IMG/VR virus record: IMGVR_UViG_3300015241_000024
Location: 1 to 38,060 of that record
Direction: 5' to 3' (one strand)
From: a virus
Length of the DNA stretch: 38,060 nucleotides
A program made the translations under genes and the position numbers. Of the stretch, positions 1-38,060 are shown one piece after another (the stretch's first letter is position 1; every line of letters begins with the position of its first letter). The notes under the pieces were generated by a model that searched no databases, was not told the DNA's origin, and saw only the letters and a list, made by a program, of their open reading frames with translations.

Positions 1-292
1 CGGTCCCCTCGCGGAGCACCTTATACGCGAGCCCGCTGGCCGTTTTCTTCGCGTCGGCGGGCGGCGCCTTCACGTCGGGTGGGGGATGGCTCGGGATGGC
101 GATCAGCTCGACGTCGAAGACGAGCAATCCTTTCGGTTCGCGCTGACCTTTGTACGCGAGCGGCTCGGGAATCCAGAGTCGGCGCTTCTCCCCGTTGACC
201 ATCAGCTGCAGCCCTTCGCTGAAGCCGGCGATCACTTTGCCGACGCCGAATGTTTCCGGCTTCCCGCGCGCGACCGAGTCGGGTTTGGCAAG
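1..292 (-). CDS. Internal fragment of bacterial FKBP-type peptidyl-prolyl isomerase (truncated at both ends)
   Basis: Read leftward from about base 289, the frame gives an FKBP domain end: a VIAGFSEGLQLMVNGEKRR stretch, then WIPEPLAYKGQ and GLLVFDVELIAIP, followed by a proline/alanine linker (PPPDVKAPPADAKKT) and SGLAYKVLREGT, which looks like the start of a second FKBP domain. FKBPs speed up prolyl cis-trans isomerisation in protein folding. The tandem-domain arrangement with this linker is one I associate with myxobacteria. The fragment runs off base 1 and meets a stop (bases 293-295) on its other side, so neither a start nor an end is present. It lies antisense to, and interrupts, the phage portal gene. 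I infer a chimeric contig end or a real host-phage junction; it is not a functional gene here. Confidence 0.72.
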
Positions 293-297
293 TCACG

Positions 298-1581
298 TTA
301 GCGATTCCGGCGACTGATGACAGCGGCGGGGCCGAAATCGTCGCTCCACGACCAGTGTCGCGTGTGCGGCTCGTTGCGAGCTACCACCTTTGCGACAACG
401 AGGAGGCTCACGAAGACGACGAAGACCACGAGTGCACTGGCAGGCAAGCTATCTCGCTTGCGGGTGGCGAGGCGCTCGTTGTGGAACCCTGGAAGTACCT
501 CAAGTTCCCCTTCGTGGTGCTGAACTACCTCGACCCCATCACGGGCTACTGGGGCACGGGACTCGCGGAGATTCTCGAGCCGTGGCAGATGGCCATTACC
601 GAGCAATTCGAGAAGGTCCAGGAGGGACATCGGATGCTCGGCGGCGGGATGATATTCACGCAAAAGGGCTCCGATGTGACCCCGGCGGATTTCACAAACA
701 CGTCCGTGCCCATCATCGAGTACACGGGTGCCGCACCAACTGTCGAGACATTTCCTCCGGTGCACCCTTCGGTCTATCAGCGTGAGCGGGACTTGCCGCA
801 GGACGCACTTGGGGAAGTTGGCTTGACAATGACATCTGTCCAGGGGCAGAAGCAGCCTGGCGTCGATTCAGGCATCGGCATTCAGACGCTGGACGACATC
901 GAGGACGAGCGGCACATCATCTTCGGGCGCGCGTACGAAGCGGGCTGTGTCGAGATGGCCGAATGGTTCATCGAGCTCGAACGCGAGATAGCGGAGGAGA
1001 AGGGCGAGTCAGCGGTGAGCGTGCCCATGAAGGGCGGCTTGCTCCCGCTCAAGTGGGCGGATGTCTCGCTCGACGACTTCCAGCTGCGCGTCTTCCCGAC
1101 GAGCATCTTGCCGCAACAGCTCGATCAGAAGCTCAAATTCCTGAACTACTTGTTCGACAAGCAGCTTATCGACCGGTCGATGTTTATGCAGCTTTTGGGC
1201 GGTCCGGACGCCCAAATGGAGCTAGATGTCGAGACATCTGATAGGCTGGCCATCGACGAGCAGATCGAAGCGGTGCTCGATGCTGAGACGGCGAAGGCGC
1301 TGGACGATGCCATGACGCAAGCCACGCCGAGCGCGTTCGTTGACTTGGCCTGGTACCAGAAACGTGCGCAGCAGCGCTACAACGCCGCGCGCATCCAGGG
1401 CTGCGAAGAAGCAAACCTGCAAGGCATGCGCGACATCATGTCGATGTGCGATGCCGAGATTGCGAAAATGAACCCGCCCGCGCCCCCTGGGCCTCCGCCT
1501 GGCCCTCCGGGACCTCCGGGGCCAATGGGTGGCGCCCCGCCTCCCGGACCACCCGCCAACCTGCCGATAGGAAATGCATGA
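298..1581 (+). CDS. Portal protein, C-terminal part (continues from 37407-38060)
   Basis: The dodecameric portal sits at one capsid vertex, is the channel for DNA packaging and ejection, and joins head to tail. The recognisable part contains VVEPWKYLKFPFVVLNYLDP and YWGTGLAEILEPWQ, followed by a helical region typical of podovirus-type portals, and lies directly upstream of scaffold and capsid genes. Bases 298-1581 are open in frame 1. The frame continues open up to base 199, but bases before about 293 match an FKBP gene on the other strand, so I start the phage part near 298; no true start codon exists here. Joined to the 218 codons at 37407-38060 it would make about 645 residues, normal for portals. 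The C-terminus is odd: about 27 residues of Pro-Pro-Gly-rich, collagen-like sequence (bases about 1474-1560). It overlaps the scaffold start by ATGA. Confidence 0.85.
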   Translation, partial: LAIPATDDSGGAEIVAPRPVSRVRLVASYHLCDNEEAHEDDEDHECTGRQAISLAGGEALVVEPWKYLKFPFVVLNYLDPITGYWGTGLAEILEPWQMAITEQFEKVQEGHRMLGGGMIFTQKGSDVTPADFTNTSVPIIEYTGAAPTVETFPPVHPSVYQRERDLPQDALGEVGLTMTSVQGQKQPGVDSGIGIQTLDDIEDERHIIFGRAYEAGCVEMAEWFIELEREIAEEKGESAVSVPMKGGLLPLKWADVSLDDFQLRVFPTSILPQQLDQKLKFLNYLFDKQLIDRSMFMQLLGGPDAQMELDVETSDRLAIDEQIEAVLDAETAKALDDAMTQATPSAFVDLAWYQKRAQQRYNAARIQGCEEANLQGMRDIMSMCDAEIAKMNPPAPPGPPPGPPGPPGPMGGAPPPGPPANLPIGNA

Positions 1582-2486
1582 GCACGACAACGTCTGGACA
1601 GCTTCTATCCCAAATGGATGCGCGCGTAGCCTCGATTCTCGAGGAGACGGCTGCCGAAGAACCGCCGGTCGAAGAGAAGGAGACTCTCGCCGAGACGCCG
1701 GCGGCGAAGGAGGTAGCTGCCGAGGAGGCCGACCCCAAGGCCAAGCGCATCGAGCGGCTGGCCGAGCTCGAACGGAAGCAGCAGGGCAAGCGCCGGGCGA
1801 AGAGTGCAAAGGAGCAAGAGCTCGCGGCTCGCGAACAGCAGCTCCAGGTCTACGAGCAACACCTCAAGTCGAAGGATTCGGTTTGGGAGGACCCGATTGG
1901 TGTGCTCGACATGCTCGAGCAGAAGGTCGGCCCGGAGAAGCTGGTCGAGTGGCTAAGTTCAGCCAAAGACCCGGCAAAGCTCGCGGCCCGCGAGGCGAAG
2001 AAGGACCTCGGGCCCATCATGCAGGAGCTTGAAAATATCAAAGCGCAGCTCCAAAAGTCGCAATTCAAAGAGCAAGAAGCTGCGGTCCACGAGCAATTCG
2101 CGGGCATCGTTGCCGAATTCGCAGACGGCGATGCGAAGCTTACGGCGAAGGCGCTCAAGAAGAACAAGGCAGCGGTCATCAAACGTGGCAACGCCATTTC
2201 CGATAGCCTTGCACATCGCAAAATAAAGCATAATCTGTACGACATCGTGAAGCTTTTGGAAGAAGAGTTCCAAGAAGCTCAAGATCTGCTCAAAGAAGAA
2301 GAGCAGGAAGTTACCGAAGAAGAAGAGACGAAGTCCACGACCACGACCGCCAAAGACAAGGCGAAGAGCATCACGAATCGCGAAGCGTCTACGAGAACGG
2401 GCATCGTTCCCACTGGTGGGAAGCTGCTGCCGTTTCACGAACGCGTCGCGCAAGCTGCTCGCGTCATGCGGAAGATGCCGCAATGA
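1578..2486 (+). CDS. Scaffolding-like head assembly protein
   Basis: Scaffolds line the inside of the procapsid and leave before DNA fills the head. This 302-residue product is highly charged, with long Glu/Lys/Gln helical stretches (an ERLAELERKQQGKRRAKSAKEQELAAREQQ-type coiled coil, residues about 60-100) and a very acidic patch near residues 235-255. It has no enzymatic motif. Its place between portal and major capsid is the usual place for a scaffold gene. I chose ATG 1578, which overlaps the portal stop (ATGA), over the longer frame opening at 1446. The function is inferred from position and composition. Confidence 0.72.
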   Translation: MSTTTSGQLLSQMDARVASILEETAAEEPPVEEKETLAETPAAKEVAAEEADPKAKRIERLAELERKQQGKRRAKSAKEQELAAREQQLQVYEQHLKSKDSVWEDPIGVLDMLEQKVGPEKLVEWLSSAKDPAKLAAREAKKDLGPIMQELENIKAQLQKSQFKEQEAAVHEQFAGIVAEFADGDAKLTAKALKKNKAAVIKRGNAISDSLAHRKIKHNLYDIVKLLEEEFQEAQDLLKEEEQEVTEEEETKSTTTTAKDKAKSITNREASTRTGIVPTGGKLLPFHERVAQAARVMRKMPQ

Positions 2487-2507
2487 TGGCGCGTGTCGAG
2501 GGTCTAA

Positions 2508-3797
2508 ATGGCTACGCCGCTTCAGGCATACGTGTGGAAACTTGGCCGGGAAATCTGGCCTCAAAATGCAATCATCGAGGAACTGTACGCTGAAGCTCCC
2601 ACCTTGGGTTTGCTGCCCAAGGATACGGACTTCAACGAGGATGTTCGGCATATCGTAGTCGGAACTGGCATGCCTCAGGGTGTCGGTCCGAACTTCCAGT
2701 TCGCAAAACAGAACAAGACGCCATCGAAGGCGGTCCGCTTCGACATCGTGGCGCAAACCTACTACGCGCTGTTCTCGATCGACGGGCGCGTGCTGCGCCA
2801 GGCGAAGAAGGACAAGGCGGTCATCGTCAAGCCGTTCGCGCGCGAGTCGCGGAACGCGGTGCTTCAGTGGAAGCGCGACATCAGCTCGTACTTGTTCGGC
2901 AACGGCGGTGGATCGGTGGGCCAGCTGGCTTCGGGCACCACGCTCACCGGGCAGACGTTTGTGTTGCGCGACACGTCCAAGGTCCGCTTCTACCAGGAGG
3001 ACATGGTTCTGACCACCTGCACGGGCTCGGACGGCTCGGTGGCGGGCACTATCAACGCCGGACAGCTCACCGTCGACAAGGTCGTGCGCTCGGGCCCCAA
3101 CAAGGGCACCATCACGGTGCGCGAGGCCTCTCTCTCGATTGGTATCCCGGCCATCACCACCAACGACTTCATCTTCCGTCAGGGTGTCTTCGCAAACGTG
3201 CTTCACGGCCTACGTGCGTGGATTACGCCGGCCGACCCTGGCGCGGCGGACCCGCTCACCGGCCTAACGGTGCCGACGGCGTTCCTCGGCGCTGCGGACC
3301 GCACGAAGGATCCGGAACGTTACGCAGGCATCCGAATCAACGGCACTGCGGCCGGCGGCGTGCTCCAGGCGGGCATCAATGCGGCCTCGGCGCTCGTCGA
3401 TGCGAGCGGTAAACCGGACACGTGGATCATGTCCACGACCGAGTGGTTGCAGCTGCAAATCGAGCTCTCCCAGGCGGGAAAGCTTATCTACCAGACCACG
3501 CCGTCGGCTGGCGTTGGCAAGTACATGCCGGGCATGTCCTACGACGCCATCGTGGTCAAGGGACCGCGCGGCGACATCCGCGTGATTGCAGATCCGGATT
3601 GCCCCGTGGGGCGCAGCTGGATGCTCCAGCTGGACACCTGGACGTTCGCGAGCACGAACGAGATGGTCTCCCTCATCGAAAGCCCGATGATGGAAGAAAA
3701 CCAGGATTCGTGGGAGAGCCGTTTCGTGGGAGACGATGAAGTCTACTGCGAAGCACCCTCCTTCAACGCAACCATTCAGCACACGGCGGGAGCCTGA
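2508..3797 (+). CDS. Major capsid protein
   Basis: This 429-residue protein is the expected size and position for the shell protein, after portal and scaffold. The N-terminus (MATPLQAYVWKLGREIWPQN) and the middle (FDIVAQTYYALFSIDGRVLR, then RDISSYLFGNGGG) are typical of phage coat proteins, and the Gly/Ala/Thr-rich body fits an HK97-like fold, although the fold itself cannot be read from sequence alone. The start is ATG 2508, preceded by a weak GAGGG ribosome site, 22 bases after the scaffold stop. The only gene in the head block with a visible gap before it, it may be translated independently and strongly. Confidence 0.83.
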   Translation: MATPLQAYVWKLGREIWPQNAIIEELYAEAPTLGLLPKDTDFNEDVRHIVVGTGMPQGVGPNFQFAKQNKTPSKAVRFDIVAQTYYALFSIDGRVLRQAKKDKAVIVKPFARESRNAVLQWKRDISSYLFGNGGGSVGQLASGTTLTGQTFVLRDTSKVRFYQEDMVLTTCTGSDGSVAGTINAGQLTVDKVVRSGPNKGTITVREASLSIGIPAITTNDFIFRQGVFANVLHGLRAWITPADPGAADPLTGLTVPTAFLGAADRTKDPERYAGIRINGTAAGGVLQAGINAASALVDASGKPDTWIMSTTEWLQLQIELSQAGKLIYQTTPSAGVGKYMPGMSYDAIVVKGPRGDIRVIADPDCPVGRSWMLQLDTWTFASTNEMVSLIESPMMEENQDSWESRFVGDDEVYCEAPSFNATIQHTAGA

Positions 3798-3800
3798 GCC

Positions 3801-4283
3801 ATGAGTGATGTAGCTAAATTGATTGGAGCAGAGGTCGGGAGCAATTCGGACCTCATCAACGATGACGTGCGCAGCACGTTTCGCGAGACGTATGTGGCGC
3901 AGATTGCCAACAGCGTTGCTGGTACGGCGGTAACCGAATCGGTCATCGACCACGTGCGCCGCTCCTGCTATGTGAGGGGCATCAGTATCACGGCGCCCAT
4001 CGCGGTCACGGGCGACAACACAAACAATGCGGTCATCACGGTGGCCAAACGCACGGGCGCGGGTGCGCAGACCGTCATCGCGGCGTTCACAACCAACGTG
4101 GCGGGTGGAAACTTGGTGGCTTTCGTGCCGCTCAAGCTGCCCGCCAGCGCGTTCACCCCGGCCAACGTGCAGCTCGCGGTGGATGACGTGCTCACCGTCG
4201 CCATCGCCAAGGGCGGCACCGGCGTTGCGCTGTCCGCAGCGACTTCGTGGTTCACGGTCGACGTGGACATCGAGAGGAACTGA
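3801..4283 (+). CDS. Head-associated structural protein, unknown
   Basis: The 160-residue product starts at ATG 3801, three bases after the capsid gene stop, and its stop overlaps the next ATG (TGATG). It is rich in Val, Thr, Ala and Asn with a predicted beta pattern (GISITAPIAVTGDNTNNAVI, then LVAFVPLKLPASAF). It shows no signal peptide or catalytic motif. Composition and position directly after the capsid gene suggest a decoration or cement protein, but I do not recognise the family. Confidence 0.6.
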   Translation: MSDVAKLIGAEVGSNSDLINDDVRSTFRETYVAQIANSVAGTAVTESVIDHVRRSCYVRGISITAPIAVTGDNTNNAVITVAKRTGAGAQTVIAAFTTNVAGGNLVAFVPLKLPASAFTPANVQLAVDDVLTVAIAKGGTGVALSAATSWFTVDVDIERN

Positions 4284-4663
4284 TGCAAGCGCCTCTCTCA
4301 ATGGGTCGCAGGGCCAACCCTGGCACGGTGGGCTGCGATTACAAAATCACCATCGGCACCACGGGTGCGGTCGCGAAGGTCAGAGGCATGTGGTTGAAGG
4401 ACAGCGCACCACCCGTTCGCCAGTCGGCAGGGCAGTACCTGATGACCTTCGATCGCACGCCGAAGGAACTGGTTTGCTGGACATCGTCGATGCTCCAGCA
4501 GGGCACGGAAATTCTGGAGCCAGTTGTATTGACAGATACGACGAACACGAACGGACAGTTGGTTTTTCAGACCCGTAACGGGTCTGGCTCACCAACCGAT
4601 CCGACCAGTGGAGATATCATCTACATCAGCATCGTGTTCGACGAGCAAGGGTTGCAATTCTGA
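4283..4663 (+). CDS. Small head/structural protein, unknown
   Basis: This 126-residue protein begins at ATG 4283, overlapping the previous stop (TGATG), with a GAGAGGA ribosome site just upstream; an earlier GTG at 4247 has no such site. It looks beta-rich (PGTVGCDYKITIGTTGAV near the start, GDIIYISIVFDEQGL at the end). A copy of the repeated 9-mer GTATTGACA lies inside it at 4526-4534, encoding Val-Leu-Thr with codons unlike its neighbours. The role is probably structural, by position only. Confidence 0.58.
   Translation: MQAPLSMGRRANPGTVGCDYKITIGTTGAVAKVRGMWLKDSAPPVRQSAGQYLMTFDRTPKELVCWTSSMLQQGTEILEPVVLTDTTNTNGQLVFQTRNGSGSPTDPTSGDIIYISIVFDEQGLQF
4526..4534 (+). repeat. GTATTGACA motif copy
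   Basis: Exact 9-mer, in frame as Val-Leu-Thr within the gene at 4283. Confidence 0.7.
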
Positions 4664-4887
4664 TGGCCCGCTCGCTCAAAGGTCTGGCCCTTCTCGTCGG
4701 GAAGGGCCCGAAGGATGATGAAGAGGAGGCTCCCCCGGACAGCGAAGAGGGGGAGGGTGGTGGCGACGAAGACTCCTACCTCAAGGAGGCTTTCTCCGCG
4801 GCAAAAGAAGACGACGAAGATGGCTTCATGACCGCCATGAAGGGCGCGATTCGCGCTTGTATTGACAGCTACGGCGGAGGAAAGTAG
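4663..4887 (+). CDS. Small acidic protein, unknown
   Basis: A 74-residue product coupled to the previous gene by a TGATG overlap. The middle is strongly acidic and glycine-rich (residues about 16-36, mostly Asp/Glu), followed by a helical C-terminal part ending in SYGGGK. I recognise no family. Such acidic small proteins in head operons may act as assembly helpers, but nothing here proves it. A GTATTGACA copy overlaps its last codons (4859-4867), 24 bases before the next gene. Confidence 0.5.
   Translation: MARSLKGLALLVGKGPKDDEEEAPPDSEEGEGGGDEDSYLKEAFSAAKEDDEDGFMTAMKGAIRACIDSYGGGK
4859..4867 (+). repeat. GTATTGACA motif copy
   Basis: Exact 9-mer at the end of the acidic gene, 24 bases before the adaptor ATG at 4891. 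Confidence 0.7.
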
Positions 4888-4890
4888 TCG

Positions 4891-5601
4891 ATGCGACTTG
4901 TAACTCAGCTCCAGTTGCGGACACGGGTCCGGCGCCGGTGCGACATTGAGAGCGAGGTGGCTCGGTTTCCGGACCTGGAGCTGAACGACTACATCAATGA
5001 GGGCCTGGCGCAGTTGCAAGTCGAGCTTATCAAGATGCGTGGGCAGGGCTACCTGGAGACATCGTCGACCATCACGACGGTGTCGAACCAGGAGCTCTAT
5101 GCCCTGCCCACGACGTTTCTGGAGCTGACGAAGGTATTCTATCTTCAGGATGGCCGCGAGCGCGTTTTGCGCATCTACGAGCAGTTCGAGACCGACGGGC
5201 TCGTCGAGCCACGCGTTTGGGATTGGGTGAGCGATCCGGGCTATCGTATTGTGGGCGACAGCATTTCGTTCCGGCCGAGGCCGCAGGGCATCTACACGGT
5301 CACCATCAATTTCATCCCGGCATCGCGAACCCTCATCTCGGACAGCGACACGTTCGATGGGCTTGATGGGTTCGAAGAATTTGTGGTGTGCTGGGCGAGC
5401 AAGTTGGTCGCCATCAAGCAGGGAGACGATCAACGCATGGCGATGGCCAGCCAGCTGGCAGGGGAGGCCAAACAGCGTCTCGAGGCCATCCAGGGCGACC
5501 GCAACGCCGCGGAGGCGCCGCACATGGTGGACGTTCGAGGAGACAAGTGGTGGTTGGGTGGTCGACGCGGCTTCGGCCGCCGGAGGTTCCCGCTCCCATG
5601 A
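4891..5601 (+). CDS. Head-tail adaptor / connector protein
   Basis: The 236-residue product resembles the phage adaptor (head completion) proteins that bind under the portal in podoviruses: an N-terminal helical bundle (LRTRVRRRCDIESEVARFPD, then LELNDYINEGLAQLQVELIK), a beta-rich middle (QELYALPTTFLELTKVFYL, ISFRPRPQGIYTVTINFIP) and a C-terminal helix with LVAIKQGDDQRMAMASQLAG. The order portal-scaffold-capsid-adaptor-tail supports this. The last residues are Arg/Gly-rich. The stop overlaps the next ATG (ATGA at 5598). Confidence 0.7.
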   Translation: MRLVTQLQLRTRVRRRCDIESEVARFPDLELNDYINEGLAQLQVELIKMRGQGYLETSSTITTVSNQELYALPTTFLELTKVFYLQDGRERVLRIYEQFETDGLVEPRVWDWVSDPGYRIVGDSISFRPRPQGIYTVTINFIPASRTLISDSDTFDGLDGFEEFVVCWASKLVAIKQGDDQRMAMASQLAGEAKQRLEAIQGDRNAAEAPHMVDVRGDKWWLGGRRGFGRRRFPLP

Positions 5602-5915
5602 CCGTGCCCGTTACCAGGCTCCCGCAAGCCATTGAGCAGACCGATGACCGTCAGACGCTGGCCATGCAGGCAACGCAGCGTCGGACGCAGTTGGCGGTCA
5701 ATCAGCGCGGCGCCCCGCCAAACATCTTGGGACCGTTCACGTTCGCCATCGGGCAAGTGCAGGTCATCCAGCACAAGCTCGCGCGCCAACCGACGGAATG
5801 GTCCGTCATCGACGTCACGGGCGGCTACGGGCTGTTTCAACGCACCGCGTGGGACACGAACACCATCTCGATTCAGAGCTCCAACGCTTGCACGATTATG
5901 CTGAAGGTGGCTTAG
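5598..5915 (+). CDS. Small structural protein, unknown
   Basis: The 105-residue product starts at ATG 5598, inside the adaptor stop (ATGA). It has a polar N-terminal half and a beta-like second half (VQVIQHKLARQPTEWSVIDV, then a Tyr-Gly-Leu-Phe region and a hydrophobic end). Its size and place between adaptor and tail gene suggest a small tail or neck component, but I recognise no family. The next gene starts directly after its stop. Confidence 0.55.
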   Translation: MTVPVTRLPQAIEQTDDRQTLAMQATQRRTQLAVNQRGAPPNILGPFTFAIGQVQVIQHKLARQPTEWSVIDVTGGYGLFQRTAWDTNTISIQSSNACTIMLKVA

Positions 5916-8900
5916 ATGGCAACGGGCGCGCAGAAGACAACGCAGACCATGCAGGTCACGTTCGACTCGGGGATGGATCAGCGCACGCACCCGCGCCAAA
6001 CGCAGGCGGGTGCGCAGGTGCTGGAAGCGGTGAACGTTCGCTACAACAAAATCGGTGGCGTCGAGAAACGTCCGGGCATCTCCAATCTCACGAACTTTTT
6101 TGCGAACACATCTCGCGCCTTCTCCGCTGGTGTACAGGGGAAGCTCATCGCCAACGAAAACGAGCTCATTGTCACGGATGGCTACCACATCGGTAGCCGT
6201 TCGATTGCGGCCGGCACGGGCCTAGCGCAATTCCTCATTGAGCGCGGGCTGGCGCCCGAAGCTGTCAGCAAACTGAGGCCAATAAGCTCATCTCAGTATC
6301 AGCTCTTCGGGCAGGATATCTGCTACTCACCTGATGGCTTGATTTTTCACGCATGGCTCATGGGTGCAAACCCCATGTTCGGCCCTTCAGCGCTGAATGA
6401 TGTCTATACAACTGTAGAAGACGCATCGACTGGATCGATGATTGTGTCTTCCGAATCCGAGGCCGGGACAGGGACTTGGTGGCCACCAAAACTCGTTGCT
6501 TGCGGCACGTCTGTCTATCTGATGTGGTGCGACAATACGCAAGGCACCGCTCCCTTTAATCTGTATTACAAAAAATGGGACCGCGTGAACATGGTTTGGG
6601 GCTCGCGGACAACCCTGCGCTCGGACTTGCAAGGTGACTTTGCGGTGTGCGCTTCGAATACGTTCATTTATCTTATTTGCAGTGCCTCCGGAACCGTGAA
6701 CGCCACGAAGTACAACACGTCACTCGCATCGGTGGCCACCACCAATTTGGAAGTTGTATCCGCTCCCAATTCGGTGAATGTCGGACTCGCAATATCTGCG
6801 CGTCACGATGACGCCATCACGTGGGCTGCCTACTGCCGACACAACACGTCCACCGGCTCCAATGCCGTGCGAGCGGTCGCCCTGGATGCGTCCCTGTCTA
6901 TGGCGTTCGCAGCGCCGTTCACAACCTACACCGGAACGTCCGCAGGTGGTATCCAACTTGTAGGTGTGGCGGTTGACGAGAATACGAATAACGGAATTTT
7001 TTCTATATCATCCTTCGCCAATTCAAAGCCGCTGAGCGTTTTTCCTGTTTACGATATCAACGCAAACGTTATCGGAAATGCATCCGCACCGAATCGTTCA
7101 GCATATTGGGTGGTCGCCGCCAGCAAGCCATTCGTCAGGGGGCTCGGGTCTTCTATTTCGCCCAAGCGCGCTTACGTGTTCGCATTGGTCGGGGGCGCCA
7201 TCGCCAATACGGCCAATGCGACCACGCCAGCACAATATACCCACATGTTGCTGGAGCTAGGTATTGACACCTCTCCCATCACATGGTCCCCGAGGCCCAT
7301 CACCTGGCAGGCACCAAGGTTCGCCGCCGTACCTCAATCTTTCTCTTCGGTATTGCCTTTGTGGGGTGTGCCGTCGACGGCAAACTTGGGGAATGGGTTC
7401 ATGGTGTGCGACGCCATCATCCGGCGAAACAATAGGCAAAGGGTGTCTCTGTCTTCTCATGTTATCGACTTCAATCCGCAGAACAGATTTTTGAATGCGC
7501 GTCTTGGACAGACCGTGTTCATGTCTCCCGGATTCTATTGGGATAAATCTCGTCTGGCCGAGGTCTCATTTTCATATTGGCCACAAGCGCTAGATTCCAC
7601 CGTTTCTCTCACTGGTGGGGCCCTGGCAAACGGCACGTATTTGTACCGTGCGCTGTACGAATTCGTAGATGCGAATGGGTTCGTGCATCAGTCGATTCCG
7701 AGTGATGCGATGTCAGTGGTCGTCGCTGGTGGCACTGGGATCGCATCAGTGACGCTTACGATTCCTGCATTGACAGTGACAGCGCGCCAGAATGCAGGCA
7801 ACAGCTTCACATCCGTTCGCATTGTATTGTATAGACAAGTGTCTTCCGGACCACTGTCCGGTACCTATCTTAGGCTGTTCTCTGAGGGTTTGGAGCCAAC
7901 AAACGATACAACGCAACAATACATCACTGTACTTGATAATGGCACTACGCTGATCGCCACTACAGCAACAGAGGAGCTCTATACGGATTCCGGAGTGTTC
8001 CCGAATGTCATGCCCTCGGGCTTCACGGCGTGCGTGACCTACAGGAATCGCATATGGGTCGCGTACGGGCACACGGTCAACTACTCGAAGTCGTTCGTCA
8101 CTGGCAGCACGGTCAACTTCACGGATGCCTTCGAGCTCCCCCTTGAGGAGAGCGGCGACATCACCGCCATGTGGGTGATGGACGATACGCTGTACATTTC
8201 CACGGAAAACAGGCTCTATTTTCTTCAGGCAAATGGCCCGAACGACTTCGGCCAGCAGAACGACGTTGACACGCCGAACCGCGTTGCAACGGACTTCGGA
8301 TGTATCGAGCCGCGCAGTGTGGTGGTGACGCAGGTGGGTACGCTGTACCAGTCGCGCGCGGGTATCCAATTGATGGATCGGAAACGTCAGGTGGCCGCCG
8401 AGCAAGCTGGCTCGCGTGTCCAGACGGACCTTGCGAACTTCCCCATCATCACGGGAACCAATATCCACCCCGACGGGCGCACCTGCGCGTTCGATTGCGG
8501 GAACACCGCGGGCACGCTCGGTGTTCGGTTGGTCTACGACTACGCCACCGACCGTTGGTCGCGAGACACCATTTTGTCTGCTGGTGACCAGTCGGGTTCG
8601 TACATTATCAGCGAGACGGTGGCGAATGGCATGCAATTCATGCTCGTCTCCAATGGTGTCAACGTGTCGAGCCGCGTCTTCTATGAGAACCCGGCCATCG
8701 GCTTGGATGATGGCGGATGGGTGACCATGTCGATCTCAATCGGCGAGGTGCACCCGCTCGGGCTCCAAGGAAACGTCTCGTTTGTAAAATGGACCGTCCA
8801 GCAAGCGCGCCTCGATGCGTACGGCGTGCTGGCCTCCTTCTTCAAGGATTACGAGGCGTCGCCGTACATGACCGCAGCGTTTACGGACGCCCAGATTGTG

Positions 8901-9089
8901 GCGATGAGCGCGCCGCAGTTCTCGTTCGACACGAGCATTCACCGCGCGCAGTCGATGCGCATCAAGCTCAGTGACTCCGCACCCATCACGCCGGGAACGG
9001 GCTTCGCTGCACGGTGGATAGGGCTGGCCGTCGAGCTCGATCCGCGCGATAATCAAACATTCAAGCTTCCGGCAACAAACAAGAGCTGA
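5916..9089 (+). CDS. Large tail hub/nozzle-like protein
   Basis: A 1057-residue protein, almost entirely beta-rich and Ser/Thr/Asn-rich, starting at ATG 5916 directly after the previous stop. Near residues 35-55 it has NVRYNKIGGVEKRPGI, which resembles the start of podovirus tail nozzle (tubular protein B-type) proteins, where an 'x-x-x-KRPG' segment follows a short N-terminal arm. Later there are WG/YG-rich beta repeats and a region around residues 780-830 (ALPTQVGTLYQSRAGIQL-like) typical of propeller-type hub proteins. It would form the tail tube tip through which DNA leaves. It is longer than the classic family (about 800 residues). A GTATTGACA copy lies mid-gene at 7261. Confidence 0.62.
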   Translation: MATGAQKTTQTMQVTFDSGMDQRTHPRQTQAGAQVLEAVNVRYNKIGGVEKRPGISNLTNFFANTSRAFSAGVQGKLIANENELIVTDGYHIGSRSIAAGTGLAQFLIERGLAPEAVSKLRPISSSQYQLFGQDICYSPDGLIFHAWLMGANPMFGPSALNDVYTTVEDASTGSMIVSSESEAGTGTWWPPKLVACGTSVYLMWCDNTQGTAPFNLYYKKWDRVNMVWGSRTTLRSDLQGDFAVCASNTFIYLICSASGTVNATKYNTSLASVATTNLEVVSAPNSVNVGLAISARHDDAITWAAYCRHNTSTGSNAVRAVALDASLSMAFAAPFTTYTGTSAGGIQLVGVAVDENTNNGIFSISSFANSKPLSVFPVYDINANVIGNASAPNRSAYWVVAASKPFVRGLGSSISPKRAYVFALVGGAIANTANATTPAQYTHMLLELGIDTSPITWSPRPITWQAPRFAAVPQSFSSVLPLWGVPSTANLGNGFMVCDAIIRRNNRQRVSLSSHVIDFNPQNRFLNARLGQTVFMSPGFYWDKSRLAEVSFSYWPQALDSTVSLTGGALANGTYLYRALYEFVDANGFVHQSIPSDAMSVVVAGGTGIASVTLTIPALTVTARQNAGNSFTSVRIVLYRQVSSGPLSGTYLRLFSEGLEPTNDTTQQYITVLDNGTTLIATTATEELYTDSGVFPNVMPSGFTACVTYRNRIWVAYGHTVNYSKSFVTGSTVNFTDAFELPLEESGDITAMWVMDDTLYISTENRLYFLQANGPNDFGQQNDVDTPNRVATDFGCIEPRSVVVTQVGTLYQSRAGIQLMDRKRQVAAEQAGSRVQTDLANFPIITGTNIHPDGRTCAFDCGNTAGTLGVRLVYDYATDRWSRDTILSAGDQSGSYIISETVANGMQFMLVSNGVNVSSRVFYENPAIGLDDGGWVTMSISIGEVHPLGLQGNVSFVKWTVQQARLDAYGVLASFFKDYEASPYMTAAFTDAQIVAMSAPQFSFDTSIHRAQSMRIKLSDSAPITPGTGFAARWIGLAVELDPRDNQTFKLPATNKS
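7261..7269 (+). repeat. GTATTGACA motif copy
   Basis: Exact 9-mer in the middle of the tail hub gene; a one-mismatch copy (GCATTGACA) lies at 7767-7775. Confidence 0.7.
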
Positions 9090-9096
9090 GGGACCC

Positions 9097-10368
9097 ATGG
9101 CGCTCGCAAATCAGGTAGTGAATTCGTTGGCGACGCAGACTGATATGCCGCAGGCGTCGGGCATGGCCGGCAACACATCGCCGACACCGCAGCCCACGCC
9201 AACGCAAACGCAGCCAACGCCTGCGGGGCCCGGGACAACGCCGCAGTCTCCCCCGGCTCAGGGACAGGGCCAGCCGCAGGTAAGGACATATACTCCACCT
9301 ACGCAAGCCGCGACGCCTGGTGGGATAAACAATCCTAATTCCAACGCATCGACACAAGCTCAGCAGCAGTTGCAAGAGCTGTGGGATCACTTGCATAATG
9401 GGATAGGAGGATCCGTAGCTGACGATCTTTATAATCAGATGGCCCCTCAGATAACAGCGGCTATGCAGGGCAAGACAGCGTCGGATCAATCTGCGAATTA
9501 TTATAGAAGAGACCCGCATGGCCAAGTTTGGCAGACCACTCCGGGCTCGCCAAGTGGCTTCCAATATGGGTCATTGACTCCCACTCCCGGCGTCGACATC
9601 CGCGATTGGACGAACGTTAATAACCCGCTCGCCTACCAATATGGTGGCCAGATGGGGGGCGCTGCGAGCGAAGAGCAGCGTTACGCGCAGATGGGCCAGA
9701 ACACCGGACAAATGAACCTCGGCAACTACAACAACATTGCCGGTCAGTATGGCGGCGACACGAACAATGCGCTCTCGATGCTTCAACAGCGGGCCAGCGG
9801 ACAGGGACCGAGCATCGCGGATGCGCAGATGCAGCAAGGCCTTTCCCAGGCACGTCAAGCTCAGATGCAGCAGGCTGCGAGCGCGCGCGGTGGTGGAGCA
9901 AACCTCGTTGCGGCCGAACAGCTGGCGGGGAGCAATGCCTCGCAGCAGCAGTCGGCCAGCCTTGGGCAAGCTGCGACGGCGCGTGCTCAGGAGCAAATCG
10001 GCGCGCAACAGGCGTACGGAACTCTGGCGAATCAGGCCTATGCAACGCAGGGCGGGCTCGCCGCGCAGCTCGCGCAGCAGCAGGCAGCGCTCTCTCAACA
10101 GGGCCAGCTCGCCTACGAGTCGATGCGTCAGGGCGTGTTCAATCAGCAGCTAAATGCGCAGCAGGCTGGCGAAGCGGCGAATGCGGGCGCCTATCAGTTC
10201 GGTCAAAACCAGAACATGCAGCAACAGCAGATCGACAATTCGAATCGCAACGCGCTACTCGGGGGTCTGCTCACCGCCGGCGGCACGGTTCTGGGCACGG
10301 TCGTCGGGGGTCCTGCTGGTGGTGTCGCAGGCGGCATGGCAGGCAATGCCGCGGCGAAGGCAGTCTGA
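9097..10368 (+). CDS. Ejection (internal virion) protein 1, Gln/Ala-rich
   Basis: A 423-residue protein with a Pro/Thr/Gln low-complexity N-terminus (residues about 25-75), a long Gln/Ala helical region (residues about 235-385) and a C-terminal glycine-zipper hydrophobic segment (LLGGLLTAGGTVLGTVVGG, residues about 390-410). Podovirus ejection proteins are stored in the head and extrude to span the cell envelope; helical Q/A-rich sequence plus a membrane-active glycine zipper fits that role. It starts 7 bases after the hub gene and its stop overlaps the next start (TGATG). Confidence 0.62.
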   Translation: MALANQVVNSLATQTDMPQASGMAGNTSPTPQPTPTQTQPTPAGPGTTPQSPPAQGQGQPQVRTYTPPTQAATPGGINNPNSNASTQAQQQLQELWDHLHNGIGGSVADDLYNQMAPQITAAMQGKTASDQSANYYRRDPHGQVWQTTPGSPSGFQYGSLTPTPGVDIRDWTNVNNPLAYQYGGQMGGAASEEQRYAQMGQNTGQMNLGNYNNIAGQYGGDTNNALSMLQQRASGQGPSIADAQMQQGLSQARQAQMQQAASARGGGANLVAAEQLAGSNASQQQSASLGQAATARAQEQIGAQQAYGTLANQAYATQGGLAAQLAQQQAALSQQGQLAYESMRQGVFNQQLNAQQAGEAANAGAYQFGQNQNMQQQQIDNSNRNALLGGLLTAGGTVLGTVVGGPAGGVAGGMAGNAAAKAV

Positions 10369-11996
10369 TGCCCACCGAAGAATTCATGAGCAGAATGCAG
10401 CCCGCGGTCGATGCCTACGCGTCGAACTACGTGAACGCACCGCCCGACCCGAATGCCGCGAACTTCACGCCTGCGAATCTCCCCGTTGCGTCCAGCGAGC
10501 CGTTGGTATCGCAGGCGCCGCCCCCACCACCACCCGCGCCGCTTCCGCCGGCTGAGGGAGGGTTCACGGCGGCACCCCCCGCGCCGGTGAGCATTGCGGG
10601 GCCCGGCTCCTATCTGCCTCCCCCGTCTCCGCCCCCAGTGGCGCCCGCGCCACCCGGTCTGCCGAAGACCGCGCTCCTCCGGGGCGCGGGGGCGCTCCCC
10701 GCGCACGAACAGCTCCAGGTGGGGCCGACGAGTCTCGCACTCAACAATCAAGCGCTCGAGCAGCGCGTGGGTGGCGTTGGCGCAGCTGAGAGCATCCACG
10801 AAACGCAGGCCGCCAAGGCCATGCTCGCTGCGCGCGTGCGCGAAGACGATGCGGACAAGCGCGTGGCGGACGCCGCAGCACTCCAGGCTGCGCAGCAGAA
10901 GTCGGCGGCCGAGGCGAATCAGAAGGTCCAGGATGCGACGAAAGCGACGCAGAATGTTGCGCCGATCACGGACTATTGGGCGGATCGGTCGACATTTCAG
11001 CACATGGGGAATGCCATCGCCATCGGCCTGGCGGGCATGGGGCAGGCTATTTCGCGACAAGGTGGTCCGAACCCGGTGATGCAAATGCTCCAGGCCGATA
11101 TGGATCGGGACCTTCGGACAAAACAAATGCGGTTCGAACAGCAGACGAAAGGCGCTGCGGCGGTCAAAGATGCCGCCCAGCAGCATTTCGACAACATGGT
11201 CCGCCAGTTCGGGCTCGAGCCGGCAACGCAAATCATGGCCGCCGCGCAGCGCGACAAGGTGGCGGCGCAGATCGACCAGGAAGCGGCGGGCTCGAAGTTC
11301 GCAGATCAGCAGGCGAATGGCGCGAAGATGGCGGCAGACCTTCGTGCGGACGCGAATGACCGGAAAGCGGGCGCCATCAAACTCATCCAGGCTACCAAGG
11401 GCGAAGACAAGTACCTCGATCCGGAGCTTGGTGTCGAGATGACGCGCAAGGAATACGCGGAATACCGCGCGAAGCAGTCGCTTCAGGGGCAAGAGCTTGC
11501 GGGCAAGGCCGCGGCGAAGGGCGGCGACCATGCTGATGAAAACCGGCGCTTCATCGCGGACAAGCTCCAGCAGGGAGGGTTCCCGCAAACAGAAAGCCTC
11601 CTGAACAGCGCCCGCAAGGCTACGCAGGCTGCTGGCGACAAGGGCACCGGCGTCATCGCAACGGAGATGTGGAAGCGCTCGCCCGTTCTCTTCGAGAAGA
11701 CGTACGGGCCGGAGGCTACGGCTCGCGAGCAAGCGTTCCAAGCGCTGGCCAACGCGGACATCCACAATACGTCGGGCGGCGCAGTGAGTGCGGATGAATG
11801 GGTCCGGAACAGCGCGAAGCTGTATGGCGCGAAGGACAAGGAGTCTCGGGAGCAAGTGCTTGACTCGTTCGCGGACGTTCTGAACAAGGGCGCGGCGAAC
11901 ATCAAAGCTGGTGGAGGGCTCCAGGCCGCGCAGGAATATGATGCCAACCGCCAGGCCTTGGCGCCTCCTCCCATCAAGTTCAAGCCGAGTAAATAA
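10368..11996 (+). CDS. Ejection (internal virion) protein 2
   Basis: The 542-residue product starts at ATG 10368 (TGATG overlap). Residues about 45-110 are Pro/Ala-rich with runs of proline, then comes a long Ala/Gln/Lys/Asp-rich, strongly helical region to about residue 420 and a charged C-terminus. It has no enzymatic motif. Its position between two other ejection-like genes and its helix-rich composition fit an internal virion protein. The last gene base is shared with the next ATG (TAATGG). The exact role is inferred. Confidence 0.55.
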   Translation: MPTEEFMSRMQPAVDAYASNYVNAPPDPNAANFTPANLPVASSEPLVSQAPPPPPPAPLPPAEGGFTAAPPAPVSIAGPGSYLPPPSPPPVAPAPPGLPKTALLRGAGALPAHEQLQVGPTSLALNNQALEQRVGGVGAAESIHETQAAKAMLAARVREDDADKRVADAAALQAAQQKSAAEANQKVQDATKATQNVAPITDYWADRSTFQHMGNAIAIGLAGMGQAISRQGGPNPVMQMLQADMDRDLRTKQMRFEQQTKGAAAVKDAAQQHFDNMVRQFGLEPATQIMAAAQRDKVAAQIDQEAAGSKFADQQANGAKMAADLRADANDRKAGAIKLIQATKGEDKYLDPELGVEMTRKEYAEYRAKQSLQGQELAGKAAAKGGDHADENRRFIADKLQQGGFPQTESLLNSARKATQAAGDKGTGVIATEMWKRSPVLFEKTYGPEATAREQAFQALANADIHNTSGGAVSADEWVRNSAKLYGAKDKESREQVLDSFADVLNKGAANIKAGGGLQAAQEYDANRQALAPPPIKFKPSK

Positions 11997-14900
11997 TGGC
12001 GGACGTCAATGTACTCGACCCGTCTGGCCGTCCGGGAACCATCCCGGAAGACCAGCTTGAAGCCGCCAAGGCGCAAGGGTTTGCCGAGGCGCCCCAGGAA
12101 GGGCCGCAGCAGTCCGCGCTCTATAAGGTCGGCGAGGGCATCTACAACGTCGGCGAGACGCTGGAGAGCGGCTTTCGCGGCGTCATGCGCGGTGCGACGG
12201 CGGGGCTGAGCGAGGCCGCGGACAAGGCGCTTCTCGACTCAAGCCTCGGCAAGGCCATCTACGGGGAGACTGCGGGGAAGGAATACGCTGCGACGACCGC
12301 GCGGGAGAAGGCCGAGCACCCGTTGGTGAACGCCGCGGGCGAGGTCACGGGCATGGTCGGGGGCGCGTTCGCGGGCGAGGGGGCGGGCGCGCTTACCACG
12401 CCGCTCGGTCTCCTCGGGAGCGCTGGCAAGGGCGCCGCGAGTGTGGCTGAGCGGCTCGCGGGTGGTCTTGCGGAGCGCGGCGTGCTGGGGCGCGCGGCAG
12501 CCGGTGCAGCGAAGCTCGGCGCGCAGGGCGCAGTGGAGAACGCGCTCTACTCCGGCATCCAGGAGGCATCCGAGGAATCGCTCGGGGATCCCGAGCTCAA
12601 TGCGGAAAAGATTTGGGCGGCAACGTCACACGGCGCCGAGGGGGGGCTTCTGCTCGGTGGCCTCCTCGGCGGTGGTGGCTCGCTGGCAAAGAGCGGGGTG
12701 TCTTTCGCTCACGATATGGCCTCCACGCATGCCGACAAGTTGACCGAGCTGGCCAATGACCAGCGGTGGCGCGCGCTCGATCCGCTCAAGAAATTCAGCG
12801 TCGAGGCGAATGCGCGGGTGGAGGGCGGCACGAACACGGTTGGGGAGGTGCTCGGAAAGTACGACATCATCCCTGGAGACATCAAGACGGCCGCAAAGGC
12901 CGGAGGCATCGAGCACATCGCTCCCAAAATCGACGAAGCTGTCGATGCAATTGGTAAGAAAATCGGCGAGGTTACGGCGGCCTCCGATGCGACCATCCCG
13001 CTTCAGACCATCGACACCGCGCTCGAGAAGACTATCGAGCCCATTCGAAAGAAAGCCGGTTTTGAGGGTGTCGTGCGGTCGCTGGAAGACTACCGCAATT
13101 CGCTCACGAGCCATCTGGAAGAGGGCGCTAACGCTGATGCGACGGTTTCCCTTCAGGACGCGCTCTTTCAGCGGAAGGCGCTTGATGAGCTGGTCTACAA
13201 AGAAACGCGCGCGCTCGACCCGAGCTTGCGCGTCGAAGCGCTGCGCGGCATCCGTTCGGACTTCGAGGGCGTCATTGTCGATGCGTTCGATAAGGCCGCT
13301 ACGGAAGCCGGAAATCCCGGCGCCAAAGCCGAGCTTCTTGGACTGAAGAAGGACTACCAGGCGCTTTCAATCGCCAAGGATGCTGTCGAGACAAGTACGG
13401 CACGCATGGCGACGAACCGAAATTTTTCGCTCAGTGACTACCTTTCTGGTGGCGCGGCTTCGCACGTGGGCGCCGCGGTGGGAGGTTTCGTTGGCGGGGC
13501 GCCAGGGGCGATGATTGGCGGCATGGTGGGCGGTGCTGCGGGTGCGGCCATCAATCGTCTCGGGCGCGAGCGCGGGAACGCCGTCGCCGCCGCGGCACTC
13601 GACCGGCTCGCGGCATTCGGTGGCAAGTCGCGCATCACGGTGCGCCTCCCCGAGGCGGCGCAAGCCCTTGCAAAGGAGGCTGCTGCGGCAGAAGGCGTAG
13701 CGACGAAGGAGGGCGGCACGCTCCAGAAGGTCACGAGCGCTGTTCCGAATCCGATACCGGTAGAGGCGAAAGAACCCGAGCCCATAGGTGGGTTTCGACA
13801 GAAAATGGATGATTCTCTCATGCGAGAAATTGGTGTCCAGAATCATCCGGACAATGAGACCCTCGAAGCACTTGGGCACAAGATTTTCGGTGACAAGGTG
13901 CCAGATGCTGAATTTTGGAAAAACATGTGGCGGGTGCCAGAGGGGTACAGCCTAAAAATCAACGAGATGACGGGCATCAAGGCGTTGGGTGTGACTGCCG
14001 AAATTCTGGATAAGGATGGGAAAGTGGTTGGCCAATTGGAGCGCCATTTTTTCAAGGACCCTGGGAAGCCGCTCGAAGTTCAGCATTCGTACATGTCAAT
14101 TGACCCCGCAGCTCAGGGTCAAGGTATCGGATCAGAAATTCAAAAATCTTCACTTGAATCGTATCACCGACTTGGTGTCGGGCAGGTCAACATTCATGCA
14201 TCACTGGACGTCGGACCATATGCGTGGGCCCGTCACAAGGGTTTTGAAATGACCGACGAATCCAAGGGTGACCTGCATTGGTCCGCCAAAGAATGGGCTC
14301 ATGCCAAGCAGTTGCCACCTTCCGATTTGCAAGCGTTGAATGCAGCCATCGACAAGTCGCCATATGCCATCACTGAACTGCCTTTTGGCAAGGAATTTCT
14401 GCTCAATTCTGGCGGGTGGTATGGCCATATGAATGTCAATGCTGCAATGCTCGAGAAGGCGGCGCAGTTCGAGCGCGCGCAAGCCGCCATCAAAAAAACG
14501 GACACCGAGGTAAAGGCTGCGGCGAAAGGCATTGTCGAGGGGCCCAAGGCGGCCAAGACGCCGTACCGGTCGCCCGCGGAGCCGCTCAAGCAGCGCTTTG
14601 ACGATGCCGTGAAGAAAGTCCAGGAAGTGAGTCAGAACGCTGATGCGCTCACTGCGCGCGCCGTGGTGCCGCTCACACACTTGCCCAAGACCGGCTCGGC
14701 GCTCGGGCGTGCGACGCTACGCGCGGCTTCGTACCTCGTAACGCAGATGCCTACGAGCCCGGTGCGCCCATCGCTCGGCATGATGATGCCGACGCGGGTC
14801 TCGGACACGGACATGAACGCCTTCTTGGAGAAATACCAGGCGGCGACGCAGCCCTTCGTGGTGCTCAAGGCGTTCGCCTCCGGGCGCATCACGCCAGGAC

Positions 14901-15196
14901 AGGCCAAAGCCGTTCAAGCGGTGAGCCCGGCCATCTTCGCCGCGCTCCAAAAAGAGGCGCTGGACGTCATCCAGGTTCGCAAAACGTCGAAGGACCCGCT
15001 CCCCTTCGATGCCCGCCAGCGCATGTCGATTCTGCTCGGAATCGTGACCGATCCAAGTCAAGATCCAAAGATGATGAAAGCTCTCCAGGCCAACGTGGCG
15101 ATGGCGGCACCATCACCTGCGGGGCAAGCTAGCGGGGGGTCAACTGGCGGCCTTCCGCTCAACACCAGCAAGTTCGATTCGTTGGAGGAGAAATAA
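11996..15196 (+). CDS. Ejection protein 3 with embedded GNAT-like acetyltransferase domain
   Basis: The 1066-residue protein has Ala/Gly-rich helical regions with glycine zippers (around residues 110-155 and AAVGGFVGGAPGAMIGGMVG near residues 490-520), which suit membrane penetration during DNA ejection. Residues about 630-770 look different: a region ending in IDPAAQGQGIGSEIQ (about 701-715) and GPYAWARHKGFEM matches GNAT motif A (acetyl-CoA binding, Q/R-x-x-G-x-G/A) and the 'x-x-Y-x-x-x-GF' motif B. The DNA there (about 13840-14450) is lower in GC: I count 45% in 14101-14160 against 73% in 12301-12360. I infer a domain gained by recombination. An acetyltransferase carried in a virion protein could act inside the host at once after ejection. 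The ATG 11996 overlaps the previous stop (TAATGG). Confidence 0.68.
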   Translation: MADVNVLDPSGRPGTIPEDQLEAAKAQGFAEAPQEGPQQSALYKVGEGIYNVGETLESGFRGVMRGATAGLSEAADKALLDSSLGKAIYGETAGKEYAATTAREKAEHPLVNAAGEVTGMVGGAFAGEGAGALTTPLGLLGSAGKGAASVAERLAGGLAERGVLGRAAAGAAKLGAQGAVENALYSGIQEASEESLGDPELNAEKIWAATSHGAEGGLLLGGLLGGGGSLAKSGVSFAHDMASTHADKLTELANDQRWRALDPLKKFSVEANARVEGGTNTVGEVLGKYDIIPGDIKTAAKAGGIEHIAPKIDEAVDAIGKKIGEVTAASDATIPLQTIDTALEKTIEPIRKKAGFEGVVRSLEDYRNSLTSHLEEGANADATVSLQDALFQRKALDELVYKETRALDPSLRVEALRGIRSDFEGVIVDAFDKAATEAGNPGAKAELLGLKKDYQALSIAKDAVETSTARMATNRNFSLSDYLSGGAASHVGAAVGGFVGGAPGAMIGGMVGGAAGAAINRLGRERGNAVAAAALDRLAAFGGKSRITVRLPEAAQALAKEAAAAEGVATKEGGTLQKVTSAVPNPIPVEAKEPEPIGGFRQKMDDSLMREIGVQNHPDNETLEALGHKIFGDKVPDAEFWKNMWRVPEGYSLKINEMTGIKALGVTAEILDKDGKVVGQLERHFFKDPGKPLEVQHSYMSIDPAAQGQGIGSEIQKSSLESYHRLGVGQVNIHASLDVGPYAWARHKGFEMTDESKGDLHWSAKEWAHAKQLPPSDLQALNAAIDKSPYAITELPFGKEFLLNSGGWYGHMNVNAAMLEKAAQFERAQAAIKKTDTEVKAAAKGIVEGPKAAKTPYRSPAEPLKQRFDDAVKKVQEVSQNADALTARAVVPLTHLPKTGSALGRATLRAASYLVTQMPTSPVRPSLGMMMPTRVSDTDMNAFLEKYQAATQPFVVLKAFASGRITPGQAKAVQAVSPAIFAALQKEALDVIQVRKTSKDPLPFDARQRMSILLGIVTDPSQDPKMMKALQANVAMAAPSPAGQASGGSTGGLPLNTSKFDSLEEK

Positions 15197-15198
15197 TC

Positions 15199-15639
15199 AT
15201 GTCGATGGTCATCAATGAAGCCGTTTCGCAGGACGCGAACATCCAGCCTCCGCGCCGTGGACAGGTCGTCGCGTTGACCGTGGACGCCACCCCGCGCGCG
15301 TATGCGCTTACGGGTCTCACTCTGAATGCTCAGAAATTTCAGCAAAATTCGAACGAGCATCTCTTTCTCACGTTGAGAAACGACAACGCCACGACGAACC
15401 TCTACTACCTGTTTTCGGACGTGACATCGGCGGCGCTCGACCCGACGCTTGCCGTCGCCGCAGGTAGCCCGCTGGCCTTCTCCGACGCGTACGGAGACTT
15501 CATCCCACCGAGCAGCGCGGTCAACGTGCGCATCCAGAGAGGTATCGACAAGTTCCTCATCGTCCGCACCGGGACGGGCACCGCCATTCTCCGGCTCTAT
15601 CCGTCCAGCGAGTCGTCTCTTCAGATTGGCGCGTCGTGA
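15199..15639 (+). CDS. Small virion/tail protein, unknown
   Basis: A 146-residue product with a strong ribosome site (GGAGGAG at 15184-15190) and ATG at 15199. It is beta-rich (GQVVALTVDATPRAYALTGL, then FLIVRTGTGTAILRLYPSS). The genes after it encode tail fibre/spike-like proteins, so it may be a small tail or fibre-base component. I do not recognise the family. The stop overlaps the next start (TGATG). Confidence 0.52.
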   Translation: MSMVINEAVSQDANIQPPRRGQVVALTVDATPRAYALTGLTLNAQKFQQNSNEHLFLTLRNDNATTNLYYLFSDVTSAALDPTLAVAAGSPLAFSDAYGDFIPPSSAVNVRIQRGIDKFLIVRTGTGTAILRLYPSSESSLQIGAS

Positions 15640-16442
15640 TGCAGGTGGAAATTGTCGACAGGATGCCGGGACGGCGCCGCCTGCATGCGATGTCTCGCCG
15701 AGAGCGGGGTCTTCCCGTTTTGGGAGGCGGCGGCGGCAGTACGTTCGTGCCCTCGCAGGCGGCTGGATATTTCGACGAATTCATCGGAGACTCCGCGACC
15801 GCTGCTGCCTGGACGAGCATTTTCGGCACCACGTCGATGGTCCAAGCCGTTGGAGCGAACCAACCTACGATTCTCACCGCGGACATCAACGGGCATAAGG
15901 CGGTCGCATACAACGGCACGACGCAGTACCAGGAGTCGTCTACGTGGGGCATGAACGGGTCCGCAAACTGGACCTGGTACATGGTATACTGCAACCTGGG
16001 CACCGTGCCCTTCGGTGGTGTGATGTACGGGTCGACGGGCGGGGGCGGCACGCGTGTATCGTTCCGCCTCGACCAGCAGGACCCGGGCTCACTGGACAAT
16101 GGCTTCCTACGCCTGGAGCGCACTGGGACGAACAGCATTCCGAACAACGGTGCGACGTGGTCCGTCGACACACGTCCGGGCGGAGCTGGCCAGGGCTACC
16201 ACATCGCTGCGGGGCGACATGGTCCGACGGCCAACGAGTTTTTCGTCGACGGTGTCAGTCGCGGTACGTGGACGAACAGTGACCAGCTTTGCTACGCGTT
16301 TCTGACCATTGGCAGATACCAGGCCGGCATCTTGAACACCAACTTCAAGACGCCGCATGCGCTCAATTTCAACGCGTTCCACAACGACACCACCATGGGA
16401 CAGATGACCACCTACCTGCGGACAAGATACGCGCTTTCATGA
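15639..16442 (+). CDS. Tail fibre/spike-like protein, lectin-type (ConA/LamG-like) fold
   Basis: This 267-residue protein has an Arg-rich start (GRRRLHAMSRRERGLPVLGGG), then a Gly linker, then a beta-rich body with features of concanavalin-like/LamG folds: PSQAAGYFDEFIGDSATAAAW, NGHKAVAYNGTTQYQ, NWTWYMVYCNLG and a final FNAFHNDTTMGQMTTYLRTRY, where the late helical tip 'YLRTRY' is common in such phage lectin domains. It probably binds cell-surface polysaccharide. ATG 15639 (coupled to the previous stop) was chosen over GTG 15636. The family call is by pattern. Confidence 0.6.
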   Translation: MQVEIVDRMPGRRRLHAMSRRERGLPVLGGGGGSTFVPSQAAGYFDEFIGDSATAAAWTSIFGTTSMVQAVGANQPTILTADINGHKAVAYNGTTQYQESSTWGMNGSANWTWYMVYCNLGTVPFGGVMYGSTGGGGTRVSFRLDQQDPGSLDNGFLRLERTGTNSIPNNGATWSVDTRPGGAGQGYHIAAGRHGPTANEFFVDGVSRGTWTNSDQLCYAFLTIGRYQAGILNTNFKTPHALNFNAFHNDTTMGQMTTYLRTRYALS

Positions 16443-17902
16443 ATCGCCGCAGGTTCCTCAGTTCGATGGGCCGCGGTGGCACGGCTGCCATCATCTATCC
16501 GCCGGCGAACGTGGTGCTTAGCGGCCACTCGTTCGTGGCTGGCGCGGATGCTACGAGACTCGGAATCACGGACCACGCATCGCGCATCAAGAACAGCCTG
16601 GACCCGAAGATTTTCACGTTCACGGCCATTGGGCACGGTGGATATCGCACGGGGCATGTGGGCGATGGCAGTGGTAACCAGCTGTTTCCCCTGGCGCCTA
16701 CTGAGATAGACCCGCTCCGCAAAGCGGGGCAGCTGAATTTCTTGCTGTACGAAGAGGTCATCAACAGCATCGGTTGGTACCAATCGGGGCCGGGCGGCGC
16801 GCTCGATTCGGGCCCCACGACCACGTTGACCATCTCGGACATGAACGCGTACTTTGCCGCGCGCCGCGCGGCGGGCTGGACGCCTGCAAACCAGTCGTAC
16901 ATCGGCGCATGCACCATGTACCCTGTTGCGTATTTCCCTGCGGGCCCGCCCAGCTTCCCCGTCACTCAGGACTACAGGCAATCCGTTAGAGATGTCAATA
17001 CATACGTGAGAGGTCTTACGGCTACCGACTTTTTGATGGCGGAATTCGAGCTCGATGCGCTCACCGGGCATGACCCCATCGACAATCGCATCTATAGCTC
17101 CTCGGACAACCTGCATCCGACGGATTGGGGGCACCAACTCTACGCGGATCGAATCATCCGCAACATTTACGCGCAGTACGCGTTGCGCACCGGCATTTCT
17201 TTGCCGTGGGACCCGCGCCTCCTTGGGAACATCATCTTCCGCTACGAAGCCGACAGAAGCTCAATTGTCTATACAGGTGACACGCACGCGGTGAGCGCAT
17301 GGTCGGACAAGAGCACGTGGGCCTATGACCTGTCCGCGAGCGGGGCTGCGCGGCCCACGTGGAACGCGCCGAACAAGAGCCTCGACGGCGCGGGTGCGGC
17401 GGCAATGACGACCGCGCTAACCGCGGACCTGTCCTTCACCTCGCAGCTTGAAGCGTTCGCGGTCTATCACTGCTCGAGCACCGGAACCATCGTCGTAGAA
17501 TATTCTCCGGACTACACGTCAGTTTCTGACGCATGGGCGTTGACGGGTGACGTTGCAGGCGCGCCTTGCATTATTGCAAAGGGAAACGTGGGCCTATCCA
17601 ACGCCATTGGGGTCACATTTCCAGGCATCAAGGCTGTTACCTTCCTGCTGGACAACACCAAGTCCAGTGGGCAGGGGGACATTCTCATTGACGGTGTCGA
17701 GGCCACTGCAACACGAATTGACGCGCCGAACGCGAACGCGCTGGGCAAGTACAAGCTGTCAGTTTTCGGGCGCGCGGGTGGGTCGCTGGGGAGCACGATG
17801 CAGCTCGATACCCTGCTGGTCTTCTCGGCCCCCCTCTCCAGCGTAGACCGCGCGCAGCTCATCTCGTGGGCCTACAATCGACGTGCGCAGTGGGCCGGAT
17901 AA
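16439..17902 (+). CDS. Tail spike/fibre with SGNH (GDSL-type) esterase and lectin-like domain
   Basis: From ATG 16439 (ATGA overlap) the product has 487 residues. Residues about 25-240 form an SGNH hydrolase: block I is VVLSGHSF with the likely nucleophile Ser31 (GHS in place of GDS), and block V is SSDNLHPTDWGHQLYADRI with Asp about 223 and His about 226. These enzymes remove ester-linked groups such as acetyls from polysaccharides. Residues about 255-487 are a second beta-rich lectin-like domain ending SWAYNRRAQWAG, much like the previous protein. The N-terminus MNRRRFLSSMGRGG resembles a twin-arginine signal, odd for a virion protein and probably a short attachment arm. The likely job is deacetylating host capsule or O-antigen. 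Confidence 0.68.
   Translation: MNRRRFLSSMGRGGTAAIIYPPANVVLSGHSFVAGADATRLGITDHASRIKNSLDPKIFTFTAIGHGGYRTGHVGDGSGNQLFPLAPTEIDPLRKAGQLNFLLYEEVINSIGWYQSGPGGALDSGPTTTLTISDMNAYFAARRAAGWTPANQSYIGACTMYPVAYFPAGPPSFPVTQDYRQSVRDVNTYVRGLTATDFLMAEFELDALTGHDPIDNRIYSSSDNLHPTDWGHQLYADRIIRNIYAQYALRTGISLPWDPRLLGNIIFRYEADRSSIVYTGDTHAVSAWSDKSTWAYDLSASGAARPTWNAPNKSLDGAGAAAMTTALTADLSFTSQLEAFAVYHCSSTGTIVVEYSPDYTSVSDAWALTGDVAGAPCIIAKGNVGLSNAIGVTFPGIKAVTFLLDNTKSSGQGDILIDGVEATATRIDAPNANALGKYKLSVFGRAGGSLGSTMQLDTLLVFSAPLSSVDRAQLISWAYNRRAQWAG
16993..17001 (-). repeat. GTATTGACA motif copy, antisense
   Basis: Exact 9-mer on the - strand inside the SGNH spike gene; the only exact copy opposite to the local gene direction. 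Confidence 0.7.
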
Positions 17903-18401
17903 TGTTAGCATTTTCAGCGAAGTGCCGCGCTATGACGACGAAGATACGCCCTCGACGCGCCGTGAACGTCTTTCCGAATCGGATGCGACGGCGTTGTTCA
18001 ATCGCAAGGCCGACCAGGTCTTGGCCGCCCAACAGGAGAAGCTTGCCCAATTCCTGAGCGAGCGCGAACAGCGCGCGGAAGAGCGGCAGAGATACGAGGC
18101 CGAACGGCGACGCAAAGAGCGGGAAATGACGACCCGGCTCGAGAAGCTCGATACGCGTATTTCGGACCTGTATTCGCTGGACAAGCGCGACGTGGAAAGT
18201 CTGGACCGCTTGAAAGAAGATGTAAAGACAACTAAGTCCGATGTGAAAGACCTTCTCGAAGAGCTACAAAGTTTGCGAGTCGAGCGGCAGGAATTCATCG
18301 GCATGATCAAGGGCTTCAAGTGGGCGGTCGTGGGCGCGGCAGGAGCTGCGGGCGTCATCGGCCCAGGCGTCGCGTGGATTTTCAGCAAGATACATTTTTA
18401 G
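17883..18401 (+). CDS. Coiled-coil protein with C-terminal membrane segment (XhlA-like lysis accessory)
   Basis: Up to 172 residues: polar N-terminus, long charged coiled coil (about residues 45-140, Glu/Arg/Lys-rich), then a single C-terminal hydrophobic segment (FKWAVVGAAGAAGVIGPGVA, about residues 145-165). Coiled coil followed by a C-terminal TM is the layout of XhlA/hemolysin-like proteins found beside holins. The start is uncertain: GTG 17883 overlaps the spike gene by 20 bases, while GTG 17922 would follow it; neither has a clear ribosome site. As first gene of the lysis block, a holin partner role is inferred. Confidence 0.55.
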   Translation: MRSGPDNVSIFSEVPRYDDEDTPSTRRERLSESDATALFNRKADQVLAAQQEKLAQFLSEREQRAEERQRYEAERRRKEREMTTRLEKLDTRISDLYSLDKRDVESLDRLKEDVKTTKSDVKDLLEELQSLRVERQEFIGMIKGFKWAVVGAAGAAGVIGPGVAWIFSKIHF

Positions 18402-18407
18402 AGGCAC

Positions 18408-18599
18408 ATGAAGGACTTTTTGAACAGCAAGCTCGTGCCAGCCATCGTGCTGGCCATCACGATGTTGAGCATCGGCTACATCATGCGCGTGAACGCACGC
18501 ACGCCGTTCGAGATGGCGACGACCATCGTTGCGGCGTTGGGCACCGTGGCACTCGCGCTCACACGGTCGTTGACCGAAAAGAAGGAGAATAAGGAATGA
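18408..18599 (+). CDS. Holin-like small membrane protein
   Basis: A 63-residue protein with two hydrophobic helices (LVPAIVLAITMLSIGYIM and TTIVAALGTVALALT) and a charged Lys/Glu-rich tail, the topology of a small class II-type holin. It lies between a coiled-coil/TM protein and a lipoprotein, four genes ahead of the endolysin's end. Holins make the inner membrane hole that lets the endolysin reach the wall. ATG 18408 follows GAGGCAC; the stop overlaps the next ATG (ATGA). Confidence 0.65.
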   Translation: MKDFLNSKLVPAIVLAITMLSIGYIMRVNARTPFEMATTIVAALGTVALALTRSLTEKKENKE

Positions 18600-18841
18600 A
18601 AATCATCATCGCTATCTCTGTTGCCATCGCAACGGCAGTTGTATTGACACATTGCGGAGGCACGTCGCTTACGGCGGCAGATGGTACACGCGAGGCCAAT
18701 CGTGTGCTAACCCTTCAGCGATGCGACGACAGGGCGGTTGCAACGAAGAACGCGTGCCAGGCCGATGGGGGCGCGGCGGGCTATTGTGGCGGGGAGGGTT
18801 ATGCTGCATATCTGTTTTGCAAATCGGATGCTGGACTATAG
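18596..18841 (+). CDS. Small secreted, Cys-rich protein; possible lipoprotein/spanin
   Basis: An 81-residue product with a signal-peptide-like start (Lys, then IIIAISVAIATAVVLTHCGG). The LTHC could be a lipobox but the His at -1 is not standard, so lipidation is uncertain. The mature part has five more cysteines. A small secreted protein between holin and endolysin could be an outer-membrane spanin part, but no inner-membrane partner is recognised. The Val-Leu-Thr before the Cys is encoded by the 9-mer GTATTGACA (18641-18649). It starts with ATGA coupling to the holin gene. Confidence 0.52.
   Translation: MKIIIAISVAIATAVVLTHCGGTSLTAADGTREANRVLTLQRCDDRAVATKNACQADGGAAGYCGGEGYAAYLFCKSDAGL
18641..18649 (+). 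repeat. GTATTGACA motif copy
   Basis: Exact 9-mer, in frame as Val-Leu-Thr in the small secreted protein of the lysis cassette. Confidence 0.7.
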
Positions 18842-18850
18842 GAGAGCAAA

Positions 18851-19036
18851 ATGCCTACGGTATTGACAGCTATTTTCGAGGGAATCGCGCTGCTCGAGCA
18901 GAATCAGCAGGTCATTTCGCTGATCGTCTCGGCGGTTCAGGATGGCAAGCTGACGAAGGAGGAAATTCTTTCGGCGGTGGAGGCTGCGATTACGGCGGCC
19001 TACGATGCGAAGGTGAAGAAGGAGATGGGCCTGTGA
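18851..19036 (+). CDS. Small helical protein in lysis cassette, unknown
   Basis: A 61-residue product with a good ribosome site (GGAGAG, then ATG 18851). The sequence is amphipathic-helical (LLEQNQQVISLIVSAVQDGK, then an Ala/Lys-rich helix). It has no membrane segment. The fourth to sixth codons are GTA TTG ACA, a copy of the repeated 9-mer, at the same place in the gene as in the Sak4-like gene. Its stop overlaps the endolysin GTG. Function unknown; it may be a lysis regulator by position only. Confidence 0.5.
   Translation: MPTVLTAIFEGIALLEQNQQVISLIVSAVQDGKLTKEEILSAVEAAITAAYDAKVKKEMGL
18860..18868 (+). repeat. GTATTGACA motif copy
   Basis: Exact 9-mer forming codons 4-6 of the gene at 18851. 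Confidence 0.7.
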
Positions 19037-19815
19037 ACATCCCGGAGGATTCGTTCTTCACCGAGCTCGCGGAGGTGAGTGACCGGCTTCACGTGGACTC
19101 GTTCTTCCTGCTGAGCGTGTGGATGAGTGAAAGCTCAGTGAAGCCCGACGCCTACAACCCCCATGGGGGCGCGAGCGGCATCTTCCAGGCGATGCCCGAC
19201 ACGCTCAAGGGTCTTGGCTTCGACGGCGATTTTCGTGCACTCACGGCAACAGAGCAGCTCCCATGGGCCGAAAAGTACTACGCGCCTGGTGCTTCGAAGC
19301 TCAGCACACGCGTCGCGTGCTACCTCTGGACGTTCCTTCCGGCGGACATCGCACTGGCCTCCAATCCCGATGCCGTGCTCGTGGCGGAGAAGGGCTCGCC
19401 CATCTGCCTGGACGGGCGCCGTCCGACGTTGTTCTCCGTGAACAGCGCTTTCGACCAGGATGGGAACCACGCCATCCAGGTCAAGGAGCTCGACTCCGCC
19501 ATCATGCATGCGTGCCGCGGTCCGCGGTGGATCGCTATCCGCGACCGCATGCGCGCCGAGCTCGGGCTACAGCCGCTGGGCGAAGTGACAGGCACCTTCC
19601 CCAACAAGCCCGACGTTGCCTCGCTGCGCGGCATCCAGGCTCTCTTGGAGGACCTCGGCTACCAGTTGGGTGAGCTCGACGGGCTCATGGGTCCACGTAC
19701 GCATGATGCGCTGGTGGTCTTCCAGGAGGCCAATGGGCTCGACCAGGATGGCCTGCCAGGTCCGCAGACGCGGACCGCACTACTGACCGCCTGGCGTGCG
19801 CTCGGGAAGTCCTAG
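19033..19815 (+). CDS. Endolysin: transglycosylase-like domain plus C-terminal peptidoglycan-binding domain
   Basis: From GTG 19033 (ribosome site AAGGAG; GTGA overlap) the product is 260 residues. The N-terminal domain carries a lysozyme/lytic transglycosylase pattern: SVWMSESSVKPDAYNP with likely catalytic Glu33, then GGASGIFQAMPDTLKGLG. The C-terminus (about residues 195-255) is a PG_binding_1 repeat (SLRGIQALLEDLGYQLGELD, GLMGPRTHDALVVFQEANGL, DQDGLPGPQTRTAL). It cuts peptidoglycan for release. The catalytic domain at the N-terminus and binding domain at the C-terminus is a common modular order. The 3' end overlaps the convergent gene at 19780-20037 by 36 bases. Confidence 0.85.
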   Translation: MNIPEDSFFTELAEVSDRLHVDSFFLLSVWMSESSVKPDAYNPHGGASGIFQAMPDTLKGLGFDGDFRALTATEQLPWAEKYYAPGASKLSTRVACYLWTFLPADIALASNPDAVLVAEKGSPICLDGRRPTLFSVNSAFDQDGNHAIQVKELDSAIMHACRGPRWIAIRDRMRAELGLQPLGEVTGTFPNKPDVASLRGIQALLEDLGYQLGELDGLMGPRTHDALVVFQEANGLDQDGLPGPQTRTALLTAWRALGKS

Positions 19816-20037
19816 GAGGCGCGCAGCCTTACGTACGTCTCCCACCGTGGCGACTGTCGGAAGGGCGTCGAGTGTCTCCCACATGGGGGCGCTCGATGGC
19901 CCTTCGTCGCGTTTGGCAAACGTGACACTGATTTCGCGCCCATCGCGCATCGACGGGTCTACGAACGTGACGATGGCCGCGAATGGTCGCAACGCATTCT
20001 CGAGTGCTTCGATGCGCGCGCGCAGCTCGTCGACCAT
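19780..20037 (-). CDS. Small hypothetical protein (85 aa)
   Basis: From the - strand ATG at 20037 the product begins with a helical stretch (VDELRARIEALENALRPFAA), a phrase seen in many small phage proteins, then a polar body. It lies just past a strong leftward terminator (20055-20090), so it would be made only by read-through or from its own promoter, which I cannot see. Its end overlaps the endolysin gene by 36 bases, tail to tail. It may be a real but weakly expressed gene. Confidence 0.45.
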   Translation of the reverse strand: MVDELRARIEALENALRPFAAIVTFVDPSMRDGREISVTFAKRDEGPSSAPMWETLDALPTVATVGDVRKAARLLGLPERTPGGQ

Positions 20038-20054
20038 GCTCAAAACGGTAGCAT

Positions 20055-20090
20055 AAAAAACCCCCCTTGCGGGGTGAGTCGCAAGGGGGG
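20055..20090 (-). terminator. Intrinsic terminator of the leftward operon
   Basis: A perfect 10-bp stem (ccccccttgc at 20061-20070 with gcaagggggg at 20081-20090) and a 10-base loop. On the - strand the stem is followed by six T (20060-20055), so it works leftward, 36 bases after the SSB-like gene stop. On the + strand no T-run follows, so it should not stop rightward transcripts well. Confidence 0.85.
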
Positions 20091-20125
20091 CCGCCGTGAC
20101 CACAAGGAGAGGAATGATGATGACC

Positions 20126-20572
20126 TCAGAAGGGTATGTCGTCATCCGCCTTTTGTCCACCGCCATTGGGGGAGGACATCGAAAGGATGAGGCCTTTGAG
20201 ACTCGCAGCGAACGCCTTTTTCTGGTCTTCGTTCATGCGATTTTTCACCGCCAAGCCGCCACCGCCACGACCAACGAATCGCACGCGCGGGCGCGCGACA
20301 CCATCTTGGCCGGGCTCGATCTGAATCAGACATTCTGCTTCCCCGGTGACCGTGGTCAGATTGGAGATGTCGTCGCCCTTCCAGCCGATGGCGCGCAGCC
20401 CTAGGATGGTGCTCTTGCGCGCGTTCTCGGTGAAGCTGCCGTACCACGTGACCTGCTCGCCTACGGAATCGCCTGCGACCGCCTCGAGAAGGACGGCCAC
20501 CTGCGGCTTTTGCTCGCTGGTGAACGCGAGGTCCGCTTCAATCACTCGAAATTTATCCCATCCAGCTCTCAT
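20126..20572 (-). CDS. Single-stranded DNA-binding-like protein
   Basis: A 148-residue product with a beta-rich body (KFRVIEADLAFTSEQKPQVA, VTWYGSFTENARKSTILGLR), a Gly-rich stretch and an acidic C-terminus ending in Asp-Asp-Asp-Ile-Pro-Phe, the kind of tail SSBs use to recruit partner proteins. It lies next to a Sak4-like ATPase and a PD-(D/E)XK nuclease, the classic trio of a phage recombination module. The SSB call rests on tail and context; no family match could be run. The ATG overlaps the ATPase stop (ATGA). Confidence 0.65.
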   Translation of the reverse strand: MRAGWDKFRVIEADLAFTSEQKPQVAVLLEAVAGDSVGEQVTWYGSFTENARKSTILGLRAIGWKGDDISNLTTVTGEAECLIQIEPGQDGVARPRVRFVGRGGGGLAVKNRMNEDQKKAFAASLKGLILSMSSPNGGGQKADDDIPF

Positions 20573-21465
20573 GTCATCACCTTCGCCTTGGCAAAATCTA
20601 CGAACTTCGAAAGTGCAACGGCATCCGTCACACCAATTTTAGAAAGCGCATCTTGCGCCTTGATGCGGACCTCCTCGGGGAGCCGGCCAAGAATCTCTTT
20701 CGCCGCCGTGAGAAGTTCCCCAGGGTCGGCCGGCTTGTAGGCGGCGAGTGCCGCGGCATACTCGCTCCACCGAAGCGGTAGCTTGTCGGGCAAATTGTAG
20801 CGGTTTTTCGCGACGAATGTGGGCGATTTTTGCGTGTTCAAAAATCGCACACTGGTGCCGACGCCTCGCACTTTGCCGCCCTCTTCCAGCGCATACTGCT
20901 CGCGGCGCGCGAAGAGAACGCAGTCTGCCCATTTTACCAGGGCACCGCTCGTGCGCTTGTTGAGCTCCAGGTCCCAGAAGTTGAAGTCCGCGCCCTCGGG
21001 GTTTTGAAAGGTTTCCAACTTGGCATGGGCCAGGATGATGACGTGCACGCCGAAATCCTTCAAGCGCTCGAAGCGCGCCATCAGCTGACGTAGGAGCCCG
21101 ATGCCAGCGTCGTACCCTTTGCCGTACGCGATATCTGCCACACTCGGCTTGCCGGCCAGCTTGGCCACGTGGTCGAAAATCATCCGCTCCAGCCCGTCTA
21201 CCGTGTCGATGGCCAGCGAGCCAAACTCGGGCTTCTCGTTCGTGATGTGGTTGACGATGGCCTGGACCTCCTCAAAGGTCTGCGGGTCACGCTGGCCGAT
21301 TCGGAGTCGCCGGACGGGGAGCTGCTCGGCGCCACGCTCGAGCGCCAGAAACGCCACGTCAGGTGCGTCCGCAGCCCATGTGCTCTTGCCTACGCCGGGC
21401 TCGCCATATACGAGCGTGATGGGCGCCGATTCGATCAGCGCCTTAGGTGTCAATACAATATTCAT
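20569..21465 (-). CDS. Sak4-like RecA-fold ATPase (single-strand annealing/recombination)
   Basis: A 298-residue product with Walker A GEPGVGKST (residues 21-29) and a Walker B-type FGSLAIDTVDGLE (about residues 81-93), then HVIILAHAKLETF and a KRTSGALVKWADCVLFARR stretch, as in phage AAA/RecA-like 'Sak4' proteins. These help load or pair single strands with SSB. The N-terminus reads MNIVLTPK, where Val-Leu-Thr is coded by GTATTGACA (21457-21449), a repeated 9-mer. It is coupled to neighbours on both sides (ATGA). Confidence 0.75.
   Translation of the reverse strand: MNIVLTPKALIESAPITLVYGEPGVGKSTWAADAPDVAFLALERGAEQLPVRRLRIGQRDPQTFEEVQAIVNHITNEKPEFGSLAIDTVDGLERMIFDHVAKLAGKPSVADIAYGKGYDAGIGLLRQLMARFERLKDFGVHVIILAHAKLETFQNPEGADFNFWDLELNKRTSGALVKWADCVLFARREQYALEEGGKVRGVGTSVRFLNTQKSPTFVAKNRYNLPDKLPLRWSEYAAALAAYKPADPGELLTAAKEILGRLPEEVRIKAQDALSKIGVTDAVALSKFVDFAKAKVMT
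21449..21457 (-). repeat. GTATTGACA motif copy
   Basis: Exact 9-mer on the - strand, codons 4-6 of the Sak4-like gene. Confidence 0.7.
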
Positions 21466-21653
21466 TCGTCATCCTCTGCAACGAATGGGTTCAGCATCGT
21501 AACGGTAACGCGGGCTGGATACGGGAGCTCAAACTTGTTTTTGATCTCGCTTGCAATTGCGGTCTCGGTGTCCGTTTTCCATTTTTGCCCATTGTGGACA
21601 GAATTGTCGGTGCGCTTCTCAACGGTGAAAGTGACTCTGAATTTTACAATCAT
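21462..21653 (-). CDS. Small hypothetical protein (63 aa)
   Basis: A 63-residue product between the nuclease and ATPase genes, with ATGA overlaps on both sides. It begins with a beta-like strand (MIVKFRVTFTVEKR) and ends acidic. Tight coupling suggests a recombination-related accessory or simply co-expression; no family recognised. Confidence 0.5.
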   Translation of the reverse strand: MIVKFRVTFTVEKRTDNSVHNGQKWKTDTETAIASEIKNKFELPYPARVTVTMLNPFVAEDDE

Positions 21654-22531
21654 AGTTCCTCATGGGGTCGGTCGGCTTTCCGGTAAAGCATCTTATCGTC
21701 GATGTCCGCGCGGTTCGCGCAGACAGGTAGAAATTCGCATGCGCCACCGAAGGGGTGGATGCAGGCGTCGACGTTGCGGGGCCAGTGAGTCGCGTGCTCG
21801 ATATCCGTGATGGTATCCTGGCAATCGTTCCACGACGCTTCGATGTCTTGCGCGAGCCGCGGGACGCGGAACATCTGGTAGTAGTGCTCGGGCTTTTCGG
21901 CGTTGGTCTCCAGGAGACGCGTGCAGTAGTCCTCCGGCGTTTCATCTTCGAGACGCTGGTTGGCGCAAGGCGTGCCATCCTTCTTCAGCCGGATGTTCTC
22001 GGTCTTTTTGAACGGCTTGATGGCCGGCTTGACGTTGATGAAATACATGATGCCGCTTGGCCGCTGGCCGTACATGCGCTCCGCAGCGTCGAAGTAGATG
22101 CTGCACTGCGGGTCGATCTCGAGGCGCTGTACGTAGGCGTCCGAGACCTGCGCGGCCGTCTTTTCCTCGACTACCCACAATTCACCCTTCTCTCGCACCA
22201 CCGCGTCGAACTTCCCCGCCATATTCCCAAACGAGAAGCTAGCCTCGACTCCCAAGATGTCAAGACTTCTTATGAACTCTCCCCATCGGGCATGATAGCC
22301 TCGAAGCATAGCGATGAGCCTGGCCGTGTCGAAGCCATCTTGCGCGTCGAATGAATGCCTGCCAGCCGCCGCGTAGCCCTCTGTCCAATACAGGTCACGC
22401 AGCTCATGCCACATGGCCCCGAAGCGGAGCGGCTCGGCCTCCTGAATAGGTCGATACAAGTCCAGGTACACGTGCTTGAACAGCCGAGGGCATTTCCGAA
22501 ACGTCCTCAGGCAGGATTGCGTGTAAATCAT
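21650..22531 (-). CDS. PD-(D/E)XK (RecB/Cas4-like) nuclease
   Basis: From ATG 22531 the product has 293 residues; an upstream in-frame extension is Arg-rich noise. Catalytic elements are visible in order: Glu96 (GVEASF), Asp109 (GKFDAVV), Glu122-Glu123-Lys124 (WVVEEKT) and Gln142 (DPQC). The C-terminus has Cys257, Cys265 and Cys271, and the N-terminus has CLRTFRKC, so an iron-sulfur cluster of the Cas4/AddB type is plausible. Beside Sak4 and SSB genes, it most likely provides the exonuclease for end resection in recombination. Confidence 0.75.
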   Translation of the reverse strand: MIYTQSCLRTFRKCPRLFKHVYLDLYRPIQEAEPLRFGAMWHELRDLYWTEGYAAAGRHSFDAQDGFDTARLIAMLRGYHARWGEFIRSLDILGVEASFSFGNMAGKFDAVVREKGELWVVEEKTAAQVSDAYVQRLEIDPQCSIYFDAAERMYGQRPSGIMYFINVKPAIKPFKKTENIRLKKDGTPCANQRLEDETPEDYCTRLLETNAEKPEHYYQMFRVPRLAQDIEASWNDCQDTITDIEHATHWPRNVDACIHPFGGACEFLPVCANRADIDDKMLYRKADRPHEEL

Positions 22532-23049
22532 TTCGCTTCTTCCAGTGCTCGGATCCGAATGCGGAGCTCCTCGTAGTCGCCGATAGCCGCGCGCACGAGC
22601 TTGTCCAAGGTAGCGATGGCGTGTCGCTGCTCGCCGACTTCGGGGTGGGCCGCCTCGAGCTCGGCTTGCGTCACGGGCACGCGCCCTAGACGCAAAAGAC
22701 GGCATTGCTCGATGGCATCATTGCGCTCGCTTTCCACCGCGCCGATCTTCTCTCTCAGAGCGCGGCCCTCTTCGAGTGCAGCGTCGCGCTCTTCGCGACG
22801 AGAATAAGCCTCGTTTTTCCACTCCTCCGCGAAGTCGACCATCTTGTCGTATTGGGTCGTGACCTCCGCCAGCTTCTCTTTCAGCGCGCGGTTCGCCTCC
22901 TCACATGCCCGTTTCCACGATTCGGCAGACTTTTTCCAGGTGTCGGTTTGGGCTTGTGCCTCAGCAACACGGTCACCCCATGCGACTCCGTATTTCCTCA
23001 CCGCATTGACAGCGGCGCAATACGCATCGTCGATTGTATTGTCACTCAT
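22528..23049 (-). CDS. Coiled-coil protein, unknown
   Basis: A 173-residue, mostly helical protein (long Glu/Arg/Ala heptad-like stretch, residues about 25-105). ATG 23049 has a strong ribosome site (GGAGGA) placed inside the end of the previous gene. It lacks catalytic motifs. Such coiled-coil proteins are common in early phage operons, but I cannot assign a role. The stop overlaps the nuclease start (ATGA). Confidence 0.55.
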   Translation of the reverse strand: MSDNTIDDAYCAAVNAVRKYGVAWGDRVAEAQAQTDTWKKSAESWKRACEEANRALKEKLAEVTTQYDKMVDFAEEWKNEAYSRREERDAALEEGRALREKIGAVESERNDAIEQCRLLRLGRVPVTQAELEAAHPEVGEQRHAIATLDKLVRAAIGDYEELRIRIRALEEAK

Positions 23050-23206
23050 TTATTCCTCCGGCTCCCACGTGGTCGAAGTCTTCGTCCCGCGCCTTGTCGT
23101 ACCAGGTGTATTCCTTGTCCAAGTCTTTCAGACTGGTGCGTTTCCACTTGCGCACCCGCTTCTCGTCCTCTGTCTTGCGGCGCTTCTCCAGCCCGCGGAG
23201 CCTCAT
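23042..23206 (-). CDS. Very small basic protein (54 aa)
   Basis: From ATG 23206 a 54-residue product rich in Arg/Lys in the first half (LRGLEKRRKTEDEKRVRKWK) and acidic in the second. It is coupled to the upstream gene (ATGA at 23203-23206) and its last bases carry the ribosome site of the next gene. Unknown. Confidence 0.5.
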   Translation of the reverse strand: MRLRGLEKRRKTEDEKRVRKWKRTSLKDLDKEYTWYDKARDEDFDHVGAGGINE

Positions 23207-23427
23207 TTCAGGTGCTCCCCGCGCTCGATGCGCTGCGCCAACATCTCGCGCTCGGCGCTGCACTCGCTGTTGTCGCCGTTGGGGCGGCGTAGGTAGGCGA
23301 CGATGCATGCCATGGCCAATTCGGTGCCTTGGAGGCGCGCTTTCAAATCATTCACAATAATTTCCAGTTCACAGATTCGATTGCACTTGTCCGTGCGCCC
23401 TTCGCACGCATCGCAAATGCAGCTCAT
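23203..23427 (-). CDS. Small Cys-rich protein, possible zinc site (74 aa)
   Basis: From ATG 23427: N-terminal CICDACEGRTDKCNRIC, a cluster that could bind zinc, then a helix (ELEIIVNDLKARLQGTELAM) and a polar end. Coupled by ATGA to both neighbours. It resembles small phage proteins of unknown role. Confidence 0.5.
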   Translation of the reverse strand: MSCICDACEGRTDKCNRICELEIIVNDLKARLQGTELAMACIVAYLRRPNGDNSECSAEREMLAQRIERGEHLK

Positions 23428-23741
23428 ATCCCCAGCTCCTTCCGCGCTTCGTCGCGCTGCTCTTGGGTTGCGAGGCCGCATTTGGTAAGGGCGGCGTCGA
23501 TGTGGCAGAGAGGCTCATGCCCTTCCCCCGAAGTATTCTCACAACACGCGCAGCAGCGCTCCGCCCATGCTGGCCCCCGATAGCTCTGCTTTGGAAGTCG
23601 ACTTCCTTGCCACTCCACCGCCAGCAGCACGCGGCACATGTCGGGAGCGGCCATCGCTATCTGGCAAGCTGCTTCGTCTTGATCCACTTTTGCGCCGATT
23701 AAAAACTCGTTGTCCCACGTTTCCAGCCACGGCTTGCTCAT
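23424..23741 (-). CDS. Small Cys-rich protein (105 aa)
   Basis: From ATG 23741: a polar start (SKPWLETWDNEFL), then a Cys cluster (RCCACCENTSGEGHEPLC), which could form a zinc site, and a charged C-terminal helix. Coupled by ATGA to the next gene and to the tiny membrane-protein gene upstream. Unknown. Confidence 0.5.
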   Translation of the reverse strand: MSKPWLETWDNEFLIGAKVDQDEAACQIAMAAPDMCRVLLAVEWQGSRLPKQSYRGPAWAERCCACCENTSGEGHEPLCHIDAALTKCGLATQEQRDEARKELGI

Positions 23742-23833
23742 CGTTTGCTCCAAAGCCCATATGTGTAGCCAACCAAAAATCCAATGGCGCACATCGCGCA
23801 CCCCCATGCGTGAGAATCAAGCCACACACTCAT
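23738..23833 (-). CDS. Tiny membrane protein (31 aa)
   Basis: A 31-codon frame from ATG 23833 to TGA 23738. The middle is hydrophobic (WGCAMCAIGFLVGYTYGLW) and the end is positively charged (SKR), as in single-pass mini-proteins. Both ends overlap neighbouring genes by exactly ATGA, the same pattern as the rest of the operon, which argues strongly that it is translated. Function unknown. Confidence 0.6.
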   Translation of the reverse strand: MSVWLDSHAWGCAMCAIGFLVGYTYGLWSKR

Positions 23834-24171
23834 GGCTTCCCTCCGGCGCGGATCCAGCGCGCGTAATCAGGCACGACAGCGGGGAGAAAGCATGGCGTCA
23901 TACCGCGGGCTTCCCGCGCGAGCATGGCTTCTGCGATTCGTTCACGCTCCTCCGAGAATAGCTTTTCCCTGATAATGTCGAAGATGGCCTCGTTCTCGGG
24001 GCTGCTCATGTCTGCGACGAGGTGCGCCACGACGGCTTGGGCGGCGCGTTCCCAGGCGTTTTGGACTGTCTTATGTTGAACGTCCCAAAGCGCGGCATAT
24101 CTGGGGCATTTCATGGCTAACCAGTGCGCCTCGTGCGCCACCTTGCCCAATGTCTTCTTTTTGGTGCTCAT
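23830..24171 (-). CDS. Hypothetical protein, paralogue of 24168-24530
   Basis: A 113-residue protein starting STKKKTLGKVAHEAHW and carrying AWERAAQAVVAHL. The next gene upstream starts SDKKKSLGQVAFEACM and has SWERAAQAVADAL, so the two are tandem duplicates that have diverged. ATGA coupling on both sides. Function unknown; the shared N-terminus is probably a binding module. Confidence 0.55.
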   Translation of the reverse strand: MSTKKKTLGKVAHEAHWLAMKCPRYAALWDVQHKTVQNAWERAAQAVVAHLVADMSSPENEAIFDIIREKLFSEERERIAEAMLAREARGMTPCFLPAVVPDYARWIRAGGKP

Positions 24172-24530
24172 GGCCCCCCCCCGCCGCGGATGGCTTTCGC
24201 GAAATGCAAGTTGGTATGATATAGCTCGTTTTCCCCGAACTTTGCCTTCTCGACGCGTGCAGCTTCTTCAAGCATCTGCGCCAACCGCTCGCGCATCTCG
24301 GCGGCGCCTTCGGCCTTGCCCTCAGCAATGGCCAACTTCCAACACATGTCACATACATTGCAATCCTTTGCCGGACATGTCCTAATCTTGAGGGCATCCG
24401 CGACGGCTTGTGCGGCGCGTTCCCAACTGGTATGCACTTGCGGGCATTCATCCCATCTTGGCCGCCGACTATCAATTGCCATGCACGCCTCGAACGCCAC
24501 CTGGCCGAGGCTCTTCTTTTTGTCACTCAT
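24168..24530 (-). CDS. Hypothetical protein, paralogue of 23830-24171
   Basis: A 120-residue protein sharing its N-terminal KKKSLGQVAFEA and the WERAAQAV stretch with the next gene. It also carries CPAKDCNVCDMC, a Cys cluster missing from the paralogue, which may bind zinc. The C-terminal end is Gly-rich. The duplication must predate the loss or gain of this cluster. Confidence 0.55.
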   Translation of the reverse strand: MSDKKKSLGQVAFEACMAIDSRRPRWDECPQVHTSWERAAQAVADALKIRTCPAKDCNVCDMCWKLAIAEGKAEGAAEMRERLAQMLEEAARVEKAKFGENELYHTNLHFAKAIRGGGGP

Positions 24531-24813
24531 CGTCTTGTCTCCTCGTTGGGGGTCGCTTGGGCAGGTTTTTGAGCGCCGGGGCGAGCTCCACTTCGCGGCC
24601 CCGCGGACACTGGCCCGTGCTCATCAGGTTCTTGTATTCGGGCTCATCTATCAGCCCCTTCGCCCATGCGCGTTGTTTGGTGGTCAATTTCAGGTTCAGA
24701 TATTGGCGTAGGACGTCCTGCATGTCCTCGATTTTTGCCCGCTGCCCATCCGAAAGCTCGCTGGCCAGTACTCGCTCGACGAGCGCCAGGTCCGCGTCAC
24801 GCTGCGGATTCAT
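24523..24813 (-). CDS. Hypothetical helical protein (96 aa)
   Basis: A 96-residue product from ATG 24813, mostly helical (DADLALVERVLASELSDGQR, then DMQDVLRQYLNLKLTTKQRA), with a basic Pro/Arg-rich end. It overlaps the next gene by 8 bases and the previous by 17. The KQRAWAKGLI segment is common in small phage proteins. Unknown. Confidence 0.5.
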   Translation of the reverse strand: MNPQRDADLALVERVLASELSDGQRAKIEDMQDVLRQYLNLKLTTKQRAWAKGLIDEPEYKNLMSTGQCPRGREVELAPALKNLPKRPPTRRQDDE

Positions 24814-24985
24814 GGGGGCACCATACGCAAACCCACCACGAGCTCGATGAGCGCCCGGCCAGGAGCAGCATCGTGCGATTCCACGCGCCGTTCAAAATGG
24901 CGAAATTCCCATCGATGTAGGTCACCGTAAACTCGAGGCCGGGGAACTCGCGGTCCCCCCAAATCTGTCCAACTCGCACCTTCAT
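24797..24985 (-). CDS. Small beta-rich protein (62 aa)
   Basis: From ATG 24985: VRVGQIWGDREFPGLEFTV followed by a second strand pair (TYIDGNFAILNG). Short phage and bacterial proteins with 'VGQxWxD' starts share this look; their role is unknown. Coupled to the previous gene by ATGA. Confidence 0.5.
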   Translation of the reverse strand: MKVRVGQIWGDREFPGLEFTVTYIDGNFAILNGAWNRTMLLLAGRSSSSWWVCVWCPHESAA

Positions 24986-25164
24986 GGCTGGCCCGTCACT
25001 TTCCGGAGCGCGCAGAAGCGCTCCACACTCACAATCGCATCGCACCACGCAATCTTCACCGATTGCTCCCAGGCCAGCTTGTCCAGCGCCGGCAGGTTCA
25101 CCCAAGCCTGTTTCCAGTCCAACCTGACGCGTAGCTCTTCGTAGACCTTCTGAGCGCTGGTCAT
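24982..25164 (-). CDS. Small helical protein (60 aa)
   Basis: A 60-residue product (SAQKVYEELRVRLDWKQAWV, then LDKLAWEQSVKIAWCDAIV), probably two or three helices. ATGA coupling on both sides shows it is part of the operon. Unknown function. Confidence 0.5.
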   Translation of the reverse strand: MTSAQKVYEELRVRLDWKQAWVNLPALDKLAWEQSVKIAWCDAIVSVERFCALRKVTGQP

Positions 25165-25346
25165 GAGCGCCTCGTAGCCCGAATGGCCTCGCGAAGCTGT
25201 TCGCCTCGAGCCAAACCCTTGAGCTCCTTGAGGAGAGCATCGCGATCGATCTTCGTCCCATGGCGGTTGACCATCTTGATGATGATTTCGACCGCGGTAT
25301 CGGCGCCTGCGACGTAGGCCTTGATGAACCCTTCATCGAGGCTCAT
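25161..25346 (-). CDS. Small hypothetical protein (61 aa)
   Basis: From ATG 25346 (ATGA with the first gene of the operon): a helical N-terminus (DEGFIKAYVAGADTAVEIII), then a basic stretch. I chose this start over 25355 because of the coupling. Unknown. Confidence 0.48.
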   Translation of the reverse strand: MSLDEGFIKAYVAGADTAVEIIIKMVNRHGTKIDRDALLKELKGLARGEQLREAIRATRRS

Positions 25347-25534
25347 GGGCCGCACCCCTTTATTTGACCCAAACGGAGTCTAATTGATTGCTGCTCTTGT
25401 TTGACCAGCTGTTTCAGCCGCCAATCGAACAGGAATTGAAGCGATCGGGCGTTCCCCCACCACCAGGGCAACAGAAGCCCATCGGTCGCTGCAAACTCGC
25501 GCAGCGCCGTCCGTTTCCTCCACCACTTCATCAT
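25343..25534 (-). CDS. First gene of leftward operon, small Trp-rich protein (63 aa)
   Basis: A 63-residue protein with a basic, Trp-rich N-terminus (MMKWWRKRTALREF), an LLLPWWWGNARSL stretch and a Gln/Arg-rich helix. It has a good ribosome site (GAGGTGAG) in a leader (TGAGACGATG) shared with two rightward genes. It is the promoter-proximal gene of the early leftward operon. Unknown function; early phage proteins of this kind are often host-directed. Confidence 0.5.
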   Translation of the reverse strand: MMKWWRKRTALREFAATDGLLLPWWWGNARSLQFLFDWRLKQLVKQEQQSIRLRLGQIKGCGP

Positions 25535-25624
25535 CGTCTCACCTCGTGCTCCAAGATGTAATGCGACTGCATAGTGCTGTCAAGTAGGTTGCACATAGAC
25601 TGCACTTAGGTTACTCTGAGAGAC
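25535..25624. promoter_or_regulatory. Divergent promoter/operator region
   Basis: This 90-base gap separates the leftward and rightward early operons. Leftward, TTGACA (25583-25578) is followed after 17 bases by TACATC, a good sigma70-type candidate. Rightward, TTGCAC (25589-25594) is followed after 17 bases by TACTCT (25612-25617). GACTGCA occurs twice on the same strand (25565-25571 and 25598-25604), 33 bases apart, about three helix turns, and flanks the -35 region. The ribbon-helix-helix gene beginning at 25625 is the natural candidate to bind here. Confidence 0.6.
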
Positions 25625-25795
25625 ATGAAAAAGCCTCCCACTCCACCGCGCGTCTTCGTGCGGCTATCCGCCGACGAGAAGAAGCTCATGAAACGTGCGC
25701 AAGACCTGGAGCACCACCGTTCATTCGCCGAATGGGCGCGCCGCGCGCTGTTGAAGGAGGCCGCCCGTGTGCTCAAAGAATCTACGGCTGCCTGA
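25625..25795 (+). CDS. Ribbon-helix-helix (Arc/MobC-like) DNA-binding protein (56 aa)
   Basis: A 56-residue product: basic start, then VFVRLSADEKKLMKRAQDLE and SFAEWARRALLKEAAR. A short beta strand followed by two helices with these spacings is the ribbon-helix-helix fold, which binds DNA as a dimer. It is first in the rightward operon and faces the divergent promoter region, so autoregulation is likely. Its stop overlaps the helicase ATG (TGATG). Confidence 0.65.
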   Translation: MKKPPTPPRVFVRLSADEKKLMKRAQDLEHHRSFAEWARRALLKEAARVLKESTAA

Positions 25796-27285
25796 TGCAA
25801 ACAAGTCTCGACATGTTCACGGCGCCTGTTCTGCGGCCGTATCAGCAAGCTGGCATCGACGAATTGCGGGAAGCGATTCGATCTGGTGCGAAGCGCGTCC
25901 TTATGGTGGGCCCGACGGGCGGGGGAAAGACCGTTGTGGCAGCCTCTATCATCCGAAGTGCCGTCGCGCGGGGCAAGCGGGTGCTCTTCTTGGCGCACCG
26001 AATCGAGCTCATAAACCAAGCAAAACGCCAGGTCGAAAAATTTGGTGTGCTCGATGTGGGGGTCATACGCGCGGACGACGCGAGAGCGAATCCCGAGGCA
26101 CAAGTTCAGGTGGCCAGTGTGCAGACGCTGAATCGGCGCCCGGAACCGCTGGACTTTGACATCGTGTTTGTCGACGAGGCTCACTCGTCGATGGCGGACA
26201 GCTATCGCAATGTGGTCTCGCGGTTCCCGAAGGCCATCGTGATAGGGCTCACTGCGACCCCGTTCAGGCAGGACAACAAGGGCCTCGGTGAGATATTCGA
26301 GCAGCTCATTGTGTTCGCGCGCCCGTCGCAGCTTGTGGATGACGGGTTCATCATCGCGCCCAGGGCATACGGTGCTCCAGCGGCGCCGGACCTCACGGAC
26401 GTCAAGGTCACTGCGGGGGACTTCAACGCGCGCTATCTCGAGGCTGCGATGGTCCGTGGAAAGCTTGTGGGCAACACCGTCCAGGAATGGCTACGCCTGG
26501 CCGCGGGGCGCCGCACCGTGCTCTTTGCGGTGAGCATCGAGCACTCCAGGCTGCTGTGCAAAACCTTCCGAGACGAGGGCGTTGCGGCTGCGCACATCGA
26601 CGCGAACACCGACAGCGACACGCGGGCGCTCACGCTCCACCGGCTGAACACCGGGGAGCTTTCCGTGGTCTGCAACGTGGACGTGCTCACCGAGGGGTGG
26701 GATCAGCCGTCGGTAAAATGCGCCATTCTCGCACGCCCGACGAAGAGCCTCCGGGTGCACCTCCAGCAGGTGGGGCGCATCCTGCGACCGTTCGAGGGGC
26801 AGGAGGCCATCATCCTGGACCACGCGGGTAACTGCGACTTGCACGGCATGCCCCATTGGGACAGGGAATTCAGCCTGGAGTATGGTCAGGGCAGAAAACC
26901 CGACATCACGCTCCATACGTGCAAAAAATGCTTCGCCATGTGGACGGGTGCGGCACGCGCATGCCCGTCTTGCGGGGAAGAGCGCGAGCACATGCCGCGC
27001 GAGCTTCCGGAGTCCGTGGACGGGATGGGACTCGTTTCACGTGAAACATCCGAGCAGACGGACCCCAAGCGCGTGTACTTCCAACGGATGGCGCATCAAG
27101 CGCGCACGCGTGGGTGGAAGCCTGGCGCGGCAAGCGCGAGGTACAAGGAACAGTTCGGCGAGTGGCCGCCCTGGGCGTGGTCGCAATCTCTCAAGATGTC
27201 GTACGAGCTCGATGTTGAGTGGCAGGAAGACGTCCGGCAGGCGAGTGAGCGCCGGGAATACTGGCAAGCGAGGAAAATAGTATGA
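25795..27285 (+). CDS. SF2 (DEAD/DEAH-box) helicase
   Basis: From ATG 25795, 496 residues. Motifs in order: Walker A GPTGGGKT (about 39-46), DEAH within IVFVDEAHSS (about 125-135), LTATPFRQ (about 152-159), QQVGRILRP (motif VI, about 325-333). After the helicase core is a zinc ribbon, CKKCFAMW...ACPSCG (about 376-393), and a helical end. I rejected the longer frame from 25732 since ATG 25795 is coupled to the upstream stop and starts the family-typical N-terminus (FTAPVLRPYQQAGID). Likely roles are replication initiation, fork restart or recombination. Confidence 0.85.
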   Translation: MQTSLDMFTAPVLRPYQQAGIDELREAIRSGAKRVLMVGPTGGGKTVVAASIIRSAVARGKRVLFLAHRIELINQAKRQVEKFGVLDVGVIRADDARANPEAQVQVASVQTLNRRPEPLDFDIVFVDEAHSSMADSYRNVVSRFPKAIVIGLTATPFRQDNKGLGEIFEQLIVFARPSQLVDDGFIIAPRAYGAPAAPDLTDVKVTAGDFNARYLEAAMVRGKLVGNTVQEWLRLAAGRRTVLFAVSIEHSRLLCKTFRDEGVAAAHIDANTDSDTRALTLHRLNTGELSVVCNVDVLTEGWDQPSVKCAILARPTKSLRVHLQQVGRILRPFEGQEAIILDHAGNCDLHGMPHWDREFSLEYGQGRKPDITLHTCKKCFAMWTGAARACPSCGEEREHMPRELPESVDGMGLVSRETSEQTDPKRVYFQRMAHQARTRGWKPGAASARYKEQFGEWPPWAWSQSLKMSYELDVEWQEDVRQASERREYWQARKIV

Positions 27286-27638
27286 CCGAAGTCGGAATGA
27301 TGAAGCTGTTTCTTGCTCATTACCAAAGGCAGAATGTTCGTTTGTTTCGTCGCAACGTGGTCGACCGGCACATGCAGGATATGCACACCGGACGCGTGAA
27401 CCACGTCAAGGCTGGCATCGTTGGTCAATGCGACATCTACGGGTTCGTCAAAGGCGGTAGATGCTTCGAGGTGGAGGTAAAAAACGTCAAGGGTCGGCAC
27501 TCGAAAGAGCAGGTGGCCTGGCACGCATTCTGCCATGAATGGGAGATACCATACTTCGTTCTCCGCATGGCCGAAGGCGAGAGCGAGGCGCAGACGTGCG
27601 CACGTTGGGGTTTTGAGCTTGACAGGTTTCTCGCATGA
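27282..27638 (+). CDS. VRR-NUC-type nuclease
   Basis: A 118-residue protein with the VRR-NUC form of the PD-(D/E)XK site: VGQCDIYGFVKGGRCFEVEV with Asp51, Glu65 and Lys67, then GRHSKEQVAWH with Gln77. Stand-alone VRR-NUC proteins in phages are thought to resolve or cut branched DNA. It sits between the helicase and primase genes with ATGA coupling on both sides, so it is part of the replication module. Confidence 0.75.
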   Translation: MTEVGMMKLFLAHYQRQNVRLFRRNVVDRHMQDMHTGRVNHVKAGIVGQCDIYGFVKGGRCFEVEVKNVKGRHSKEQVAWHAFCHEWEIPYFVLRMAEGESEAQTCARWGFELDRFLA

Positions 27639-29932
27639 AGGGTGTCGTCATCCCTGGACAGCGGACACCGGGCTGGCCGCGCAAAAAACTCAAGCAACTA
27701 AATGTATTGACAATTGAGGATATGTTCGCGCGCGAGTGGCACTTCGATGCACACTTCACGCAATATGCAGTTGTCGATACAATTGGACCTTACCGCTACA
27801 CCAATGAGGCTTTCGCATCCGAGGAGTTTTATGGGCAGGCCATCGAGATGCAGCTCGTGGTCATCGATGTCGATTCACCGGCCAAGCGGAGCACCGAAGC
27901 TGGCGCCGTTGACCGGTGGTGGGACGAGGAGCGTGCGCGGGTTGCCGCGCTTCTACACGCGCACCCCGGGATGGCGTGGCGCACGAAAGGTGGCTGGCGA
28001 GGTGTCTGGACAACTTCGCGCCGCCTTCGGACGTCTGATGAAGCAAAAGGGTGGCGCCGCGATTACCTGGCGTTCGTGGCGTATCTCGAGCGCACGTTCG
28101 AAGTGCTCGCGGACCCGGCATGCGCGGACTGGGGCAGGCTCCAGCGCGTGCCGTTCGGTATGCGCGATGGGGAGGAGAGCGTTGTCCGACGCGAGGTGCT
28201 CGGCGCGCTCGCAGAGCCTATAGACCTCGCGACGCTGCCTAACGAGGAGGATCGCTCGAGCGCGCGGTTCAGGTGGAAGAACGCGTGGCGGGAGCCAACG
28301 ACGAACACGCGACACACCGGCGGGGCGGACGAGTCCGCGGCGCCCCTCTTCGAAGGCGTTGGCGTGTGGGAGCGCATCCTTCGGGCGCGAGGCCTTGTGC
28401 TGCGTGAGCTCGACGCGCGCAAGCTCGCCATCGAATGCCCGAACAAGACACGGCACACCACGAGCTCAGAGACGTCCACCGTCCTCTATCGTCCGAGCGC
28501 GGGCGAGATTTACGGGCACATCCACTGCTCTCACGCACATTGCGCCGGGCTGGACTTCAAGGCGGTGCTTGGTGTTGGGGAGGAGGAATGGCGCGGCGAG
28601 CGTCTCGCCCCGGTCATCCAGCTGCGCAGCATCTCCGCTGAGGAGGAGGATGCGCGCGTCATCTCGGAGCTCATTCCTGACCCGGCGAACCCGTCACGGA
28701 TCTCGGGCATCGCCGGCAATGTCGCAGCGATTCTGCTCGGTCATTCGGTTTTCAAGGGGCGCCTTGCATACGACACATTCCGACATTGTGACACATGGGT
28801 CTCCCTGCCAGACACCTTGAAGCGCGCGCACGCGGGTTCGAACGAGGTGAGCCGCAAGGTGGACGTGGCCTACATCCAATCGTGGCTCTTGCGAGGGGAT
28901 ATGCGCCAAAATCGGCCTCCGGTGAGCGCGAGCATCCAGGCAGTGGAATCCGGCATCAGGCTCGCCTGCGCGGAAAACTCGTTCGACTCGCTCGAACGCC
29001 ACGTGCTGAGCGTGGATGGCAAATGGGACGGGGAGCCGCGCCTCGAACGATGGCTACAGACCTACTTCGGCGCCGAGGATACGCCGCTCGTCCGGGCGAT
29101 GGGGCAACGCTGGCTCGTCGCGGCAGTCGCCCGCGCGCTACGCCCGGGTTGCGTTGCAGATATGATGCCAATACTCATGGGTAAGCAGGGCATCGGGAAA
29201 GGCTACGCGCTGAAGATTCTCTTCGGCGATGAGTACGTGACGATCCTCGGAGGCTATCGGCTCGGGACCAAGGACGCGGACCAGCGGTCCTGCGACTCCT
29301 GGTGCGCCATCGATGACGAGCTGGTCAGCACAACGAAGAGCGGCTTGGAGTACACTAAATCCTATGTCACTGAAACTAAATGTAAGTTTAGGAAGGCTCA
29401 TGAACCAGACTTCATTACAGTTCCAAGACGTTATGTACTGGTAGGTACTTCAAACGAGAAGGAAATTCTCACTGACAATGAAAATAGACGATTCTGGCCA
29501 ATAATCTGCCACCAATTATTGCATGCAAAGCTAATCGTCGCGCGAGACCAACTGATATCTGAAGCAATTCAATACTTTAGGTCAGGGTACGAATATCGCA
29601 TACTAGATTCAGATACATTGTGGGAGGACCTGAGCAAGACGCATGGAGACGCCAGGTTTGACGATCCGTTGGTCGAGCGCATCACGTCTCTCAGGATGGG
29701 CAATCTGATAGGGGACCGAGAGCAGATTTCTCATATATTACAGCTACTTGGCTACCGCGTTGACCAGTGGAACGACGTTCGGGTGCTGCGGCTTGTAGGC
29801 CGCGCAATGAGAGCGGTAGGTTACACAAGGAACAGAATTGGAAGGGGCTCCAGCAAACTCCGAGTGTGGGAATGGCCCCATAATGAGGGGTGTGAGGGGG
29901 ACAAGCAAGAATCGATCCAAAAGGCGAATTAG
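27635..29932 (+). CDS. Primase-helicase: prim-pol-like N-terminus plus VirE-type ATPase
   Basis: A 765-residue fusion. The N-terminus has VVIDVD (about 75-80) and GMAWRTKGGWRGVW, as in AEP-type primases. A zinc-binding segment follows (IECPNKTRHT then GHIHCSHAHC, about 270-310). The C-terminal half is a virulence-associated E (VapE/VirE) ATPase: Walker A LMGKQGIGKGYALK (about 513-526), Walker B SWCAIDDEL (about 555-563), an NENRRFWPI box (about 615-623). It would prime and unwind the phage origin. From about 29340 the gene switches to low GC (37-40% in 29401-29520, 67% in 28981-29040), so this end looks recombined. ATG 27635 couples to the nuclease stop. Confidence 0.82.
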   Translation: MKGVVIPGQRTPGWPRKKLKQLNVLTIEDMFAREWHFDAHFTQYAVVDTIGPYRYTNEAFASEEFYGQAIEMQLVVIDVDSPAKRSTEAGAVDRWWDEERARVAALLHAHPGMAWRTKGGWRGVWTTSRRLRTSDEAKGWRRDYLAFVAYLERTFEVLADPACADWGRLQRVPFGMRDGEESVVRREVLGALAEPIDLATLPNEEDRSSARFRWKNAWREPTTNTRHTGGADESAAPLFEGVGVWERILRARGLVLRELDARKLAIECPNKTRHTTSSETSTVLYRPSAGEIYGHIHCSHAHCAGLDFKAVLGVGEEEWRGERLAPVIQLRSISAEEEDARVISELIPDPANPSRISGIAGNVAAILLGHSVFKGRLAYDTFRHCDTWVSLPDTLKRAHAGSNEVSRKVDVAYIQSWLLRGDMRQNRPPVSASIQAVESGIRLACAENSFDSLERHVLSVDGKWDGEPRLERWLQTYFGAEDTPLVRAMGQRWLVAAVARALRPGCVADMMPILMGKQGIGKGYALKILFGDEYVTILGGYRLGTKDADQRSCDSWCAIDDELVSTTKSGLEYTKSYVTETKCKFRKAHEPDFITVPRRYVLVGTSNEKEILTDNENRRFWPIICHQLLHAKLIVARDQLISEAIQYFRSGYEYRILDSDTLWEDLSKTHGDARFDDPLVERITSLRMGNLIGDREQISHILQLLGYRVDQWNDVRVLRLVGRAMRAVGYTRNRIGRGSSKLRVWEWPHNEGCEGDKQESIQKAN
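27704..27712 (+). repeat. GTATTGACA motif copy
   Basis: Exact 9-mer, in frame as Val-Leu-Thr near codons 24-26 of the primase-helicase gene. Confidence 0.7.
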
Positions 29933-30120
29933 GCTTGTGTCCCCTCTTATATATATTCCCCCCCATATATTTATATATAATACATAAGGTAATATACGTA
30001 TTTCATCCTATGTGTACAATTCAAGTGCGGATTGAAATGTATGTACCCTCCCAGACTGTAGACGATAGACGTTTTTTTTGATGGGGGAGGGGGCCATGGG
30101 GACGCACCGATTGGTAGGGA
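29933..30120. other. AT-rich intergenic region, possible replication origin
   Basis: No ORF is supported here. 29941-30000 is only 28% GC, with alternating TA runs (TATATATA near 29948 and 29973, TATAAT at 29976-29981), in a genome otherwise about 60% GC or more. It directly follows the primase-helicase gene, where phage origins are often found. Further right an imperfect hairpin, CCCTCCC (30046-30052) with GGGAGGG (30085-30091), encloses a T8 run (30072-30079). Confidence 0.4.
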
Positions 30121-30160
30121 CTTGACATTGGTATTGACATGTCTTACAGATGTCATGACA
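30121..30160 (+). promoter_or_regulatory. Operator/promoter cluster upstream of the zinc-finger/RHH gene
   Basis: Two -35-like TTGACA boxes lie here (30122-30127 and in GTATTGACA 30131-30139). GACATGTC (30136-30143) and TGTCATGACA (30151-30160) are perfect palindromes, and TGACAT-N9-ATGTCA forms a dyad (30135-30155). I do not see a good -10 at the right distance. The layout fits a self-controlled operator for the DNA-binding protein encoded at 30174. Confidence 0.5.
30131..30139 (+). repeat. GTATTGACA motif copy
   Basis: Exact 9-mer in a non-coding region, inside the palindrome cluster before the gene at 30174. Confidence 0.75.
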
Positions 30161-30173
30161 GGAAGTGAGAATC

Positions 30174-30608
30174 ATGGCTGAATGTGAAGCATGTAAGGGC
30201 TTCGGAGCCCGGCTCGGCGTCGACGAAGACAAGGGAATGTGCCTGGATTGTGATGGGACTGGGACCGTCAAGAAGGTCAAGCTCATCGACAACAAGACCG
30301 AGGAGATTGTCATCGAGAAGGGCAAAGTCGTGAAGCGGCCTCGAGAGCAGCTCAATGGGTATGCGGCCGCCTACAGGAAACGACAGAGTGTGATAAAGGC
30401 GAAGTCGCTCCTGAAGAAAAAGAAGCTTCCGGTGGTGCACTCCACCGAATGGGCGGGCCCGCGGGGCGCTGGGGGCGCCCGTAGCATCCGTTTCCTGATC
30501 CGGTGGTCCAGCGATGAGGAGGCGCTCATCAAGGCCAGGGCGCACCGCCTGGGGCTCAGTGTTGCGGACTTGCTACGGCGTTCGGCCATGGGCGAGGTGT
30601 TCAAGTGA
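30174..30608 (+). CDS. Regulator: two CxxCxGxG zinc motifs fused to a ribbon-helix-helix domain
   Basis: From ATG 30174 (ribosome site GGAAGTGAG; GTG 30165 rejected), 144 residues. The N-terminus has two DnaJ-type zinc motifs, CEACKGFG (Cys4, Cys7) and CLDCDGTG (Cys23, Cys26). The middle is basic (VIKAKSLLKKKKLPVV). Residues about 105-144 (RFLIRWSSDEEALIKARAHR, LGLSVADLLRRSAMGE) are a ribbon-helix-helix/MobC-like DNA-binding fold. The pairing of a zinc finger with this fold is unusual. With palindromes just upstream, I infer a transcription regulator controlling its own operon; plasmid-type mobilisation is less likely as no relaxase is present. Confidence 0.65.
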   Translation: MAECEACKGFGARLGVDEDKGMCLDCDGTGTVKKVKLIDNKTEEIVIEKGKVVKRPREQLNGYAAAYRKRQSVIKAKSLLKKKKLPVVHSTEWAGPRGAGGARSIRFLIRWSSDEEALIKARAHRLGLSVADLLRRSAMGEVFK

Positions 30609-30742
30609 GCGACCTCTACCTTGAGCTGGATGACGGATGGGAGCTCGAAGGCCCGATAACGCCACGCGTTATTTACTTGGACACGTGGCTCGGGAAGGTC
30701 GATGGCGAAAGTGTCTTGACAACTTCGGAGGGCGACGCATAG
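30605..30742 (+). CDS. Small acidic protein (45 aa)
   Basis: GTG 30605 overlaps the previous stop (GTGA) and reads 45 codons to TAG 30740. The product is acidic and Trp/Leu-rich (SDLYLELDDGWELEGPITP). Coupling makes it likely real. It ends with a Val-Leu-Thr-Thr stretch over a near copy of the repeated 9-mer (GTCTTGACA). Unknown. Confidence 0.5.
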   Translation: MSDLYLELDDGWELEGPITPRVIYLDTWLGKVDGESVLTTSEGDA

Positions 30743-30784
30743 TGATGGGTGTGGGGAGCGAGAAACCCCCGGGAGGATGAGACG

Positions 30785-30961
30785 ATGGTATTCGATAGCC
30801 TTAAGGCTCTAAAGCTCGCAAACCTCGGCGAGACCGACTCATTGAAAGCTCGATACTTCTACGTAAAGCTTCTGAGCGGTGCGTGGGCTCGTACGCTTGA
30901 CGGTCCTCCCAGAGGCGCCATCTGTGTAAAGGGCAGAATATACAAGATGGTCATTACGTAG
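30785..30961 (+). CDS. Small hypothetical protein (58 aa)
   Basis: ATG 30785 has a strong ribosome site (GGAGGA at 30772-30777) in the leader TGAGACGATG. The product is compact (VFDSLKALKLANLGETDSLK, then a beta end AICVKGRIYKMVIT). Unknown; the upstream in-frame ATG 30749 is not used, judging by the ribosome site. Confidence 0.55.
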   Translation: MVFDSLKALKLANLGETDSLKARYFYVKLLSGAWARTLDGPPRGAICVKGRIYKMVIT

Positions 30962-30970
30962 CCAAAATTA

Positions 30971-30996
30971 GCCCGCCCGGCACCTGCTCGGCGGGC
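30971..30996 (+). terminator. Possible weak terminator hairpin
   Basis: GCCCGCC (30971-30977) pairs with GGCGGGC (30990-30996), 9 bases after a stop codon. Only two T follow, so termination would be weak; it may also be an mRNA-stabilising hairpin. Confidence 0.4.
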
Positions 30997-31025
30997 TTGG
31001 GGCGTTGAAGGACAAGGGTGAGACG

Positions 31026-31205
31026 ATGATTTACGCGTGCTACACGAATCGAAGTGGTGACTACATGCAGGTGGCCGGCAAGAGCTTGGAGCAGATCAGC
31101 GACCGACTCAAGTGTGCGCGGTACGACGGCCCGAAGGTCGTGGTGACGAAAGCCAACGACGAGGTGGTCGGGTGGGCAGACGCCACGGACTACAAGAGCG
31201 TGTGA
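31026..31205 (+). CDS. Small hypothetical protein (59 aa)
   Basis: ATG 31026 has the same leader as 30785 (GGGTGAGACGATG) and the same product type: a small protein with a YACYTNRSGDYMQVAGKSLE start and a beta end (GPKVVVTKANDEVVGWADA). It is the last protein-coding gene before the tRNA-like region. Unknown. Confidence 0.55.
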   Translation: MIYACYTNRSGDYMQVAGKSLEQISDRLKCARYDGPKVVVTKANDEVVGWADATDYKSV

Positions 31206-31212
31206 ATGAATC

Positions 31213-31255
31213 GCCCCTGCACTCGGCTAAGTCGGTTCGAATCCGACAAGGGGCA
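31213..31255 (+). ncRNA. tRNA-like minihelix (acceptor stem plus T arm only)
   Basis: A perfect 5-bp T stem (GTCGG 31231-31235, CCGAC 31243-31247) with the canonical loop TTCGAAT, followed by AAGGGGC. GCCCCT at 31213-31218 pairs with AGGGGC (31249-31254), giving 6 bp of acceptor stem. Only 12 bases lie between acceptor and T arm, so no D or anticodon arm is possible. This is a shortened tRNA or a deliberate minihelix; the matching 5' acceptor for a full-length tRNA is not found upstream. Confidence 0.5.
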
Positions 31256-31259
31256 CGAC

Positions 31260-31418
31260 GTGCAACCCCGTTGCTGAACGCGAAAGCGTAGACGCGGGAA
31301 AGTGGTTGCTCGCTGGCCGAGAACGGCCCGTGCGGAGCCGGCGCGCAAAGGGACGCCTTACGACCTGACCGATGGGAAAGACCAATCACCTATGGCACCG
31401 AGGGAAAATCTGGTGCCA
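31260..31418 (+). other. Non-coding stretch with strong hairpins
   Basis: No ORF is supported. Hairpins seen: ACGC-GAAA-GCGT (31278-31289, GNRA tetraloop), GGCCG-AGAA-CGGCC (31315-31328) and TGGCACC/GGTGCCA (31393-31399 with 31412-31418, 12-base loop). The density suggests a structured RNA between two tRNA-like elements. It could be part of a larger RNA with them. I see no known riboswitch or intron core. Confidence 0.4.
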
Positions 31419-31420
31419 AT

Positions 31421-31513
31421 CCAACTGAGTTGTGAAGGCGCATACGAGATAGGCAGATGAAACACTCTGGACGATTTTAAACCGAGGAGCAGGTTCGAAT
31501 CCTGCCGGTTGGA
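31421..31513 (+). tRNA. tRNA-like element with abnormal anticodon region
   Basis: Acceptor CCAACTG (31421-31427) pairs with CGGTTGG (31506-31512), 7 bp with one G-U. A D arm TGTG/CATA has the loop AAGGCG with the conserved GG. The T arm GCAGG-TTCGAAT-CCTGC is perfect. The 44 bases between D and T arms form no 5+7+5 anticodon arm; the best pairings (CAGA/TCTG, then an imperfect CTCTGG/CCGAGG) leave large loops. At 93 bases it might be a type II tRNA with long variable arm, or a decayed or intron-bearing one. The anticodon cannot be called. Confidence 0.4.
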
Positions 31514-31522
31514 CGAGGTAAC

Positions 31523-31612
31523 ATGAAAAAGCTCATCATCAAGACCATCTCGGTTCGCGTCACCAAGCCTTCAACTGGGCATGACTCGAGTCCGAGTATC
31601 TCGGAGAAATAA
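31523..31612 (+). CDS. Very small ORF between tRNA-like elements (29 aa)
   Basis: ATG 31523 follows a GAGGT ribosome-site-like sequence by three bases and reads 29 codons to TAA 31610. The product is basic at the start (KKLIIKTISVRVTK) and Ser-rich at the end. It fills the gap between two tRNA-like elements. It may be a real mini-protein; support is limited to the ribosome site. Confidence 0.35.
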   Translation: MKKLIIKTISVRVTKPSTGHDSSPSISEK

Positions 31613-31620
31613 GCAGCACA

Positions 31621-31693
31621 CCTGCACGAGGCCTTGGTTGGCCTGCCGAGCCTTATAAGCACGGCGTGCCTGGTTCGAATCCAGGGTGCAGGA
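31621..31693 (+). tRNA. tRNA, anticodon probably UAU (Ile, codon AUA)
   Basis: 73 bases: acceptor CCTGCAC/GTGCAGG (7 bp), D arm GGCC-TTGGTT-GGCC, T arm CCTGG-TTCGAAT-CCAGG, discriminator A at 31693. The anticodon arm is unusual: a 7-bp stem GCCGAGC (31645-31651)/GCACGGC (31659-31665) with an internal A-A mismatch and the loop CTTATAA, so the anticodon would be TAT. It would read AUA, a codon rare in GC-rich genomes. CCA is not encoded. Confidence 0.55.
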
Positions 31694-31695
31694 CT

Positions 31696-31749
31696 GCCGC
31701 GTCATCTGGACTCTGTTCCCCCTCAGAGGACGGGTGGCGCGGCTTTTTT
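31696..31749 (+). terminator. Intrinsic terminator after the tRNA
   Basis: Outer stem GCCGCG (31696-31701)/CGCGGC (31738-31743), inner stem CTCTG (31711-31715)/CAGAG (31724-31728), directly followed by six T (31744-31749). It begins 3 bases after the tRNA, fitting a tRNA transcript end. Confidence 0.65.
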
Positions 31750-31760
31750 GGCGCGGATCC

Positions 31761-31848
31761 AGTGGGTAAGCGCATGGTGAGCGGTTGTGAGGCCAGCGAA
31801 TTTAAAAGTCCGTCTCACAAATGGCGCGGTTCGATTCCGCGGCCCACT
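31761..31848 (+). tRNA. tRNA-like element with enlarged anticodon loop
   Basis: Acceptor AGTGGGT (31761-31767)/GCCCACT (31842-31848), extended by CC/GG to 9 bp. A D arm (CGC/GCG, loop contains GG) and a perfect T arm (CGCGG-TTCGATT-CCGCG, 31825-31841) are present. The anticodon stem TTGTGAG (31785-31791)/CTCACAA (31814-31820) is 7 bp but encloses 22 bases rather than 7. The extra bases might be a tiny intron, or the element may be a decayed tRNA. The anticodon cannot be called. Confidence 0.42.
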
Positions 31849-31876
31849 GGTGATGCACAACTTCGAGGGGCGACAC

Positions 31877-32188
31877 ATGATGAAGTCTATGAAAATCGCA
31901 ATATCGCTCATGGCGTGTGCACTTGTCGTGGTCGGATGCGGGTCCGCCGTCGATGCCGTGCGGGAGACCGAAGATCAGAAGGTCACCTGCGTCGACTATT
32001 GGGCCGTCGCTTCGTATCCCCAGGGGGACATGGCGGATCTGTCGCTGCACATCGAAGCGGCCGCCCATGACGATTCCAAGAACATCGAGGAGAAGGCATC
32101 GACCTACGTTCGAGAAGGCGCGAATGGTCCGGAGGTGGTTGCCGGCTGTTTCGTGCCAGGGTACGTGCTGTTTGTGAGGCAACAGTGA
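31877..32188 (+). CDS. Lipoprotein
   Basis: From ATG 31877 (ribosome site GAGGGG), 103 residues: a basic start (MMKSMK), a hydrophobic core (IAISLMACALVVVGCGS) with lipobox VVGC, then a polar mature part with two more Cys. Phage lipoproteins often block superinfection or modify the envelope; here nothing further supports a role. A second ATG at 31880 is equally possible. Confidence 0.65.
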   Translation: MMKSMKIAISLMACALVVVGCGSAVDAVRETEDQKVTCVDYWAVASYPQGDMADLSLHIEAAAHDDSKNIEEKASTYVREGANGPEVVAGCFVPGYVLFVRQQ

Positions 32189-32298
32189 CCGAGGTGTTCG
32201 AGTACGGATGGTTGGCGCTAGGTGCCGGGGCATTGACCGCGGCGTGCGCGACCATCGCGGTCATGCGGTTCATCGCCTGGTGGAGGGACAGAGTATGA
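32185..32298 (+). CDS. Tiny membrane protein (37 aa)
   Basis: GTG 32185 overlaps the lipoprotein stop (GTGA) and ATGA joins the end to the next gene. One hydrophobic helix (WLALGAGALTAACATIAVM) and a basic end (WWRDRV). Probably co-translated with the lipoprotein; unknown. Confidence 0.55.
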   Translation: MTEVFEYGWLALGAGALTAACATIAVMRFIAWWRDRV

Positions 32299-32471
32299 CG
32301 GTGACATTGCTCGTGAACGACAGCATGCTGCGCGTGGGAAAGCACCTGGGGCCGAAAGACCGGCGGAATCTGCTCGATTGGCTCGAGGGTCGGTACCGGA
32401 TGATGGGCGCCAACCTGACCGGCATCCGGGTCAGTGTGGACGGTTGTGCATGGGACTGGTTTCCGTGCTAA
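32295..32471 (+). CDS. Small hypothetical protein (58 aa)
   Basis: From ATG 32295 (ATGA overlap): TVTLLVNDSMLRVGKHLGPK, DRRNLLDWLEGRYRMMG and a Cys/Trp end. A small alpha/beta protein. Not recognised. Confidence 0.5.
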   Translation: MTVTLLVNDSMLRVGKHLGPKDRRNLLDWLEGRYRMMGANLTGIRVSVDGCAWDWFPC

Positions 32472-32472
32472 C

Positions 32473-32481
32473 GTATTGACA
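32473..32481 (+). repeat. GTATTGACA motif copy
   Basis: Exact 9-mer between genes, ending 2 bases before the small terminase ATG at 32484. Confidence 0.75.
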
Positions 32482-32483
32482 AG

Positions 32484-32981
32484 ATGACAGGACGGCCTAC
32501 GACGTGCACTGAGGAATTGGCTTTGAGGATTGCCAGGCACCTCCGCCGCGGACGTACGATGCGGTGTGCGGCGGGACTCGAGGGAGTGCCGTTCCAAAAC
32601 ATTATGAATTGGCGACGTGATGGCCGAAAAGGTGTCGAGCCATATGCCACCTTTTGGAAGCTAACGCATGAGGCCGAAGCCAAAGCCGAGGACATCTTTA
32701 CAGGTGTTTTTACGAGGCGCGCGCGTGCTAAGCCTGGCACTTTGGTGGATACGGACGGCGCGAAGTTGGCAATGGAATGGCTAAAGCGCAGACGGTGGAA
32801 AGACTGGTGGCGCGAGAATGCTGGTACCGGTCAGTGGGAGAAAGTGCCCACAACGATGAGCGACGACGAGCTGAAAACAGCGATGAAACGCGAGCTGAAA
32901 AAACTTGCAAAACGGACGGACGACCGCAGATTGGTCGAGGTGCTCGATGCCGTGGATGATGAGGAAATACGAGAAGAGTGA
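32484..32981 (+). CDS. terS: Terminase small subunit
   Basis: A 165-residue protein with an N-terminal helix-turn-helix-like part (EELALRIARHLRRGRTMRCA, AGLEGVPFQNIMNWRRDGRK), a central helical oligomerisation region and an acidic/basic C-terminus, as in small terminases that mark the DNA for packaging. It lies upstream of the large subunit. The gene has no normal ribosome site: a copy of GTATTGACA ends 2 bases before its ATG, so initiation may be leaderless-like or the 9-mer may be a binding site. Confidence 0.7.
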   Translation: MTGRPTTCTEELALRIARHLRRGRTMRCAAGLEGVPFQNIMNWRRDGRKGVEPYATFWKLTHEAEAKAEDIFTGVFTRRARAKPGTLVDTDGAKLAMEWLKRRRWKDWWRENAGTGQWEKVPTTMSDDELKTAMKRELKKLAKRTDDRRLVEVLDAVDDEEIREE

Positions 32982-33357
32982 CCTCGCGGGTGTGAGGTAT
33001 CTCTGGATTACGTCTCTGCTCGAGACGAGCATTCGAGACCAGGGGAGCACGTCGGATATCTGGGCAGAATACGCGCCCATTGTTGCGCGGCTTGCTGCGC
33101 ATTCGCACGTTATCTGCGACGCTGAGGATCGAGACGTCATCTGGGCGTTTGCGTCGATGCAGCGTGACCACGTGCACATGGCGGTCGTGAAGCGCAACTT
33201 TGAGGAGCTCCGAGGTGAGCTCCTTTACGCGCTCATCGGGCTGAAATTGAAGAAGCCAGGGCGCTACACGTTCGTGATTCCGGACATCTTGACGGAGTAC
33301 GGTGAAATGCCGCGCCAGTGGGTGTTCGACCCCTGGGCGGTTGGGAAGGAGATTTGA
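32956..33357 (+). CDS. Possible GNAT-like acetyltransferase domain protein
   Basis: From ATG 32956 (26-base overlap with the small terminase end), 133 residues: LAGVRYLWITSLLETSIRDQ, VIWAFASMQRDHVHMAVVKR and NFEELRGELLYALIGLKLKK, followed by YTFVIPDILTEYG. The strand-helix pattern around VKRNFEELRGELLYAL is like GNAT motif A, though the G-x-G/A signature is weak. Many podophages carry such a gene next to terminases. Low confidence; the alternative start is 32959. Confidence 0.45.
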   Translation: MMRKYEKSDLAGVRYLWITSLLETSIRDQGSTSDIWAEYAPIVARLAAHSHVICDAEDRDVIWAFASMQRDHVHMAVVKRNFEELRGELLYALIGLKLKKPGRYTFVIPDILTEYGEMPRQWVFDPWAVGKEI

Positions 33358-33358
33358 C

Positions 33359-34243
33359 ATGGTGAAATGTAATGGGTGCGGTTTGCGAATCAACGACATC
33401 CTGTTCCAGGGAACCGTCCACGAGGGTTGCGTGCAGCATGGTCGGTTCATAGACCACGGCGACCGAGAGGCACGGGACAAGGCCTTTGAGCAACGGGTGG
33501 CGCAGGCTGGCGGCGTTTCGGAATTGTTGCGAGCATCGCAACAGCAAGCAGGGTTGACATACTGCAACAAGTGCGGGGGAACCATGGGCGGCGTAGTCCA
33601 TAACTGTCAGGCAGCGATGGCGCAGCAGGCAGCGATGGCGCAGCAGGCGAAATGGCAGGTGGGGAATGGTCAACTGGCGAACATGCACGACGCGGCCGCA
33701 AGGGAGCAAGCGGCGATGCAGGGACAGAATTTGATGTCGCAGGTGGGAAGCACTGGTTTCGGCGCTCAACTTGGCGCTTGCCCCGTCAATGCCAAAGACG
33801 AGCTGGCGAGGGCGGATGGCAGAATCCGAGAGCTACAGGTCCAAGTGGGACGCTTGCAAGGCGAGCTTGCTAGACCGGAAGACAAGCTCTTGTTCGCTCG
33901 GCTTACAGAGGCGGACGCACGCGTCGAGGAGCTGAAAGAAAAGTACGCAGGCAGCCTGCGGCTTCATGACAGCGCACGTGAGCGCATCGCGGAGCTGGAG
34001 GCGCTCCTGAACTCCGAGACGGGGGACTACGTGCACGGCATGATTTATCGGAAGGCCACGATACGCACCGCTGAGCTAGAAAATAAGCTCGAAGCCTACA
34101 AGGAAGGCGCCGATGAGCTGCACGAAATGGCCATCACCGAACGTCGTCGGGCGAATAGCCTCAGCGATGAATGCGGCGCGCTTAAGTCGCAGAACACCGA
34201 GCTGTTGGCCGAGAACGCGCGGCTGAGGCGTGGTGGGCGATGA
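33359..34243 (+). CDS. Zinc-ribbon and coiled-coil protein, unknown
   Basis: From ATG 33359 (ribosome site GGAAGGAG), 294 residues. Two Cys pairs (CNGC near 4-7; CNKCGG about residue 76 with a following HNC) could bind zinc. The middle is Ala/Gln-rich with an exact 18-base tandem repeat (33610-33645, encoding AAMAQQ twice). Residues about 145-290 are a long coiled coil. It may be a DNA- or terminase-associated protein; unknown. Confidence 0.5.
   Translation: MVKCNGCGLRINDILFQGTVHEGCVQHGRFIDHGDREARDKAFEQRVAQAGGVSELLRASQQQAGLTYCNKCGGTMGGVVHNCQAAMAQQAAMAQQAKWQVGNGQLANMHDAAAREQAAMQGQNLMSQVGSTGFGAQLGACPVNAKDELARADGRIRELQVQVGRLQGELARPEDKLLFARLTEADARVEELKEKYAGSLRLHDSARERIAELEALLNSETGDYVHGMIYRKATIRTAELENKLEAYKEGADELHEMAITERRRANSLSDECGALKSQNTELLAENARLRRGGR
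33610..33645 (+). repeat. 18-base tandem repeat, two copies
   Basis: The unit GGCAGCGATGGCGCAGCA occurs exactly twice in a row (33610-33627 and 33628-33645) inside the zinc-ribbon/coiled-coil gene, duplicating an AAMAQQ-like hexapeptide in frame. Probably replication slippage. Confidence 0.85.
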
Positions 34244-34452
34244 GCCTCTACGAGGAGATGTCGGACGACGAACTCGCGGTGCGCGTGCTCGAAGAAGCGC
34301 ACAAGATCGAGATGGCCGCCATCGCTGAACAGTCTCGCTTGCGTAGAACAGCGTGCCGAAATATGTGCATCCGATTCCTGACGACTACGGCCGTGCGCTG
34401 GGACAGCGTGATGTTCAAGGATGCCGTGGAAGCGGCAAAGGTGATTCGATGA
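34240..34452 (+). CDS. Small hypothetical protein (70 aa)
   Basis: ATGA overlaps on both ends. A helical product (LYEEMSDDELAVRVLEEAHK, then EMAAIAEQSRLRRTACRN) with a basic/Cys central part. Unknown. Confidence 0.5.
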   Translation: MSLYEEMSDDELAVRVLEEAHKIEMAAIAEQSRLRRTACRNMCIRFLTTTAVRWDSVMFKDAVEAAKVIR

Positions 34453-34658
34453 GGCCGATTTGCCCCGCATGCGCCTCCGAAGCTGGGAAGCGGTCGGCCG
34501 CCGAGGCTACGGTGGTGACGCTCATCCTGGTTGCGATAAACGGACTCGAGGCTCTTGAGGAGCGGCTATGCGTGAAGCACTTGACGTTGCACGTCAATGT
34601 GCTCGCAATCGTCACCGCGACGTTGAAAGAAGACAAACAACTGGAAGAGGAAGCATGA
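34449..34658 (+). CDS. Small protein with N-terminal Cys pair (69 aa)
   Basis: From ATG 34449: RPICPACASEAGKRSAAE, where CPAC could bind zinc, then a hydrophobic stretch (TVVTLILVAINGLEALEERL) and an acidic end. Unknown. The stop overlaps the co-chaperonin start. Confidence 0.48.
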   Translation: MRPICPACASEAGKRSAAEATVVTLILVAINGLEALEERLCVKHLTLHVNVLAIVTATLKEDKQLEEEA

Positions 34659-34990
34659 TCAAACTCGAAGATGTCAAGCCACTACACAACTTGGTGGCGG
34701 TCAGAGAAGTCGCGCAGCCGGGCGCCATCATCCACACGCCGGGCAACGCCAGCAACGAGCAGCGTGTGTTCGCCGTGTTGGGCTCGGGGCCAGGGCGCAT
34801 CGAGAACAGCATCGTCGCCAGCGCCGGTCTAAAACGAGGTGACCTGGTGCTCATCGGAAGCTGCTCGTGGCTCACCGTGCGCACGGACAAGGGCATGATT
34901 CAAATCGTCAGCGACGACCAAATCTGGTGCGTGGTTGGCCACGTCGATGTCGACGCTATCCAAGAAGAGCCTCGGCTGGAGCTGTCTTGA
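34655..34990 (+). CDS. GroES-like co-chaperonin
   Basis: From ATG 34655, 111 residues with the GroES layout: KLEDVKPLHNLVAVREVAQP (first strand; compare the 'RPLxDRVLV' start of GroES), a mobile-loop-like GAIIHTPGNASNEQ (about residues 24-37), VFAVLGSGPGRI (the 'GxVxxVGPG' strand), LKRGDLVLIGSCSW ('VGDRVLF'), ending SDDQIWCVVG ('DILAVI'). It would cap host GroEL to help fold the capsid, as T4 gp31 does. Packaging genes surround it. Coupled to the previous gene by ATGA. Confidence 0.68.
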   Translation: MIKLEDVKPLHNLVAVREVAQPGAIIHTPGNASNEQRVFAVLGSGPGRIENSIVASAGLKRGDLVLIGSCSWLTVRTDKGMIQIVSDDQIWCVVGHVDVDAIQEEPRLELS

Positions 34991-35202
34991 AAAATAAGCT
35001 GGATGGGTGCCCCTTATGCCAACGCGCACCCCACATCAATGGCAATGTCTATGCTCGCAGATGTGTGCCTTGCGGTGGTCCTGGTTACGTGTGCATCTTC
35101 TGCTTGGTGGCGGGGAAGTGCCCTCACTTTTCGAAAAAGGAGGTTCAGAAGATGAAGAAAATAGCGGCCGGATGCCCAGGGGGTGAACGATGGGCGCCTT
35201 GA
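34987..35202 (+). CDS. Small zinc-finger protein, TTG start (71 aa)
   Basis: TTG 34987 overlaps the co-chaperonin stop (TTGA); no ATG lies nearby in frame. The product has GCPLCQRAPHINGNVYARRC, a second group VPCGGPGYVCIFC and CPHF, a treble-clef-like zinc pattern also seen in restriction-alleviation-type proteins. Unknown; the TTG start is inferred from overlap. Confidence 0.5.
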   Translation: MKNKLDGCPLCQRAPHINGNVYARRCVPCGGPGYVCIFCLVAGKCPHFSKKEVQKMKKIAAGCPGGERWAP

Positions 35203-35513
35203 AACGCTACGTCTACATGAAGGTGCTCAACCCGCACCTGATTCATGGTGTCGGGCACAATTCGACGTTCAGCCTGTCGCAGGAGCACGTCATCGAGCGC
35301 GATGGCGACGAGGTCACGGTGCGATGGGAGGGCAAGGTGATATCCTTCCCCTGGTCAAGTGTGGTGGAGGCTGTTCATGCCGTACAAGAGCAAAGCGCAA
35401 GAGAAGAAGTTCCACATTCTGGAGAAGGAGGGCAAAATCAGCCCGGCCACGGTCAAGGAATGGGACAAGGCGAGCAAGGGAAAAAAGCTGCCGGCCAAAA
35501 AGGGCGGCGGTAA
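35190..35513 (+). CDS. Small hypothetical protein (107 aa)
   Basis: ATG 35190 with a GGGGGTGA ribosome site. The N-terminal part looks real (MKVLNPHLIHGVGHNSTFSL, EHVIERDGDEVTVRWEGKVI, SFPWSSVVEAV), beta-rich. The C-terminal 46 residues lie over the next gene in another frame and are Gly/Gln-rich, so their sequence is probably dictated by that gene. Confidence 0.5.
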   Translation: MGALKRYVYMKVLNPHLIHGVGHNSTFSLSQEHVIERDGDEVTVRWEGKVISFPWSSVVEAVHAVQEQSAREEVPHSGEGGQNQPGHGQGMGQGEQGKKAAGQKGRR

Positions 35514-35547
35514 GGTGGGCGGCCCGATGTTCGAGGGAAGCTCCTGA
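35377..35547 (+). CDS. Small basic protein of a common phage family (56 aa)
   Basis: From ATG 35377: PYKSKAQEKKFHILEKEGKI, SPATVKEWDKASKGKKLPAK then a Gly/Lys-rich end. 'PYKSKAQ...WDKxxK' is a phrase of small proteins often found near phage terminases. It overlaps the previous gene by 137 bases in another frame. Confidence 0.6.
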   Translation: MPYKSKAQEKKFHILEKEGKISPATVKEWDKASKGKKLPAKKGGGKVGGPMFEGSS

Positions 35548-35570
35548 AAAAGCTCTCGCGCGCTGAGGCG

Positions 35571-37196
35571 TTGGTCGAGGCATCGAGCTCGCGGGGAACC
35601 AGTGACCTGGTCATCCCCGCGAGCTTTTTGTCGTTCCTCGAGATGGTCAACGTCACGCCAACGCTCGCGCAACGGGTGGCCTGCCTGGTGGCTTACGACG
35701 GGCTAGAGCCGTGCGAGCTCGAGGGCGACGAGAGGGACATGGCCTACGAGCTGTTCGGGCCCGTAGAGCGCTTCCCGGCCATCGCACGGGCTCACGTGTT
35801 CGCGTTGTGCGGTGGTCGCGCGGGCAAGACCTACGTGCTCGGCGCGCTCCGCCTGGTGCACGGCGCGTACGTTCGTGACCTGTCGTCTCTGGCCCCGGGG
35901 GAAAACGCCGTGGCGCTCAGCATCGCGCCGTCCGACTTCATGCGGCAACAAATTATCAACTATCAGCTTGGCTGCATCCGCTCGGTGCCCGAGCTGAAAG
36001 CGACCATCGTCGCGCCGCGTTACCTGAAAGATTACGATCGGCCGGGCTCGTTCTCGATTCTGCGGCCCGATGGGCAGACCGTCGCGTTCGAGGGAGGCGT
36101 CTCGACACGTGGTGGTTATGGCGGACGCGCGCGGTCGCTCACCGATTGCCTCATGGACGAGTGCGCGTTCTTTCAGGATGCTGCGCACACGGTGAACGAC
36201 CAGGAGATTTTCAAGGCGGCGAGCCCTCGCGTGCTCCCCGGTGGGCAGATGATTGCGCCCACGACGGCGTGGGCGAAGACCGGATACCACTGGGAGCGTT
36301 GGCGAGAGAATTCAGCCAAAAAGATACAGGAAGAGCAAGATGTCGGTGCACCTAAGAACGCCATATCGATACATGCATCGACAACTACGCTCAGGCCCGC
36401 GGCAACCGAGATGGTCGAGCGCGAACGCTCTATCGATGGCGAGAATGCTCGCAGGGAATTCGATGCCATTCCCCAAGGCTCGACCCCATTGTCGTTCTTT
36501 CGCGAGGAGGAGCTCGCGCCATGCTTCGACGATTCGATGCCCTGGCCACTGCCGCCTGCGGGCTACGACGGTGCGCATCCGGAGATGAAGACGGCCGGCG
36601 CGGACTTTGGGTTCCGGTCGAACAGCAGTGCGCTTGCCATTACGCACAAGGCAGCCGGCCAGGTTGTGTTGGCGAATATAGAGGAGCTCCGCCCGGCACC
36701 GGGAATGCCCCTCCGGCCACGTGCCACGGCGGACGCGTTTGTGGGCATCTGCCAGCTTCACGAGGTGGGTGGCATCATGGCGGACGGCCACTACCGGGAG
36801 AGCATCGTCGAGAACCTCGGGGGCAGGATTGGACTCGTGGACGCCCCGGTGACGCCGTCGGAGGCGTTCATCCGGGCTCGGTCGCTTATTCGGAACGGCG
36901 TGGTTCGGATGCCGAATCCCAAGAAGTACCCCGTCATTGACCGCCTGGTGCGTCAATTGAAGGAGACGAAGGGGCAAGCGCTGGCCGGCGGTGGATTCGC
37001 CATCACCTTGCCCCTTTGGCCGGACGGCTCGCACGGCGATCTGGCCGCGGCGTTCGTGCTCTCGCTTTACCAGTTTGGTGGCAACGTGGCTGCGGCTACG
37101 GCGCCGAAGGTCGGTACCGAAGAATGGGAAGAAGCGGAGCGCAAGAAGCGACGAGCTCTTGCAAACCAGCGCAATCGTGGGAAAATGTGGACATGA
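35571..37196 (+). CDS. terL: Terminase large subunit
   Basis: A 541-residue packaging motor. Walker A CGGRAGKT (residues 80-87), Walker B with Asp-Glu in LMDECAFF (about 194-201), then the nuclease domain with GADFGFRSNS (about 343-352) and a late acidic HGDLAAAF (about 487). It pumps DNA into the head and cuts it. The start is uncertain: TTG 35571, or CTG 35544 which is coupled to the previous stop (CTGA). It lies just before the portal, as usual, with the stop coupled to the next ATG. Confidence 0.88.
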   Translation: MVEASSSRGTSDLVIPASFLSFLEMVNVTPTLAQRVACLVAYDGLEPCELEGDERDMAYELFGPVERFPAIARAHVFALCGGRAGKTYVLGALRLVHGAYVRDLSSLAPGENAVALSIAPSDFMRQQIINYQLGCIRSVPELKATIVAPRYLKDYDRPGSFSILRPDGQTVAFEGGVSTRGGYGGRARSLTDCLMDECAFFQDAAHTVNDQEIFKAASPRVLPGGQMIAPTTAWAKTGYHWERWRENSAKKIQEEQDVGAPKNAISIHASTTTLRPAATEMVERERSIDGENARREFDAIPQGSTPLSFFREEELAPCFDDSMPWPLPPAGYDGAHPEMKTAGADFGFRSNSSALAITHKAAGQVVLANIEELRPAPGMPLRPRATADAFVGICQLHEVGGIMADGHYRESIVENLGGRIGLVDAPVTPSEAFIRARSLIRNGVVRMPNPKKYPVIDRLVRQLKETKGQALAGGGFAITLPLWPDGSHGDLAAAFVLSLYQFGGNVAAATAPKVGTEEWEEAERKKRRALANQRNRGKMWT

Positions 37197-37420
37197 ATCC
37201 GGATTGGCAGGAAAAGGCGGCCTGGATGCGCCTCCACAACGCTATTCGCGCAACATGGGATGGCAACATCCTAATCAGCGCAGAGCTCGGGCCAGACCCT
37301 GCGGCGAAGAGCGCGGACAAGCCCGATGGCAACACGCCATTGTCTCCCGAGGAGCTACGGCGCAAACGTCTGCTCGGTGCCGGCAACAGGCTTGTAAAGG
37401 TCGAAAATGGCGACGAATAA
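37193..37420 (+). CDS. Small hypothetical protein (75 aa)
   Basis: From ATG 37193 (ATGA overlap): NPDWQEKAAWMRLHNAIRAT, DGNILISAELGPD and a basic/Pro-rich end. Between terminase and portal, it could be a packaging helper. Its last bases overlap the portal start by 14. Unknown. Confidence 0.5.
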   Translation: MNPDWQEKAAWMRLHNAIRATWDGNILISAELGPDPAAKSADKPDGNTPLSPEELRRKRLLGAGNRLVKVENGDE

Positions 37421-38060
37421 GTCCTCCACCGCTTCGATGCAGTGGTGGCTGGAAGAACTCGACTTGAACGAAGTCGGGGGGCGTGTGAGCGCGGTGGTGG
37501 AGCATATTCGCAATCGCAGCCGCTGGCGTCGAGACCAGGACTTGTTGCACGCAACGATGTACGGCGGGGACACGACGGCCGCGGGCATGGTGCTCGACAA
37601 CAGTAGCATGTACTCGTACGCGCCGTCCACGGTGCCGCGCAACGTGACGCGCCAAGCTGTCGAGACATTGAAGGCCAAGGTCGCGAAGCACCGGCCGCTC
37701 CCGCAGGTCCTTACGGACCGCGGCAATTGGAAACAGCAAAAGCGCGCGCGCAAGGCGACGCAGTTTCTTGAAGGGCGCTTCATCAAGACGAAATTCTTCG
37801 AGCGGCACGTGCCGAAATGGGTGGGCGATGCCGGCATCTTCGGTCGTGGCATCCTGCGGCCCTTTCGACGTGGCTCGAAGATATTCGTCGAACGTGTGCA
37901 CCCGTGGGAGGTGCTCGTAGACGATTGGGACGCGCGCTATGGTGAGCCGCGGAGCTGCTACCAGGTCCGTACGGTCGACATCGGCGTTGCGGTGGCGATG
38001 TTCGCCGCCGACGATGAAGAGCTCGCGCGCCGCATTGCTTCGGCCGCGGACGGTGGCAGC
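37407..38060 (+). CDS. Portal protein, N-terminal part (runs off the window end)
   Basis: From ATG 37407, 218 codons open to the window end. NVTRQAVETLKAKVAKHRPL, WKQQKRARKATQFLEGRFIK, WVGDAGIFGRGILRPF and FVERVHPWEVLVDDWDARYG are typical of podovirus-like portal N-domains. The frame joins, after removal of the FKBP fragment (bases 1 to about 297), to the C-terminal part at 298-1581. If bases 1-297 were really inserted, the portal frame would meet a stop at 196-198. Confidence 0.82.
   Translation, partial: MATNKSSTASMQWWLEELDLNEVGGRVSAVVEHIRNRSRWRRDQDLLHATMYGGDTTAAGMVLDNSSMYSYAPSTVPRNVTRQAVETLKAKVAKHRPLPQVLTDRGNWKQQKRARKATQFLEGRFIKTKFFERHVPKWVGDAGIFGRGILRPFRRGSKIFVERVHPWEVLVDDWDARYGEPRSCYQVRTVDIGVAVAMFAADDEELARRIASAADGGS

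Follow-up and report, generated by a model that had tools for sequence, protein, structure and literature searches.

Four tRNA-like elements, here called E1 to E4, lie together in a phage genome, and most of them keep the acceptor and T arms and lack the part that decodes, which raises the question whether such elements are remains of a tRNA array or RNAs maintained for another use. The purpose of phage tRNAs is still debated. Among the proposed roles are substitution for host tRNAs that anticodon nucleases have cleaved (PMC10264068) and enabling the phage to integrate at host tRNA genes (PMC10865867); integration also leaves tRNA fragments behind (PMC9897764). These proposals leave uncovered a non-decoding element with its own acceptor stem. 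An earlier note on this locus had considered the pattern unlike simple decay, and suggested decoys or processing signals.

The window, i.e., the whole stretch of DNA analysed, is the 38,060-base virus record IMGVR_UViG_3300015241_000024, with a GC content of 60% and a podovirus-like gene content (Table 1). An AT-rich stretch (tatatatatt...atatatttatatata) at 29935-30030, after the primase gene, is a candidate replication origin in this 60% GC genome. The nearest relatives found were the viral contig L013 and a prophage in genome G167, with TerL amino acid identities of 47% and 54-56%, respectively (overall about 47-56%); the portal-like ORF of the prophage reaches 58-62% against the window phage. 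Distant relatives came from a helicase search and a TerL alignment, and genome G003 is a helicase relative (44% at the amino acid level). Searches with the primase, the 60-aa ORF or TerL alone gave no relatives among viral contigs, and a DNA-level search with the window among phages gave no match. The host is probably a myxobacterium, and probably one from soil, because G167 belongs to the same order as a Polyangiaceae MAG. The four elements are missing upstream of TerS in both closest relatives, so that relatives this far removed have no copy of the cluster in which stem covariation could be followed. In the G167 prophage, too, a small lipoprotein-like ORF lies in the stretch from the replication genes to terminase; the prophage also carries a repeated TATAGGGGTTTCGGAGCC motif between the replication and lysis genes (L157:5570-5960) that resembles iterons or an operator array. 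On a contig of Bradyrhizobium sp. Oc8, two adjoining elements with T arm and acceptor (6/7 pairs; L024:17135-17193 and 17229-17376) are of odd length, are not called by ARAGORN, and lie 6 kb from a distant terminase homologue.

A structure-based scan of the 38-kb window (T stem of 5 bp, loop TTCRANY, and upstream a 7-nt acceptor strand that pairs at 6 or more positions) confirmed the reported cluster of four T arms with acceptors within 640 bases: exactly four elements were returned, all on the plus strand at 31213-31849, with none elsewhere in the window, against a chance expectation of 0.325 elements per window on both strands in Markov shuffles. A relaxed scan of the region (T stem 4/5) disclosed no additional remnant. 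The probability of an acceptor partner as good as the observed one arising by chance within 105 nt, or within the observed gap, was 0.119 or 0.014 for E1, 0.006 or 0.003 for E2, 0.003 or 0.001 for E3, and 0.008 or 0.005 for E4. All four elements combine a 7-nt acceptor with a 5-bp T stem and a TTCRANN loop; the matching acceptor claimed for each T arm is perfect in E2 to E4 and pairs at six of seven positions in E1. An arm with a 7-nt anticodon loop is found in E3 only, and CCA is encoded by none of the four. ARAGORN, one of the programs that the earlier note had suggested, calls E3 alone (Ile-TAT), and in Rfam every best score is below gathering (29 bits for tRNA, 47 for tRNA-Sec): E3 scores 27.5 bits as tRNA-Sec, and E4, E2 and E1 score 21.9, 14.1 and 13.2 bits as tRNA. 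Single-sequence folding gave z-scores of -2.45 (E1), -0.77 (E2), -3.55 (E3) and -1.80 (E4). Neither ARAGORN nor Rfam detected a tmRNA with tRNA-like ends and a tag ORF, and Rfam matches to 'Plastid-ycf2' were rejected, as these fall on the strand opposite to the T arms and score below gathering.

Along the strand, the 60-aa ORF is followed by E1, a 165-nt spacer, E2, the 29-codon ORF, E3, the terminator, E4 and the lipoprotein-like ORF. The terminator is absent from the list produced by a scan for consensus terminators. Folding of the spacer sequence 31257-31400 did not exceed chance (z -0.57) when this was considered as an additional structured RNA.

Table 1. Features of the window and of the Bixzunavirus element used for comparison.
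Feature	Position	Strand	Remarks
Helicases	25.7-29.9 kb
60-aa ORF	31023..31205	+	no Pfam family
E1, armless mini-tRNA-like element	31213..31255	+	43-nt acceptor/T minihelix; acceptor 31213-31219 / 31248-31254; T arm 31231-31247 (GTCGG TTCGAAT CCGAC); A73
E2, tRNA-like element	31421..31513	+	acceptor CCAACTG/CGGTTGG; T arm 31489-31505; A73
29-codon ORF (MKKLIIKTISVRVTKPSTGHDSSPSISEK)	31523..31612	+	read from sequence; GAGG ribosome-binding site
E3, divergent tRNA-Ile(UAU)	31621..31693	+	anticodon loop CTTATAA; T arm 31669-31685; A73
Predicted intrinsic terminator	31696..31749	+	48-nt hairpin (z -5.8), then TTTTTT
E4, cloverleaf	31761..31849	+	acceptor AGTGGGT/GCCCACT; T arm 31825-31841; G73
Small lipoprotein-like ORF	31877..32188	+	lipobox VVGC
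TerS	32484-32981
TerL	35571-37196
Portal-like ORF			runs off window end; likely continuation at window start
Bixzunavirus mini-element	L176:3518-3571		Mycobacterium phage Asterius 92517-92570

The retention of acceptor and T arms with loss of the decoding part in several neighbouring elements was described correctly, and the individual elements refine this anatomy. E1, the element with the weakest pairing, indeed lacks both D and anticodon arms, an 11-nt connector being all that joins the acceptor to the T arm; a pattern search for this architecture with its own acceptor gave no match, and its T arm and acceptor, with up to 2 mismatches allowed, were likewise not found in the 184 genomes searched from the likely host order. 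In E2, where the acceptor extends to 8 bp with a flanking T-A pair, good acceptor and T arms and the lack of a recognisable anticodon arm were borne out, but the D arm reported as good is a long, non-standard stem with a 4-nt loop (AAGG). Despite paired acceptor and T arms around its long centre, E2 as a whole folds barely better than shuffled sequence, and its T arm and acceptor found two imperfect matches only in the 184 genomes. E4, of which the acceptor reaches 9 bp when the outer CC/GG is counted and the D arm has the loop ATGGTGA, has the good acceptor, D and T arms ascribed to it, but it is not armless at the anticodon position: folding predicts a stem of 9 bp with a large loop at its end, i.e., a closed, over-long hairpin that replaces the anticodon loop, and E4 aligns over its full length to the Rfam tRNA model with a large insert in that loop. 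No self-splicing intron family in Rfam matched E4 or E2, and a common motif in their centres was not above chance. Among cultured phages, searches with E3 or E4 turned up common tRNA halves only, and a pattern search for the E4 acceptor gave one match, an odd element with two T arms.

E3 had been called nearly normal, but it has no U8/A14, its D arm has a short loop, and one of the 7 positions of its anticodon stem is mismatched. In Rfam it fits tRNA-Sec better than tRNA, which agrees with its long D stem with small loop and its lengthened anticodon stem; it was rejected as a tRNA-Sec on its score and on its anticodon, UAU and not UCA, and it also lacks the long variable arm. E3 is likely the single tRNA of the array able to decode, reading AUA codons.

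To assess how unusual these elements are, a survey was made of 78 viral loci in which CTTATAAG occurs together with a GGTTCGAATCC T arm (the anticodon and T-arm motif of E3); most of these loci are called tRNA-Ile(TAT). Non-redundant strict T arms near tRNA genes comprised 332 within ARAGORN tRNAs, 22 uncalled with a full acceptor, and 20 without acceptor, two of the latter being cut by a contig end; some of the 22 are ordinary tRNAs overlooked by ARAGORN and others are abnormal. At these rates, the chance that all three uncalled elements of the window keep the acceptor is about 0.17, and that of three uncalled elements among four in one array is about 0.005, which takes no account of the window having been chosen for its oddness. 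The claim that the pattern is unlike simple decay is weak: it draws no support from acceptor retention, but some from the unusual proportion of uncalled elements, by which alone the window stands out from the survey. In the survey sample, abnormal elements look like a recurrent minority in which acceptor retention is no commoner than loss, as in ordinary decay. Close pairs among the survey loci were too alike for selection analysis.

Several surveyed arrays, and that of the helicase relative G003, contain elements of the window's kind. Minis resembling E1 occur in L063 (53 nt, with encoded CCA), L107 and L105, and an element in L086 has a D arm and no anticodon arm. The tRNA array of G003 contains an Ile-TAT tRNA with a short D loop of the E3 type and an 80-nt cloverleaf whose anticodon arm, as in E4, forms an over-long closed hairpin on folding; L059 holds the third case, beside these two, of a sealed and extended anticodon arm. 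When the L063 mini was searched in cultured phages, the matches listed concerned its tRNA-Ser neighbour only. Other irregular forms were also encountered. One element of the G003 array (L039, about 53.7-54.5 kb) has D, anticodon and T arms and no acceptor partner; a single acceptor stem with two tandem T arms occurs at L027:1231-1324, L066:4728-4823 and L078:4886-4981, all on the minus strand; and two adjacent tRNA genes on a 210-kb virus contig (L069:2477-2590 and 2597-2704) contain related inserts of about 40 nt (GTACAGNTTGTATNANCTG...CTACAGC), one in each gene and at different places, possibly a small mobile or spliced insert.

A better documented case is a 54-nt element that lacks an anticodon arm and has a perfect acceptor and T arm, and which was present in the tRNA arrays of all seven Bixzunavirus mycobacteriophages fetched, between the peptidyl-tRNA hydrolase gene and a tRNA read as suppressor/Pyl(cta). 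A search found 190 records with at least 80% query cover, and a Bixzunavirus helicase control gene also found 190; the two sets have equal host make-up and were compared by totals rather than record by record. The element is unannotated in almost all records listed ('tRNA-OTHER' in phage Ronan). Among 15 phages its acceptor and T halves are invariant, and variation in its centre is confined to 2 of 23 sites, compared with 43 of 150 in the upstream flank; the p value of 4e-5 assumes independent sites and is overstated, as the flank changes fall in two haplotype blocks. In the set of seven phages it varies as little as the ordinary tRNAs do, and several of the latter are missing from, or replaced in, some genomes; the mini-element also persists through an indel that removes the downstream neighbour and CCA in some phages. 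This conservation indicates that phages can maintain a non-decoding tRNA-like element, and that one is kept as faithfully as a true tRNA lends the earlier claim some support. It concerns the Bixzunavirus element itself; by analogy, maintenance of E1, E2 and E4 is possible.

We read E1 to E4 as a small, strongly diverged and eroding phage tRNA array, made up of one tRNA that decodes and three tRNA-derived units that do not, with a probability of about 0.55. This reading is favoured because four clustered and co-oriented elements stand against 0.3 expected, because one of them is called as tRNA-Ile(TAT), because G003, L059, L063, L107, L105 and L086 carry similar abnormal elements, and because the Bixzunavirus mini-element is kept across its genus; it is weakened because the two closest relatives lack the cluster, acceptor loss is as common as retention in the survey, E2 folds poorly, and the E1 acceptor has a chance probability of 0.01-0.12. 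In such an array, a closed hairpin would have taken the place of the anticodon loop in E4, the anticodon arm would have been lost from E2, and E1 would have been reduced to acceptor and T arm. The acceptor/T half is the shape recognised by RNase P, 3'-processing enzymes and the CCA-adding enzyme, and because the units keep this shape, transcripts of the small ORFs would be expected to be cut at them with release of short RNAs. The structures, the lack of other copies, the terminator and the interleaving with small ORFs are observed; transcription and processing of the region, and any choice between selection and relic for E1, E2 and E4, are inferred. The chances are about even that the three are mainly relics, and somewhat poorer that at least one of them is a selected non-decoding RNA.

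The nearest alternative, to which we give close to even odds, is that of an old array losing genes by deletion and insertion, with acceptor/T halves still intact and function in E3 only. The near-equal numbers of uncalled survey elements that have lost (20) and kept (22) the acceptor, the missing cluster in the close relatives and the poor folding of E2 all agree with it, and E1 could be produced by one deletion; less readily explained are acceptor and T stems that are unbroken in four elements save for one mismatch in E1, in a region with no other remnants, and the Bixzunavirus mini-element illustrates that phages can keep such forms.

Two explanations that assign a function appear improbable, to a similar degree. 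The elements may be selected tRNA mimics that bind or occupy a protein that handles tRNAs, e.g., the CCA-adding enzyme, EF-Tu, peptidyl-tRNA hydrolase or a tRNA-cutting defence nuclease; the retained half would be the part that several such proteins are established to bind, anticodon arms are extended or missing in other phages too, and the conserved Bixzunavirus mini-element is positioned after a phage peptidyl-tRNA hydrolase gene. The target is, however, hypothetical, and the conservation described is that of the Bixzunavirus element. A proposal in favour (PMC10264068) is that phage tRNAs escape anticodon nucleases through altered anticodon loops, but its mechanism is restored decoding, which a tRNA lacking the anticodon arm would not provide. 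Alternatively, the units might chiefly serve as punctuation by which a polycistronic transcript is cut between small ORFs. This would suit the position of E1, 7 nt after the 60-aa ORF, and that of the 29-codon ORF, which has a ribosome-binding site, starts about 10 nt after E2 and stops 8 nt short of E3, and RNase P is established to cleave minimal acceptor/T substrates; phage tRNA genes, however, often lie between small ORFs without such a role, and E4 sits beyond the terminator. That the elements are attachment-site remnants of host tRNA genes (attP cores) is very improbable: in the terminase relative Rctr16k the 3' end of a tRNA-Leu lies close to the integrase gene, and tRNA 3' ends occur in several related myxobacterial loci, but the four elements differ from each other and each has its own 5' acceptor strand, no integrase was recognised among the window ORFs examined, and the host-order genomes, searched for E1 and E2 with the host order itself inferred, gave only the matches reported above. 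The Rctr16k tRNA-Leu end (L012:7514-7616) is itself probably an attachment site.

The window finding is real and of a recurrent kind, and look-alikes in phage tRNA clusters may not all be junk. If non-decoding members are kept, they cannot serve to supply codons or to replace tRNAs that have been cleaved, and another use of the acceptor/T half, as processing signal or protein decoy, becomes testable; the Bixzunavirus element, with about 190 sequenced phages that infect a laboratory host, is the practical case and the window the weaker one. A broader proposal, which we regard as rather unlikely at this stage, is that phage arrays hold recurrent, mostly unannotated and selected non-decoding tRNA-like RNAs that work via the tRNA-processing or tRNA-binding machinery, with E1, E2, E4 and the Bixzunavirus element as members; the class would span minihelices and cloverleaves with a sealed anticodon arm. 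No description of it was found in the open literature, a weak negative as subscription papers were mostly outside the search.

Among known systems, the tRNA cluster of T4 encodes stable RNAs that are not tRNAs, species 1 and 2, which the non-decoding units of the window may resemble in that respect. The arrays of the Bixzunavirus/C1 and Myrna mycobacteriophages share with the window co-oriented clustered genes between small ORFs and also hold some members that are short or have a short-loop D arm, but in the window ARAGORN calls one element of four, and three cannot decode. Fragments left by integration (PMC9897764) are likewise incomplete tRNAs with an intact 3' half, whereas the window elements have a matching 5' acceptor strand and four distinct sequences. 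The phage tRNAs of PMC10264068 share an altered anticodon region with the window elements, but still decode, unlike E1, E2 and E4. The Bixzunavirus mini-element resembles E1 in its acceptor and T arm, short joint, lack of an anticodon arm and place inside a tRNA array, and differs from it by a short hairpin in the joint, a sometimes encoded CCA, and conservation throughout the genus.
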